Shown here: positions 1-64,000 of the stretch, piece by piece
How positions within the stretch are numbered: position 1 is the first letter of the stretch
Layout of the letters: each line of letters opens with the position of its first letter
Notes under the pieces: generated by a model
The model's database searches: none
Told to the model about the DNA's origin: nothing
What the model saw: the letters and a program-made list of their open reading frames with translations, nothing else
Source of the DNA: Roseospira visakhapatnamensis
GTDB taxonomy: Bacteria > Pseudomonadota > Alphaproteobacteria > Rhodospirillales > Rhodospirillaceae
Reading direction: 5' to 3'
NCBI RefSeq assembly: GCF_014197915.1
Contig: NZ_JACIGK010000023.1
Location: forward strand, 1-64,000
DNA: 64,000 bases
Made by a program: the position numbers and the translations under genes

Positions 1-91
1 GATCGTCCGAGATGAAGTTCGCCATCGCCCGATCCTGATGACTTGAGCCATAGACCGATTCTACCCGAGCCCGCCCAAATCCGACAGACTG

Positions 92-1507
92 CTAGTCCAC
101 CCAGCTGATGCGCAGCATGTTGGTGGTGCCCGGGCGGCCGAAGGGCACGCCGGCGATGATCACCAGCCGCTGGCCGGCCTCGGCGAAGCCCCCGGCGCGG
201 GCCAGGGCGCCGGCCTTGGCCACCATGTCGATGTCGTCGGTCAGCTCGGCGCAGGCGGCGCCATGCACCCCCCACACCAGGGCCATGCGCCGCGCCACCT
301 GGGCGCTCGGCGTGAAGCACAGGATGGGCACGCCCGGCCGCTCCCGCGCCGACCGCAGGGTGGTGAAGCCCGACGACGTGAAGGTCACGATGGCCGCCGC
401 GCCCAGGGTGCGCGCCACCTGGCGGGCGGCGGCGCAGATGGCGTCGGCGGCGCTGTTCTCCGGGTCACCGCGTCCGGCCTCGACGATGGCGCGATAGTGC
501 TCGTCCGCCTGCACCCTGTGCAAGATGCGGTCCATGATGCTGACCGCCGCCACCGGGTGCTCCCCCACCGAGGTCTCGGCCGACAGCATCACCGCGTCGG
601 CGCCGTCGTAGATGGCCGTGGCCACGTCCGACGCCTCGGCCCGCGTGGGCGCCGGCGCCTGGATCATGCTTTCCAGCATCTGGGTCGCCACCACCACCGG
701 CTTGCCGGCGCTGCGGCACGCGCGGATGATGCGCTTCTGAACGATGGGCACGGTCTCCGGCGGCACCTCCACCCCCAGGTCGCCGCGCGCGACCATGATC
801 GCGTCGGACAGGTCGATGATCTCGCCCAGGTGGTCCAATGCGCTGGGTTTCTCAAGCTTGCTGACGATGGCCGCGCGGCCCCGCACCACCTTGCGGATGT
901 CGGCCACGTCCTCGGGCCGCTGCACGAACGACAGCGCCACCCAGTCCACGCCGATGGACAGCGCGAAGTCGAGGTCGCGGCGGTCCTTCTCGGTCAGGGC
1001 GGAGATCGGCAGCACCACGTTGGGCACGTTCAGGCCCTTGTGGTCCGACAGCACGCCCCCGGCCAGAACCTGGGTCACCGCCACGCCGTCCTGGACCTCA
1101 TGCACGCGCAGCCGCAGCTTGCCGTCGTCGAGCATGAGGTCGGTGCCGGAGTCCAGCACCTGGAAGATCTCGGGATGGGGCAGGCACACGCGGCTCTCGT
1201 CCCCCAGTTCCGGCGACAGGTCGAGGCGAAAGGCGTCCCCCGCGCGCAACGTCACGCGCCCCCCCATGAAGGCGCCCACGCGAAGCTTCGGCCCTTGCAG
1301 GTCGGCCAGCGCCGCCAGGGGCCGCCGCACCCGTTCCTCGACCTCGCGCACGACCCGCAGGTGGTGTTCGTGCTCCGCGTGGGTGCCGTGGCTGAAGTTC
1401 AGGCGGAACACGTCGGCGCCGGCCCTGGCCAGGGCCTCTATGGTGCCCTCGGCGGTGGTGGCCGGTCCCAGGGTGGCGACGATCTTGGCGCAGCGGGTGT
1501 GTGTCAT
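92..1507 (-). CDS. pyk: Pyruvate kinase
   Basis: Catalyses the last step of glycolysis, phosphoenolpyruvate plus ADP to pyruvate plus ATP, in the cytosol. The 471-residue product has the usual length of bacterial enzymes. Visible motifs are RLNFSHG near the N-terminus (nucleotide and K+ site), IVSKLEK followed by IMVARGDLGVE (catalytic Lys and metal-binding Glu/Asp region), and VVATQMLESM in the barrel. The C-terminal alpha/beta domain includes the segment TSSGFTTLRSARERPGVPI. The start is ATG at 1507. It is the most downstream of three minus-strand housekeeping genes and is about 100 bases from the zapE stop, so it may have its own promoter. No anomalies seen. Identification is secure. Confidence 0.97.
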   Translation of the reverse strand: MTHTRCAKIVATLGPATTAEGTIEALARAGADVFRLNFSHGTHAEHEHHLRVVREVEERVRRPLAALADLQGPKLRVGAFMGGRVTLRAGDAFRLDLSPELGDESRVCLPHPEIFQVLDSGTDLMLDDGKLRLRVHEVQDGVAVTQVLAGGVLSDHKGLNVPNVVLPISALTEKDRRDLDFALSIGVDWVALSFVQRPEDVADIRKVVRGRAAIVSKLEKPSALDHLGEIIDLSDAIMVARGDLGVEVPPETVPIVQKRIIRACRSAGKPVVVATQMLESMIQAPAPTRAEASDVATAIYDGADAVMLSAETSVGEHPVAAVSIMDRILHRVQADEHYRAIVEAGRGDPENSAADAICAAARQVARTLGAAAIVTFTSSGFTTLRSARERPGVPILCFTPSAQVARRMALVWGVHGAACAELTDDIDMVAKAGALARAGGFAEAGQRLVIIAGVPFGRPGTTNMLRISWVD

Positions 1508-1606
1508 GTCAGCCCTACCTTAGACAGAGCGCGGGCGCGAAAGAAAGCGCCGCTGCGTGACGATTTCAAGAGCGGACCCGGGCGACCCTCGGCCGGCACC
1601 GGAGGG

Positions 1607-2839
1607 TCAGGATGGCGGCGCCGGAGCGGGGGCAGCGCCCCCGCCGACGGCGGGGGGGGCGTCCCCCTCGATCAGGTGCGGCCGTCCCAGGTAGTCGGCG
1701 GCGCGCATTTCCATGAGGCGGGAGACGGTGCGATCGAACTCGAACCGGCCGTCCCCGGCCTGGTACAGCGCCTCGGCCGGTCCGGCGGCGGAACACACCA
1801 GCGCCGTGCGATGCTCGTACAGGGCATCCACCAGCACCACGAAGCGGCGCGCCCGGTCGCGGTCGGCCGGCGTCAGCAACGGGATGTCGGACAGCAGCAC
1901 CGTGTCGTACAGGCTGGCGATCTCCAGGTAGTCGGCGGCGCCGAGCGGCCGTCCGCACAGGCCGTCGAACGAAAACCACGCCACTCCGTTGCCGGCGCGC
2001 GGCACCGGGATGCGGCGGCCGTGCACCTCCACGGTCTCCGGCGCCTCCGGGGTGCCGTCCAGCAGCGCCCGGAAGATCGCCTCCAGCGCCGCCCGGCTGT
2101 CTGGTCCCAGCGGGTGGTGGTAGACGCGATGTCCCTCCAGCCGGTCGAGGCGATAGTCCCGCTCGGCGTCCAGTTCCAGGACCTCCAGCCGCGCCTCCAG
2201 CATGCGGATGAAGGGCACGAACTTCTCGCGTTGCAGGCCGTCCTTGTACAAGTCCGCCGGAATCCGGTTGGAGGTGGTGACCACCACCACGCCCGCGTCC
2301 ATCAGCCGCTCGAACAGGCGGGCGACGATCATGGCGTCGGCGATGTCCTTGACCTCCATCTCGTCCAGGCACAACAACGTGACCTCGGCGGCGATGCCGT
2401 CGGCCAGCCGCACCAGCGGATCGCGCCCCTCGCGGCCGTCCTGGCGCCAGCGGTGCAGGGTCTCGTGCACCTCGCGCATCAGAACGTGGAAGTGCTGCCG
2501 CCGCTTGCGGGCGATGGGCACGGTGTCCACCAGCAGGTCCATGAGCATGGACTTGCCGCGCCCGACGGCCCCATGGATGTACAGGCCATGCGGCGCCTCC
2601 ACCGACCGGCCGCGCGCGGGGGTCCCCGCTCCGCCCAGGCCCAGCCGCGCCAGCAGGCCCGCGCCGCCGCCCGCCGCCCGTCCCGCGCCGCGCCCGCCGC
2701 GCGTCTGGTCATGCGCCGGCAGGGCCTCGGCCAGCGCCTCCAGGCGGCGGACCACATGCTCCTGCGCCGTGTCCGCGCGCAGGGTGCCGTCGGCCAGGAG
2801 GGCGCGGTACCGCGCCAGCGGGCCGTGGTCCGCCGTCAT
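1607..2839 (-). CDS. zapE: Cell division ATPase ZapE/AFG1 family
   Basis: AFG1-like AAA-type ATPase. Bacterial ZapE associates with the Z-ring, and mitochondrial Afg1/Lace1 acts in membrane protein turnover. The 410-residue product has Walker A GAVGRGKS at about residues 90-97, Walker B LCLDEMEV, and the sensor-like segment VVVTTSNRIPADLY. The ATG at 2839 is chosen because AAGGACA lies just upstream. An in-frame extension to 2893 has no such site. An Ala/Gly-rich segment at about residues 48-75 precedes the ATPase core and is probably a flexible insertion. The C-terminal tail is Pro/Ala-rich. It lies between tyrS and pyk on the same strand, and a candidate promoter sits directly upstream. Confidence 0.93.
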   Translation of the reverse strand: MTADHGPLARYRALLADGTLRADTAQEHVVRRLEALAEALPAHDQTRGGRGAGRAAGGGAGLLARLGLGGAGTPARGRSVEAPHGLYIHGAVGRGKSMLMDLLVDTVPIARKRRQHFHVLMREVHETLHRWRQDGREGRDPLVRLADGIAAEVTLLCLDEMEVKDIADAMIVARLFERLMDAGVVVVTTSNRIPADLYKDGLQREKFVPFIRMLEARLEVLELDAERDYRLDRLEGHRVYHHPLGPDSRAALEAIFRALLDGTPEAPETVEVHGRRIPVPRAGNGVAWFSFDGLCGRPLGAADYLEIASLYDTVLLSDIPLLTPADRDRARRFVVLVDALYEHRTALVCSAAGPAEALYQAGDGRFEFDRTVSRLMEMRAADYLGRPHLIEGDAPPAVGGGAAPAPAPPS

Positions 2840-2882
2840 GGGCCTGTCCTTCCTGGGTTCGGCAGCAGAGGGCATCCCTCGC

Positions 2883-2910
2883 AAGATAATCAAACTCGGC
2901 TTACTTGCAA
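2883..2910 (-). promoter_or_regulatory. Candidate sigma-70-type promoter for zapE
   Basis: Reading the minus strand, TTGCAA (2905-2910) and TATCTT (2883-2888) are separated by 16 bases, about 44 bases before the zapE start. The stretch is clearly AT-richer than its surroundings. This is motif matching only. Confidence 0.4.
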
Positions 2911-2960
2911 GAATCGCGCCGTTTTCGCGAAGAAGTCAGGCGCCAGTCAACTCGGCCCGG

Positions 2961-4211
2961 TCAACTCACCCTGACCAGGGCGTGACTCTTGCGCCCGGCC
3001 GACAGCTTGATCTCGCCGTCCTTCAGGTCGGCATCGGTCACCATGCGGGTGATGTCGTCCAGGACCGTATCGTTCAGGCGCGCGCCGCCCCCCTTGATGA
3101 GGCGCTTGGCCTCACCGTTGGACACCGTCAGGCCCGCGCGGGTGAACAAGGCCGGCGCCGGGATGCCCGCCGCCAGATCGTCGGCGGAAACGGTCACGGT
3201 GGGCAGGTCCTCGCCGACCCCGCCCTGTTCGAACACCGCGCGCGCGGTCCCGGCGGCGGCCAGCGCGGCGGCCTCGCCATGGGCCAGCGTGGTCGCCTCG
3301 TGGGCCAGCACCTTCTTCGCCTCGTTGATCTCGGCGCCCTCCAGGGCCTCCAGGCGCGCGATCTCGTCCAGCGGCAGTTCGGTGAACAGGCGCAGGAAGC
3401 GGCCCACGTCCGCGTCCTCGGTGTTGCGCCAGAACTGCCAGAAGTCGTAGGGCGACAACTGTTCGGCGTTCAGCCACACCGCGCCCTGGGCGCTCTTGCC
3501 CATCTTGGCGCCCGAGGCGGAGGTGATCAGCGGCACGGTCAGCCCGAACAGCGACAGGCCGTCGCAGCGCCGCCCCAGCTCCACGCCGTTGACGATGTTC
3601 CCCCACTGGTCGGCGCCGCCCATCTGCAAGCGGATGCCGTCGCGTCGCGCCAATTCCAGGAAGTCATACGCCTGGAGGATCATGTAGTTGAACTCCAGGA
3701 ACGACATGTGCGTCTCGCGCTCCAGCCGCATGCGCACCGAATCGAAGGTCAGCATGCGGTTGACCGAGAAGTGACGGCCATAGTCGCGCAGGAACGGAAT
3801 GTAGGACAGCGTGCTCAGCCAGTCGGCGTTGTTGACCATGCGCGCATCCGTCGGCCCGTCGCCGAAGGTCAGGTACTTGGCGAACACGCTCTGGATGCCG
3901 GCCATGTTGGCGGTGATCTCGGCGTCCGTCATCAGCCGCCGGGCATCGTCGCGCCCGGTCGGATCGCCGATGCGCGTGGTGCCGCCGCCCATCAGGACGA
4001 TCGGCCGATGCCCCGTCTTCTGCAACCAGCGCAGCAGCATGATCGACACCAGGCTGCCCACGTGCAGGCTGGGCGCCGTGCAATCGTAACCAATATAGGC
4101 GGAGACCACCTCCTCGCGCAGCAGCGCGTCCAGCGCCGTGGTGTCGGTGCAGGCGTCCACGAAGCCACGGTCGTGGATGATGCGCAGGAAATCGGAGGAA
4201 ACGGTGGTCAT
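2961..4211 (-). CDS. tyrS: Tyrosyl-tRNA synthetase
   Basis: Class I aminoacyl-tRNA synthetase that charges tRNA-Tyr in the cytosol. The 416-residue product has the HIGH-equivalent HVGS at residues 50-53 and the KMSKS-equivalent KMGKS at residues 236-240. A C-terminal S4-like RNA-binding segment follows ([20 protein letters not shown]). The ATG at 4211 gives the family start ([19 protein letters not shown]). Upstream in-frame codons up to 4583 run through the divergent anmK gene and are not family-like. It is divergent from anmK. Confidence 0.97.
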
Positions 4212-4291
4212 GGCGGATCTCGATCGGAGGAAGGGGCGACGGCGCGGCGGACATCCAGAGTCATCGCGCGCCTTGTCGCGGGCGGGGACGT

Positions 4292-4321
4292 TTAGCACAC
4301 TCCCTTCTTTCGGAAAAGCAA
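4292..4321 (-). promoter_or_regulatory. Candidate tyrS promoter in the tyrS/anmK divergent gap
   Basis: On the minus strand TTGCTT (4316-4321) and TGCTAA (4292-4297) are spaced by 18 bases, about 80 bases upstream of tyrS. It is the only AT-richer stretch in the gap and overlaps the likely leader of anmK. Supported by motif match only. Confidence 0.35.
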
Positions 4322-4332
4322 GGGCCGTGATC

Positions 4333-5556
4333 ATGATCCCGTTTCCCAAGGGCCTGTCCCGCACCCCCGCCCGGCGTCCGCCGGCCCGCCGCCCCGTGGG
4401 CCGCGCGGCGGATGCGCCCCGGGATGCCCCCCCAGCCACAGCCGCGAGCGCCACGCCCGACCGGGATCCGGCGGCCACCTGGCTGGTGGTGGGGCTGATG
4501 AGCGGCACCTCCATGGACGGCATCGACGCCGCGCTGATCGAGACCGACGGCGAGATGATCGCCGGACGCGGCCCGGCGATCACCCTGCCTTACGACGACA
4601 CCCTGCGGGCGCGGCTGCGCGCCATGCTGGGCCGAACCGACCTGGGGGACGACGAGGGCCGGCGGCTCGGCCGCGACCTGGCGCTGCGCCACGCCCAGGC
4701 GGTGCGAACGCTGCTGACCGGCGCGGCGGTGACGCCCGATCTGGTCGGCTTCCATGGCCATACCCTGTGGCATGATCCCCCGGCGCGGCTGACCGTGCAG
4801 GCCGGCGACGCCGCCCTTCTGGCCCGCGAGCTGGGGATCCCGGTGGTGGCCGACCTGCGTCAGGCGGACGTGGCGGCCGGCGGCGAGGGCGCGCCGCTGG
4901 CCCCGGTCTATCACGCCGCCCTGGCGGCCGGCCTGGAGCGGCCGCTGGCGGTCCTGAACGTGGGCGGCGTGGCCAATGTCACCTGGATCGGCGCGGACGG
5001 CCCCGACGACCTGCTGGCCTTCGACACCGGCCCGGGCAACGGCCCGCTGGACGACTGGGTTGCCCGGCACACCGGCGAGAGCCGGGACACCGACGGGCGC
5101 CTGGCCCTGTCGGGCAGGGTGGACGAGGCGCGCCTGATCCGCCTGATGGATCATCCCTACTTCGGCCGGGCGGCGCCCAAGTCGCTGGACCGGGGCGACT
5201 TCGACGCGCATATCGCCGGCATCGTCGCGGGCCTGTCGGTGGCCGACGGCGCCGCCACCCTGACGGCCATGGCCGCCGCCGCCGTGGTGCAGGGCGCCGC
5301 CCTGTTGCCGCGCCCGCCGCTGCGCTGGCTGGTCACGGGGGGTGGGCGCCACAACCCGGCGCTGATGGACACGCTGGCACGCTGGCTCGACGCCCCGGTC
5401 GCGCCCGTGGAGGCCGTGGGATGGGACGGCGACGCGCTGGAGGCCCAGGCCTTCGCCTTCATGGCCGCGCGCTGCCGTCGCCGCCTGCCCATCACCTTCC
5501 CGGGCACCACGGGGGCGCCGTGGCCCCTGGTGGGGGGACAGGTCTACCAGCCTTAG
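4333..5556 (+). CDS. anmK: Anhydro-N-acetylmuramic acid kinase
   Basis: Phosphorylates and hydrolyses 1,6-anhydro-MurNAc to MurNAc-6-phosphate in cytosolic cell-wall recycling. Family signatures are [20 protein letters not shown] (sugar-kinase phosphate loop), [23 protein letters not shown] and the C-terminal [12 protein letters not shown]. From ATG 4333 the product is 407 residues. The first 50 or so are Arg/Pro/Ala-rich and precede the conserved core, so the true start may be later, or GTG 4327 may be used. It is divergent from tyrS and converges on bchJ with a gap of only 19 bases. Confidence 0.94.
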
Positions 5557-5575
5557 CGCCGACCAGGGTCCACGC

Positions 5576-6283
5576 CTACCACGCGGCCTCGAACACGCAG
5601 GCGGGCGCGCCCTGGGCCTGACAGGCGGTCTCGCGCACCGCGGCCCGTCGCGTCACCAGCACCTGGAACAGCCGTTCGAAGGTGGCGGCGTAGTACCCGC
5701 AGACGGGCGCCGGGGCCGGCCGGTCGGCGGGGTCCACGGCCTGCTGAATGGGGCCGTTCTCGATCACCAGGCGGGTGGGGCGCCCGGCCGTGCCCTCGAA
5801 CCGGCCGCCGCCGGCGAAGGTCCAGGAGTTCTTGCCCATGGCGGTGATCAGGACACGCGCCGCCGGCACCGGGGGCAGCACCTTCAGGATGGCCTGGGCC
5901 GGCTTGGGAATGCGAACCGCCAGCAGGTAGTCGGCGGTGGCGATGCCGGCATGCCGGTTGATCGCCGCCCGGTGCTCGGCCGGCAGCCGGGCCAGCAGCG
6001 CGCGGTGCAGGGCGGTGACCTCCCCGGCGGGCACCATGGCCCCCGGGGGCGTGTCCCGGTAGCGGGCCAGGCCGGCCTGCTCGAACACCGCCCGGGTCTC
6101 GTCGGCGCCCAGCACGGCGGTCAGCGCCTCGTTGACGCGGATGATGGCGTTGGGACCGATGCGGGCGGTCTCGACGCCGGCCCCGGTCGCGGCCACTGCC
6201 CCGGCGGTGTCGGCCGTGTCGGCATGACCGGCGCAGTCGTCGCAGGAACGGCCATCGCCGGGCCGCGCGGACTCAGTGCACAT
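5576..6283 (-). CDS. bchJ: BchJ, V4R-domain bacteriochlorophyll biosynthesis protein
   Basis: BchJ was first proposed as a 4-vinyl reductase of the bacteriochlorophyll pathway. Later work assigned that reaction to BciA/BciB, and BchJ is thought to help handle intermediates. The product is 235 residues. The C-terminal half is a V4R domain, with ITAMGKNSWTFAGGGRF followed by LVIENGP and a C-terminal Cys pair region. The first 40 residues are Ala/Thr/Cys-rich and include CDDC. It is the last gene of the minus-strand photosynthesis superoperon, 119 bases after the PuhE-GTPase gene, which supports the assignment. The start is ATG 6283. Confidence 0.85.
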   Translation of the reverse strand: MCTESARPGDGRSCDDCAGHADTADTAGAVAATGAGVETARIGPNAIIRVNEALTAVLGADETRAVFEQAGLARYRDTPPGAMVPAGEVTALHRALLARLPAEHRAAINRHAGIATADYLLAVRIPKPAQAILKVLPPVPAARVLITAMGKNSWTFAGGGRFEGTAGRPTRLVIENGPIQQAVDPADRPAPAPVCGYYAATFERLFQVLVTRRAAVRETACQAQGAPACVFEAAW

Positions 6284-6402
6284 CGCTGTCTCTCGGACTC
6301 ATCGTTCGGGTGTGGCGTGGACCGGGACTGTAGGGTGGGACCCGGCGAAAGGGAACCATCGTTCACGCCCCGCCGGCGCCCCCGCGCGCCCGCGCCCGGG
6401 GG

Positions 6403-8364
6403 TCACGCGGGCGCGGCCACCGCCCCGCAGGATTCGAACGCCTGCCGCAGCCGGACGCCGTCCAGCCCCCGGCCGACGGCGACTACGCGCGGTTCGCGTG
6501 GGGGCTCGGAGGTCCCCGCCTCACCGGCGTTCAGCGGACCGATGGACGGTCGCCCGCCGGTGACCTCGAAGCGGATCCAGCCCGATCCGACGCGGGCGAT
6601 GCCGCGCAGCCGATCCACCTCGCCATAGGTGCCCTGGGCCACGGCCTCCAGCACCTGGCGCAGCCCTTGCGCGTCCACCTTGCCGGTGATGTCGGCGCTC
6701 CAGGCGCGCAGGTCCAGGACGATCACCTCGCCCGGGCCGGGCGCGGCGCCGGACGCCGCCTCGGCGGAGTCCCCCGAGGCGGCGGGCAGGGTCGACCCAG
6801 GCGCCGGGTCATGATGGTAGTGGTGATGGTGATAGTGGTGATGGTGATGCACCGCCGCCCCGGCGCCGCCCGGCATCGGCGCGGGGCTCGCCGCCTGGAC
6901 CGCCGCTGGCGACCCGATCACGTCGCCGGGCGCGGCGCCGCGATCCACCGCCGCCCGCGCGGCCCGCTCCTCGGGCGTCTCGCGGGGCACGCCATGGTCC
7001 GCCGGCACGATGCGCGCCGCCGGATTGAGCGCCCGCAACGTGCTGGTCACCATGGTCAGGTCGGGGTCGCTCACCAGGTCGGCCTTGTTGACGACGATCA
7101 TGGTGTGCAGCGGAAGGCCGCCCTCGCCGCCGGCATGACCCCCGCCGCCGGCCTGCACCTGGGCCTTCAGGAAGGCGGGCAGGCGCGCGAGGTCGGTCAT
7201 GAAGGCGCTGGCGTCGATCACCACCATCAGCCGCACCGCCTTGATGGACGGGCGGATGTCGGCGCGGTTCAGGACCCGGATCAACACGTCCACGTCGGCG
7301 ATGCCGCTGGGTTCGATCAGCACCCGGTCGGGCGTCCAGGCGGCGATCGACTCCTTGAGTTGGTGCGCCAGGTCGTCGCGCAGCGCGTGGGCCGTGCGGT
7401 TGGCCCCCAGGCGGACGATTGGCGCGCCGTCGGCGTCCTCGTCGCGCTCGCCCACCACGGCCAGCGGATCAAGCTGATGGACCAGAGCCACCACCAGCGC
7501 CTCCGGGTTGGCCCGCGCCAGCCGCTGGCGCAACACGGTGGTCTTCCCGGCCCCCAGGAAGCCGGCGACGATCTCCACGTCGACCGCCGGCGCGTGCGGG
7601 GTGCGCGACCGCAGGCTCCAGTTCCACAGCGCGGCGGCCGGCAACGGCAGCACCAGGAACCAGTGTTCCAGGATGGCCAGCGTCATCATGGTGCCGACGA
7701 AGGTGTAGCCGACGGCGTCGAACGCCGAGACCCCCGGCGCCACGGCCGCCTGGACGATGAACACCGCCACCACGGTGGACACCGTCACGGAGACCGGGAA
7801 CAGCAGGTTGATGGGCCGGGAGTTGTTCAGGAAGCTTTTGAGGAACGCCATGTGGTCGGGCAGGAATTCCTCGTTCAGGTTGCGCACACCCAGGAACACG
7901 TTCAGACGCGCGCTTTCGTGCATCCACCACAGCACCAGGAAGGTCCACAGCCCCACCTGGTTGGGCTGGCCCCAGGTGAGCACCACGATCACCGTCAGCG
8001 TCACGATGATGGACAGCTCGTGGTAAAGGTTGGCCTCCAGGGCGTGGACGAAATGCTTCCAGCCGTGACAACCCTCCGGGCAGGGGCGTTTGCGCGGCCC
8101 GGTCACATAGCCCATGTAGAAGCTGATTTCCTGCCACCCCCAGGCGAGCAGGGCATACGTGAACGCCGCGTAGGCGCCGGAGGAGGTGGTGTCGCCGGCA
8201 TTGGACCACAGACCGTAGAGCGACAACCCGAGAACGCCCGTGGCGACCAGCATGCTCCACTTGAAGGTGCGGGTGGGCAGGCCGTCCAGCAGCAGGATCA
8301 CGCCGGTCGCGAACCACCACAGGAACGCGGCGTGCAGAATGGCCGCAATGTAGGACGTCAGCAA
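6403..8364 (-). CDS. puhE: PuhE photosynthetic complex assembly protein fused to a COG0523 (CobW-type) GTPase
   Basis: A 653-residue two-part protein. Residues 1 to about 252 form a polytopic membrane domain matching PuhE (photosynthetic complex assembly protein 2), including WGWQEISFYMGYVTGPRKR, NLYHELS and WWMHESARLNVFLGVRNLN. Residues 262-653 form a COG0523/CobW-like G3E GTPase: Walker A GFLGAGKT at 268-275, IEPSGIADVDVL at 350-361, NKAD at 426-429, and a C-terminal domain ending about residue 650. The canonical metal-binding GCxCC is replaced by GANRT at 320-324. A His-rich tract (11 His and 2 Tyr, residues 506-518) lies in the linker before the C-terminal domain. The start is TTG 8364, supported by CGGAGG six to seven bases upstream. 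It lies downstream of puhC and before bchJ. The PuhE half is expected in the membrane with the GTPase probably cytosolic. The fused function is inferred to be metal or cofactor delivery during photosystem assembly and is not established. Confidence 0.88.
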   Translation of the reverse strand: MLTSYIAAILHAAFLWWFATGVILLLDGLPTRTFKWSMLVATGVLGLSLYGLWSNAGDTTSSGAYAAFTYALLAWGWQEISFYMGYVTGPRKRPCPEGCHGWKHFVHALEANLYHELSIIVTLTVIVVLTWGQPNQVGLWTFLVLWWMHESARLNVFLGVRNLNEEFLPDHMAFLKSFLNNSRPINLLFPVSVTVSTVVAVFIVQAAVAPGVSAFDAVGYTFVGTMMTLAILEHWFLVLPLPAAALWNWSLRSRTPHAPAVDVEIVAGFLGAGKTTVLRQRLARANPEALVVALVHQLDPLAVVGERDEDADGAPIVRLGANRTAHALRDDLAHQLKESIAAWTPDRVLIEPSGIADVDVLIRVLNRADIRPSIKAVRLMVVIDASAFMTDLARLPAFLKAQVQAGGGGHAGGEGGLPLHTMIVVNKADLVSDPDLTMVTSTLRALNPAARIVPADHGVPRETPEERAARAAVDRGAAPGDVIGSPAAVQAASPAPMPGGAGAAVHHHHHYHHHHYHHDPAPGSTLPAASGDSAEAASGAAPGPGEVIVLDLRAWSADITGKVDAQGLRQVLEAVAQGTYGEVDRLRGIARVGSGWIRFEVTGGRPSIGPLNAGEAGTSEPPREPRVVAVGRGLDGVRLRQAFESCGAVAAPA

Positions 8365-8509
8365 ACCGGCCTCCGTTCCGGCCCGGGCGTCGTGTCCGGG
8401 TTCCTCATACCAGCGGCGGACGAGCGTGACTCATCCGCCGAGCGGCACCGGCCCGCTCCCGAACCACCCTCCGCGCCGGCCCGGTCGATGGGGACCGGCG
8501 CGCTGGCGC

Positions 8510-9103
8510 TCATGGCTCGGCGGCGGGCGCCGGCGACGCCGCCCCTGGGGCCGATCCCGAGTCGTCCTCGGCGCCCGCCATCGTCAGCAGGTCATAGACG
8601 CGGGCCGTGTTGTCCACGCCGTAGGCCTGAAGGGGAATGCTGGTGTCGGTGGTCGGGTCGTCCAGGGTCAGGCGGCCATCGCTCCACAGCGTGACGTGGT
8701 AGGGGGCGCCCTCGCCGACCTGATCCACGCGGCGCTGGCGGTCCAGGCTGCGCACCATGCCTTGCAGGAAGCTGCTCAGGGTGCCGTCGACCACCGTCAG
8801 GGCGCGCCCCTCGGGCATCACGCGGACCTCAAGGCCGTCCTCGCTGCCCACCGGCACGAAGTCGAACGCCTGCGTGGACACCACCGTGACGCCGGTCTCC
8901 CCCTCCCCGGGGTCCAGCCAATAACGCCACGCCGCCGCCAGCCCGATGGTCAGGGCGACCATGGCGAACGCGGCATACAGCAGCGGGGCCGGCGGCGACA
9001 TCGCCTTGTGGCGGGCGCGCCGGATGTCCTTCTCCGTCATGGGACGCGGGTCCTCGGACGACGGATTGGAACGTCGGGTGTCGCGACGGGCGGCACCACT
9101 CAT
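8510..9103 (-). CDS. puhC: PuhC photosynthetic complex assembly protein
   Basis: PuhC-family protein needed for normal reaction-centre/LH1 assembly in Rhodobacter. The 197-residue product has a charged cytosolic N-terminus, one membrane span (about residues 36-56, PLLYAAFAMVALTIGLAAAW) and a soluble, probably periplasmic, domain. A segment such as LSSFLQGMVRSLDRQRR is typical of the family. ATG 9103 is preferred because AGGGAG lies seven to eight bases upstream. A GTG at 9154 has less support, and an internal Met (MTEKDIRR) is a shorter alternative. It lies between puhB and puhE. Confidence 0.9.
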   Translation of the reverse strand: MSGAARRDTRRSNPSSEDPRPMTEKDIRRARHKAMSPPAPLLYAAFAMVALTIGLAAAWRYWLDPGEGETGVTVVSTQAFDFVPVGSEDGLEVRVMPEGRALTVVDGTLSSFLQGMVRSLDRQRRVDQVGEGAPYHVTLWSDGRLTLDDPTTDTSIPLQAYGVDNTARVYDLLTMAGAEDDSGSAPGAASPAPAAEP

Positions 9104-9187
9104 GACGGTCTCCCTGTCAACTGGAGCCAGGATGCCCGGCGCAAGGGCGCCCACGCGGCGCGCCGCTCCGGGACCCCTGGCTCGGTC

Positions 9188-9907
9188 TCACATGGACCCG
9201 GCGGGTTGGGCAACGGACCCCCCGTCGTCCTTGGCGGTCTTGGCGGTCTTGCCGGCGGTCGTCACGGACACCCGCACCGGATCCCCGGTGCCCGACTCGC
9301 CCGTCTCCGGCTCGGCCGCCTGCCGGGCGGCATGCGCGTCCAGGGCGCCGGCCAGAACGTCGGCCGCGGCGCGGGCATCGGGCAGGCCGCGCAACGTCGG
9401 CTGCGCGCGCGTCCAGTGCCAGGGCCGCACATGCGGCCACATCAGCGGGAAGGCCACGCTGTGCCCGCGCATCAGCGACAGGGACACGTTGCCGGTGCCG
9501 TTGCGGAACATCTTCAGCCCGGCGTCGCTGATCACCTTGAACGGGAAGTTGACGGTCATCGGCAGGGCGAGGCCGTAGCGGATGGCCACGCGCTCGCTGG
9601 TGATGGTGTACACGGTCGACCGCTCGATCCACCAGGCCACCAAGCCCAGCATGACCAGCAGGACGAGGCCGACCCCCAGGGTCCCGACCACCGTGACCGC
9701 GACGTCGCCGCTGGCGGCGCCATCGGCGGACGCGCTGGCGCCGCTCCAGGCCGCCAGCAGCACGAAGTAGGCGGCGATGAGCGGGAACTGAAACAACCGC
9801 CTGGCCAGGACCCGCCACGACGGCGTGCCCTGCCACAGGATCCGCTCACCGTCCGGCGGCACCTCGGGCAGGCCCGGAATCGGCTCGACGGCGAAATCAT
9901 CATGCAC
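9188..9907 (-). CDS. puhB: PuhB photosynthetic complex assembly protein
   Basis: PuhB is a membrane protein that assists reaction-centre assembly. The 239-residue product starts GERILWQGTPSW-like at about residues 19-30, followed by two or three membrane spans and a PH-like domain typical of PuhB. The C-terminal 50 residues are hydrophilic and Ala/Thr/Gly-rich. The start is GTG 9907: GGAGGT lies seven bases upstream, and the nearby ATG is out of frame. It is separated from puhA by a 337-base non-coding gap. Confidence 0.9.
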   Translation of the reverse strand: MHDDFAVEPIPGLPEVPPDGERILWQGTPSWRVLARRLFQFPLIAAYFVLLAAWSGASASADGAASGDVAVTVVGTLGVGLVLLVMLGLVAWWIERSTVYTITSERVAIRYGLALPMTVNFPFKVISDAGLKMFRNGTGNVSLSLMRGHSVAFPLMWPHVRPWHWTRAQPTLRGLPDARAAADVLAGALDAHAARQAAEPETGESGTGDPVRVSVTTAGKTAKTAKDDGGSVAQPAGSM

Positions 9908-10244
9908 GGTACGGACCTCCGGGGCTGGACCCGCGAGAACGGCGGCCCCGCGCGACTCGGCCGCGCGGCGATCCCGGCCGCTCCCCGGGTCCCTGCGGAC
10001 CCCTCATCCGGCGCCCTCGCGCCCTCCCCCTCTGGTGATCCCTCACGGGAGCCCCCGGGACAGGCGCGACACGGCCGGCAATACGGCGAAGACGACAAAC
10101 CGGTCGACGCTGGCGCGATCATCGCCAGGCGTCCACCGGCACGGCGGCCCCGAGAGACGGTCGGGGGGCTGGCTGTGGCCCCCCGCGCGACCCCGACACA
10201 CGGCCGGGGTCGCCCGCTCCCGAGGGATGGTGGTCCCCCGTCGC
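9908..10244. other. Non-coding gap between puhA and puhB (337 bases)
   Basis: No credible gene is visible: both strands show only Pro/Arg-rich frames with no family resemblance. It holds one G/C-rich stem-loop near the puhA end, listed separately, and the puhB ribosome binding site at its other end. The rest of the superoperon is packed tightly, so a gap of this size is notable and may carry RNA processing signals. Confidence 0.6.
10163..10184 (-). terminator. Candidate stem-loop 3' of puhA
   Basis: GGGGGGC (10163-10169) pairs with GCCCCCC (10178-10184) around an 8-base loop, about 60 bases past the puhA stop. No U-tract follows on the minus strand. It is therefore more likely an RNA-stabilising or attenuating hairpin than an intrinsic terminator. 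Its role is inferred. Confidence 0.4.
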
Positions 10245-11063
10245 CTAGGCGAGCAGGAAACCGCCACCGAAGTAGGCGCTGATCTTGTCCTCTTCCAGCT
10301 TGGTGACCTGATTGGGCTGGGCCGTGGCCGGCACCTGGGCAAACCGACCGGCGGGAATGGCACTCACGGACACGGTCCGCGTCCCCTTGTCGATATGCGC
10401 GAAGTTGACCGGCAACAGCACCATCTTGCCCGCCGGGGCGGCCGGGGCCGCGCCCTTGGCGGGCGCCTTGCCGCCCTTGGTCGCCAGCGACGGCGCCGGG
10501 GCGGCGCTGCCCAACTGGACCTCGAAGTAGCGCACGAAGGTCTCGGCGGTATCCACCCAGATGTCGGTGATCGTGCCGGCGGCCTGGCCATCGCTTCCGA
10601 TCACGGTCATGCCGCGCGGATCCGGACCGCTGCTTTCGACGGAGAAGTCCTTGGCCGCGCGCATGGGCACGATCTTCGGCGTGTTCTCCAGGGTCAGTTC
10701 CGGCTTGTCCTCACGCTCGGCGTAGGACGCCGGACCGATGCAGTCGGCCAGCGGGTTGGTGCCGGTCGGCTCGAACGGCGAGCCGGGCCACGGGGCGACG
10801 CGCTTGGCCTTCAGCGGACGGGTGTCGCGCTTGTAGTCGGGCGCAACGGATGTGCCACCGTGGAACAGGTTGAAGGTCTTGGCCGGCGGCATCCAGAACC
10901 AGCCGGTCTTCTCGATCTTGCCGGACACATCGTATTCGAGCGGATAACCCTCGCGACGATCCTCGCGACGAAGATAGAAAATCAGCGCCGCAAAGAAGAA
11001 CCAGAAGACGTACAACGTCACCTGGGCGAAATCCATATATGCTGTGAACGCGCCAATAGGCAT
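10245..11063 (-). CDS. puhA: Photosynthetic reaction centre H subunit
   Basis: The H subunit caps the L/M core on the cytoplasmic side and shapes proton delivery to the secondary quinone. The 272-residue product has one N-terminal membrane span (about residues 10-30, FAQVTLYVFWFFFAALIFYL) followed by RREDRREGYPLE. The cytosolic PRC-barrel domain follows (WPGSPFEPTGTNPLADCIGP, MTVIGSDGQAAGTITDIWVD). Compared with typical H subunits it carries an extra Ala/Pro/Lys linker of about 20 residues near residues 183-207. ATG 11063 has GGAGG eight bases upstream. It follows lhaA by 26 bases. Confidence 0.96.
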   Translation of the reverse strand: MPIGAFTAYMDFAQVTLYVFWFFFAALIFYLRREDRREGYPLEYDVSGKIEKTGWFWMPPAKTFNLFHGGTSVAPDYKRDTRPLKAKRVAPWPGSPFEPTGTNPLADCIGPASYAEREDKPELTLENTPKIVPMRAAKDFSVESSGPDPRGMTVIGSDGQAAGTITDIWVDTAETFVRYFEVQLGSAAPAPSLATKGGKAPAKGAAPAAPAGKMVLLPVNFAHIDKGTRTVSVSAIPAGRFAQVPATAQPNQVTKLEEDKISAYFGGGFLLA

Positions 11064-11089
11064 AGCGTATCCTCCACGAGCTAGAAGCC

Positions 11090-12520
11090 CTACCCAGGGA
11101 ACTCGGCCATCCCGAATCTTTTCTTTGCTCGGGTGTACCGGTCCCTTGTCGAGCGAACGAGCGGACCAACCGCGACCAAGGTCAACAACAGCAGTCCGAT
11201 CTCGATATGGTACACAACTCCATACCCCACGCTGGGACCCTGCGCCTGCAGGGTCTCGCCGAGCACCCCTCGCTCGGACAACGCGGAGACACCATCCCGG
11301 ATCGCCCCGCCCAGGGCGATGGCGATGCCGGTTGCCGTGGCCTGCACGCCGCCCCAGGCCCCCAGGGCCAGACCGCCATGGTCCGAGTCAGCCATGTCCA
11401 TGGCGGCGGTCAGGGTTCCGACGACGAACAGACCTCCTCCGAGGCCGATGAAGACCGCCCCCACGCGGAACAGCAGGGGCGACGTCAACGGCGCCGCGAA
11501 GATCACACACGAAAACGCGACCAGGCCGACCACCACACCAACGGCCGCAAGCCTGTAGGGGCTGTGGCCGCGCGACAGCCACCGCGCGGCCATGGCGAAC
11601 CCCACCAGGGTACCACCCGCGAGCAAGGCCGTCAGCACCGTGGTCGCGGAGACCGACAACCCCAGCACCTCGCCGCCATAGGGCTCCAGCAGGATGTCCT
11701 GCATGGTGAAGGCGGCCGTGCCCAGGCCCACCACCACCAGCAGCCGGCCATACCGGCCGCCCGCGGTGAAGGCGGCCCAGGCCTCGCCGAAGCGCGGCCG
11801 CGGCCGGGCGGGGTCGGTCAGGGTCCGGTTGCGGGGCTCCTGTTTCCACAGGGCCACCAGGTTCAACGCCATCGTCACGGCCGCCGCGCCCTGGATCACC
11901 TGGATCAGGCGCTTCTGGCCGAAGTCCTCCAGCACCACACCGAAGGTCAGCGCGCTCCCCACCATGCCCAGCAGCAGCATGACGTACAGCAGCGCCACCA
12001 CCCGGGGCCGGGCCTCCGGCGGCGCGAGATCATTGGCCAGCGCCAGACCGGCCGTCTGAGTGGTGTGCAGGCCGGCGCCCACCAGCAGGAAGGCCACGGC
12101 GGCGCCCAGTTGCCCGACGGCGCCGCCATCCCTGGCCAACACCAGCAGGGCGAAGGGCATGACCGCCAGCCCCGCGAACTGCAACAGGGTGCCGAACCAG
12201 ATGTAGGGCACGCGCCGCCAGCCCAGCAGCGACTTGTGGGTATCGGAACGGTAACCGATCAGCACCCGGAAGGGCGCGAACACCAGCGGCAGCGAGACCA
12301 TGACGGCCACCAGCCAGGCGGGCACCCCCATCTCGACGATCATCACCCGGTTCAAGGTGCCGGTGAGCAGCACCGTGGCCATGCCGACCGACACCTGAAA
12401 CAAGGACAGCCGCAGCAGGCGCCCCAGCGGCAACTGATCCGTCGCCGCGTCGGCGAACGGCAGATACCGGGGGGCGGCCTCCATCAGGACCTTGATCAGG
12501 GGTGGAGTCGGGGCGGTCAT
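11090..12520 (-). CDS. lhaA: LhaA, PucC-family light-harvesting complex assembly protein
   Basis: LhaA is a major-facilitator-type membrane protein of the PucC/BCD family that promotes light-harvesting 1 assembly and probably handles bacteriochlorophyll. The product of about 476 residues has roughly 12 hydrophobic spans. Family segments include TLNRVMIVEMGVPAWLV, FRVLIGYRSDTHKS and RVPYIWFGTLLQF. ATG 12520 (MTAPTPPLIKVL) is taken as the start. GTG 12550 gives 10 more residues, and neither has an ideal ribosome site. Its position between bchM and puhA is the classical arrangement. Confidence 0.92.
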   Translation of the reverse strand: MTAPTPPLIKVLMEAAPRYLPFADAATDQLPLGRLLRLSLFQVSVGMATVLLTGTLNRVMIVEMGVPAWLVAVMVSLPLVFAPFRVLIGYRSDTHKSLLGWRRVPYIWFGTLLQFAGLAVMPFALLVLARDGGAVGQLGAAVAFLLVGAGLHTTQTAGLALANDLAPPEARPRVVALLYVMLLLGMVGSALTFGVVLEDFGQKRLIQVIQGAAAVTMALNLVALWKQEPRNRTLTDPARPRPRFGEAWAAFTAGGRYGRLLVVVGLGTAAFTMQDILLEPYGGEVLGLSVSATTVLTALLAGGTLVGFAMAARWLSRGHSPYRLAAVGVVVGLVAFSCVIFAAPLTSPLLFRVGAVFIGLGGGLFVVGTLTAAMDMADSDHGGLALGAWGGVQATATGIAIALGGAIRDGVSALSERGVLGETLQAQGPSVGYGVVYHIEIGLLLLTLVAVGPLVRSTRDRYTRAKKRFGMAEFPG

Positions 12521-12590
12521 GGAGTGGTGGTCGTCCTTTCGTCGGGTCACCGGCCTGTCGTCCGACCGGCCGGTCGTCGGGTCCCCTGGG

Positions 12591-13294
12591 TCAGGGAACC
12601 CTGGTCAGTTCCAGGGCCTGCGAGATGTAGAAGCCGCTGGTCACGCGCTCGGTGCGGCCCGGGCGCCAGCCCGCCATGGCCGGCTCCCGGGCCAGATGCT
12701 TGAGAAACCGGCCCGAGGCCACCGGCTGGATGGCCGGCGACCGGTCGCCGCGCGGGAACAGCTTGCCGACGGCATGCATGGTGGCCAGCGCCGGCGTGCG
12801 CGGGGCGTAGGTGAACACCATCGACCGGGTCGTGCGCTGGCCCAGGGTGGACAACACGCGGACGATGTCGGCGCGGTCGTAGTGGATGAAGGAGTCCATC
12901 GCCACCACGTGATCGAAGGTGCCCAGCGCGGGGTCGAGCATGTCGCCGACCCGGAAGTCGACACGGCCCGGTCCCAGGTCCTCGGGCAGGCGCTCCCGCG
13001 CCAGCCCCACCAGGGTCGGCGACAGGTCGATGGCGATCACATGGGCGCCGCGCCGCGCCGCCTCGGTGGCGAAGGCCCCGGTGCCGCAGCCGGCGTCCAG
13101 GATGGTCCGTCCGCCCAGGTCCTCGGGCAGCCAGCTCAACAGGATGCCGCGCATGCGGTCTCGGCCGGCGCGCACGGTGCGGCGGATGCGGCCCACCGGC
13201 GCGTCCGAGGTCAGGCGCTTCCAGGCGTCGGCGGCGGTGCGGTCGAAGTAGGTCTCGACCTCGCCCCGGCGCTCCTCGTAGGTCCCCGTGGGCA

Positions 13295-13295
<1 letters not shown>
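12591..13295 (-). CDS. bchM: Magnesium protoporphyrin IX O-methyltransferase
   Basis: Transfers a methyl group from SAM to the C13 propionate of Mg-protoporphyrin IX. The 234-residue protein has the SAM-binding motif ILDAGCGTGAFATEAARRG, then VIAIDLSPTLV and the acidic loop DHVVAMDSFIHYDRADI. N-terminal EVETYFDRTAADAWKRL is typical of BchM/ChlM. ATG 13295 overlaps the bchL stop by one base, so translation is probably coupled. It is followed by lhaA. Confidence 0.95.
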
Positions 13296-17994
<4,699 letters not shown>

Positions 17995-18023
<29 letters not shown>

Positions 18024-19665
18024 ACAACGTCTCGATGGTGATCGTGGCGAGGCCCCGTTCGGTGGCGTACCGCTCTGTATTGCGGCGCGCCTTGCCCCGA
18101 ACGAAAAACGGAATCTTGTTGAGTTCGCGCTCCGCGGCGGCGGCCCACACCGGATCCCCGGCGGGACCGTCGGACGCCCCCGGGGCGGTCGAGGACGGGG
18201 AGGCGGACCCAGGGTCGGCGGGAGAGAGGTCGGCGGGCGAGGGCGGCGGCGCCGAGGGCGGGTCGGCGGTGATCTCGGACACGGTCACGGGGGCGGGCCG
18301 GGGCGTGGCCCCGGTGGCGACACCCCCCAGATGGGAGGGGCCGGCGTCGGCATGGAACTCGAAGTCCTCGCGGAACATGCCGAGAAGGTGCTCCTCCAGG
18401 CCCATCATCAGCGGATGGACCCAGGTATCGAACAGCACGTTGGCGCCCTCCGGCCCCATCTGCGGCGCGTATCGGGCGGGGAAGTCCTGCACGTGCACGG
18501 GCGCGGAGATGACGGCGCAGGGGATGCCCAGGCGCTTGGCCACATGGCGTTCCATCTGCGTGCCCAGAACCAGGTCGGGGTGGGCCTCGGCGATGGCCGC
18601 CTCCACCTCCAGGTAGTCGTCGGTGATCAGCGGCTCGACGCCGTGGGTGGCGGCGGTGGCGCGCAGGTCGCGGGCGAACTCGCGGGCGTAGGTGCCCAGG
18701 CCGACCACCTGGAAGCCCATTTCCTCGGCCGCCACCCGGGCGGCGGCGACGGCGTGGGTGACGTCGCCGAACACGAACACCCGCTTGCCGGTCAGGTACG
18801 TGCTGTCCACCGAGCGCGAGTACCAGGGCAGGCGCGTGACCAGCCCGTCCAGCACCGGCCCGGGGTCCACGCCGGCCAGATCGGCGACCTGACGCACGAA
18901 GTCGCGGGTGGCGCCGACGCCGATGGGCACCACCGTGGTGCGCGGCTGGCGGAAAGTGCGTTCCAGCCAGCGGGCGGCGGTGTCGGCGGTCTCCGGATAG
19001 AGAACCACATTGAAGTCGGCCTCGCCCAGGCGGGCCAGGTCGGCGGGGCTGGCGCCCATGGGGGCGGTCACGTTGACGTGCACGCCCAACTGGGTCAGCA
19101 GCCGGGTGATCTCCAGCACGTCGTCGCGATGGCGGAAACCCAGCGCCACCGGCCCCAGGATGTTGCAGGAGGGCGGCGCGCCCTCCGGCCGGGCCGGACG
19201 CGCGGTTCCCGGCGCCGGCGCGCGCGGCGCCGCCATGGCCCGGGTCAGGGCGTAGAAGGTCTCGGCGGCCCCCCAGGTTTCCTTGCGCTGGTAGGACGGC
19301 AGATCCAGCGGCACCACCGGCACCGGCAGGTCCATGGTGCGCGCCAGCCCGCCGGGGTCGTCCTGCAACAACTCCGCGGTACAGGAGGCCCCCACCAGCA
19401 GCGCCTGGGGCTTGAAGCGCTCGTAGGTCTCGCGCACAGATTGCTTGAACAGCGCGGCGGTATCGGTGCCCAGGTCGCGCGCCTGGAAGGTGGTGTAGCT
19501 GACCGCCGGGCGGTGATCCCGGCGCTCGATCATGGTGAACAGCAGGTCGGCGTAGGTGTCGCCCTGCGGCGCATGCAGGACGTAGTGAACCCCCTCCATG
19601 GCCGTGGCCACGCGGATGGCGCCCACATGCGGGGGACCTTCATATGTCCAGACGGTCAACCGCAT
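17995..19665 (-). CDS. bchB: Light-independent protochlorophyllide reductase subunit B
   Basis: Forms the catalytic BchN-BchB complex. The 556-residue protein starts [20 protein letters not shown]. It has Asp36 (in PQGDTYAD), the residue that serves as the unusual fourth ligand of the [4Fe-4S] cluster in characterised BchB. Conserved [20 protein letters not shown] lies in the core. A Ser/Pro/Ala linker of about 50 residues separates the core from the C-terminal domain ([20 protein letters not shown]). ATG 19665 lies 18 bases after the bchN stop. Confidence 0.97.
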
Positions 19666-19683
19666 GGGTCAGACTTCCCCCCC

Positions 19684-21613
<1,930 letters not shown>

Positions 21614-21718
21614 CGGTCTGCCAACCCTCCATTCCTGGCCTCGCCAGAACCACGAACGACCAATGCAAAGGCCCGATCCGCGCGACGACGCGCCTTGGAA
21701 ACTCCGGTCTGGTCCTAT

Positions 21719-21784
21719 GTGTCCTGAACCCGAAGTTCGTTACGTCACTTGACTGGCGCTAGACGAACTTCGGATTCAGGACAC
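21719..21784. repeat. Palindromic mini-element A (22-base inverted repeats)
   Basis: Arms 21719-21740 and 21763-21784 are inverted repeats matching at 21 of 22 positions (outer ends GTGTCCTGAA / TTCAGGACAC), around a 22-base centre. TA lies immediately outside the right arm and one base outside the left arm. This recalls the TA target duplication of IS630/mariner-type elements. No transposase remains. It may be a minimal MITE or a strong cruciform/hairpin. Confidence 0.7.
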
Positions 21785-21800
21785 TATTAACTATATGATT

Positions 21801-21874
21801 CTAGTGTGGTGGATTTGAAGTTCCTTCCAGCGCTTCCCGACGAGGTCATAGGAACTTCAAATCCACCACACTAG
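21801..21874. repeat. Palindromic mini-element B (perfect 24-base inverted repeats)
   Basis: Arms 21801-21824 and 21851-21874 are perfect 24-base inverted repeats (ends CTAGTGTGGTGG / CCACCACACTAG) around a 26-base centre. The inner GTGTGG...CCACAC boundaries are flanked by TA on both sides, consistent with an IS630/mariner-like non-autonomous remnant. It sits 16 AT-rich bases from element A. The arms of A and B differ in sequence, so they would be two separate insertions. Confidence 0.75.
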
Positions 21875-22107
21875 GGTGCGGCCCCCAGGTCGGGCGGTCC
21901 CGACCGATCCATGCCCCTCGCGGCGGTGTCCCCGGAGGATGGTCCAAAGAGACTACAAGGACCGGACACCCCGACCCGGGTTTCCGCTCCCTTCCGGCGG
22001 CGGTCCCCGCCCGGGTCCGCCGTCTTCTGGACACATGACATGAACTCGCGAAAAGGTCCGGCCGCGCCTCTCTCTTCCTTGCTGACTCTATGAGCCGACG
22101 CCCAACG

Positions 22108-22141
22108 TGTCAACCTGGCACGACGTCAATCGCTATTGACA
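22108..22141. promoter_or_regulatory. Overlapping PpsR/CrtJ-like binding sites
   Basis: TGT-N12-ACG (22108-22125) overlaps CGT-N12-ACA (22124-22141). Each is one base from the PpsR/CrtJ consensus TGT-N12-ACA. The second has the form CGTCA-N8-TGACA, close to the extended consensus. TTGACA at 22136-22141 could also be a -35 element. Placement between the divergent bch and aerR-ppsR arms fits a PpsR operator, but binding is inferred. Confidence 0.4.
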
Positions 22142-22339
22142 AATCGCGTCTGGTCGGGTGAGGTTAATCCGTCCGATGGACCCGAGTTCGGTTGCGTCCA
22201 CCCCGGATTCTTGGTGAACTGACACGGTTGGGGTTCTGGTCGAGTCACGCGCAAGTCGTGACCGAAAGAAGGCCAGGGCCGTCCTTTCGCATATGGACCC
22301 TAAGGGTCTCTTGAATAAAAAAAAGCGAGAGGATATCCC

Positions 22340-22360
22340 CAGACCATAAAAAGTGGTCTG
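22340..22360 (+). promoter_or_regulatory. Stem-loop in the aerR leader next to the ribosome site
   Basis: CAGACCA (22340-22346) pairs with TGGTCTG (22354-22360) around an A-rich 7-base loop. It ends seven bases before the GGAGGGAGGGG ribosome-site region (22368-22378). It could tune aerR translation or mRNA stability. No U-tract follows, so a terminator is unlikely. Confidence 0.4.
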
Positions 22361-22386
22361 TTCATCATGGAGGGAGGGGAAGCGCC

Positions 22387-23415
22387 ATGGCTGGTCAGAG
22401 GCGCCCGGACGCGGACACCGGGTTCTGGCGACGGTCCGACGGATTGTCGACGGGAAGCTGGCAAGTCGGGAGCCCCTGGGTTCATCCACGTCGCCCCCCG
22501 GGCGGTGAGGCGGACCAGGACGGGGGTCAGGCCCGAGGACATCGCGGTTGGGGACCGCGGGAGGACGCGGAGCCGGCGCTCCCATCCCCCGATCCGTCCC
22601 GGCGTGAAACGGCGTTCGAGGCTCGGGAGGATGCTGCCTTGACCAGCGTGATCGAGGGGGAGGTCATACCAAGGCTGCTCAAGGCCTATCGCCATGTGGA
22701 GCCGCCCCCGCACGTGTCCGCGCGGGTCGGGTCCCAGGCTGACGGTCCCTGCGACCAGGACGTGGACACGTTCGCCCGCCTGTTGGTGTCGGATGGCTGC
22801 GGCGCCGCCATGGCCCTGGTGAACCGATTCCGTCGGGATGGCGTAGACGATGATGCCATCTACGCTCACCTGCTTGATCCGGGCGCCCGTCGCCTGGATG
22901 ATCAAATGAATGGTCTGGGCGACGCCTTCACAGACGTGTCTCTCGCGACGGAGCGCCTGCACCGCATTCTGCACGAACTCGACCGGGAACTGTTGTGCGA
23001 CACCGAACTGCGCGGCCTTGAGCGCCGCGTTCTGGTGGCCAACGCGCCGGGCGAGGATACCACCTGCGCCGACCTGATGGTCGCCGCCTTCTTCCATCGC
23101 GCCGGCTGGGACGTTGTCGAGGCCCCGCCGGTCGAAACCTATGACGCGTTAATGCACCTTGTGCGCGAGGACTGGCTGGCCGTCGCGCATCTGTCCGTGT
23201 CTCGACCGTGTCGCGTGCCTGGCCTGGCGCGTGGTCTTGAGGGCCTGCGGCGGGCATCGGACAATCAGAATTTGGGGATCATTCTCGGGGGCGCGGTGGT
23301 TCGGGGGGAACCATCTCTTGCCGCGCGGGTGGGCGCCGACGGTTCGGCGCTGACCGGCCCCGAGGCCGTGGAGCGGGCCGAGGACCTGCTGGGCGCCGCG
23401 ACGGGCACCTGCTGA
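22387..23415 (+). CDS. AerR/PpaA-like regulator with a degenerate cobalamin-binding domain
   Basis: AerR/PpaA proteins modulate the repressor PpsR/CrtJ, in characterised cases through cobalamin. The 342-residue product has a poorly conserved, Arg/Pro/Gly-rich first 85 residues. An alpha-helical segment follows (about 86-205), then a B12-binding-like Rossmann domain (about 212-335, RVLVANAPGEDTTCADLMVA). Where AerR proteins carry a Glu-x-His-x-x-Gly-type motif, this one reads E223-D-T-T-C-A, without His or Gly. ATG 22387 has GGAGGGAGGGG just upstream. A shorter form starting near 22640 is possible, recalling the long and short AerR isoforms. It lies directly before ppsR, the usual location. 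Confidence 0.82.
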   Translation: MAGQRRPDADTGFWRRSDGLSTGSWQVGSPWVHPRRPPGGEADQDGGQARGHRGWGPREDAEPALPSPDPSRRETAFEAREDAALTSVIEGEVIPRLLKAYRHVEPPPHVSARVGSQADGPCDQDVDTFARLLVSDGCGAAMALVNRFRRDGVDDDAIYAHLLDPGARRLDDQMNGLGDAFTDVSLATERLHRILHELDRELLCDTELRGLERRVLVANAPGEDTTCADLMVAAFFHRAGWDVVEAPPVETYDALMHLVREDWLAVAHLSVSRPCRVPGLARGLEGLRRASDNQNLGIILGGAVVRGEPSLAARVGADGSALTGPEAVERAEDLLGAATGTC

Positions 23416-23457
23416 ACATGCGGGGCGCTCGGCAGGCCCGCATGGGCGAGGGGAGAC

Positions 23458-24894
23458 GTGAAGCACTTCAGCGCGCCAAGAACATCGTTGGGGGATCTCG
23501 ACGCTGAAGCGGCTGCCCGTGTCATCGCGGCCTTCGCGGATGTGGCGCTCATCCTGGATCAGGATGGCGTTGTCTGTGACGTGTCCGTCAGTAAGGTTGA
23601 TCTGACTCTGAACGGAAGCGCCGGATGGTTGGGGCGGCCCTGGGCCGACACCGTGGCCGCCGACAGTCGACCCATGGTCGAAACCATGATGCGCGACGCC
23701 CTGGCCCACACTCCCACCGGATGGCGGCGCGTGCACTATCGGCTCGCCGACGGTAGCGACGTTCCCATCCTCTATTCCGCCCTTCGCGTCGGCCAGCCAG
23801 GCACGGCCGGGCGCGTGGTGGCCGTGGGCCGCGATCTGCGGGCCCAGCAACGGCTGATCAGCGCCCAGCAGGCCGCGGAGCGGGACTATGCCCGGCTGCG
23901 CCACCTGGAAACCCGCTATCGGTTGCTGTTCAAGCTGTCGTTCGAGGGCGTGGTGGTCCTGGACTCGGCCTCCCGCCGCATCGTCGAGGCCAATCCCGCC
24001 GCCCTGACCCTGTTCGGCGAGGACTCCCGGACCCTGGTGGGCGGCGTGTTCCCGCGCGGCGTCGACTCGGAGGACGCCGACGCCATCGAACGCCTGCTGG
24101 CCAGCGTGCGCGCGGTGGGCCGGGGCGACGACGTGGTGGTGCGCCTGGGTCCGGCCACCGACCGCCGCGACGTGGTGGTCTCGGCCGCCCTGTTCCGGTT
24201 CGAGAAGGCCGTCCACTTCCTGGTGCGGCTGATGCCGCGCACCAACGGCGCGTCCGAGGGCACCCTGATCAGCCGCCCGCGCGCGCGCCTGCTGGAGGTC
24301 GTCGACAACGCCCCGGACGGTATCGTGCTGACCGACATGGATGGCCTGATCCTGACCGCCAACACCGCCTTCCTGGACTTCGTGCAGGTGGCCACCGAGG
24401 CCCAGGTGCGCGGCCGGCCGCTGGGCCGCTTCATCGGCCGGGGCGGCGCGGACATGACGCCGCTGATCGGCAACCTGCGGGACCTGGAGACGGTGCGCGG
24501 CTTCGCCACCACCATCCACGGCGACGTCGGCACCAGCACCGAGGTCAGCATCTCCGGCGTGGCCATCCCCCATGGGGAGCCCCCCTGCCTGGGCTTCCTG
24601 ATCCGCGACGTGGGGGGCCGTCTCCACGGCGAGACGCGCGATTCCTCCCTGGGTCCCGGAGTCCCGCGCTCGGTGGAGCAACTCACCGAACTGGTCGGCC
24701 GGGTTCCGCTCAAGGACATCATCCGCGACACCAACGACGTCATCGAGAGGCTGTGCATCCAGGCGGCCCTGGAACTGACGGGCGACAACCGCGCCTCGGC
24801 CGCCGAGATGCTCGGCCTCAGCCGCCAGAGCCTGTACGTCAAGCTGCGCCGCTACAACCTCGGCGACCTGACACCGGTCGAGAACAATGCGTGA
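23458..24894 (+). CDS. ppsR: PpsR/CrtJ photosynthesis repressor
   Basis: PpsR represses bch, crt and puc genes under oxic conditions by binding TGT-N12-ACA palindromes. The 478-residue product shows an N-terminal PAS (about 19-125), a helical Q-linker (AQQRLISAQQAAERDYARL), two further PAS domains (about 150-265 and 275-390) and a C-terminal Fis-type HTH (RASAAEMLGLSRQSLYVKLR). Cys433 in the HTH (ERLCIQAALELTG) corresponds to the redox-active DNA-binding-domain Cys of Rhodobacter PpsR. A matching Cys near the central PAS domains is not evident. The start is GTG 23458 with GGGGAG upstream, 42 bases after the aerR-like gene. Confidence 0.93.
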   Translation: MKHFSAPRTSLGDLDAEAAARVIAAFADVALILDQDGVVCDVSVSKVDLTLNGSAGWLGRPWADTVAADSRPMVETMMRDALAHTPTGWRRVHYRLADGSDVPILYSALRVGQPGTAGRVVAVGRDLRAQQRLISAQQAAERDYARLRHLETRYRLLFKLSFEGVVVLDSASRRIVEANPAALTLFGEDSRTLVGGVFPRGVDSEDADAIERLLASVRAVGRGDDVVVRLGPATDRRDVVVSAALFRFEKAVHFLVRLMPRTNGASEGTLISRPRARLLEVVDNAPDGIVLTDMDGLILTANTAFLDFVQVATEAQVRGRPLGRFIGRGGADMTPLIGNLRDLETVRGFATTIHGDVGTSTEVSISGVAIPHGEPPCLGFLIRDVGGRLHGETRDSSLGPGVPRSVEQLTELVGRVPLKDIIRDTNDVIERLCIQAALELTGDNRASAAEMLGLSRQSLYVKLRRYNLGDLTPVENNA

Positions 24895-25059
24895 CCTCCG
24901 CGCGTGCTCCGGGCCACCCGGTGGCCGGGTCACGGGTCATGTGTCATGGGGCATCGACGCCGGAGGTCATGACCGGCCCGCCACGCGGGTCGAGGCGATC
25001 GATGGAAAGGCCGCGGCTCGCGCCGCCCGCTCGGCAGGGCGCCCCGAAACGCGTAATAC

Positions 25060-25084
25060 CAACGGTCATGGAGAATGACCGTTG
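25060..25084 (+). terminator. Stem-loop after ppsR
   Basis: CAACGGTCAT (25060-25069) and ATGACCGTTG (25075-25084) form a perfect 10-base stem with a GGAGA loop, about 165 bases after the ppsR stop and before bchG. There is no U-tract. It could be an RNA-stabilising hairpin, a Rho-related site or a protein-binding palindrome. Confidence 0.4.
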
Positions 25085-25145
25085 CCGTCCGTGGCCGGCC
25101 CGCTCCCCCACCCGGATCGCCCCATGAGGTCGGCGCCCCGCCGAG

Positions 25146-25163
25146 TGTCAGTTTCAATTGACG
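25146..25163. promoter_or_regulatory. PpsR-like binding site upstream of bchG
   Basis: TGTCA-N8-TGACG, one base from the TGT-N12-ACA consensus, ends 29 bases before the bchG start. PpsR/CrtJ repression of bch genes is known in Rhodobacter. Use of this site is inferred from sequence and position. Confidence 0.45.
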
Positions 25164-25192
25164 TACCCCAACCTCGACTTTAGTTTCCGCCC

Positions 25193-26065
25193 ATGCAACG
25201 CATCCAGCCTGCCGCCCTTCTCCAGGTGATGCACCCCATCACCTGGTTCGCCCCCATGTGGGCCTTCGCCTGTGGCATCGTCTCGACGGGCGAGTCCGTG
25301 TTGTCCCACGGGCTGGTTCTCGTCGGCGGCATCGTTCTCGCCGGTCCGCTGGTGTGCGGCACCAGCCAGGTGGTCAACGACTGGTTCGACCGCCACGTGG
25401 ACGCCATCAACGAGCCGGACCGCCCCATTCCCTCGGGCCGCATCCCCGGCCGCTGGGGGCTGTACATCGCTCTGATCATGACCGTGGCGTCGCTGGTGCT
25501 GGCCTGGGTGCTGGGCATCTGGGTGTTCTGGGCCGCCGTCGTCGGCCTGGCGCTGGCCTGGGCCTACAGCATGCCGCCCTTCCGGCTGAAGCTGAACGGC
25601 TGGTGGGGCAACGGCGCCGTCGGCCTCAGCTACGAGACCCTGCCCTGGTTCACCGCCGCCGCCCTGATGACCGGCGACCTGCCGAGCCTCCCCATCATCG
25701 CCCTGGCCCTGCTGTACGGCATCGGCGCGCACGGCATCATGACCCTCAACGACTTCAAGGCCATCGAGGGCGACAGCCAGATGGGCGTGCGCACCCTGCC
25801 GGTCCAGCTGGGCGCGCCGCGCGCCGCCCGCCTGGCCTGCTGGGTGATGGCCGTGCCGCAGGCGGGGGCGGCCCTGCTGCTGCTGGCCTGGGGCTTTCCC
25901 TGGCATGCGCTGATCGTCGCCGGCCTGCTGGTGGCCCAGTTGGGCCTGATGGCCCGTTTCCTGCGCGACCCGCGACAGTATGCCCCGTGGTACAATGCCA
26001 CCGGCACCACCTTGTCGGTGCTGGGCATGATGGTGGGCGCCAGCGCCCTTGGATACGGGGCGTGA
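25193..26065 (+). CDS. bchG: Bacteriochlorophyll synthase (chlorophyll synthase ChlG/BchG family)
   Basis: Esterifies bacteriochlorophyllide with geranylgeranyl or phytyl diphosphate at the membrane. The 290-residue UbiA-superfamily protein has the Asp-rich prenyl-diphosphate motif VNDWFDRHVDAINEPDRP, the second conserved region LNDFKAIEGDSQMGVRTLPV and about eight membrane spans. ATG 25193 has only a weak ribosome site. It is followed closely by bch2 and bchP, the conserved purple-bacterial order. A PpsR-like site lies just upstream. Confidence 0.95.
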   Translation: MQRIQPAALLQVMHPITWFAPMWAFACGIVSTGESVLSHGLVLVGGIVLAGPLVCGTSQVVNDWFDRHVDAINEPDRPIPSGRIPGRWGLYIALIMTVASLVLAWVLGIWVFWAAVVGLALAWAYSMPPFRLKLNGWWGNGAVGLSYETLPWFTAAALMTGDLPSLPIIALALLYGIGAHGIMTLNDFKAIEGDSQMGVRTLPVQLGAPRAARLACWVMAVPQAGAALLLLAWGFPWHALIVAGLLVAQLGLMARFLRDPRQYAPWYNATGTTLSVLGMMVGASALGYGA

Positions 26066-26093
26066 CCCGCCACGGCAACCGGACGGACCGGCC

Positions 26094-27500
26094 ATGACCT
26101 CCACCGCCTCCTCCCTTGGCTGGATCGCCGTCGCCCGGCTGGGCCTGGTGCAGGCGTCGCTGGGCGCCATGATCGTGCTGACCACCTCCACCTTCAACCG
26201 CGTCATGGCGGTGGAACTGGCGATGGCGGCCTCGGTGCCCGGCGCCCTGGTGGCGCTGCGCGAGGTGTTGCAGTTCCTGCGCCCGCGCTGGGGGCACGGG
26301 TCGGACGTGGGGGGCCGGCGAACCCCCTGGATCATCGGCGGCATGGGGGTGCTGGCGCTCGGCGTGTTCGGCGCCGGCCTGTCCACCGCCTGGATGAGCA
26401 CCAACATGACCGCCGGCCTGACCGCCGCCGCGCTCTCCTATGTGGTGATCGGCATCGGCGTGGGCGCGGGGGGAACCAACCTGCTCGCCCTGCTGGCCAA
26501 GCAGGTGGCCCCGGCCCGCCGCGCGCCGGCGGCGACCATCGTCTGGCTGATGATGTTCGTCGGCTTCATCGTGTCGACGATCACCGCCGGCGCGGTCCTG
26601 GACGTGCCCGAGGCCGTGGCCGGGGCGACCACCGCGGCCGGCGACAGCTACTCGCCCGAGCGCCTGGTGTGGGTGACGGGCGGTGTCTGCCTCGTCGCCT
26701 TCCTGGTGTCGGTGCTGGCCGTCTGGGGTGTGGAGACCAGCCCCGGCCCAGCCGCCGCCACGGCCCGGCAGGCCACCCCTAAGCCCAGCTTCCTGGAGAC
26801 CCTGCGCGACGTCTGGCGCGAGGACAACGCGCGGCGCTTCGCCCTGTTCGTCTTCCTGTCCATGTTCGCCTACACCATGCAGGACCTGATCCTGGAGCCC
26901 TTCGCCGGCGTCGCCTTCGGCTTCACGGTGGGTGAGTCCACGCGCCTGACGGCCACGCAGCAGATGGGCGCGGTGGCCGGCATGGTGTTGGTCGGCATCC
27001 TGGCCAGCCGCTCCTGGCTGGGCGGCGGGCATCCGTCGGCCCTCAAGCTGTGGACCATCGGCGGCTGCGTCGCCTCGGCCCTGACGCTGGGCGGACTGGC
27101 CGTGGGCAGCCAGATCCCCGGAACGTGGTCGCTCACCGTCAACGTGGCGCTCATGGGCCTGGCCACGGGCGGCTTCACGGTAGCGGCCGTCAGTTCCATG
27201 ATGGGCCTCGCCGGCGCCGGTACGCGCAACCGCGAAGGCATCCGCATGGGCGTGTGGGGCCTGGCCCAGGCGATGGCCTTCGCCACCGGCGGCTTCGTCG
27301 GCACCGTGGCGGTGGATGCCTCGCGGCTGGTGCTGACCGACCCGGCGAGCGCCTATGGCGCGGTCTTCGCCGTGGAAGGCGTGCTGTTCCTGGTCGCGGC
27401 CGTGCTGGCCGCGCGGGTGGGCGCGCCCCGGGAGGCCGAGGCGCCGGCGGGCGCGCCCGTGCTGTCGGCCGTCGCCGAACGGGAACTGCACGCCGGATAA
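26094..27500 (+). CDS. Bch2/PucC-family MFS protein
   Basis: PucC/BCD-family transporter-like membrane protein found between bchG and bchP in many purple bacteria (called Bch2, ORF428 or 44.5 kDa protein). Its exact role is unsettled, with tetrapyrrole handling or complex assembly proposed. The product of about 468 residues has some 12 membrane spans and family blocks STFNRVMAVELAMAASVPG, FLRPRWGHGSDVGGRRTPW and YTMQDLILEPFAG. ATG 26094 is favoured over an in-frame codon at 26049 inside bchG. It is a paralogue of lhaA. Confidence 0.9.
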   Translation: MTSTASSLGWIAVARLGLVQASLGAMIVLTTSTFNRVMAVELAMAASVPGALVALREVLQFLRPRWGHGSDVGGRRTPWIIGGMGVLALGVFGAGLSTAWMSTNMTAGLTAAALSYVVIGIGVGAGGTNLLALLAKQVAPARRAPAATIVWLMMFVGFIVSTITAGAVLDVPEAVAGATTAAGDSYSPERLVWVTGGVCLVAFLVSVLAVWGVETSPGPAAATARQATPKPSFLETLRDVWREDNARRFALFVFLSMFAYTMQDLILEPFAGVAFGFTVGESTRLTATQQMGAVAGMVLVGILASRSWLGGGHPSALKLWTIGGCVASALTLGGLAVGSQIPGTWSLTVNVALMGLATGGFTVAAVSSMMGLAGAGTRNREGIRMGVWGLAQAMAFATGGFVGTVAVDASRLVLTDPASAYGAVFAVEGVLFLVAAVLAARVGAPREAEAPAGAPVLSAVAERELHAG

Positions 27501-27524
27501 CCGGCGGCGGAGACATCAACACGA

Positions 27525-28739
27525 ATGGGGGAGTCGGTCTTGGTGGAACCCATGGAAACGGTGGACGTGATCGTCGTGGGCGGTGGGCCGGCGGGCGCCA
27601 CCGCCGCCCGGGATCTGGCCCTCAAGGGCCGCTCGGTCGTGCTGCTGGACCGCGAGGGGCGGCCCAAGCCCTGTGGCGGCGCCATCCCGCCGCGCGCCAT
27701 GCGCGATTTCGATATCCCCGAGTCGCGCCTGGTGACCACGGTCAAGGGCGCGCGCATCATCTCGCCGACCGGGCGCCGGGTGGACATGCCCATCCAGAGC
27801 GGCTACGTCGGCATGGTGGACCGCAAGGACTTCGATCCGTGGCTGCGCGAGCGCGCCGCCGAGGCCGGCGCCGACCGCCGCGCGGGCACCTATCAGCGCA
27901 TCACGCGCGAGGCCGACGGCCGGCCCATCGTCGTCTACAGGCCGGCGGACGGCGATGGCGATCGACGCATCACGGGACGCGTGGTGATCGGCGCCGACGG
28001 CGCCCGCTCGCTGGTGGGCAAGCAGGAGATCCCCGAGTCCGAGTCCAAGCGGCTGGTGCATGCCTACCACGAGATCATCCGCCGCCCGGATCCGGACAGC
28101 GGCGCCGACTACCGGCCCGACCGCTGCGACGTGGTCTACGACGGCGTCATCTCGCCCGACTTCTACGGCTGGGTGTTCCCCCACGGCGACACCGTCAGCG
28201 TCGGCATGGGCACGGCCATCAAGGGCTTCGACCTGCGCGCCGCCACCACCGAACTGCGCCGCCGCGCCGGCCTGGCCGACATGGAGACCCTGAGATACGA
28301 GGGCGCGCCCATCCCGCTCAAGCCGCTCAAGCGCTGGGACAACGGCAAGGACGTGCTGCTGGCCGGCGACGCCGCTGGCTGCGTGGCGCCGTCCTCCGGC
28401 GAGGGCATCTACTACGCGCTCGCCTGCGGCCGCATGGCCGCCGAGGCCGTGGAGGAGATGCTGAGCACCGGCAAGGCCAGCGCGCTCGCCGGCGCCCGCA
28501 AGCGCTTCCTGAAGGAGCACGGACGCGTCTTCTGGATTCTCGGCATCATGCAGGATATCTGGTACAAGACCGACACGCGTCGCGAGCGGTTCGTCACCAT
28601 CTGCGCCGATGCCGACGTCCAGCGGCTGACGTGGGAAGCCTACATGGAAAAGGCGTTGAAGCGGAAAAGCCCGCTCGCGCACCTGCGTATCTTCCTCAAG
28701 GACACCGCCCACATGCTGGGCCTGGTGAAGCCGACCTGA
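27525..28739 (+). CDS. bchP: Geranylgeranyl diphosphate/geranylgeranyl-bacteriochlorophyll reductase
   Basis: Flavoprotein that reduces three double bonds of the geranylgeranyl tail to phytyl. The 404-residue product has an N-terminal FAD-binding motif VDVIVVGGGPAGATAARDL, then RPKPCGGAIPPRAM, GADGARSLVGKQE and the second FAD site LLAGDAAGCVAPSSGEGIYY. ATG 27525 is given. TTG 27540 has GGGGGAG six bases upstream, and ATG 27552 starts directly at METVDVIVV, so the true start may be 5-9 residues later. The gene follows bch2 by 24 bases. Confidence 0.95.
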   Translation: MGESVLVEPMETVDVIVVGGGPAGATAARDLALKGRSVVLLDREGRPKPCGGAIPPRAMRDFDIPESRLVTTVKGARIISPTGRRVDMPIQSGYVGMVDRKDFDPWLRERAAEAGADRRAGTYQRITREADGRPIVVYRPADGDGDRRITGRVVIGADGARSLVGKQEIPESESKRLVHAYHEIIRRPDPDSGADYRPDRCDVVYDGVISPDFYGWVFPHGDTVSVGMGTAIKGFDLRAATTELRRRAGLADMETLRYEGAPIPLKPLKRWDNGKDVLLAGDAAGCVAPSSGEGIYYALACGRMAAEAVEEMLSTGKASALAGARKRFLKEHGRVFWILGIMQDIWYKTDTRRERFVTICADADVQRLTWEAYMEKALKRKSPLAHLRIFLKDTAHMLGLVKPT

Positions 28740-28757
28740 CCCGAGGGTAATGAACCG

Positions 28758-29315
28758 ATGACGACCACCACCACGCCAACCGACATGTCCGGCATGGCAC
28801 CGGACGCCAACCGGGGCCTGGGCGGCCCCCTGTGGAAGCCGATCATGGTCACCCTTCTGGTGATCCTGGTGGTCGGCGGCGTGGGCGACCAGCTCACCGT
28901 GCTGGATGACTGGTACGACGCCCTGAAGCAGCCCTGGTTCAAGCCGCCGGACTGGGCCTTCCCCATCGGCTGGACCATCATCTATCTGTTCACGGGCACC
29001 TCGGCGGTGCTGGCGTGGCAGCGCGCGCCCTCCCCCGGGTTGCGGTCCTGGCTGCTCTGGACCCATCTGGTCAGCGCCGTCATCAACATCGGCTGGAGCT
29101 TCCTGTTCTTCACCCTGCAACGCCCGGACTGGTCGCTCTACGAGGTGGCGGTGCTGTGGGTGTCGGTGGCCATGCTGGCGGTGATCAGCTTCCGCTGTGA
29201 TCGCACGGCCGGCTGGCTGATGATGGTCTACCTGGCCTGGGTCACCTTCGCGGGCACCATGAACTGGGCCGTGGTGGACCTGAACGGACCGTTCCCCATG
29301 GTCGCGGGCGGGTGA
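28758..29315 (+). CDS. tspO: TspO/MBR family outer membrane or tetrapyrrole sensor protein
   Basis: TspO proteins bind porphyrins and, in Rhodobacter, down-regulate photosynthesis gene expression under oxygen. The 185-residue product has a hydrophilic 25-residue leader, five hydrophobic spans and family blocks WYDALKQPWFKPPDWAFPIG and INIGWSFLFF. The C-terminal segment TFAGTMNWAVVDLN replaces the usual ANLN-type ending. It overlaps the next gene by GTGA, 18 bases after bchP, so it is co-transcribed with bacteriochlorophyll genes. Confidence 0.92.
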   Translation: MTTTTTPTDMSGMAPDANRGLGGPLWKPIMVTLLVILVVGGVGDQLTVLDDWYDALKQPWFKPPDWAFPIGWTIIYLFTGTSAVLAWQRAPSPGLRSWLLWTHLVSAVINIGWSFLFFTLQRPDWSLYEVAVLWVSVAMLAVISFRCDRTAGWLMMVYLAWVTFAGTMNWAVVDLNGPFPMVAGG

Positions 29316-29629
29316 TCGCGGCCCTGTACGAGTCGGGGCGGGTCGCCGACCTGCTGATCGCGCTGGTGGCGCTGGAGGCCCTGGGTCTGGTCTGGCTGCA
29401 CCGTCGCACCGGGCGGCCCGGCCTGCCCTGGGGGATCCTGCTGAACCTGCTGACCGGTGTCGCGCTGGTGGCCGCCCTGGGGGCGGCCCTGCGCGGTCTG
29501 GACTGGCCCTGGATCGCCACCGGCCTGCTGGTCGCCCTGGCCGGACACCTGGGGGATCTGGTGGTGCGCTGGCGCGCGACCGCGCCCCACCAAACGCCCC
29601 ACCAGACATCCTCGGGACGCCCGTCATGA
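29312..29629 (+). CDS. Small hydrophobic protein of unknown function in the tspO operon
   Basis: A 105-residue protein with about three membrane spans (around residues 12-25, 36-60 and 65-88) and a short polar C-terminus. GTG 29312 overlaps the tspO stop (GTGA), and the stop overlaps the next start (ATGA). Such double coupling supports a real gene. I do not recognise a family. A role linked to TspO or to pigment metabolism is only contextual. Confidence 0.7.
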   Translation: MIAALYESGRVADLLIALVALEALGLVWLHRRTGRPGLPWGILLNLLTGVALVAALGAALRGLDWPWIATGLLVALAGHLGDLVVRWRATAPHQTPHQTSSGRPS

Positions 29630-30465
29630 GCGCCCCCATGCCCGACGACCCCGCGCCCGACCCCGCCGTCCGCGCCTTGCACCGCCGCCTGTTCCGAAGC
29701 GGCCACGGCCAGGTTTCCGAGGACGAGGCGGCGGCCCTGGCCGCCCTGATCCGGCGCCGCCGGCCACGCCGGGTGCTGGAGGTGGGCGTGGCCAGCGGCC
29801 TGTCCACCCTGGTCCTGCACACGGCCCTGGAGGCCACGCCGGCGCCCCCCTCGACCGCGCCGCCGCGCCTGCTGGCGCTCGACCTGGACGACCGCTTCTA
29901 CGCCGACGAAAGCCGGCCCACGGGCTGGATGCTGCTCGACGCCCATGACGGCGCGGTGCCGCCCGGTGTCCGCCTGCGGACCGGCGTCACCACCGTGGAC
30001 CTGACCGACCTGCCGGAGGCATCGGGCGCCCCCTTCGACCTGGCGTTCGTGGACGCCGACCACAAGCATCCCTGGCCGGCCCTGGACGCCCTCATGGTCT
30101 GGCCGCGCCTCGCCGACGGCGGCCTGCTGCTGTGCCATGACCTGAGCCTGTACCGCAAGCCGCGCTCCGCGCGCGGGGTGGGCCCGAAGCTGCTGTGCGA
30201 CCAGATCCCGGCGGAGTTGCGCGTGCATCCGGCCGAGGCCGGCGACAACCTGTTCGGCCTCGTCAAGGCCATGACCGACGGCGCCTTCGCCGCCCGCCTG
30301 GCCGACGCCCTGCTACTGCCCTGGACGGTGCGCCGCCTGCCCGAGGGCCCCCTGGCGGCGCGGATCACCGCGCGGCTGGCGGAGGACTACCCCGGCACGC
30401 CGGTCGCCGACGCCTTCACCGAGGGCCTGCGACGGACCCGGGCGATGCGCGAGGGGACGGCGTAG
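29626..30465 (+). CDS. Class I SAM-dependent methyltransferase
   Basis: A 279-residue protein with a Rossmann methyltransferase fold resembling the Methyltransf_24/O-methyltransferase group. Motif I is RRVLEVGVASGLSTLVLHTA, then LLALDLDDRFYADES, and an acidic loop FDLAFVDADHKHPWPALDAL close to the VDADH of cation-dependent O-methyltransferases. The substrate is unknown. It is translationally coupled (ATGA) to the small membrane protein and is the last gene of the plus-strand photosynthesis arm. Its stop is one base from the cobM stop on the opposite strand. Confidence 0.82.
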   Translation: MSAPMPDDPAPDPAVRALHRRLFRSGHGQVSEDEAAALAALIRRRRPRRVLEVGVASGLSTLVLHTALEATPAPPSTAPPRLLALDLDDRFYADESRPTGWMLLDAHDGAVPPGVRLRTGVTTVDLTDLPEASGAPFDLAFVDADHKHPWPALDALMVWPRLADGGLLLCHDLSLYRKPRSARGVGPKLLCDQIPAELRVHPAEAGDNLFGLVKAMTDGAFAARLADALLLPWTVRRLPEGPLAARITARLAEDYPGTPVADAFTEGLRRTRAMREGTA

Positions 30466-30466
30466 C

Positions 30467-31240
30467 TCAGCACTCGGTCCCCTCGGCGCGCGGACGCAGC
30501 ACGTGATGGTGATGGGCGGCGTACAGGGCGCTATCGGGAAACGCGCTCGGATCCAGCACCCGCCCCACCAGGATCAGCGCCGTGCGCGTGAAGCCGGCGG
30601 CCTTCACCTGGTCGCGGATGCTCGCCAGGGTCCCGCGCACCACCTGCTCGTCGGGCCAACTGGCGCGAAACACCACGGCCACCGGACAGTCGGCGCCGTA
30701 CAGGGGCTCCAGGTCGCGCACCACCTTGGCCAGGTTGGCCACCGACAGATGAATGGCTAGCGTCGCCCCGGAGCGCCCGAGGGTCGCCAAATCCTCTCCC
30801 GCCGGCATGGCCGAGGCGCGCGTCGACGTGCGGGTCAGGATCACCGTCTGCGCCACGGCGGGCAAGGTCAGTTCCCGTCCCAGGGTGGCGGCGGCGGCGG
30901 CGAAGGCCGGCACCCCGGGCACGATCGCCCAGGGAATGCCGAGCGCGTCCAGGCGGCGGATCTGCTCGCCGATGGCGCCGTACAGGCTGGGGTCGCCGGA
31001 GTGCACCCGGGCGACCTCGTGGCCGGCGGCATGGGCGGCCTGGATATGGTCGACGATCTGGTCCAGATGCAGCGGCGCGGTATCGATGACCGTGGCCTTC
31101 GGATCGGCCTCGTCCAGCACCGCCCGGGGCACCAGCGATCCGGCGTAGAGGATCACCGGACAGCGCCGGATCAGCCGCACCCCGCGCAGGGTGATCAGGT
31201 CGGGCGCGCCGGGGCCGGCCCCGATGAAATGCACGGTCAC
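30467..31240 (-). CDS. cobM: Precorrin-4/cobalt-precorrin-4 C11-methyltransferase
   Basis: SAM-dependent methylation at C11 of the corrin precursor. The 257-residue product begins [18 protein letters not shown], then [20 protein letters not shown] and [18 protein letters not shown], classic CobM/CbiF signatures. GTG 31240 is chosen: it overlaps the stop of the upstream cbiG-cobJ gene (GTGA) and has GGAGG about ten bases upstream. Frames extending to 31516 overlap that gene. It is last in the cobalamin run. Confidence 0.94.
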
Positions 31241-33141
31241 GATCCGGGGTCCTCCCGGCCATCGGCGGATCCGGACAGGGCCGGCATCGCGTCGTCGACA
31301 GCACCGCTCCCGTAGCCCCGGGGGGTGTAGACCCAGTCCTCGAAGCGCCGGGTCTCCGACGCGCCCACCAGCACCAGCGTCAGCATGTCCACGGCCTCCG
31401 GGTCCAGGTCGGTGAGCGTCGTAACGCACACCGACTCGCCCGCCCGGCCCAGATCGCGGGCGACGATCACCGGGGTGTCCGCCGGACGATGCGCCAGCAG
31501 ATGCGCCCGCGCCCAAGGCAGCAGATCCCGCCGCCGCTTCGACATGGGGTTGTAAAGGGCGATGACGAAGTCCCCCTCGGCGGCGGCGCGCACCCGGCGT
31601 TCGATCACCGCGCGGGGCGTCAGCAGGTCGGACAGCGAAATGGCGCAGAAGTCATGCCCCAGCGGCGCTCCGACCCGGGCGGCGGCGGCTTGCATGGCGG
31701 ACACACCAGGGCAGACCCCGATCTCGACCCGGCGCCAGTCGGCCCGGTCGGGCATCCGCTCCAGGGTCTCGAACACCAGCGAGGCCAGGGCATAGATGCC
31801 GGCATCCCCCGACGACACCAGCACCACGTCGCGCCCGCGCGCGGCCAGGTTCAGGGCGATGGTCACCCGCTCGGACTCGGCGCCCAGTTCGGTCGCGTGA
31901 CGCGCCTTGCCCACCCGCGCCTCGCCCAGCAGATCCAGGTACAGGCGGTAGCCCACCAGATCGGTGGCGGCGGCCACGGCGGCGCTGGCCTCGGGCGTGC
32001 GCCAGCCGGCGGCGCCGGGACCGATGCCCACCACCCACAGGCGGCCGCGCGCCTGACCGACGCGGTCGGCCCGGATGCCGGTGACACTGCGGGCGATGGC
32101 GCAGGTGGCCCGCAGGCTCTTGCGCTTGGGCTGCACCAGCACGCCGTCGGGTCCGGCGGCGGCCAGCGCCGCGCCTTCGGCCACGCCGTGGCATCCCACC
32201 TCACGGAACACGGCCTCGGAGGGCGTGGCGAGGCGCGGCGTTTCCCGCTCCAGGGTGGCCGCATCCAGGAAGCGGACCGGTGTTTCCAGGGCCTCGCCCA
32301 GCGCCAGCACCGCCGGCTCGTCGGCCTTCAGGTCCAGGGACACCACGCAGGCCACCGACTGCGGCGACAGGCCGGCATGGGCCAGGGACTCGCGCACCAG
32401 GTTCTCCACCTCGCCCGGCGCGCAGCCGCGTTCGCATCCGACGCCGACGGCCAGGGTGGGGGGCCGCAGCACCACGGTTTCCCCCCGCGTGTCGATGTCG
32501 GCCCGGTCGCTGACGCGGACCCGGGGACCGGTTCCCGGATCGCCCTCCTGCCCGGCCGCGTCCGGCGACGGGACCTGGAAGCCGTCGTTGTCCTCGGTCA
32601 GCCAGTCCGACAGGGCGGGGTCCAGGTCGCCGATGTCCAGCGTGACGGGGTGACCGTCGATCAGCGCCGCCATCACCCCGCGCACCGCGTCGGGGGTGGC
32701 CAGCCGCCAGCCGTCGGGCAGGGCGTCCAGCGCCGTCCCCCCGGCCACGTCGCCGGCGGTGGTGATGCTGGCGCGAAGCCCCAGGGCCTGGGCGATGCGC
32801 GCCGCCAGTTCGTTGGCGCCGTGGTGCCCCCCCAGCAGGGGCACCACCGCCGAGCCGTCGGCGGCCAGCGCCAGCACCGGCGGCTCCGCCCACTTGTCGG
32901 CCAGGAACGGCGCCAGGGCGCGGATGATGATGCCCGTCGCGCAGACGCCGACAACCGCCCGGCCGGAGCGGAACACCGACCGAAGATGGCTGCTGGTGCC
33001 CGTGAACACGGCGTCGGCGCCGCGCACGCGGCCCGTGAGGCCGTGCACCTCGGCGCCCGGCAACGCCTCCGCGACACGGCGCGCGGTGTTCAGTCCCGTC
33101 TGATTCAGGACCACGAACACCGGAGATGCCTTGCGGGTCAT
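31237..33141 (-). CDS. cobJ: CbiG (cobalt-precorrin-5A hydrolase) fused to precorrin-3B C17-methyltransferase CobJ
   Basis: A 634-residue bifunctional cobalamin enzyme. The N-terminal part (about 1-340) has CbiG features: [55 protein letters not shown] and the C-terminal CbiG domain [18 protein letters not shown]. The C-terminal part (about 370-620) is a tetrapyrrole methylase, with [33 protein letters not shown] and [20 protein letters not shown]. CobJ contracts the ring with C17 methylation and CbiG removes the C20 fragment in the early-cobalt route. Start ATG 33141. It sits between cbiX and cobM. Confidence 0.93.
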
Positions 33142-33238
33142 GATGACTCCGTTTCCTGGAGGACGCGTGCAGCCTACGACGGCCGATCCGCATTCGCAAC
33201 GTGACGCGCGGCCCGGGCGCCGTCAGCGGGCTCGGATC

Positions 33239-34267
33239 CTAAGGCCGGGAATGCCCGTGGTCGTGACCGTGATCATGCCCGTGGTGCCCGTGATCACCGT
33301 CGGTGCCGACGCCGCGCACATGATGATGGTGCCCGGCCTGGGCCGCGCCCACGGCGCCCTCGAACCCGATCACCTGCTCGCGGTACTTGCAGAGCTGGCA
33401 GTTCATGGCCGTCTCGCCGGCCAGGATGTCGGCGACCCGGTCCACGACGCTGTCGATGACCAGGGGATGGTCGTTGAGATAGGGGGCCTTGAGGATCTCC
33501 ACCTCGGGGTGGGCGGCGGCGGCCGCGTCGGCCCAGTCGTAGATGCGGCGTACCAGGACGCCGGTGAACAGGAAATAGGGGAACACGATGATCCGGCGAT
33601 AGCCCAGCCTGACCGCGTGCCGCAGCCCGGCGTCCACCAGCGGCGCGGCGACCCCGGAGAAGGACACCTCGGCCCAGCCGAAGCCCATGCCCTCCCACAG
33701 CATGCGCGCGACCTTGCTGATGTTGCCGTTGGCGTCGGGGTCGTTGGTGCCGCGCCCGACGACCATCAGCAGGGTGTCGGCCCGATCCACGGCGGCGGCG
33801 GCGGCCTCCGCCTCCTCGATGCGCGCGCGGGCGGCCTTCAGAAGCTTGGGATCGATCCCCAGTTCGCGCCCGAAGTCGACCGTCAGGTCCGGGTTGGCGG
33901 CGGCGAAGCTGTTGACCTCCCAGGGCAGGTCGTTCTTCACGTGCCCGGCGGCGAACAGCATGCCGGGTACCGCCAGGATCCGGGTCACCCCGGCGGCTTT
34001 CAGGGCATCCAGGCCGTCGCGGATGATCGGCCGGGCGAACTCCAGGAAGCCGCTTTCGACCGCGTGTTCCGGCAGGCGCGCCCGCAGGTGCGCGGCCAGG
34101 CGGTTGAACTCGGTCACCGCCGCCTCGTCGCGGCTGCCGTGGCCACAGATCATCACCCCCAGACGCTCCTCCCCGGGCGCCACCACGGGCGAGATGGCGA
34201 GGGGCGCGGGCTCGTCGGTCGGCGCGTGTGTCACGGGTCCGGGTGTCCGGGGGGAGGAAGCGGTCAT
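33239..34267 (-). CDS. cbiX: Sirohydrochlorin cobaltochelatase, long CbiX type
   Basis: Inserts cobalt into the early tetrapyrrole intermediate. The 342-residue protein has two CbiX/CbiK-like halves (LGVMICGHGSRDEAAVTEFN near the N-terminus, RIIVFPYFLFTGVLVRRIYD later). The C-terminus has MNCQLCKYRE, an MxCxxC-type iron-sulfur motif, and a His-rich tail (GHHHHVRG and repeats of HGHDHGH), both characteristic of long CbiX. ATG 34267 has AAGGA nine bases upstream. An extension to 34297 is less likely. It lies 102 bases after ccmI. Confidence 0.94.
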   Translation of the reverse strand: MTASSPRTPGPVTHAPTDEPAPLAISPVVAPGEERLGVMICGHGSRDEAAVTEFNRLAAHLRARLPEHAVESGFLEFARPIIRDGLDALKAAGVTRILAVPGMLFAAGHVKNDLPWEVNSFAAANPDLTVDFGRELGIDPKLLKAARARIEEAEAAAAAVDRADTLLMVVGRGTNDPDANGNISKVARMLWEGMGFGWAEVSFSGVAAPLVDAGLRHAVRLGYRRIIVFPYFLFTGVLVRRIYDWADAAAAAHPEVEILKAPYLNDHPLVIDSVVDRVADILAGETAMNCQLCKYREQVIGFEGAVGAAQAGHHHHVRGVGTDGDHGHHGHDHGHDHGHSRP

Positions 34268-34369
34268 GAGGGCACGTCCTTGATCACGGGCGGACACCGA
34301 TCGTCCGCCCCGGAAAGGCCGCGACGCGGGACCCCCGCGCCGCCAGGGCCGCCGGGCCGCCCGCGCGGC

Positions 34370-35923
34370 TCAGGGCTCTTCGGTCTCCGCACCGGCGGGC
34401 GCGTCGGCGCGCGGCAGGGCGTCGCGCTGCTGGCGCACCGAGGCATGGGCCGGCTCGTCGGGCGGAATCAGCGCCAGCAGGCGGCTCCACAGCTCCCGCG
34501 CCCGGTCGAACGCCCCCGACTCGGCGGCGGCCCGGCCGACGAAGTACAGCGCGTTCGGGTTGTCCGGCTGCTGCTTCAGGACCGCCTCGAACACATCGTA
34601 GACGGCCTCCGGCGGCTCGGTGGCGCCCTTGGCCCGGGCGGCCGCGATCAGCGCGTCGGCGTGAGCCAGCAGCACCGCCACGTCATCCGGACGCAAGGCG
34701 GCGGCGCGGCCCATGGCCTCGGCCGCCTCGTCCAGGCGCCCCATCACCCGATAGGAGCGCGCCAGTCGCTGCCAGCCCTCGGCATCGTCCGGGTCATCCT
34801 CCAGGCGGGCCGCCAGCCCCTCCACCATGCCCTCGATCATGGCCCGGTCGTCGGCGCTGAGTCCCTGCCCCGGCGCGCGGGCGGCGTCGGCCCCGGCGCG
34901 CGGGCGGTCGCTGGCGGGGGCGGCCGCGCCCTCCTCCTCCTCCTCCCCGGGGGCCGGCACATCGCGCCGGGTGACGGCCTCGCCGGCCTCGATGCGCAAG
35001 GGGTGCAACGGGGTCACGCTGGCCGGCGCGATGCCGTTCTCCTCGGCCACCATGCCCATGTTCTGGCGCAGCATGGGCATCCACGACGCGTCGGCGGCCG
35101 AGGTCATCGCCAGATCGCGCCAGATGGCGATGGCCTTGACCGGATCGCCGGCCTGCACGGCGGCGACCCCCAGGTAGAAGCGCGCGCGCGGATCGCCCGG
35201 TGCGGCCCGCAGGGTCTCCACGAACAACGCGCGGATCCGTTCGGTGATGGCCCCGTCGTGGGTCATGATCAGCGATTCGGCCAGTTCGGCCAGCACGGCG
35301 GCCTTCTCGGCCCCCACCGGACCCAACGCCCGCGCCCGCTCCAGGGCCTCCACGGCCTTGTCGTGCTGCTCGGCGACGCGGTGGACGCGCCCCAGTTGCA
35401 GCCACAGGCCGACATCGTCCGGATCGGCCTCGACGGCCTCGCTCAGGCTGGCGATCCTGTCGCGGACGGCCGCCGGCAGGCTGGCCATGAGACGCTGTTC
35501 CTCGCGGGCGATGCGCTCGGCGTGGGGCTGACCCGGCAAGCCGGGCGAGCCCAGCATCAGGTAGACCGCGAGGGCGCCCAGGGGCAGCAGGATCCCGATG
35601 CCGATCAGCGAGGCCGGCCGCGACAGGGTCAACGCCGGGACGGTGGTCGGCGCCACCGACGGCGCGACATCCCCGGCAGCGCCCGAACCGGCCGCCCCCA
35701 GCATGCGCCGCTGGATTTCCAAGCGCGCCGACTCGGCCTGATCGGGGCTCAGCAGGCCCCGGGCGACATCGCGGTCGATCTCCCCCAGTTGGTCGCGATA
35801 GACGGTCAGGTCGTAGCTGGCGCGGTCGGGCGCCGCCTGCCCGCCATGACGCAGCAACGGCCAGACCAGCAGGGCCAACACCATCAGGGTCAGCAGGATG
35901 ACAAGAAGCCACAGCAGGATCAT
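34370..35923 (-). CDS. ccmI: Cytochrome c biogenesis protein CcmI (CycH)
   Basis: Chaperone that presents apocytochrome c to the CcmF/CcmH haem ligation complex. The 517-residue product begins MILLWLLVILLTLMVLALLV (first span). A cytosolic segment with YDLTVYRDQLGEIDRDVARG follows, then a second span near residues 105-125, and a large TPR-like periplasmic region (AEGWQRLARSYRVMGRLDEA). ATG 35923 overlaps the ccmH stop (ATGA). It is the last ccm gene. Confidence 0.94.
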   Translation of the reverse strand: MILLWLLVILLTLMVLALLVWPLLRHGGQAAPDRASYDLTVYRDQLGEIDRDVARGLLSPDQAESARLEIQRRMLGAAGSGAAGDVAPSVAPTTVPALTLSRPASLIGIGILLPLGALAVYLMLGSPGLPGQPHAERIAREEQRLMASLPAAVRDRIASLSEAVEADPDDVGLWLQLGRVHRVAEQHDKAVEALERARALGPVGAEKAAVLAELAESLIMTHDGAITERIRALFVETLRAAPGDPRARFYLGVAAVQAGDPVKAIAIWRDLAMTSAADASWMPMLRQNMGMVAEENGIAPASVTPLHPLRIEAGEAVTRRDVPAPGEEEEEGAAAPASDRPRAGADAARAPGQGLSADDRAMIEGMVEGLAARLEDDPDDAEGWQRLARSYRVMGRLDEAAEAMGRAAALRPDDVAVLLAHADALIAAARAKGATEPPEAVYDVFEAVLKQQPDNPNALYFVGRAAAESGAFDRARELWSRLLALIPPDEPAHASVRQQRDALPRADAPAGAETEEP

Positions 35924-36525
35924 GCGCGGCCTCCCGGGCCGGCGCGGTCCATGTCGCCGGCTCCGTCGGCGCGGTCCGTGTCGCCGGTCCCGCCGTCGGC
36001 GTCGTCCAGCAACGCCCGCAGGCGCGCCTGTTCCCGGTCGCTCAGGGCAGCGGGGACGGCCGGCGCCTCGGCGGCGCGGCGGCGATAGAACGACCACGCG
36101 GCGATGCCGCCGCCGGCCAGGATCAGGGCGGGGCCGAGCCACAGCAGCCAGGTGGTGGGCTTGAACGGCGGCCGCAGCAGAACGAAGTCGCCGTAGCGGT
36201 CCACGAGGTACTGCTTGACGTCCTCGTTGCTGTCGCCGGCCAGCAAGCGGTCGCGCACCAGGATCCGCATGTCGCGCGCCATGTCGGCGTTCGATTCGTC
36301 GATGCTCTCGTTCTGGCAGACCACGCACCGCAGGTCGGCGCTGACCTCGCGCGCGCGCTCTTCCAGCGCCGGGTCGTCGAGCATCTCGTCCGGCTCGACG
36401 GCGCCGGCGCCGGGCGCGCCGCCGATCAGCGCTCCCAACAGCAGCGCCGCCACGGCCCCGGCCTGGAGCGCGGTTCTCCGGAGCGCGGCCCCGCGGCCCC
36501 GTCTCATCGGTCCTGCCCGTCTCAT
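35920..36525 (-). CDS. ccmH: Cytochrome c biogenesis protein CcmH
   Basis: Thiol-disulfide partner in haem ligation. The 201-residue product has an N-terminal signal segment (AGAVAALLLGALIGG), the redox motif LRCVVCQNESIDESNADMA and a C-terminal span WLLWLGPALILAGGGIAAW followed by a Lys/Arg/Asp-rich tail. Both ends overlap neighbours by ATGA. Confidence 0.95.
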   Translation of the reverse strand: MRRAGPMRRGRGAALRRTALQAGAVAALLLGALIGGAPGAGAVEPDEMLDDPALEERAREVSADLRCVVCQNESIDESNADMARDMRILVRDRLLAGDSNEDVKQYLVDRYGDFVLLRPPFKPTTWLLWLGPALILAGGGIAAWSFYRRRAAEAPAVPAALSDREQARLRALLDDADGGTGDTDRADGAGDMDRAGPGGRA

Positions 36526-37061
36526 GGTTTCTGAAGGTCCTCGATCAGGGGCCGCAGGGTGTTCGCCCAGACGTCCTCGGTGATCGGCCCGACGTGCTTG
36601 TGACGGATCACCCCGGCCTTGTCGATGACAAAGGTCTCGGGCGCCCCCGTGACGCCGAACTCGATGGCGATTCGATTGGTGGTGTCGTAGCCCACCCGAT
36701 CATAGGGATCCCCATGACGGGCAAGGAAGCGGGTGGTGGCCGCCGGCTCGTCCTTGAACGCGATCCCGTGCAGCGGCGCCACGTCCTCGGCCTGGATGCG
36801 GTTCAGCATGGGGTGTTCCTGCACGCAGGCCACGCACCAGGATCCGAAGAAGTTCACCAGCGCCACCTCGCCCGTAAGCTGGTCCGGACCGGTCAGCGGC
36901 TGTGGGCGGTCGGGCAGCCCGGCCAGGGTGAAGGCCGGCAGCGGCCGGTCCAGCAGCGCCGAGGGCAGGTTGCGCGGGTCCATGCGCAGGCCGACGGCGA
37001 AGAAGACCAGCAGCACGACCACCACCAGCAGGGGCAGCAGGAAGACGATCTTGCGGCTCAT
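36522..37061 (-). CDS. ccmG: Thiol:disulfide interchange protein CcmG/DsbE
   Basis: Membrane-anchored periplasmic thioredoxin that keeps apocytochrome Cys reduced. The 179-residue protein has an N-terminal anchor (IVFLLPLLVVVVLLVFFAVG), the active site NFFGSWCVACVQEHP and the cis-Pro region GVTGAPETFVID. Start ATG 37061. It is overlapped by ccmH at its 3' end. Confidence 0.96.
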   Translation of the reverse strand: MSRKIVFLLPLLVVVVLLVFFAVGLRMDPRNLPSALLDRPLPAFTLAGLPDRPQPLTGPDQLTGEVALVNFFGSWCVACVQEHPMLNRIQAEDVAPLHGIAFKDEPAATTRFLARHGDPYDRVGYDTTNRIAIEFGVTGAPETFVIDKAGVIRHKHVGPITEDVWANTLRPLIEDLQKP

Positions 37062-37127
37062 GACGTCGTGGCCTCCGGCACAGACAGCATGGGGACGACG
37101 GGGGACCGGGTGACGGCCGGTCCGGGT

Positions 37128-39152
37128 TCAGGCCCGCGCCGGGGCCTCGGCCGCCGGGCGGGATGCCGCGCCGGCGGCGGCGCGGGCGCGCCGGGGCGCG
37201 CCGACCCTGTGGCGCCGGTCGCTCAGCGACACCAGGCCCCCCAGCCCCATCAGCAGCGCGCCGTACCACAGGAACGGCACGAACGGCTCGTAATAGAACC
37301 GGGTGACGAAGGCGCCCACGCCCTCCTCGGGCGACGGATCGCCGATCACGGCATAGTAGTCGTGCGCCCCGGTGGTGCGGATGGCCGCCTCGGTGGTGGC
37401 CATGGGCGGGCTGGTATACTGGCGCTTTTCGGGCGTCAGGATGGCGATCGTATGGCCGTCGTCGTCCACCATGCGAAAGCGGCCGCGAATGGCATCGTAG
37501 TTGGGACCCGCCAGGCTCTCGGCTCCCTCGAACACCATGGCGTACGCGCCCACGGCCAGGGTCTCGCCGGGGCGCATGACCTGGATGCTCTCCGCCTTCC
37601 AGGCGGCGTTGCCGACCACCCCCATGACCAGCAACGCCGTGCCGATGTGGGCCACGGTCATGCCGTAGGCCGCGCGCGGCAGGGTCGCCGCGCGCCGCAG
37701 GCTGCCGCGCGGGGAGTCCCGGAACAGCCGCACGCGCTCCGCCCATTCCACCAGGGTCGCCAGCAGCAGCCAGGCGCCGACCCCCATGCCCAGCGCGGCC
37801 ATCGCCGATACCGACGAGCCGCCGGCCATCACCCAGGTCGCCACGATCACCACCGCCGTCCCCAACAGGGCCGCCCACAGCCGACGCACCGCCCCCAGGG
37901 CATCGCCGCGCTTCCAGGCCAGCAGCGGACCGATGCCCATGAGGATCAGCATCGGCGTCATCAGCGGCACGAACACGGCGTTGAAGAACGGCGGCCCCAC
38001 GGACACCTTGCCCAGGTTCAGGGCGTCGGCGAACAGCGGGTAGAGCGTGCCCAGCAGCACGGTCGCCGAGGCGGTGCTCAAGAGCACGTTGTTCAGCAGC
38101 AGGGTCCCCTCGCGCGAGACCGGCGCGAACACCCCGCCGGACTTCATCTGCGGCGCCCGCCAGGCGAACAGGCCGAGGGAGCCGACCACGGTGATGGCCA
38201 GCAGCACCAGGATGAACACGCCGCGCGTGGGGTCGGTGGCGAAGGCATGCACCGAGGTGATCACCCCCGAGCGCACCAGGAAGGTCCCCAGCAGCGACAG
38301 CGAGAAGGTGATGATGGCCAGCAGGATGGTCCAGCTTTTCAGGGTGTCGCGCTTCTCGGCGACGATGGCCGAGTGCAGCAGCGCCGTCCCCGCCAGCCAG
38401 GGAATGAACGAGGCGTTCTCCACCGGATCCCAGTACCAGTATCCGCCCCAGCCCAGTTCGTAGTAGGCCCACCAGCTTCCCAGCGCGATCCCGAAGGTCA
38501 GGAACACCCAGGCCACCAGCGTCCAGGGCCGCACCCAGCGCGCCCAGGCGGCGTCCACCCGGCCCTCGATCAGGGCGGCGATGGCGAACGAGAAGGCCAT
38601 GGAGAAGCCCACGTACCCCAGGTACAGCATGGGCGGATGGAAGGCGAGCCCCGGGTCCTGGAGCAGCGGATTCAGGCCGCGCCCGTCCAGGGGCGCCGGA
38701 TCGAAGCGCTCGAACGGATTGGACGTGAACAGGATGAACAGCAGGAAGCCCGTGGTGATCATGGCCTGCACGGACAGCGCCCGGGCGCGCAGCGCCGGCG
38801 GCAGATTGCCCCCGAGCAGGGAGACCGCCACGCTGAATATCGCCAGGATCAGGATCCACAGCAGCAACGAGCCCTCGTGGTTCCCCCAGACGCCGCTGAT
38901 CTTGTAGAGCATCGGCTTGTCGGTGTGGGAGTTCAGGGCCACGTTCACGACCGAGAAGTCCGAGACGATGTAGCTGTGCGTCAGGGCGGCGAAGGCCACG
39001 CCGATGCACAGGATCAGCGCCACCGAGGCCGGCCGCGCCAGGTTCATCCAGGCCAGGTCGCCGCGCTGGGCGCCGACCATCGGCACCACGGCCTGGATCA
39101 GCGCCACGCCCAGGGCCAGCACCAGGGCAAAGTGCCCGATTTCGGGGATCAT
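37128..39152 (-). CDS. ccmF: Haem lyase CcmF
   Basis: Integral membrane core of the cytochrome c haem ligase. The 674-residue product has about 14-15 spans and the WWD-type haem-handling signature in GWGGYWYWDPVENASFIPWL. Other family blocks are GVWGNHEGSLLLWILILAIF and LAFHPPMLYLGYVGFSMAFS. ATG 39152. It lies between ccmE (169 bases away) and ccmG. Confidence 0.96.
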   Translation of the reverse strand: MIPEIGHFALVLALGVALIQAVVPMVGAQRGDLAWMNLARPASVALILCIGVAFAALTHSYIVSDFSVVNVALNSHTDKPMLYKISGVWGNHEGSLLLWILILAIFSVAVSLLGGNLPPALRARALSVQAMITTGFLLFILFTSNPFERFDPAPLDGRGLNPLLQDPGLAFHPPMLYLGYVGFSMAFSFAIAALIEGRVDAAWARWVRPWTLVAWVFLTFGIALGSWWAYYELGWGGYWYWDPVENASFIPWLAGTALLHSAIVAEKRDTLKSWTILLAIITFSLSLLGTFLVRSGVITSVHAFATDPTRGVFILVLLAITVVGSLGLFAWRAPQMKSGGVFAPVSREGTLLLNNVLLSTASATVLLGTLYPLFADALNLGKVSVGPPFFNAVFVPLMTPMLILMGIGPLLAWKRGDALGAVRRLWAALLGTAVVIVATWVMAGGSSVSAMAALGMGVGAWLLLATLVEWAERVRLFRDSPRGSLRRAATLPRAAYGMTVAHIGTALLVMGVVGNAAWKAESIQVMRPGETLAVGAYAMVFEGAESLAGPNYDAIRGRFRMVDDDGHTIAILTPEKRQYTSPPMATTEAAIRTTGAHDYYAVIGDPSPEEGVGAFVTRFYYEPFVPFLWYGALLMGLGGLVSLSDRRHRVGAPRRARAAAGAASRPAAEAPARA

Positions 39153-39321
39153 GCCGGACTCCTCCCGCTCAGGATCTCGGGTAAGCGTCCCCGGCCCGCG
39201 CGGCGTCCCACCGCCCCGCGCGCCCGCTCGCGTCCGTCCAAGCCCCTGCCAACCTCACCCGGTCGCCGGACCGCTCGCGCCCATCCCCCGGACCGGGCGG
39301 CGACGTCGTGACGCCGCGGGG

Positions 39322-39813
39322 TCACTGATACGCCCTCACCGCGCCCTGGGCCGCCGCCGGCGCGCCCGCCGGCGGGCCATCGGCGCCCTCCTGCCAGTAG
39401 CCGCTATCCTTCAGGGAGTCGGCGACTTCCTTGGGCATGTAGGTCTCGTCGTGCTTGGCCAGCACGTTCGCGGCGGAGAAGGTGCCGCCGGCATCCAGAT
39501 GTCCCTCGGTCACCACGCCCTGCCCCTCGCGAAACAGGTCGGGCAGGATGCCGGTGTAGACGACAGGCACGGTGTTGACCATGTCGGTCACCACGAAGCG
39601 CACGGTGTCACCGGCCTTGTCCACGCTGCCCTCCTCCACCAGGCCGCCCAGACGGAAGCGCTGGCCCTCGGCCACCGGTCGCTCGGCCAGGTCGGACGGG
39701 CTGTAGAAGTAGAGCAGGCTGTCGCCCATCGCGCCCAGCATCAGGGCGGTGGCGGCGCCCAGGGCCAGCAGGCCCAGGCTGACGAAGTACAGACGCCTCT
39801 TCTTGCGGGTCAC
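39322..39813 (-). CDS. ccmE: Haem chaperone CcmE
   Basis: Periplasmic haem chaperone that covalently binds haem and passes it to CcmF. The 163-residue protein has an N-terminal anchor and the haem-binding motif VLAKHDETYMPKE, with His121 and Tyr125. The C-terminal tail is Gly/Ala/Pro-rich. GTG 39813 overlaps the ccmD stop (GTGA). Confidence 0.95.
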   Translation of the reverse strand: MTRKKRRLYFVSLGLLALGAATALMLGAMGDSLLYFYSPSDLAERPVAEGQRFRLGGLVEEGSVDKAGDTVRFVVTDMVNTVPVVYTGILPDLFREGQGVVTEGHLDAGGTFSAANVLAKHDETYMPKEVADSLKDSGYWQEGADGPPAGAPAAAQGAVRAYQ

Positions 39814-40100
39814 GCCGGTTCTCCGTTGTCGGCCGTCCTGGGAGTGATCCCGGCCGGGCCGGGCCGGGCCGAGGCCGAGTGTGGGGCGGGGCTCGGGTCG
39901 GCGCCCTCAGCCTGCTCGGCGCGACCGCGCCGGCGCCCGCCAAGGGCCGCCTGCAGGCGCGCGAGCGTGCGCTCGTCGCGGCGCAGCCCCAGCCAGACGC
40001 TCACGAACAGGCCGCCCAGCACCACGGCGGTGACCCCGTAGGACGACCACACGAAGCCCGCGTAGCCGCCCATGTCCAGAAACGCGATCAGCTGATCCAC
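39810..40100 (-). CDS. ccmD: Haem exporter protein CcmD
   Basis: Small one-span protein that helps release haem-loaded CcmE from CcmC. The 96-residue product begins with MGGYAGFVWSSYGVTAVVLG and a charged RRDERTLARLQ segment typical of CcmD. The C-terminal 40 residues are a low-complexity Ala/Pro tail, making it longer than usual. GTG 40100 has AGGGGAT just upstream. Confidence 0.9.
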   Translation of the reverse strand: MDQLIAFLDMGGYAGFVWSSYGVTAVVLGGLFVSVWLGLRRDERTLARLQAALGGRRRGRAEQAEGADPSPAPHSASARPGPAGITPRTADNGEPA

Positions 40101-40115
40101 GGGATATCCCCTTGC

Positions 40116-40841
40116 TCACCCTTGCACCTCGGCCAGCCGCAAGGTCCGTGCCTTGGCGGCGGCGATCTCGCGGCGGATGCCCATCAGCATGGTGGTCACG
40201 TAGTACGCCTTGAAGGCGAGCGCCATGGCGAACAGGGGCACCAGCATCGACCCGTCGATGGCGATGCCGCTGTCCCCCACCGGATTGACGCTGGCCGGCT
40301 GATGGAGGGTGTTCCACCAGTCCACCGAGAACTTGATGATGGGGATGTTCACCCATCCCACCAGGGCCAGCAGCGCCGCCGCCTTGGACCCCCGCTGGCG
40401 GTCGTCGAAGGCGCCGGCCAGCGCCATGTAGCCCAGATACAGGAACAGCAGGATCAGCATCGAGGTCAGGCGCGCGTCCCACACCCACCAGGCCCCCCAC
40501 ATGGGCTTGCCCCACAGGGCGCCGGTGGTCAGGGAAATGACCGTGAAGGCCGCGCCCACGGGCGCCGAGGCCCGCGCCGCCAGATCGGCCACCGGGTGCT
40601 TCCACACCAGATAGACGAAGCTGGCGACGGCCATGGCGGTGTAGACGAACAAGGCCATCCAGGAGGCGGGCACGTGCACATACATGATGCGCACGGTCTC
40701 GCCCTGCTGGTAGTCGGGCGGCGACAGCACCAGCCCGTGGACCAGGCCAACCGCCAGGGACAGCACCATGACGGCCACGCTCCACGGCAGGATGGCGTTG
40801 GCGATGCGCAGGAAGCGGGTGGGATTGGCGAAGCGATGCAT
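40116..40841 (-). CDS. ccmC: Haem exporter membrane protein CcmC
   Basis: Loads haem onto CcmE at the periplasmic face. The 241-residue, six-span protein has the WWD-type motif GKPMWGAWWVWDARLTSMLI, flanked by MYVHVPASWMALFVYTAMAV and a conserved periplasmic loop with IKFSVDWWNTLHQPASV. ATG 40841. CcmA and CcmB, its usual ABC partners, are not in the window. Confidence 0.96.
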   Translation of the reverse strand: MHRFANPTRFLRIANAILPWSVAVMVLSLAVGLVHGLVLSPPDYQQGETVRIMYVHVPASWMALFVYTAMAVASFVYLVWKHPVADLAARASAPVGAAFTVISLTTGALWGKPMWGAWWVWDARLTSMLILLFLYLGYMALAGAFDDRQRGSKAAALLALVGWVNIPIIKFSVDWWNTLHQPASVNPVGDSGIAIDGSMLVPLFAMALAFKAYYVTTMLMGIRREIAAAKARTLRLAEVQG

Positions 40842-40956
40842 GGGCGTGCGGACGTCCTGGGGCCTGTTGACACTCGGGGCGCGGCCACGCGCGTGTGACG
40901 GAACCGTACCGTGACACCGGCCCGATTTCCAGTCGAACCGGTCGAGTGATACACCG

Positions 40957-41610
40957 TTATCGGTCGTTCGCCTTCTCGTCCAGCGCCGCGCGCAGGCCGG
41001 CGGTGATCGCCTCCGGCGCGTCGCCGTGGCGGAAGAAGGCCGCCAGGGTCCCGTCGGGGCGCATCAGGTAGAGAAAGGCGCTGTGGTCGATCAGGTAGCC
41101 CACCGCGCTGTCGGGCATGTCCACCCGCTCGACATGGACCTGATAGGCGCGCACGGCGGCGGCCACCTGCTCGGGCGTGCCGGTCAGGCCGATCAGCTTT
41201 GGGTGAAAGGCACCGGCGTAGTCGGCCACGATCTCGGGCGTGTCGCGCTCGGGATCCACGGTGATGAACAGCGGCTGAACGGCATTCAGAAGGGCCGGGT
41301 CCAGGTCCCGCAGCGCCAGGTCCATCGCCGACAGGCTGCTTGGGCAGACATCGGGGCAATAGGTGTAGCCGAAGTACAGCAACAGGTACTGGCCGGGGAA
41401 GGAGGACTCGGTGATCGTCTCGCCGTCGCCGGTGACCAGGGTGAAGGGACCGCCGATCCCGGTGGCGTCCGCCAGGGTCCCGGTGACGCCATGGCCCGAG
41501 TCCTCGCCCTGGGTCCCGATCAGGTGCTCCAGGCGCGGCAGCAGGCCGATGGCCAGCACCAGCGCGACCACCGCCACGACCGCCAGAAGGGTTGGCAGGG
41601 TCCGGGTCAT
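40957..41610 (-). CDS. SCO1/SenC family copper chaperone
   Basis: Membrane-anchored thioredoxin-fold copper chaperone for cytochrome oxidase CuA or CuB assembly. The 217-residue product has an N-terminal anchor (TLLAVVAVVALVLAIGLL), the CxxxC motif YTYCPDVCPSSLSAMDL, the strand TVDPERDTPEIV and the conserved C-terminal His in YLIDHSAFLYLM. ATG 41610 is taken as the start. It lies downstream of the TauE/SafE-like gene and upstream of ccmC, grouping copper and haem insertion. Confidence 0.92.
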   Translation of the reverse strand: MTRTLPTLLAVVAVVALVLAIGLLPRLEHLIGTQGEDSGHGVTGTLADATGIGGPFTLVTGDGETITESSFPGQYLLLYFGYTYCPDVCPSSLSAMDLALRDLDPALLNAVQPLFITVDPERDTPEIVADYAGAFHPKLIGLTGTPEQVAAAVRAYQVHVERVDMPDSAVGYLIDHSAFLYLMRPDGTLAAFFRHGDAPEAITAGLRAALDEKANDR

Positions 41611-41663
41611 GACATCTCTCCCTCTTCCTCGCTGTCCTCGTCCTCGTCCTTTCCGGGCGCGCG

Positions 41664-42431
41664 TCACACCACCAGCGTGGCCGCCAGGAAGGCCAGCACG
41701 CCCGCGTTCAGCACCATCAGCGCCGGGGCGACCCAGGTCATCACCTGGCGAAACCGCGCCGCCGCCAGATGCCCCGCCACGCCCACCGCGATCAGGCTGG
41801 GCACGGTGCCGGCGGCGAACACCAGCATGGCCAGCGCCCCGGCCAGCGCCGACCCGCTGGAGGCCGCCGCCGCCACGGCCCCATACAGAAGGCCGCAGGG
41901 AATGAACCCCAGCAGCACCCCCAGGGCGTAGCCGCGCCATCCCGTGGGCGCGCGAAACAAAGGCCCGGCCACCCGGCCCACATGGGCGGACCACCAGGCC
42001 TCGACACGGGACCCGCCGGGCAGCGCCACCTTGAGGCGCGGCAGGGCGTAGCCCACGAACAGCACGGCGGCCAGCGCCAGCAGGGCCGCCGACAGCCAGC
42101 GCAGCCCGCCGAAGCCTCCCAGCACGCCGGCCAGCGCCGCGCCGAAGCCCCCCAGCAGCACGTAGGTGGTGGCCCGCCCCAGGTGATAGGGCACCAGCGC
42201 CGCCCCGGCCAGGCGATGCCACTCGCGCATCTGGTCGGCCGGCAGGGACTCCATGCGGGTGGTCACCTGCGTCAGGACGAACGGCCCGCACATGCCAGCG
42301 CAATGGGTGAACCCGCCGACCAGCCCGGCCAGGGCCAGGCTGGCCATCAGGCCGCCCTCGTCCGAGATGACGACATGGCACCGCGCCGCGCCGGCCCAGA
42401 GCAGCGTCAGCAGTTGGGACTCCGCATCCAC
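41664..42431 (-). CDS. TauE/SafE-like (DsbD_2/UreH-like) membrane protein
   Basis: A 255-residue polytopic protein of about six spans with the signature GLVGGFTHCAGMCGPFVLTQ near residue 35-55 and GVLLGFIPCGLLYGAVAAA. This family often sits with cytochrome oxidase, Sco or copper genes and may transport metal or reducing equivalents. The substrate here is unknown. The start is GTG 42431. Its neighbour is a Sco protein, which favours a role in oxidase or cytochrome assembly. Confidence 0.82.
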   Translation of the reverse strand: MDAESQLLTLLWAGAARCHVVISDEGGLMASLALAGLVGGFTHCAGMCGPFVLTQVTTRMESLPADQMREWHRLAGAALVPYHLGRATTYVLLGGFGAALAGVLGGFGGLRWLSAALLALAAVLFVGYALPRLKVALPGGSRVEAWWSAHVGRVAGPLFRAPTGWRGYALGVLLGFIPCGLLYGAVAAAASSGSALAGALAMLVFAAGTVPSLIAVGVAGHLAAARFRQVMTWVAPALMVLNAGVLAFLAATLVV

Positions 42432-42553
42432 GGCCTATTGCCCTCGCTGTCCACGGTCGCCCCGATCGGGGCCGGTCGGCGATCGTCTCCACCCCACCGG
42501 GGCGGGTCCATGATAAAAATCAAAGATAAGAACGACTCAAGGCTTTTGCCCCG

Positions 42554-43393
42554 TCACTCCGCCGCCGACTCGGAGAGCGCCGGCAGCAACTCGGCCGGAT
42601 CCCACCAGGCGCCGAGGGTCTCGCGCAGCCGCACCACCTCGCCGACGACCACGATGGCCGGCGCCTCCACCCCCTGGGCGTCCCGGTCGGCGACCGCCCG
42701 GCCCAGGGTGGAGGTCACCACCCGCTGGCGGGTGGTGGTCGCCGAGCAGATGAAGGCCAGCGGCTCCTCCGGGGAGCGACCGCCGGCCATCAGGCGGCCG
42801 ACGATGGTTTCCAGGTGCTTGACCGCCATGTAGATGACCAGCACCGAGGCGCTTTGCGCCAGCGCCGACCAGTCCACGTTGTCGGGCACGGTCCCGCTGG
42901 CCGCGTGGCCGGTGACGAAGGCGATGGCGGCGTTGGTCTCGCGGGTGGTCGCCGGAATGCCGGCGTAGGCCAGCCCGCCGATGCCCGCCGTGATCCCGGG
43001 GACCACGCGAAAGGGCACGCCGGCGGCCACCAGGGCGCGGGCTTCCTCGCCGCCGCGCCCGAAGATGAAGGGATCGCCGCCCTTGAGGCGCAGCACCCGC
43101 TTGTTGGCGCGCGCCAGCGCGATCAATCGGTTGCTGATGTCCGGCTGACTGGCCGAGGGCTTGCCGCCGCGCTTGCCGGCGTGGATCACCTCGGCGTCCG
43201 GGCGGGCCAGGCACAGCACGTCGGTGTTCACCAGGGCGTCGTGCACCACCACGTCGGCCCGGGACAGGGCATGGGCGGCGTGCAACGTGAGCAGCCCCGG
43301 ATCGCCCGGCCCCGCGCCCACCAGCCACACCCAGCCGGGCAGGAACGGGGGCTGCGGAAACGGAAACGGCAAGACACGAGAAGCGGTCGTCAT
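42554..43393 (-). CDS. cobA: Uroporphyrinogen-III C-methyltransferase
   Basis: Makes precorrin-2 by methylating uroporphyrinogen III at C2 and C7, the branch point to cobalamin and sirohaem. The 279-residue protein has VWLVGAGPGDPGLLTLHAA, VIHAGKRGGKP, LKGGDPFIFGRGGEEA and the Gly/Pro-rich PGITAGIGGLAYAGIP. It is a stand-alone SUMT with no CysG-type dehydrogenase domain. ATG 43393. Its gap to the downstream TauE/SafE-like gene (122 bases) is larger than the other gaps in this run. Confidence 0.95.
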   Translation of the reverse strand: MTTASRVLPFPFPQPPFLPGWVWLVGAGPGDPGLLTLHAAHALSRADVVVHDALVNTDVLCLARPDAEVIHAGKRGGKPSASQPDISNRLIALARANKRVLRLKGGDPFIFGRGGEEARALVAAGVPFRVVPGITAGIGGLAYAGIPATTRETNAAIAFVTGHAASGTVPDNVDWSALAQSASVLVIYMAVKHLETIVGRLMAGGRSPEEPLAFICSATTTRQRVVTSTLGRAVADRDAQGVEAPAIVVVGEVVRLRETLGAWWDPAELLPALSESAAE

Positions 43394-43455
43394 GGCGTGT
43401 GTTGTACCTCGACCCCGGTTCCGGCGCCAAGCGGAGCCGGACCCATGACCAATGT

Positions 43456-45057
43456 TTAACGACAGGTCCCCCGGTCCTTCGGCACCAGAAGGAATCCGAA
43501 GGGAACGGTCCGGCGCGCACCGCCGGACAGCGGCGCCCGGGTCAGCGGCAGGTCCGCCACCCGCGCCCGCGCCAGGGGCAGGGGCAGGGCGTCGGGGGCC
43601 CCGTCCACCAGCGGCGCCACCGCCTCGGCCAGGGCCGCGCCGTCCAGCCCCGCGCCCGTCGCCAGGGCCTCGGCCTCCGCCCGCGACAGCAGGATCAGAC
43701 AGGCGCCATCACCCGGGTCATCCGCCGGCGGCCGCCAGTCCGGAAAGGACCGGGCCAGCAGCCGCGCGTCGGGAAAGGCCCGGCGCAGGTTGGCGCCCCA
43801 GTCCAGCGACGCGGCGATGATCGTGCCGCGCCCGTCGAAGCCCGCCGCCCGCACCCTGGCCGCCGCCGCCTCCACCGGCAACAGCGACAGGCAGCGCCCG
43901 CAGGACACCGGCTCGCGGATCAGGCGGTCCGCCGCCACGCCGCCGGCGGCCAGCACGGCCAGGCCCGCCAGGCTCCACCCCAGAGCACGGGCGCGCCACG
44001 GCGCCAGGGACACGGTCCACGCCCGCGCCCCCAGCAGCGCCGCCGCCGGCAGCACCAGCGCCGCCGGCATCATGTAGTGATAGCGCAGCCGATGCCCACC
44101 CGTGGCCAGCACCACCGCGAGCGTCAGCGCCATGGAGGCCAGCACGAACACCAGCAGGACCCGGGGCCAGCGCGGCGTCCCTGTTTCCGGGGTCGCCCCC
44201 CGGGATGCGCGTGCCCGTGGCGCCACGCCGACCAGAAGCGCGATCAGCACCAAGGGCGGCGCCATGCCCATGACGGGATCGACGATCACGTCGGTGGCGA
44301 GCCCCGGCAGCCGCTCCCACAGCGGCAAGGGGACCTCGCGGCCCTGGCTGGTGATGCTGGCCACGCGGTCGCTCAGCACCATGTCCTGGCCCATGCGCCA
44401 CCACAGGTGCCCGGGCAGCAGCGGCAGGGACGGCAGCGCGGCCCAGAGAACGCGCCGGTCCAGCACCCGCGCCCGCAACAGGGGGTCCGTCAGCGCCGCC
44501 GCCACCAGCGCCAGCCCGAAGACGGCGAAGGTGTACTTGCTCAGGCAGGCGACGGCCAGCGCGGCCCCGAGGGCCAGATAGCGCGCCGACGTCGGCCGCT
44601 CGGCGATCCGCGCGATGGCCCACAGCACGGCGGCGGTGGCGCTGATCAGCAGGGTCGTATGGGTGAAGTGCAGCGCGCCTTCGTACCCGAACAGCGCGGT
44701 CCCGGCGGCCCCGGCCACGGCGCCCGCCGCCAGCGCCCGGTCGCCGCCGGCCATGCGGCGCACGGCGTCGAACAGCGCCACGAGGCCCGCCGCGATGATC
44801 GCCCACCGCAGCCCCACGGCGGCGCCCAGGGACGGCCCGACCAGGTCGGTGAGGGCCTGGGTCAGCCAGTTGTAAAGGGGCGGTTGCTCGGGGTCGTATC
44901 CCCAGGCCCAGCCCTGGGCGAAAAACACCGTCTCCAGGTCGTCGCGGGCCAGGCCGCTGGCCGCGCCCAGCGCCACCGCCAGGTGCAGCGTCAGCAGCGC
45001 CAGCGCCAGGCCCCAACGCCCGGCCGGATGGGCCAGCGGGCCGGCGACGATGGACAT
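43456..45057 (-). CDS. Glycosyltransferase family 39/ArnT-like membrane protein
   Basis: A 533-residue polytopic protein of about 10-12 spans. After the first span comes the acidic loop GWAWGYDPEQPPLYNWLTQA, typical of dolichyl/undecaprenyl-phosphate sugar transferases of the PMT/ArnT group. A soluble C-terminal segment follows. The acceptor (lipid A, protein or polysaccharide) is unknown. ATG 45057 (MSIVAGPLAHP) lies eight bases after the meaB stop. It has no obvious functional link to the neighbouring cobalamin genes. Confidence 0.82.
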   Translation of the reverse strand: MSIVAGPLAHPAGRWGLALALLTLHLAVALGAASGLARDDLETVFFAQGWAWGYDPEQPPLYNWLTQALTDLVGPSLGAAVGLRWAIIAAGLVALFDAVRRMAGGDRALAAGAVAGAAGTALFGYEGALHFTHTTLLISATAAVLWAIARIAERPTSARYLALGAALAVACLSKYTFAVFGLALVAAALTDPLLRARVLDRRVLWAALPSLPLLPGHLWWRMGQDMVLSDRVASITSQGREVPLPLWERLPGLATDVIVDPVMGMAPPLVLIALLVGVAPRARASRGATPETGTPRWPRVLLVFVLASMALTLAVVLATGGHRLRYHYMMPAALVLPAAALLGARAWTVSLAPWRARALGWSLAGLAVLAAGGVAADRLIREPVSCGRCLSLLPVEAAAARVRAAGFDGRGTIIAASLDWGANLRRAFPDARLLARSFPDWRPPADDPGDGACLILLSRAEAEALATGAGLDGAALAEAVAPLVDGAPDALPLPLARARVADLPLTRAPLSGGARRTVPFGFLLVPKDRGTCR

Positions 45058-45065
45058 GGCCGCGC

Positions 45066-46022
45066 TCACGCCCTGGCGGACAGCCGCGCGGTGATATCGG
45101 CGAAGCGGTTGAAGGGGCACTCACCACGCCCGAGCGTCAGGACGCCGGCCCGGCGCGCGCCGTCGCGGCCGAAGCGTTCGCGCACGAATTCCAGAAGCCA
45201 GCCCTCGGCCTGGGCCTGACGGAGGTCGGTCCGGCGGTCCTCCGTATCCAGCCACGCGGCGTGGGCGTCGACGGCCCCCATCATCTCCTCCAGGCCCTGC
45301 TGGCGGCTGGCCGAGACCGTCAGCACCGGAATGTCCCAGTCGCTCCAGGCCACCGCCAGGCTCAGCGCCCCGGTCACGTCGCCCCGGGCGCGCTCGGCGG
45401 CGGGTCCCATGTCGGCCTTGGTGACCACCACGATGTGCGGAATCTCCGAGATGCCGGCCTTCATGAACTGCAGGCTGTCGCCGGACCCGGGCTGGACGCA
45501 GAACACCACGGTGTCCGCCACGCCCACGATCTCGGTTTCCGACTGGCCGACGCCCACCGACTCGATCAGCACCACGTCGTAGAGCGCCCGCATGAGCACC
45601 ATGGCCGCCGTGGTCAGGCCGGCCAGCCCGCCCAGATGGTCGCGCGCCGCCATGGAGCGCACGAACACCCCCTGGTCGTCGGGGTCGTTGCGCAGCCGCG
45701 TGCGGTCGCCCAGTAGCGCGCCGCCGGTGCGCCGCGACGAGGGATCGACGGCGATCACCCCCACGGTCTGCCCGCGCCCGCGCCAGGCGGCGATCAGGCT
45801 GTTGACCAGGGTGGACTTGCCCACCCCCGGCGGACCGGTGATGCCCACCACATGGGCGCGGGGCGCGGCGTGCGCGGCGCTCAGCAGGTCGGCGGTGGGG
45901 GCGCTGTCCGGCTGACTCTCCAGGGTCGCCAGGGCGCGGGCCAGGGCCACCTTGCCGCCGGCCTTGACATCGTCCAGCGCAAGCCCGTCCAGGGCGGCGG
46001 TCGGGGTCTCAGGTTCGGCCAT
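45066..46022 (-). CDS. meaB: MeaB/ArgK-type GTPase for B12-dependent acyl-CoA mutases
   Basis: G3E GTPase that protects or reloads adenosylcobalamin-dependent mutases. The product of about 318 residues has Walker A VVGITGPPGVGKSTLVNSLI, VIAVDPSSRRTGGALLGDRT, VFVRSMAARDHLGGLAG, the GxxE-type segment VLIESVGVGQSETEI and VVTKAD. ATG 46022 is preferred; GTG 46052 is an alternative. No mutase gene is adjacent. The cobalamin context fits its role. Confidence 0.93.
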   Translation of the reverse strand: MAEPETPTAALDGLALDDVKAGGKVALARALATLESQPDSAPTADLLSAAHAAPRAHVVGITGPPGVGKSTLVNSLIAAWRGRGQTVGVIAVDPSSRRTGGALLGDRTRLRNDPDDQGVFVRSMAARDHLGGLAGLTTAAMVLMRALYDVVLIESVGVGQSETEIVGVADTVVFCVQPGSGDSLQFMKAGISEIPHIVVVTKADMGPAAERARGDVTGALSLAVAWSDWDIPVLTVSASRQQGLEEMMGAVDAHAAWLDTEDRRTDLRQAQAEGWLLEFVRERFGRDGARRAGVLTLGRGECPFNRFADITARLSARA

Positions 46023-46192
46023 ATTGGGGAAACTCCCGAAAAAAAGGGGCACGGATGAAACGACCGGCAGCAGGGCATGATCGATGGTCGTGTTTAGGGT
46101 CTCTCACGAGCCTCAGTCAACGCATGCGCCGATGATCGCCAGGGCTATCGCGATTGAGCAACCTGAAGGATGGAAATTCGGCCTGAGGTCCC

Positions 46193-47047
46193 TCAGTCAT
46201 CCCGGTTTTCCATGTTGATGTAGACGCGGTCGGTGGTGGCCCAGTCCTCGTCGATCTCGGCCAGGACGGCGGTGACGAGGCGCAGCAGTGAGGCCTCGTT
46301 TGGGAAGACGCGGACCTTCTTGGTCCGGCGCTTGATCTCCTGCTGCACGGCCCGCTCGATTGGGTTCGATGTCCGCATGCGGCGGCGGTGCGGCTTCGGC
46401 AGGGTGAAGACGGCGAGGCCCTCGGGGACGTTCGCCTCCAGCCACTCGGCGAGCTTCGGCGCGGCCTTGCGGACCTCGACGTGACCATGATGGGCGTCCG
46501 TGGTCTCGGCCCCCGGCAGATCCGTGGTCTCGGCCCCCGGCAGATCGGCCGCCACGTCGGGCGCGGCGAAGGACCCGGCGACCATCTCGTGCAGGGCGGG
46601 CCGGTTGGACTTCAGCCGGACCAGATAGTCGCCACCGCGCTCCAGGACGATCCGGGCCGTCTCGCCCTGGCAGTGGAGGGCGTCGGCCGTCACCAGTTGC
46701 CCGCTGAGATCAAGACACTCCGGCACCGCCCGCGCCGCCACGATCTCGCTGGCGCCGCCCGCCCCAAGATCGTCCAAGAACCGGGCGAACGCCGCCGAGA
46801 AGGCCCGCGGGTCCAGACGTCGGAAGACCCGCGAGAAGGTGTCGTGGCTCGGCACCCCGTGCTTCAACGTCAGAACCTCGCCAAACAGAGCCTCGCGATC
46901 GATCGCGAAATCCTCGAAATCCGAGCAGTCCTCGGCGCCGCAGATCGAGGCCACCAGCGCCATCGTCAGAATCTCAAGAAGATCGTGCCGGGCATCGGGC
47001 GCCCGTGGGTCGGGGACGTCGCCCAACGCTTCAAGGAACCAGGACAT
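46193..47047 (-). pseudogene. Hybrid transposase gene: deleted ISAs1-type N-terminus joined to an IS256-type C-terminus
   Basis: The frame from ATG 47047 (GGGAGG just upstream) encodes 284 residues. The first part (to about nt 46468) matches ISAs1-family transposases: LEALGDVPDPRAPDARHDLL, GVPSHDTFSRVFRRLDPRAF and LDLSGQLVTADALHCQG. However, the segment between LDDLGAGGAS and the LDLSG block is too short and lacks the catalytic DGKTLRG region. The last 90 residues instead match the C-terminus of IS256/Mutator transposases (KLAEWLEANVPEGLAVFTLP, HRRRMRTSNPIERA, FPNEASLLRLV). A 24-base perfect tandem duplication lies at 46497-46544. Such a hybrid is most likely inactive. No clear terminal repeats were recognised. 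Confidence 0.8.
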
Positions 47048-47250
47048 GGGGCCTCCCGCCTGAGGCAAGGGCGTCCCCTACAGACTCCATGTCACGCTCG
47101 ACCGCCACCCCGATTTCTCAAATGCGAGTCCCCTGGCGCGCCGGGACGGCACGGCCGGTCGGCCGGTCCGGGGCGTCGGGAGCATGCGAAACGGGGCGCC
47201 CGAAGGGACGCCCCGCCGCATGGGACAGACCATGCCCGCCGGTTCGCGCG

Positions 47251-48159
47251 TTACCGCGCGCCGGACTGGGTCTCCGAGGCCGGCGTGATATCGATCCCCG
47301 ACATGTCGCCGAAGAAGCGGAAGAAGTCGCTGTCCGGGGACAGCACCATGGTGGTGCTGCCGTCCGCCAGGGACTTCCGGTAGGCTTCCATGGACCGGTA
47401 GAAGGCGAAGAACTGCGGATCACGGCCGAACGACTCGGCATAGATGCGGATGGCCTCGGCGTCGCCCTGACCCCGAATGGTCTGGGCGCGGTTCTCGGCC
47501 TCGGCGATGATCACCGTTCTTTCGCGCTCCGCGCGGGCGCGGATCTGCTGCGCCAGTTCTCCACCCTGGGCGCGGGCCTCGCGGGCCTCGCGCTCGCGTT
47601 CGGAGCGGATGCGCTCGTAAATCGCCTGGCTGGTCTGGGTGGGCAGGTCGGCGCGCCGGATGCGGACGTCGGTCACGGCGATGCCCAGGGACGCTGCCTC
47701 CCCGTCCACCTGGGCGCGGATCTGGGCCATCAACTCGGTGCGCTGCTCGGACAGCAACTGCGTCAGGGTGTAGTTGCCGAGCACCCGGCGCAGCGCCGAG
47801 ATGATGATGTCGGACAGGCGTTGCTGGGCGTTCACCTCCCTATTGACCGCCTGATAGAAGCGCACCGGATCGCTGATGCGCCAGCGGGTATAGGTGTCCA
47901 CCACCACGCGCTTCTGGTCGGCCAGGATGACCTCCTCACCCGGGGGGTCGGAGCCCAGGACGCGCTTTTCGTACACCACCACGTTCTGGATGAACGGCAG
48001 CTTCCAGCTCAGGCCCGGCGTGTCGACGACCCGCTGCGGATTGCCGAACTGCATGACGATGACCTGTTCGGTCTCGCGGACCACGAACAGCGCACTGGCG
48101 GCGACGATGGCCAGGAGGAAGACGGCGACGGCCACGCCGATGAGAATGATCTTGTTCAT
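47251..48159 (-). CDS. hflC: FtsH protease modulator HflC
   Basis: SPFH/band-7 membrane protein that forms the HflKC cage around FtsH. The 302-residue protein has one N-terminal span (KIILIGVAVAVFLLAIVAAS), the band-7 domain and a long helical region rich in Arg/Glu/Ala (YERIRSEREREAREARAQGG). It ends with FGRDPQFFAFYRSMEAYRKS. ATG 48159 overlaps the hflK stop. Confidence 0.95.
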   Translation of the reverse strand: MNKIILIGVAVAVFLLAIVAASALFVVRETEQVIVMQFGNPQRVVDTPGLSWKLPFIQNVVVYEKRVLGSDPPGEEVILADQKRVVVDTYTRWRISDPVRFYQAVNREVNAQQRLSDIIISALRRVLGNYTLTQLLSEQRTELMAQIRAQVDGEAASLGIAVTDVRIRRADLPTQTSQAIYERIRSEREREAREARAQGGELAQQIRARAERERTVIIAEAENRAQTIRGQGDAEAIRIYAESFGRDPQFFAFYRSMEAYRKSLADGSTTMVLSPDSDFFRFFGDMSGIDITPASETQSGAR

Positions 48160-49358
48160 TGGCTGGCCCTCCCCTGGGCGTTCGTCGACACGCCGGGCGT
48201 GGACGTCCGCCCCTGCGCGCCGTCACGACCGGCGGTCGATCCCTCGGTCAGGCGCCGCTGCACCTCCGGCAACGGCAGGTAGGGCACCACGCCGGGGCCG
48301 CCCTCGGTGCCCAGGATCACCTTGTTCACGTTGCCCAGGACCTCTTCCATGGTCTCCAGATAGATCCGCTGCGTCGTCACGTCCTTGGCGGCGCTGTAGG
48401 CCTGATAGACGGCGTCGAAGCGGGACGCGTCACCCTCGGCGCGGTTGACGATCTCCTCGCGATACGCCTCGGCCTCCTGAAGAAGCTGTTCGCCCTGGCC
48501 GCGTGCTTCCGGAATGATGGCGTTGCGGTAGGCTTCGGCGTTGTTGCGCAGGCGCTCGCGGTCGGCGCGGGCCCGCTGCACATCGTTGAAGGCGTCCACC
48601 ACCTCGGCGGGCGGGTCGGCCTTCAGCAACTGCACGCGGCGGACGGCGATGCCGGCCTTGTACTCGTCGAGCAGGGACTGGAGCATATCCTTGGTGCGGA
48701 TCTCGATCTCCTGACGGCCTTCGGTCAGCGCCACCTGGATGGGCGTCTGGCCGATGACCTCGCGCATGGCGCTCTCGGCGGCCATCTGCACGGCGAGTTG
48801 CGGGTCGCGCAGGTTGAACAGGAAGTCGGGCGCGTCATTGATCACCCAGACCACCGAGAAGTCGATGTCGATGATGTTCTCGTCGCCCGTCAGCATCAGG
48901 CTTTCGGCGGCCACGTCGCGTCGCGCGTCGCTGGTGCCACCGACCTGACGGAAACCGAGGACGATGCGGTTCTCTCGCGTGACCTTGGGCTTGATCACGG
49001 TTTCGATCGGATAGGGCAGGTGGTAGTGCAGACCGGGGCCGGTATCGTATACGTACTGACCGAACCGGAGCACCACGCCCTGTTCATCCACCTGGACCCG
49101 GTAAAACCCGGTCAGGCCCCACAACATCAAAAGCACCACGGCGATCAAGCCGAGCGCCTTGGGGCCCAGGTTCTTGGGCATGATGTGGCGCATGCGCTCC
49201 TGGCCGCGCCGGAGCATATCCTCCAGGTCGGGGGGTGGGGGGCGCGGACCACCGCCAGTGGGGCCGGTCCCACGGCCCCAGGGGCCGCCGCCCCCATTGC
49301 CGCCGCCACCACCCCAGGGACCTCCGCCTCCGCCTCCGCCTTGCGGGTTCCATGCCAT
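48156..49358 (-). CDS. hflK: FtsH protease modulator HflK
   Basis: Partner of HflC. The 400-residue product starts with a Gly/Pro/Trp-rich cytosolic segment of about 50 residues. One span (about 78-95) follows, then a band-7 domain (FYRVQVDEQGVVLRFGQYV, NIIDIDFSVVWVINDAPDFL) and a Ser/Thr/Ala-rich C-terminus. ATG 49358 has AAGGA about ten bases upstream. It is divergent from mrp across a 279-base gap with no visible gene. Confidence 0.95.
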   Translation of the reverse strand: MAWNPQGGGGGGGPWGGGGGNGGGGPWGRGTGPTGGGPRPPPPDLEDMLRRGQERMRHIMPKNLGPKALGLIAVVLLMLWGLTGFYRVQVDEQGVVLRFGQYVYDTGPGLHYHLPYPIETVIKPKVTRENRIVLGFRQVGGTSDARRDVAAESLMLTGDENIIDIDFSVVWVINDAPDFLFNLRDPQLAVQMAAESAMREVIGQTPIQVALTEGRQEIEIRTKDMLQSLLDEYKAGIAVRRVQLLKADPPAEVVDAFNDVQRARADRERLRNNAEAYRNAIIPEARGQGEQLLQEAEAYREEIVNRAEGDASRFDAVYQAYSAAKDVTTQRIYLETMEEVLGNVNKVILGTEGGPGVVPYLPLPEVQRRLTEGSTAGRDGAQGRTSTPGVSTNAQGRASQ

Positions 49359-49637
49359 TGAAGACCGTCCTTCCGCTTCTAAGTGCCTTGGCAAGGGAGC
49401 CGCCGGACGCCTACCCTCTGCGCCCCGCCCGCCGCCTCGCGCCGAGGACGCCGTTGGGCCGACCGGCTCTCCCGCTGATGTCCAGAAGATCGTTGGCCCT
49501 TATACGGCAAGCGCCAGACCGGAGCAACGTGGGGGGGAGGCGCGCGGACGGGACCTTCGCGAGCGTCGATCCCCCCGGGCGCTCCGCGCGATCGGCGGAC
49601 CCCCGGCATATCGGAACACCACAGGAGTTTTGCAAGC

Positions 49638-50810
49638 ATGGCCCCCCCTTCCAAGGATGACCTGTCCAAGGACAGCGTGACCCAGGAGTCCGTTCTGGAG
49701 ACGCTGCGTGGTCTACGCGACCCCAAGACCGGGGGGGATCCCGTCTCCCAGGGGTGGGTCGCGGGGCTGTCGCTGGCCGACGGCGCCGTCACCGTCGCCC
49801 TGGACGTGCCGCCGGACCTCGGACCGCAACTGGAGCCGCTGCGGCGCGAGGCCGAGGCCCGGTTGAGCGCCCTGCCGGGCGTGAACGCCTGCACGGTGGT
49901 GTTGACCGCCCAGCGTCCGGCGGCGGCCCCGGCCGGGCGCGGCGGTCACGGCCCCAATCACGGTCAAGGTCAGGGCCACGGCGGCGGCGGCAAGGGCACC
50001 GGCATCGCCCCCCCGGGGGTGCGGCACATCATCGCCGTGGCCTCGGGCAAGGGCGGCGTGGGCAAGTCCACCACCGCCGTCAACCTGGCCCTGGGCCTGG
50101 CCGGCCAGGGCTTGCGCGTGGGGCTGTTCGACGCCGATATCTTTGGACCCTCCATCCCGCGCATGCTCGGTCTGGCGGGCGAGCGGCCGGAGGTCGTCAA
50201 GGATCGCCTGCAGCCGTTGCGGGCGCACGGCCTGGCGGTGATGTCCATCGGCTTCCTGGTGGAGGAAGACGAGCCCGTGGTCTGGCGCGGCCCCATGGTC
50301 ATGGGGGCGCTGGAGCAGTTGTTGCGGGACGTCGACTGGGGGGACCTGGATGTGATGGTCGTGGACATGCCGCCCGGCACGGGCGACACCCAGTTGACCA
50401 TGAGCCAGCGGGTGACCCTGGCTGGCGCCGTCATCGTCTCGACCCCGCAGGACATCGCGCTGCTGGACGCCCGCAAGGGGCTGGCCATGTTCCGGCGGGT
50501 GAACGTGCCGATCCTCGGGCTGATCGAGAACATGAGCTATTACGTCTGTCCCAACTGCGGCCACCGGGAGGAGGTGTTCGCCCACGGCGGGGCGCGGCGC
50601 ACCGCCGAGGAGATGGACTGTCCCTTCCTGGGCGACATCCCCCTGGACATGCGGATTCGCGTACAGTCCGACGCCGGGCGCCCCATCGTCGTCGCCGAGC
50701 CCGACGGGCCGCACGCGGCCGCCTATCGCGCCATCGCCGCGCGCGTGGCCGAGGCGCTGGAGGCGCCGGCCGCGGCGGCCGACCAGGGGCCGACCATCCG
50801 ATTTACCTGA
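49638..50810 (+). CDS. mrp: Mrp/ApbC/NBP35-family iron-sulfur cluster carrier ATPase
   Basis: P-loop carrier of iron-sulfur clusters. The 390-residue product has an N-terminal MIP18/DUF59-like domain (about 10-95), a Gly/His-rich linker, deviant Walker A ASGKGGVGKSTTAVNLALGL, DADIFGPSIPRMLGL, VDMPPGTGDTQLTM and the cluster-binding CxxC in YYVCPNCGHREE. ATG 49638 has AGGAG upstream. It is divergent from hflK. Confidence 0.95.
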   Translation: MAPPSKDDLSKDSVTQESVLETLRGLRDPKTGGDPVSQGWVAGLSLADGAVTVALDVPPDLGPQLEPLRREAEARLSALPGVNACTVVLTAQRPAAAPAGRGGHGPNHGQGQGHGGGGKGTGIAPPGVRHIIAVASGKGGVGKSTTAVNLALGLAGQGLRVGLFDADIFGPSIPRMLGLAGERPEVVKDRLQPLRAHGLAVMSIGFLVEEDEPVVWRGPMVMGALEQLLRDVDWGDLDVMVVDMPPGTGDTQLTMSQRVTLAGAVIVSTPQDIALLDARKGLAMFRRVNVPILGLIENMSYYVCPNCGHREEVFAHGGARRTAEEMDCPFLGDIPLDMRIRVQSDAGRPIVVAEPDGPHAAAYRAIAARVAEALEAPAAAADQGPTIRFT

Positions 50811-51294
50811 GCGGTCGCCGGGCTGGAGAGGAGCAGTCGGTCTCGGGCGGCCTCTGTGTCCCGGCAGGCTGCGATCGGCGCCCGGAACCAGACGGGATCG
50901 TCACACAAGAGCGATGCTCGCCAAAGTGGCGAACCGGGCTTTCTTGACTTTAATACGGGAGGGAGTCCGGACGGCACCGTGGACGATGGGTCACGCCACC
51001 CCACCCCACCCCATCGTCCGAGCCCGCGGCGGCCGCCATGAGAACCGCTGGGAGGGGATCGGGTCGGTTGCTCGCTTTTGACGATGGCGCTACCATCGAC
51101 CCTTCGGTCGCTCCGGACCGTTTGCACCCCATAGGGTGGCTCACGATCCCGGAATGTTGGAGCCAGCGCCCGTGTGCGCCTCATCATCCCAGCCCGTCCG
51201 GTCGAGTGGTCCGGCGGGCCTCCGGGCCGGTTCGCCGGCGACACGGGGGCGCGTCGGCCGGCGCGCCGGTTCGGGCGAGCCGCTGGCGTGGTTC
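50811..51294. other. Gap between mrp and the sensor kinase gene
   Basis: No clear gene. An open frame continuing upstream of the kinase to 51136 encodes low-complexity residues with no family match. The gap holds a 10-base inverted repeat with a CACCCC-rich loop (50981-51019) and a small palindromic GATGG/CCATC pair near 51083-51097. Confidence 0.5.
50981..51019. repeat. Inverted repeat with CACCCC-rich loop between mrp and the kinase gene
   Basis: GGACGATGGG (50981-50990) and CCCATCGTCC (51010-51019) are perfect 10-base inverted repeats around a 19-base loop containing three CACCCC-like units. It lies 170 bases past mrp. It could be a Rho-independent-like terminator without a U-tract or a regulator site. 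Confidence 0.5.
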
Positions 51295-53364
51295 GTGAGG
51301 AAACGGGCGCCGCTGGCCGTGATGGGCGCGGTCGCGGCCTTCATGGTGTGCGAACCGGTCCCGGGGACGGACCAGGGGGCCGCCCTCGCGGCCGCGGCCG
51401 AACCGCTGCGGGTCGGCATCGCGCCCGACTATCCCCCGTTCACCGTCCTGGACGGCCACGACCAGCCGGCCGGGTTCGCGATGGATCTGGTGGACGCGGT
51501 GTCCGGCGTGATGGACCGGGAGGTCGCGATCCGGACCCGTCCCTGGCATGCCCTGCTGCGCGACATGCGGGCCGGGCGCCTGGACGTGCTGCCGGTCGTC
51601 GGCATCTCTCCGACCCGCGCGACCTACCTGGACTTCACCATCCCCGTGGCCACCGGCCAGGGCGCGGTGTTCGTGGCCGATGGTGGCCCGGCGCTGCGCG
51701 GCGAGGCGGATCTGGCCGGCCTGCGCATCGGCGTGATGCGCGAGGAGATCGTGCACGATCGCGCGCGGGGCCGCGCCTGGAGCACGGCCCTGGTGCCCTT
51801 TCCGGGCCTGGAGGGGGCCTTCCGGTGCCTGGCCGAGCGCCGCTGCGACGCGGTGGTGGCGCCCCGGCTGCAAGGCGTGATGCTGGCGCGCCGGCTGGGC
51901 CTGTCCGAGGTCATCCGGCCGGCCGATCTGGTGCTGGAGGACTTCGCGCTCGACTACGCGATGGCGGTGCGCAAGGGCGATTACGCCCTGCTGGCGCGCC
52001 TCAACGACGGCCTGGCGGTGGTGCTGGCCGACGGTACCCTGCGGCGCTTGAACGCGCGCTGGCTGCCGCCGGTGCACGCGGATCCGGGCGTGCCGCTTCT
52101 GCCGGTGCTGCTCGCCGGCGGGGCCGGCCTGCTGCTGTTCGGGACCGTGGTCGCGGTCCTGGTCCGCCGGCAGCGAAATCTGCACCGCGTGGCGACCCGG
52201 CGTCACCAGGACCTGCGGCGGGAACGCGAGCGGCGGCGCAGCGCCGACGCCGAGGCCGCCGCCATCCTGCGCGTGCTGCCGGACATGGTGCTGCGGCTGG
52301 ACGCCGATGGCCGCTACGTGAGCGGCCACGACCCCGGCGGTCTGGCCGGAATGCCGGTCGAGGACATGCTCGGCCAGGTGATCGAGGAGGTGTTGCCGGA
52401 AGACATCGCCGTGCGCCTGCGGGTCTCCCTGGCGCTGGTGGCGGACACCGGCGACATCCAGACCCTGGACTACGACCTGACGCTGCCCGAGGTGGGCCAT
52501 CGCTGGTTCCAGGCCCGGCTGGCGCCATTCTCGACCGGAGGGGCCGTGATGGTGGTCCGCGACGTTACGGCGGCCCGCCGGCGCGCCGACCAACTTGCCC
52601 GCGCGGCGGCGGCCATCGCCAGCGCCAGCGCCGCCAAGTCCCGCTTCCTGGCGACCATGAGTCACGAACTGCGAACACCGCTGAACGCGATCATCGGCTT
52701 TTCGCAGATGATGGACGAAGAGGTGTTCGGCCCGCTGGGGGCATCCCAGTACCAGGGCTACGCCCGTGACATCCAGAGCGCCGGGCAGTCGCTGCTGACC
52801 CTGATCTCGGGTGTCATGGACATGGCCCAGGTGGAATCCGGGCGCATGATCCTGACCGAGACGGAGGTGGACCTGGGCGCCGTCGCGGCCCACCGCGTGG
52901 CGCTGGCCCGTCCCGGCGCGGTGGCGATCGACGCCCGCGTGGACATGGAGCCGCCGGCCGCGCCGGTGATCGTGCGCGCCGACGCGGGGCTGGTGCAGCG
53001 CATGGTGGAGAGCCTGGTCTCCAACGCCGTTCGGTTCTCGCCGGGCGGATCGGTGCGGGTCGCTGTGGGTCGGCTGGAGAGCGGCGCCAGCGAGGTCGTG
53101 GTGGCCGACACCGGCATGGGCATGACCGAGGACCAACTGGCCCACCTCGGCGAGCCCTTCTACCAGGCCAGTCCTCTCGTCGCCCGTGACTCCGGCGGCT
53201 TCGGTCTGGGGGTAACCCTGGTGCGCGAGATGATCGCCCTGCATGGGGGGGAACTGCGCTACGACAGCCGCCCCGGCGCCGGCACCATGGCTCGTCTGCT
53301 GTTTCCGCCCGAGCGGTCGGTCACGGTCGCCCCCGACGGCCGGCACCTGCGCGTGGTGCACTGA
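51295..53364 (+). CDS. Sensor histidine kinase with periplasmic SBP_bac_3 domain, PAS and HisKA/HATPase
   Basis: From GTG 51295 the 689-residue product starts with RKRAPLAVMGAVAAFMV, a signal-anchor-like segment. A periplasmic amino-acid-type binding domain follows (about 35-262, LRVGIAPDYPPFTVLDGHDQ), then a membrane span (about 266-290), a coiled coil and a PAS domain (about 320-430). The HisKA motif is MSHELRTPLNAIIGFSQMMD with His457, and the HATPase has N-box NAVRFSPGG, ADTGMGMTEDQL and GGFGLGVTLVREM. The start is uncertain, with GTG 51136 upstream in frame. No response regulator is adjacent, so its output is unknown. Confidence 0.9.
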   Translation: MRKRAPLAVMGAVAAFMVCEPVPGTDQGAALAAAAEPLRVGIAPDYPPFTVLDGHDQPAGFAMDLVDAVSGVMDREVAIRTRPWHALLRDMRAGRLDVLPVVGISPTRATYLDFTIPVATGQGAVFVADGGPALRGEADLAGLRIGVMREEIVHDRARGRAWSTALVPFPGLEGAFRCLAERRCDAVVAPRLQGVMLARRLGLSEVIRPADLVLEDFALDYAMAVRKGDYALLARLNDGLAVVLADGTLRRLNARWLPPVHADPGVPLLPVLLAGGAGLLLFGTVVAVLVRRQRNLHRVATRRHQDLRRERERRRSADAEAAAILRVLPDMVLRLDADGRYVSGHDPGGLAGMPVEDMLGQVIEEVLPEDIAVRLRVSLALVADTGDIQTLDYDLTLPEVGHRWFQARLAPFSTGGAVMVVRDVTAARRRADQLARAAAAIASASAAKSRFLATMSHELRTPLNAIIGFSQMMDEEVFGPLGASQYQGYARDIQSAGQSLLTLISGVMDMAQVESGRMILTETEVDLGAVAAHRVALARPGAVAIDARVDMEPPAAPVIVRADAGLVQRMVESLVSNAVRFSPGGSVRVAVGRLESGASEVVVADTGMGMTEDQLAHLGEPFYQASPLVARDSGGFGLGVTLVREMIALHGGELRYDSRPGAGTMARLLFPPERSVTVAPDGRHLRVVH

Positions 53365-53582
53365 GCTCCGCCGCGATGCCGGGATCCCGGCGTCGGCGAC
53401 CGGTGCGAAGGATGGCGCGGTTTTCATATCGTTTCGGTGCGCGGAGGTCTTGGTGGAGTCGCCAAGTCGGGTTAGCATGATCGCGTGCACCCGGCCTCGC
53501 CGCTGGCACCCGCCCCGGACGCCCCCCATGGACGCCCCGAAACGGACGCGTCTCCATGGCAGCCTCAAGGATCGCCGCCGCC

Positions 53583-54746
53583 ATGAGTTCGCCGCCGGTG
53601 CTTGACCTGGAGACCCTGCTGGCCCCGATCGCCGAGGACCAGCCCACGGGGACGGACATTCGCGAGGATGCCTCGCCGACGTCGCCCTACTATGCCCTCA
53701 AGGACGCCCGCAACGCCGCCCGCGCCGCCGAACGTCAGGTGGTCGACGCGGGTGAGGACGAGTCCTCCAGTCTGGCGCGGGAGTGGCGCGACATCCTGAC
53801 GCTGGCGCCCGAGGTGCTGACCACCCGCACCAAGGATCTGGAGGTCTGCGCCTGGCTGATCGAGGCCCTGGTGCGCGGCCAGGGGTTCGCCGGGCTGCGC
53901 GACGGTTGCGCGCTGGTGACCGGCCTGGTGGACCGCTACTGGGACGACCTGCACCCCATGCCCGACGAGGACGGCCTGGAAATGCGCCTCGCGGCCCTGG
54001 CCGGCCTGAACGGCGAGGGGGCCGACGGGACCCTCGTCATGCCGCTGCGCAAGGTTCCGCTGGTGGCCGGCAACGGCGAGATCCTGGCGCACTGGCACTT
54101 CGAACAGGCGAGCGAACTGGCCAAGGTCGCCGACGAGGAACGCCGCCAGCGCCGGATCGAGGACGGCGCGGTCACCATGGACCGCATCGAGGCGGCGGCC
54201 GCCGATACGCCCGCCGACCTGATCGTCACCACCATGGCCGATCTGAACGAGGCCCAGGACGCCTACGCCGCCATGATCGCCGCCCTGGACGACAAGGCCG
54301 GGGCCGAGGCGCCGCCCGGGGGCACCATCCGGTCCGTCCTGGAGACCGTCAAGGATACGCTGTCCTACCTGGGGCGCGACGCGATGGCGGCGTCCGGGGA
54401 GGGCACGCCGGCCTCGGACGCGGTCGCCACCCCCGCCGAGGACGGCGCCGTGACGGAGGCGACGGCCGGCACCATCACGGTGTCGCGGCCGGCGGTGCAG
54501 TCGGGGGCCATCGCCTCCCGCGACGACGCGTTCCGCGAACTGCTGAAGATCGCCAAGTTCTTCCGGGAGACCGAACCCCATTCGCCGCTGTCCTACACGC
54601 TGGAGGAACTGGTGCGGCGGGGGCGCATGCCGTTGCCGGAGTTGCTGGAGGAACTGATCAAGGACGAGGAGGCGCGCAAGCTGTTCTACGTCACCGCCGG
54701 CCTGAAGCCGCCGGAGCAGGCGTCCGATTCGTCGTCGGGCTGGTAG
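53583..54746 (+). CDS. tssA: Type VI secretion protein TssA (ImpA)
   Basis: TssA caps the growing T6SS sheath or primes baseplate assembly. The 387-residue product has the N-terminal ImpA domain (LDLETLLAPIAEDQPTGTDI, EVCAWLIEALVRGQGFAGLR, LVDRYWDDLHPMPDEDGLEM). Its C-terminal segment is LEELVRRGRMPLPELLEELI. ATG 53583 has AAGGA nine bases upstream; ATG 53556 is possible. It is first of a four-gene cluster with tssB, tssC and a second tssC-like gene. Confidence 0.92.
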   Translation: MSSPPVLDLETLLAPIAEDQPTGTDIREDASPTSPYYALKDARNAARAAERQVVDAGEDESSSLAREWRDILTLAPEVLTTRTKDLEVCAWLIEALVRGQGFAGLRDGCALVTGLVDRYWDDLHPMPDEDGLEMRLAALAGLNGEGADGTLVMPLRKVPLVAGNGEILAHWHFEQASELAKVADEERRQRRIEDGAVTMDRIEAAAADTPADLIVTTMADLNEAQDAYAAMIAALDDKAGAEAPPGGTIRSVLETVKDTLSYLGRDAMAASGEGTPASDAVATPAEDGAVTEATAGTITVSRPAVQSGAIASRDDAFRELLKIAKFFRETEPHSPLSYTLEELVRRGRMPLPELLEELIKDEEARKLFYVTAGLKPPEQASDSSSGW

Positions 54747-54932
54747 GGGCGTTCCGGGGACACACGCCGCGTTGGGATGGTCGCTCTCGGCGAGACCGTG
54801 GGCCAGCCTCGGACGCCGCAACGGTCGGTCGCCCTGGCCGGTGGCACAAGGGGCCGGACCGGGGCGCGCGCCGGCGTGGTCCGGCACGGGGGGCCAAAGA
54901 CAAGACTCTAACCAAGATGGGGAGTGCCAAGG

Positions 54933-55460
54933 ATGGCCAGTGTCCATGACAAGCTGAACCGGGTTCGCAAACCCCGGGTCCACATCTCCTACGAGGTGGA
55001 GACCGAGGGGGCCATGGTGCAGAAGGAACTGCCCTTTGTGGTGGGCGTTCTGGGAGACTTCTCCGGAGATCCCACGGAACCGCTGAAACCCATGAAGGAT
55101 CGCAAGTTCATCCAGATCGACCGCGACAACTTCAACGACGTGATGACACGCATGACGCCGGGCCTGAAGTTCAAGGTCGAGAATACCCTGGCCGACGACG
55201 GCAGCGAAATGGCCATGGACCTGAAGTTCAACCGCATCGAGGACTTCGAGCCCGGCGCCGTGGTCAACCAGGTGGACCCGTTGCGCAAGATGCTGGAGAC
55301 GCGCAACCAGCTCCGCGATCTGCTGAGCAAGGTGGACCGCTCCGAGGACCTGGAGGCGCTGCTGGAGCGGGTGCTCCAGAACAGCGAGGATCTCGACAAG
55401 CTGAAGGCCGACCTGGGCCTTGAGGCCGGCGGCGGCGACGCGGCGAAGAAGGAGGACTGA
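54933..55460 (+). CDS. tssB: Type VI secretion sheath small subunit TssB
   Basis: Small subunit (VipA-like) of the contractile sheath. The 175-residue product has [53 protein letters not shown] and the C-terminal TssC-binding helix region [22 protein letters not shown] 54933 has GGGGAG upstream. It lies two bases before tssC. Confidence 0.95.
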
Positions 55461-55462
55461 TC

Positions 55463-56971
55463 TTGGCAGCGGATACAGAGACCCAAGCCGCCGGCGCCGC
55501 CGGGGCCACCGAAACCGCCGAGGCGGACAGCCTCTCCCTGCTGGACCAGGCCATCGCCGCCACGCGCCAGACCGAACCCGATCGCGCCCAGGAGCTGCTC
55601 AAGACCCTGACCGAACAGGCCCTGGCCGGCACGGTGACCTTCGACAAGAATCTGGCGCAGACCATCAACAAGGCCATCGCCGCCATCGACCAGAAGATGT
55701 CGCGGCAACTGGCGGCGGTCATGCAGCATCCCAAGTTCGCCAAGCTGGAAGGCACCTGGCGCGGGCTGCATTACCTGGTCATGAACTCGGAAACCAGCGC
55801 GCAGCTCAAGCTCCGCGTGATGAACGCGCCCAAGAAGGATCTGGCCAAGGATCTGTCGCGGGCCGTCGAGTTCGACCAAAGCCAGTTGTTCAAGAAGATC
55901 TACGAAAACGAGTTCGGGACCCCGGGCGGCGAACCCTATGGCGCGCTCATCGGTGACTACGAATTCACCAACCACCCCGAGGACCTGGAGATGCTCACCA
56001 ACATCTCCAACGTGTCGGCGGCGGCCTTCGCGCCGTTCATCTCCGCCGCCGCCCCGGGCATGTTCGGCTTCGAGTCCTACGAGGACATGTCGAAGCCGCG
56101 CGACATGGAAAAGATCTTCGAGAGCATCGAATACGCCAAGTGGCGCAGCTTCCGCGAAAGCGAGGACAGCCGCTTCGTGACCATGACCCTGCCGCGTACG
56201 CTCGCGCGCCTGCCCTACGGCGGGGCCACCAAGGCGATCGAGGAATTCGGCTACGAGGAAGCGCCCCTGGATCCGAACTCCCTGAAGACCCTGCCCATGA
56301 AGAACGATCAGTTCTGCTGGATGAACTCGGCCTACGTCATGGGCGCCCGTCTGACCGACGCCTTCGCCCAGTACGGCTGGTGCACCGCCATTCGCGGCGC
56401 CGAGGGCGGCGGCAAGGTCACCAACCTGCCCAGCTACACCTTCGTCTCCGACGACGGCGACGTGGACCAGCAATGCCCGACCGAGATCGGCATCACCGAC
56501 CGGCGCGAGGCGGAGCTGTCCAAGCTGGGCTTCCTGCCGTTGTGCCACTACAAGAGCACGGACTATGCCGTCTTCTTCGGCGCCCAGACCACCCAGAAGC
56601 CGAAGAAGTACGACCGGCCGGAGGCCACGGCCAACGCCGCCATCTCGGCCCGCCTGCCCTACATCATGGCCACCTCGCGCTTCGCCCATTACCTGAAGGT
56701 GATGGCGCGCGACAAGATCGGGTCCTTCATGGAGGCGTCGGACTGCGAGGCCTGGCTGAACCGCTGGATCTCCAACTACGTCAACGGCGACGCGACGGCC
56801 GGGCAGGACATGAAGGCCCGCTATCCGCTCGCCGAGGCCAAGGTTCAGGTGCGCGAGATCCCGGGCGCGCCGGGCAGCTACAACGCCGTGGCCTGGATGC
56901 GGCCATGGTTGCAGATGGAGGAACTGACCACCTCCATGCGCATGGTGGCCCGCATTCCGCAGATGGGGTGA
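55463..56971 (+). CDS. tssC: Type VI secretion sheath large subunit TssC
   Basis: Large sheath subunit (VipB/EvpB-like). The 502-residue product has [79 protein letters not shown] and the C-terminal [20 protein letters not shown]. The start is TTG 55463, backed by GGAGG eight bases upstream overlapping the tssB end. The next gene is a divergent paralogue. Confidence 0.95.
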
Positions 56972-57044
56972 TGATGGGCCTTGAGGGGGCCTTGATCGGC
57001 GGCGGGCCGGCCCATGGGGGTCGGCCCGTCCCGGAGGCGCCGGG

Positions 57045-58871
57045 ATGGGCCGGAGCGCGTCACCCCGCACCATGGGATCCGGCCGGATGAGTGAGCAGAC
57101 ACCCGATCCGGACGACACCCGCTTCACCACCCGGGGCGACGAGGACACCGTGGTGGTCACGCGGCGTCCCCCGGACACGCCGCAGCCCTCCGCCTTTGAC
57201 CTGACCGCGCCGCCGGATCCGGATACGGCCGCGCCGCCCGATGACCCCGACGCCATCGTGCCGGCCACCGCCGCCCGGGCGCGGGCCACGCCGGCCGTGA
57301 CCGACCCGGACCGGCCGGCCCCGCCGCGTCCGCGCCTGCCGGCCCTGGACGCGCTGCTCGACGGCCCCCCCGTGGGCGGCCTGGAGCCGCTGCGCCGCAC
57401 GGTGGTGGACCAGGCCCTCGGACGCGCCGACCCCGACCCGCTGGACCGGTTCCTGGCCGCCGACGACGTCGGCATGGGCCTGCTGCGCTGGTTCGGGGGG
57501 GCGCTCTTCCATGCCGTGCGGGCCGGGGGCGCCGCCGCCATCCGCTCGGCCCTGGATCGCGACATCGCCGCCCTGGACGGCCTGTTGAGCGACCAGGTGG
57601 ACGCCATCCTGCATCATCCCCGGGTCCAGTCCCTGGAGGCGGCGTGGCGCGGCCTGCGCTACCTGGCCGAACAGGCCGACGGGCGCGAACAGGTCGTCCT
57701 CCGGCTGCTGCCCTGCCGCTGGACCGAGATCGCCCGCGACCTGGAACGGGCCATCGAGTTCGATCAAAGCGCTCTGTTCGACAAGATATACAACCAGGAA
57801 TTCGGCATGCCCGGCGGCAAGCCCTTCGGCCTGCTGCTGATCCTGCACGCCGTCCAGCACCGCCCCACGCGCGACCACCCCCACGACGACGTCAGTGTCC
57901 TCAAGGCCCTGTCCCAGGTGGCGGCGGCGGCCTTCGCGCCGGTCATCCTGGCCGCCCGGCCGGCGCTACTGGGGCTGGAGGACTATTCCGACCTCGCTCA
58001 GCCCATCGACATCGCCCGTCCGTTCGGGGGCGCGGACTACGCCCGTTGGCGCGCCTTCCAGCGCACCGAGGACAGCCGGTTCGTCGGTGTCTGCCTGCCG
58101 CGCATCCTGATGCGCGAGCCCTGGCGCGACGACGGCACACGGGCCGACGGCTTCCGCTATGCCGAGGGGCGGCGCGGCCTGCGCGCGCGGGACCACCTGT
58201 GGGGACATCCCGGCTTCGCCTTCGCCGCCGTCCTGATCCGCGCCTTCGACTCGTACGGATGGTTCGCCGACATCCGCGGCTCCCGTCGTGACGAGATCGC
58301 CGGCGGCCTGGTCACCGGCCTGCCCACGCCCGCGTTCCGCACCGACGCGCCGGGCATCGCCCTCCGCCCGTCTCTGGAGGTCAGCATCGCCGATCGCCAG
58401 GAAAACGTGCTGACGGACCTGGGGTTGATCCCGCTGCTGCCGGCGCGGTTCACCCGCTATTCGGTGTTTTACGGCAATGCTTCGACCCGCGCCGTGGACC
58501 CCATGGAAACCCTGGTGGCGACCATGAACCACCGGCTGTCGTCCATGCTGCAATACATCTTCTGTGTCAGCCGCTTTTCGCATTTCATCAAGGTGATCGG
58601 TCGCGACCGGGTGGGCTCCTTCACCACGCCGGAAGACTGCGAGCGCTTCCTTCAGGACTGGCTGATGGGCTATTGCCTGGGCAACGACGACGCCAGCCTG
58701 GACCAGAAGGCCCGCTATCCCTTGCGCGAGGCCAGCGTGCGGGTGCGCGAGGTGCCCGGCAAGCCCGGCGCGTTCGCCTGTGTCACCCACCTGAAGCCGC
58801 ATTTCCAGCTGGATCAGGTGGTCACCAGCTTCCGCCTGACCACGGAACTGGCGCCCCCCGACCGGCGGTGA
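57045..58871 (+). CDS. Second TssC-like (ImpD-type) T6SS sheath protein
   Basis: A 608-residue TssC paralogue. After a Pro/Asp/Thr-rich N-terminal extension of about 140 residues it follows the TssC layout: [80 protein letters not shown] and [20 protein letters not shown]. In Imp-type clusters such as that of Rhizobium a second EvpB protein (ImpD) follows ImpC. ATG 57045 has GGAGG eight bases upstream; ATG 57087 is an alternative. It is the last T6SS gene before thyX. Confidence 0.9.
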
Positions 58872-58876
58872 GGGGG

Positions 58877-58892
58877 GCGGGGCGCGCCCCGC
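58877..58892. terminator. GC palindrome after the T6SS cluster
   Basis: A perfect 16-base palindrome (six-pair stem GCGGGG/CCCCGC with a CGCG loop) begins five bases after the tssC-like stop. No U-tract follows. It is a plausible transcript end between the T6SS genes and thyX. Confidence 0.35.
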
Positions 58893-59001
58893 GGCGGCGC
58901 TTCTCCGCTGGCCGCGCGCCCCCGACAGGTCTCTTCTGTGCGGCGGCGAGCCGGGCTATGGTGCGCGTCCGTGTCACACGCCTTGCCCGGATTCCCAGCC
59001 C

Positions 59002-59970
59002 ATGCCCGAGTCCACCACCGCCGCCGTCCTCGACCCCGCCCTGCTGGCCGAGATCGAGGCCTTGCGCGCCACCACCAGCGCCACGCGCCGCGCCACCGTA
59101 CAGGCCATGGAGGACATTCTCCATGTGCCGTTTCCGGTGCTGGACCGGGGGTTCATCCGGGTGGTGGACTACATGGGCGACGATGGCGCCATCGTCCAGG
59201 CGGCGCGGGTCTCGTACGGGCGCGGCACCCGCCAGGTGCGCGAGGACCGGGGCCTGATTCGCTACCTCATGCGTCACCGTCACACCACGCCGTTCGAGAT
59301 GGCGGAAATCAAGCTGCACGTGAAGCTGCCGATCTTCGTGGCCCGGCAGTGGATCCGCCACCGCACCGCGAACGTCAACGAGTACTCGGCGCGTTACTCG
59401 GTTCTGGATCGGGAGTTCTACATCCCCGCGCCGGAACACCTGGCGGCGCAATCCTCGGACAATCGCCAGGGGCGCGAGGGGGTGTTGACGGGCGACGAAG
59501 CGGCCGAGGTGCTGGACATCCTGCGCGGGGATGCGCTGCGCTGCCATGCCAACTACGACCGCATGCTGAACGCCGAGGGACCGGACCACGATCCGGCGCG
59601 CCAGGGGCTGGCGCGGGAACTGGCGCGCATGAACCTCACCCTCAACACCTATACGCAGTGGTACTGGAAGATCGATCTGCACAACTTCCTGCACTTCGTG
59701 TCGTTGCGCGCCGACGATCACGCCCAATATGAGATCCGCGTTTACGCGCAGGTGATGAGCGATCTTCTGGAGCGTTGGGTGCCGCTGACCGCCGAGGCGT
59801 TCCAGGACTACCGGGTGGGTGGCCTGGTGCTGTCGCGCCCGGCCCTGGCGGTGGTGCGCAAGGCCCTGGCGGGCGAGGCCGTGGTCCAGGCGGACAGCGG
59901 CCTCTCGCCGCGCGAGTGGCGCGAGCTTTGGGGGGTCCTCGGTGAGGAGCCACCCGCCAGCGCCGGTTAA
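59002..59970 (+). CDS. thyX: FAD-dependent thymidylate synthase
   Basis: Converts dUMP to dTMP using FADH2 and methylene-tetrahydrofolate. The 322-residue product has the ThyX signature [19 protein letters not shown] and [19 protein letters not shown]. The C-terminal region has [23 protein letters not shown] 59002. It starts a set of plus-strand genes with sbtA and sbtB, with a gap of 78 bases to sbtA. Confidence 0.96.
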
Positions 59971-60048
59971 CGATCCGGGCCGGCGCGATCCTGCCGGGGA
60001 GCGTCGGCGCTTCTTCCCGCTTTCCCACGACGCCGAGGATGTTCACCA

Positions 60049-61035
60049 ATGACCGATCTGCTCTCGCTGGCCGTTGGAAACCTCTTGTCCGCGCCAGTGT
60101 TGTTCTTCGCCCTCGGGCTGGCGGCCGGTTTCGCCCGCTCCGACCTGACCATTCCCGACCCGATCGCCAAGGGACTGTCGCTCTACCTGATGCTGGCCAT
60201 CGGCTTCAAGGGCGGCGCGGTGATGGCCGAGCACGGCCTGTCGACCCTGCTGCTGGCCACGCTGGCGGCCGGGTTCGTCCTCAGCGCGGTGATGCCCCTG
60301 GTGGCGTTCGGCTGCCTGCGCGCCACCACCCGCCTGGAACGGCACGACGCGGCCGCCGTGGCGGCGCACTACGGATCCATCAGCCTGGTGACCTTCGTCA
60401 CCGCGACCCTGATGCTGGAGCGCATGGGCACCGGCGCCGAGGGTTTCATGGTGGCCACGGCGGCGGTCATGGAGACGCCGGCCATCCTGGTGGGGCTGTG
60501 GCTGGCCAACCGCGGCGCGGTGGCCAAGGGCCGGACGGACGACCACGGAGACGGCGACCTGTGGCGCGAGATCTTCCTCAACGGCAGCGTGGTCGTGCTG
60601 GTGGGCGCCTTCTTCATCGGCTGGATCACCGGTCCCGACGGCAAGCTGGCGCTGGCGCCATTCATCGTCGGCCCGTTCACCGGCGTTCTGTGCTTCTTCC
60701 TGCTGGACATGGGCTTGGTGACCGCGCGCCGCTTCCGCGAGGCCCGGGGCATGTCGCCGGCGGTCATCGGCTTCGGCCTGTACATGCCGGTGATCGGGGC
60801 CGCGGCCGGGCTGGCGGCGGGCTGGCTGGTGGGGCTGTCGCCGGGGGGGGTGGCGCTGCTCATGGTGCTGGCGGCCAGCGCGTCCTATATCGCCGTGCCG
60901 GCGGCCATGCGGCTGGCGCTGCCCCGCGCCAACCCCGCGCTCTATCTGACGCTGTCGCTGGGCGTCACGTTCCCGTTCAACCTGGCGATCGGGATCCCAG
61001 CGTACCATTACATCGCCCTGGCCATCGCCGGATGA
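60049..61035 (+). CDS. sbtA: Sodium-dependent bicarbonate transporter SbtA family
   Basis: Membrane permease of the SbtA family. In cyanobacteria SbtA takes up bicarbonate with sodium. The 328-residue product has about 10 spans and blocks DPIAKGLSLYLMLAIGFKGG, AAHYGSISLVTFVTATLMLE and AVMETPAILVGLWLANRG. ATG 60049 has GAGGAT upstream. Directly followed by a PII-like gene, as in cyanobacterial sbtA-sbtB. Confidence 0.92.
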   Translation: MTDLLSLAVGNLLSAPVLFFALGLAAGFARSDLTIPDPIAKGLSLYLMLAIGFKGGAVMAEHGLSTLLLATLAAGFVLSAVMPLVAFGCLRATTRLERHDAAAVAAHYGSISLVTFVTATLMLERMGTGAEGFMVATAAVMETPAILVGLWLANRGAVAKGRTDDHGDGDLWREIFLNGSVVVLVGAFFIGWITGPDGKLALAPFIVGPFTGVLCFFLLDMGLVTARRFREARGMSPAVIGFGLYMPVIGAAAGLAAGWLVGLSPGGVALLMVLAASASYIAVPAAMRLALPRANPALYLTLSLGVTFPFNLAIGIPAYHYIALAIAG

Positions 61036-61050
61036 ACGGAGACCGACGCC

Positions 61051-61359
61051 ATGGAAACGTTCACGCGCAAGAAAGTGGAAATGTTCATCGAGCGGCCGCT
61101 GTTGCGCCGCGCGCTGGCGGTCATTCGTCAGAGCGGGGCGACCGGCTACACCGTGCTGCCGACCCTGGAGGGTCATGGCCAGGAGGGCGGTTGGCAAGAC
61201 GGCGTGCCGGTGGATGCCCAGACCATGGTGCAGGTGGTGGTGATCACCTCTGACGAGCGGGCCGACGCCATCATGGAGGGCATCGCGGCGATCATCCAGA
61301 CATGGCGCGGGGTCATCTGCGCCTACGACGTCCAGGTGCTGCGCCGCGAGCGGTTCTGA
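61051..61359 (+). CDS. sbtB: PII-like protein, SbtB family
   Basis: SbtB is a PII-superfamily trimer that binds adenine nucleotides and inhibits SbtA. The 102-residue protein has an N-terminal strand ETFTRKKVEMFIERPLLRR, then GATGYTVLPTLEGHGQEGG (T-loop region) and VQVVVITSDERADAIMEGI. ATG 61051 with GGAGA upstream, 15 bases after sbtA. The pair is almost certainly an operon. Confidence 0.88.
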   Translation: METFTRKKVEMFIERPLLRRALAVIRQSGATGYTVLPTLEGHGQEGGWQDGVPVDAQTMVQVVVITSDERADAIMEGIAAIIQTWRGVICAYDVQVLRRERF

Positions 61360-61421
61360 CGCCGACGCGGCGCGGGGCCCTGGGGTCCCCCTGCCCCTGG
61401 GCTCTCCTTGGCCCCCCGGGT

Positions 61422-61449
61422 CCCTGGTCCTGACGCGTCGGGACCAGGG
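61422..61449. terminator. Candidate bidirectional terminator between sbtB and the BCCT gene
   Basis: CCCTGGTCC (61422-61430) and GGACCAGGG (61441-61449) form a nine-pair stem around a 10-base loop between convergent genes. No U-tract is present on either strand. It is nearly repeated at 63172-63199. Confidence 0.45.
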
Positions 61450-61460
61450 CCGGGCCGGCC

Positions 61461-63041
61461 TCAGCCCTTGCCGATCACGTACTTGCGCTCGTGCGACAGG
61501 CCCAGGTATAGGGTCACGCACATGGCCAGCAGGACCAGCGTGAAGGGCAGGCCCACGGTCACGGACGCCGCCTGCAGGGCCTTGAGCGCGCTCGCGCCGC
61601 CCACGAACAGCAGCACGGCGGCGATCACGCCTTCCATCACCGCCCAGAAGATGCGCTGCGGCACCGGCGCGTCCAGCTTGCCGCCGGCGGTGATGCTGTC
61701 GATCACCAGCGAGCCGGAATCCGACGACGTGATGAAGAACACCAGCACCAGGCAGATGGCCACGAACGACGTGATCGAGGCCAGCGGCAGCGACGCCAGC
61801 ATCTGGAACATGGCCTGGGATTCGTCGTTGCCGAGGCCGTTGGCCAGGGCGCCGATGCCTTGCTGAACCTGCTCCAGGCCGCTTCCGCCGAACACGGTCA
61901 TCCAGACGATGGTGACCAGGGTGGGCACCAGCAGCACGGCGACGATGAACTGACGCACGGTGCGGCCCCGGGAGACCCGGGCGATGAACATGCCGACGAA
62001 CGGCGACCAGGAGATCCACCAGGCCCAGTAGAACACCGTCCAGCCGTGCATGAAGGCTTCGTCCTCGCGGCCGAACCACAGGCTCAGGGGGACGATCGTC
62101 TGGACATAGGCGACGGTCGTCGACCACAGGCCGTTGACCAGGGCGAGCGTGGACCCGGTGAGGAACACGAACAGCAGCAGCATGATGGCCATCACCATGT
62201 TGATATTGCTGAGCACCTTGACGCCGCCGTCGAGGCCGCGCACCACCGAGATCACGGCCACCGACGTGACGGCGACGATGATGGCGATCTGGGTGTTGAT
62301 GTCGGCCGGGATGCCGAACAGGAACTCCAGGCCGCCGGCCGCCTGCCGGGCGCCCAGGCCCAGCGAGGTGGCCAGGCCGAAGATGGTGGCCAGCACCGCG
62401 ACCACGTCGATCGTGTTGCCGAACCAGCCCCAGGACCGGTCCTGCACCAGCGGGTAGAAGGCCGAGCGCACGGTCAGCGGCAGGCCCTTGTTGTAGGCGA
62501 AGAAGGCCAGCGACAGGCCGACCACGGCGTAGATGGCCCAGGGGTGCAGGCCCCAGTGAAACATGGTCGCGCCCATGGCGGTGCCGGTCGCCTCGGGCGT
62601 GTTCGGCAGCACGTTCAGGGGGGTGTGATACCAGCCGGTGTAATAGGCCACCGGTTCCGCGACGCTCCAGAACATCAGGCCGATCCCCATGCCGGCGGCG
62701 AACAGCATGGCGAACCAGGAGGTCAGCGTGAAGTCCGGCCTGGCATCCTCACCGCCCAGGCGCACGCTGCCCACGGGCAGCACGACGAGCATCAGGCAGA
62801 AGATCACGAAGATGTTGCCGGCGCCGAGAAACAGCCAGTCGAAGGTGTTGATCGACCAGGTTCGGGCGCCCTCGAAGGCGACCTTGGCCTCTTCGGGCAT
62901 CATCAGGGTGCCGACGACGAACATCAGGATCAGGGCGGCGGACACCCCGAACACGGGGTTGTGGATGTCCATCCCCATGGCCTGGATGTTGTCCTGTCCG
63001 ACCTCGTAGTCGGTGTCGTAGAGAGTTTCCGGTGGTGTCAT
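61461..63041 (-). CDS. BCCT family transporter (betaine/carnitine/choline type)
   Basis: Secondary transporter for quaternary ammonium osmolytes such as glycine betaine or choline. The product of about 526 residues has 12 spans and the family blocks AAGMGIGLMFWSVAEPVAYY, MFHWGLHPWAIYAVVGLSLA, FYWAWWISWSPFVGMFIARV and SSDSGSLVIDSITAGGKLDA. The aromatic substrate-box residues (WSPFVG region) are present. ATG 63041 is chosen with GGAGA upstream. It is flanked by similar 28-base hairpin repeats. Substrate not assigned. Confidence 0.93.
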   Translation of the reverse strand: MTPPETLYDTDYEVGQDNIQAMGMDIHNPVFGVSAALILMFVVGTLMMPEEAKVAFEGARTWSINTFDWLFLGAGNIFVIFCLMLVVLPVGSVRLGGEDARPDFTLTSWFAMLFAAGMGIGLMFWSVAEPVAYYTGWYHTPLNVLPNTPEATGTAMGATMFHWGLHPWAIYAVVGLSLAFFAYNKGLPLTVRSAFYPLVQDRSWGWFGNTIDVVAVLATIFGLATSLGLGARQAAGGLEFLFGIPADINTQIAIIVAVTSVAVISVVRGLDGGVKVLSNINMVMAIMLLLFVFLTGSTLALVNGLWSTTVAYVQTIVPLSLWFGREDEAFMHGWTVFYWAWWISWSPFVGMFIARVSRGRTVRQFIVAVLLVPTLVTIVWMTVFGGSGLEQVQQGIGALANGLGNDESQAMFQMLASLPLASITSFVAICLVLVFFITSSDSGSLVIDSITAGGKLDAPVPQRIFWAVMEGVIAAVLLFVGGASALKALQAASVTVGLPFTLVLLAMCVTLYLGLSHERKYVIGKG

Positions 63042-63171
63042 GGATCTGTGTTCTCCGTGTACGACCGTTCGCCCCGGTCGACACAAGAACGGACAGGGTG
63101 TGTCGATCGGCCGGTGTGACGGCGCCGGCGCCGCGTCGCGGCGTAGGGCCCGTGGCCTCGGGCGGCGTTGA

Positions 63172-63199
63172 CCCCGGGCCTGACGAGTCAGGACCAGGG
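63172..63199. repeat. Second copy of the 28-base hairpin-like repeat flanking the BCCT gene
   Basis: This segment matches 61422-61449 at 24 of 28 positions (core TGACGAGTCAGGACCAGGG versus TGACGCGTCGGGACCAGGG), in the same orientation. Its left arm has two mismatches, so the stem is weaker. The two copies lie just outside either end of the BCCT gene. Confidence 0.6.
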
Positions 63200-63789
63200 A
63201 CGACCGGTGACAAGGCCATCTGGCGTCGACGCCGCCCCCGGGAGCGGGGCACGCCCGGTGGGCGCGTGGGGCGGCGGATATCCTTGGACCCGAGACGTCG
63301 GGGTCCGGGGCGACCGACAGACTGCGGCGCGCCCGAGACGGGGCGCCGCCCGCCCGGTCGGGGGCAGGGTCGCCACGCGCCCTAAAGCTTATGGGATCGC
63401 CCAGAAGAATGCAACCGGGAGGCTCCAGTTCTTACCAGGGTCACGCAGCGGTTCAGGGCTTGCGAACGGTGTTTATAGAATTGGATCCGTGTCGATGCAA
63501 GATAAAATCACACGACGATCTTCGCGGGTCTGGCGACCATGGGTCGGCGAGTCTCCATCGTTTCTCAGTCTGCTTGCCATTGACCGCGACGCGCGTTTGA
63601 CGAGCGTGCCGAATTGTTTGCCGGTGATTTTGCTCGATGAGCGGCCCGTGCCCGGTGTCCCCGCGGTTGCGTCCAGGGTGGCGGTATCGTGTCGTTTTTA
63701 GGGCGACCCGGGCGCGGCCGATGAGTCACACTCGGGGGCCGTTTCGCGTCGTCGCGTCATTCGTTGCTTGAGCCCGGTTTCAGACCCCC
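63200..63789. other. Non-coding stretch upstream of holC
   Basis: No supportable gene. Positions 63380-63720 are lower in GC than the flanking genes and hold several AT-rich patches (for example near 63470-63510). The frames present are short, Ser/Arg-rich and unlike known families. It may contain the BCCT promoter side, the holC promoter or an unrecognised RNA. Confidence 0.45.
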
Positions 63790-64000
63790 ATGACCCGCGT
63801 GGACTTCTATCACCTCACCCGGTCGCCCCTGGAGCGCGCCCTGCCGCGCCTGCTGATGCGGGTCTGGCGCAGCGGTGCCCGCGCGGTGGTGCTGGCCGGG
63901 TCCCTGGAACGGGTGCGGACCCTCAACAGCCTGCTCTGGACCTTCGACGCCAACACCTGGCTGCCCCATGGCTGTGTCGATGACGGCCACGCCGACCGCC
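63790..64000 (+). CDS. holC: DNA polymerase III chi subunit (partial, runs off the window)
   Basis: The first 70 residues of HolC, which links the clamp loader to SSB. The N-terminus VDFYHLTRSPLERALPRLL and LNSLLWTFDANTWLPHG are characteristic of HolC. ATG 63790 has a weak ribosome site. The 3' end lies beyond position 64000. Confidence 0.9.
   Translation, partial: MTRVDFYHLTRSPLERALPRLLMRVWRSGARAVVLAGSLERVRTLNSLLWTFDANTWLPHGCVDDGHADR

Follow-up and report, generated by a model that had tools for sequence, protein, structure and literature searches.

The window, the whole 64,000-nucleotide stretch of Roseospira visakhapatnamensis DNA analysed here, contains a photosynthesis gene cluster in which Pfam and NCBIfam matches give the gene order lhaA, puhA, puhB, puhC, fusion gene, bchJ. 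The fusion gene is a single 653-residue frame on the minus strand (8364-6403; ORF translation) that joins PuhE to a G3E GTPase. PuhE is linked to puhABC at this locus, as puhA, puhB and puhC all lie upstream of the fusion gene. No acsF match was found in the window's genome; the acsF-bearing relatives place this gene upstream of puhE. The features of the locus are the following.

6403..8364, minus strand: puhE–G3E fusion gene, 653 aa, TTG start at 8364, TGA stop ending at 6403
7597..8364, minus strand: PuhE/DUF3623 membrane domain, residues 1-256, 7 predicted TM helices
8044..8082, minus strand: loop motif C95-x3-C99-x4-H104-x2-H107, cytoplasmic in the predicted topology, possible metal site
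6988..7590, minus strand: G3E GTPase domain, residues 259-459, from Pfam cobW and fold alignment to YjiA
7540..7563, minus strand: Walker A GFLGAGKT, residues 268-275
7387..7398, minus strand: CxCC position, here R-T-A-H, residues 323-326, metal motif lost
7303..7314, minus strand: ExxG motif EPSG, residues 351-354
7078..7089, minus strand: guanine-specificity motif NKAD, residues 426-429
6811..6849, minus strand: His-rich linker HHHHHYHHHHYHH, residues 506-518, from sequence and alignment
6427..6714, minus strand: CobW_C domain, residues about 551-646, Pfam 33.2 bits
8510..9154, minus strand: puhC, directly upstream of the fusion gene, TIGR03054
9907-9188, minus strand: puhB, NCBIfam profiles (puhB and puhA span 9188..11063)
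11063-10245, minus strand: puhA, NCBIfam profiles
5576..6283, minus strand: bchJ, next downstream gene, TIGR02019 173.9 bits

GGAGG lies 5 bases ahead of the TTG start, the junction between the two halves is free of stop codons, and third-position GC is high throughout (0.93, 1.0 and 0.94). Openness of the frame is weak evidence in itself, because the DNA is GC-rich and the antisense frame is also open; this antisense frame (6667-8694, plus strand, 675 residues), of a kind frequent in GC-rich DNA, extends across the fusion gene. The first-pass annotation had described one PuhE and G3E frame at 6403-8364 with intact GFLGAGKT and NKAD motifs and with neither a stop nor a frameshift between the halves. 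We find these coordinates correct with the gene on the minus strand, both motifs present together with EPSG, and the junction open. The fusion is judged to be real owing to the profile matches and to the same joined frame in 36 genomes, a recurrence which rules out a sequencing error or a split gene. Production of two proteins from the single frame appears unlikely, as no internal start with a ribosome site was seen by eye in codons 241-300. At the level of sequence, the fusion is confirmed as genuine and not an artefact.

Domains and predicted structure

In Pfam, the window protein matches DUF3623 at residues 3-256 (364.1 bits, cut-off 27), cobW at residues 263-453 (69.8 bits, cut-off 20.7) and CobW_C at residues 554-646 (33.2 bits, cut-off 22). 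PuhE (TIGR03055; 321.7 bits, cut-off 164.05) is the sole NCBIfam model above its cut-off, the ZigA and CobW equivalogs scoring 39.4 and 36.8 bits against cut-offs of 600 and 332.1 bits, respectively. Where database records are named automatically after the PuhE equivalog, the GTPase probably goes unnoticed.

The N-terminal 250 residues, the puhABC operon and the seven TM helices are shared with PuhE (TIGR03055/DUF3623) of Rhodobacter capsulatus and other purple bacteria. Unlike unfused PuhE (64 rows without a G3E piece), however, the window PuhE carries about 400 extra residues. The fold, the GxxGxGKT, ExxG and NKxD motifs, a His-rich stretch and CobW_C are shared with the COG0523 G3E GTPases (YjiA, CobW, ZigA and ZNG1). 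These GTPases are free-standing, soluble proteins with a CxCC motif, whereas the window protein is membrane-anchored and has lost CxCC.

The predicted model of the window protein (mean pLDDT 76, pTM 0.57) comprises seven TM helices, a G domain, a disordered linker with residues 476-550 below pLDDT 50 and a CobW_C domain; owing to the pTM of 0.57, the relative placing of the PuhE and GTPase halves is unsure. The G domain of the model has the G3E fold, with YjiA (1nij) as its best match (Z 15.9, rmsd 2.7, 181 residues). The seven TM helices of PuhE are a feature of predicted models only, and 7 TMs are given for DUF3623 in PMC12423673. The mean numbers of Lys and Arg per loop in 27 fusions are 2.6, 3.0, 4.0 and 3.5 on one side of the membrane and at most 0.3 on the other; by the positive-inside rule, the N-terminus of PuhE is predicted to be outside and its C-terminus and the GTPase to be cytoplasmic. 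We rejected DUF3623 as a transmembrane acyltransferase, since this former Pfam clan placement has been withdrawn (PMC12423673). When the PuhE half alone was compared with PDB folds, the best match reached only E 0.74. With phmmer, the whole protein found three weak matches among PDB sequences (E 0.003-0.009), two of them being, in our judgement, His-tag matches caused by the His stretch.

Distribution and descent of the fusion

A search of proteomes for the same architecture, proposed in the first-pass annotation, recovered the PuhE–G3E fusion in 36 genomes over the combined surveys. Carriers include Roseospira marina, Roseospira navarrensis, Rhodospira trueperi, Caenispirillum salinarum, Acidiphilium rubrum and Lichenicoccus roseus. 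Among 60 relatives surveyed, the fusion occurs in G034 and in five others of the window's genus; in one of these five (G005), contig ends split the gene. Of the 248 genomes of the order, 22 carry PuhE above the cut-off; among these 22, G034 and four members of the window's genus are fused. The 385 sampled Alphaproteobacteria yielded fusions in G000, G392 and G157; among the matches listed there, 23 other PuhE matches cover the PuhE half only, of which 21 were read. A survey of 398 genomes of the phylum found PuhE in 31 and the fusion in three of these (G000, G392 and G1187), 30 of the 31 loci having been read and the remaining locus being a 263-residue frame. Of 397 Acetobacteraceae, 120 have a PuhE-type match and 27 of these are fused, including one fusion spread over two contigs (G513) and two truncated by contig ends (G496 and G819). 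The other 93 were scored as unfused, with PuhE tails read in 39 (40 loci), and the remaining unread tails may hide further forms with CobW_C only. One member of this family (G493) has two full-length fusion matches, on contigs C86:51902-53683 and C107:4390-6144. Three metagenome bins labelled 'Ferrovum' or 'Acidobacteria' (L043, L045 and L042) look like cases of mislabelling, because they are placed among Acetobacteraceae rows on the PuhE tree. A plasmid search gave 11 PuhE matches, none of which covers the GTPase half.

The GTPase tree sets the G3E halves of 37 fused rows apart as a single clade (100/100) from 16 free-standing G3E proteins, a small sample drawn from 25 such rows; L058 was omitted as partial. 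The PuhE tree, a quick search with many unresolved forks, was built from 110 rows, in which identical PuhE sequences were kept once and stretches of fewer than 230 residues were dropped. Every fused row of this tree falls within a single clade of 48 rows (SH-aLRT 95), which also includes nine unfused rows, and the CobW_C-only rows fall outside. This arrangement implies either an older fusion that was lost more often, or transfer. These sequence relationships are best explained if the window protein descends from a single ancient joining of PuhE to a G3E GTPase of the COG0523 type.

The earlier description of PuhE as a stand-alone protein is too simple, since it is joined to a G3E GTPase in 36 genomes, to CobW_C only at seven loci (one frameshifted) and to BchJ in three genomes. 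The BchJ case, another type of fusion between PuhE and a bacteriochlorophyll protein, occurs in G018, G035 and G010, which belong to the same family as the window; here PuhE runs in frame into BchJ with no stop.

L011, 865-2355, minus strand: PuhE–BchJ joined frame
L012, 1387-2955, plus strand: PuhE–BchJ joined frame
L013, 841-2406, minus strand: PuhE–BchJ joined frame

The first-pass annotation knew of no description of the PuhE–G3E fusion, and we too found none among the open-licence papers listed, as judged mostly from their titles; a description elsewhere in the literature is possible.

Loss of CxCC and erosion of the GTPase module

COG0523 proteins form a metal site with Mg-GTP, and CobW is proposed to release its metal upon hydrolysis (PMC7895991); CxCC is stated for all COG0523 members in passages of PMC2770081 and PMC7895991. 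In the alignment, the window protein has R323-T-A-H326 instead, a loss that the first-pass annotation does not mention. Among the 36 fused genomes, the motif is intact in 26, where it reads GCICC, lost in nine and unseen in one (G513). The losses comprise all six genomes of the window's genus (GHVCF in Roseospira, GAVCL in Rhodospira and NRTAH in the window) together with G460, G515 and G695, and fall into three groups on the GTPase tree. Another G3E protein in the window's genome (L002) retains GCLCC; thus, the loss is local. As CxCC is absent, the window protein ought not to be classed with the ordinary COG0523 metallochaperones; it is a COG0523-derived GTPase-type domain tethered by PuhE. 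RV0106 of Mycobacterium tuberculosis is likewise COG0523-like with an altered CxCC (PMC2770081), but it has also lost the GTPase motifs that the window protein retains. Walker A, ExxG and NKxD are invariant across 27 aligned fusions and are kept, by eye, in G460, G515 and G695. Most but not all fusions have the His-rich linker: four loci (L040, L043, L045 and L068) have almost none yet keep CxCC, and G460, G515 and G695 have neither. The role in metal handling proposed in the first-pass annotation fits the CxCC-intact relatives, but it is weakened for the window protein, in which CxCC is lost and only the His-rich loop is kept.

These losses raise the question of whether the G3E half in the window's genus is a passenger that lost its job together with acsF and is now eroding while PuhE works alone, a reading that we consider rather unlikely. 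Besides the nine genomes without CxCC, there are six Acetobacteraceae proteins with CobW_C directly behind PuhE and no GTPase domain (L201, L206, L207, L208, L209 and L220). A Beijerinckiaceae locus (L064) is also CobW_C-only, though frameshifted, with CobW_C in a different frame from PuhE. With a fusion-specific CobW_C model built from CxCC-intact fusions, these forms score 59-91 bits, compared with at most 30 bits for 25 free-standing G3E proteins, which points to their descent from the fusion. The assignment is based on this model and not on Pfam CobW_C, for which, among five scanned, L206 passed, L207 and L201 were below the cut-off and L220 and L208 were unreported. The six proteins and the frameshifted seventh indicate that the module erodes stepwise and that the GTPase domain is dispensable, the latter a point against the metal module favoured below. 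In Pelagibius, the PuhE tails L059 and L060 contain His-rich scraps, as if the fusion had decayed, and that of L059 also includes a CobW_C-like scrap (17.5 bits).

Substitution rates bear on both sides of this reading. By the Nei-Gojobori method, three pairs from the window's genus have a G-domain dN/dS of 0.16-0.19, and four CxCC-intact pairs have 0.05-0.09; the former values are about two to four times the latter, which favours erosion. Nevertheless, the G-domain dN/dS of the window's genus stays below 0.2, each of its six genomes retains the GTP motifs and the His-rich linker, and its five whole fusion copies have no internal stop (the sixth, G005, is split). For CobW_C, dN/dS is 0.10-0.34 in the window-genus pairs versus 0.04-0.16 in the CxCC-intact pairs, and this domain evolves fast in two of the three window-genus pairs (0.31-0.34). 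Both domains remain constrained in both groups, although less so in the window's genus.

A module that can lose its thiol site could instead act as a sensor of metal or nucleotide status, in which the GTPase would report the metal or GTP level to PuhE and so throttle bacteriochlorophyll, with no metal passing to a client. PuhE is named as a putative negative modulator in the title of Aklujkar et al. (2005), cited in PMC11762602. CxCC is dispensable in three groups, and the CobW_C-only forms keep a possible interaction module without the GTPase, both of which agree with sensing. However, the His-rich linkers suggest metal storage or transfer; we hold this alternative to be unlikely.

Possible roles in bacteriochlorophyll synthesis

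The reading that we favour, though only tentatively, is that a membrane-anchored, GTP-gated metal module of bacteriochlorophyll synthesis has become, in the window's lineage, a GTPase without the standard metal site. The architecture, the single clade, the motif states, the predicted topology and the gene order are its sequence-based parts. In the ancestral fusion, PuhE would place the module on the cytoplasmic face beside the enzymes of bacteriochlorophyll synthesis. There, GTP would serve to form the CxCC metal site and its hydrolysis to pass the metal on to a client, with CobW_C making contact with the partner. For the fusion protein itself, we infer GTPase activity, a metal, a client and modulation. 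AcsF, an iron enzyme encoded just upstream in relatives, would be the first candidate client. In the window's genus, with acsF not found and CxCC lost, the GTP motifs, the His-rich linker, CobW_C and the PuhE loop would be what remains of the module. CobW, which supplies cobalt to the CobNST chelatase, likewise pairs a G3E GTPase with a tetrapyrrole enzyme (PMC7895991); the window protein differs from it, as CobW serves cobalt and a corrin, is not a membrane protein and has CxCC.

In the fusion, a photosynthesis assembly factor and a GTPase of the metal-delivery class are physically joined. PuhE thus occurs in a natural series, as the full fusion, without CxCC, with CobW_C only and with none of these pieces. 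This series makes the role of PuhE, the metal supply of AcsF and the source of Zn-bacteriochlorophyll in Acidiphilium testable by single-domain deletion.

AcsF, the oxygen-dependent cyclase, was sought in 50 genomes. Its gene is present in 24 of the 25 CxCC-intact fused genomes tested, a set that excludes G496; in the exception, G819, the fusion gene is cut at a contig end. It is also present in G513, in all six CobW_C-only genomes and in all three CxCC-lost fused genomes outside the window's genus (G460, G515 and G695), the last of which speaks against the favoured reading. It was found in none of the six genomes of the window's genus, and is absent in six of the nine unfused genomes tested. 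BchE, the oxygen-independent cyclase, is above cut-off in nine of 15 genomes tested, namely all six of the window's genus, G034, G515 and G581; the fused genome G581 has two BchE genes above cut-off (C1:2488665 and C1:5405249). The acsF and PuhE matches are spaced by 52-109 bases in the 27 fused genomes measured. The same order exists with unfused PuhE, both in G538, G586 and G590 and in PMC3176799, and therefore adjacency alone says little. Independent-pairs tests of CxCC or of the fusion against acsF had two usable pairs each; co-evolution of CxCC with acsF was set aside, the counts being suggestive but the tree offering only these two independent pairs.

We take Glu at position L168 of PufL to mark Zn-pigment reaction centres, and the position of L168 in PufL is also our assumption. 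PufL is present in 33 of 35 fused genomes, and 30 loci were examined: L168 is Glu in ten, all of them CxCC-intact, and His in the other 20. His is also found in all 28 genomes that lack the full fusion, a set that includes one CobW_C-only genome. Acidiphilium rubrum contains exclusively Zn-bacteriochlorophyll, and passages of PMC7242693 and PMC12654162 leave the route by which Zn enters as an open question; its fusion (L041) has both CxCC and a His-rich linker. Conceivably, this pigment is made possible by the CxCC-intact fusion, which would bring Zn(II) to the site of bacteriochlorophyll synthesis or take it away, an idea that the Glu counts favour but that we regard as improbable. The ten Glu genomes belong to three related genera grouped together on the PuhE tree and hence represent one event, and the fusion is wider than the Glu mark. 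With His at L168 in 20 of 30 fused genomes, the fusion was rejected as a general marker of Zn pigments. In the Glu-L168 genera, the CxCC-intact fusion is a candidate for Zn handling, yet it is wider than the Zn mark. The loci L130-L133, L142-L145, L147 and L148 have Glu at L168 of PufL, and their hosts are possible users of Zn-bacteriochlorophyll.

Returning to the favoured metal module, the TM3-TM4 loop of PuhE with C95, C99, H104 and H107 is on the same side as the GTPase in the predicted topology, and its CCHH pattern is a lead to a possible metal site in PuhE. There is a slim chance that the CxCC-intact fusion is a dedicated AcsF metallochaperone (or a zinc donor in Acidiphilium) that passes its metal via this loop, and that in the window's acsF-less lineage it has become a G protein switching PuhE without a thiol metal site. 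The CCHH loop is present in all 39 fused PuhE rows, in 12 of 64 rows without a G3E piece and in none of the seven CobW_C-only rows; of the nine unfused rows that fall within the fused clade, seven keep it. These counts are suggestive, but the independent-pairs test of fusion against the loop had just two usable pairs, and co-evolution of the two was not accepted. A second residue of PuhE, H149, is present in 39 of 39 fused rows and is mostly Arg elsewhere.
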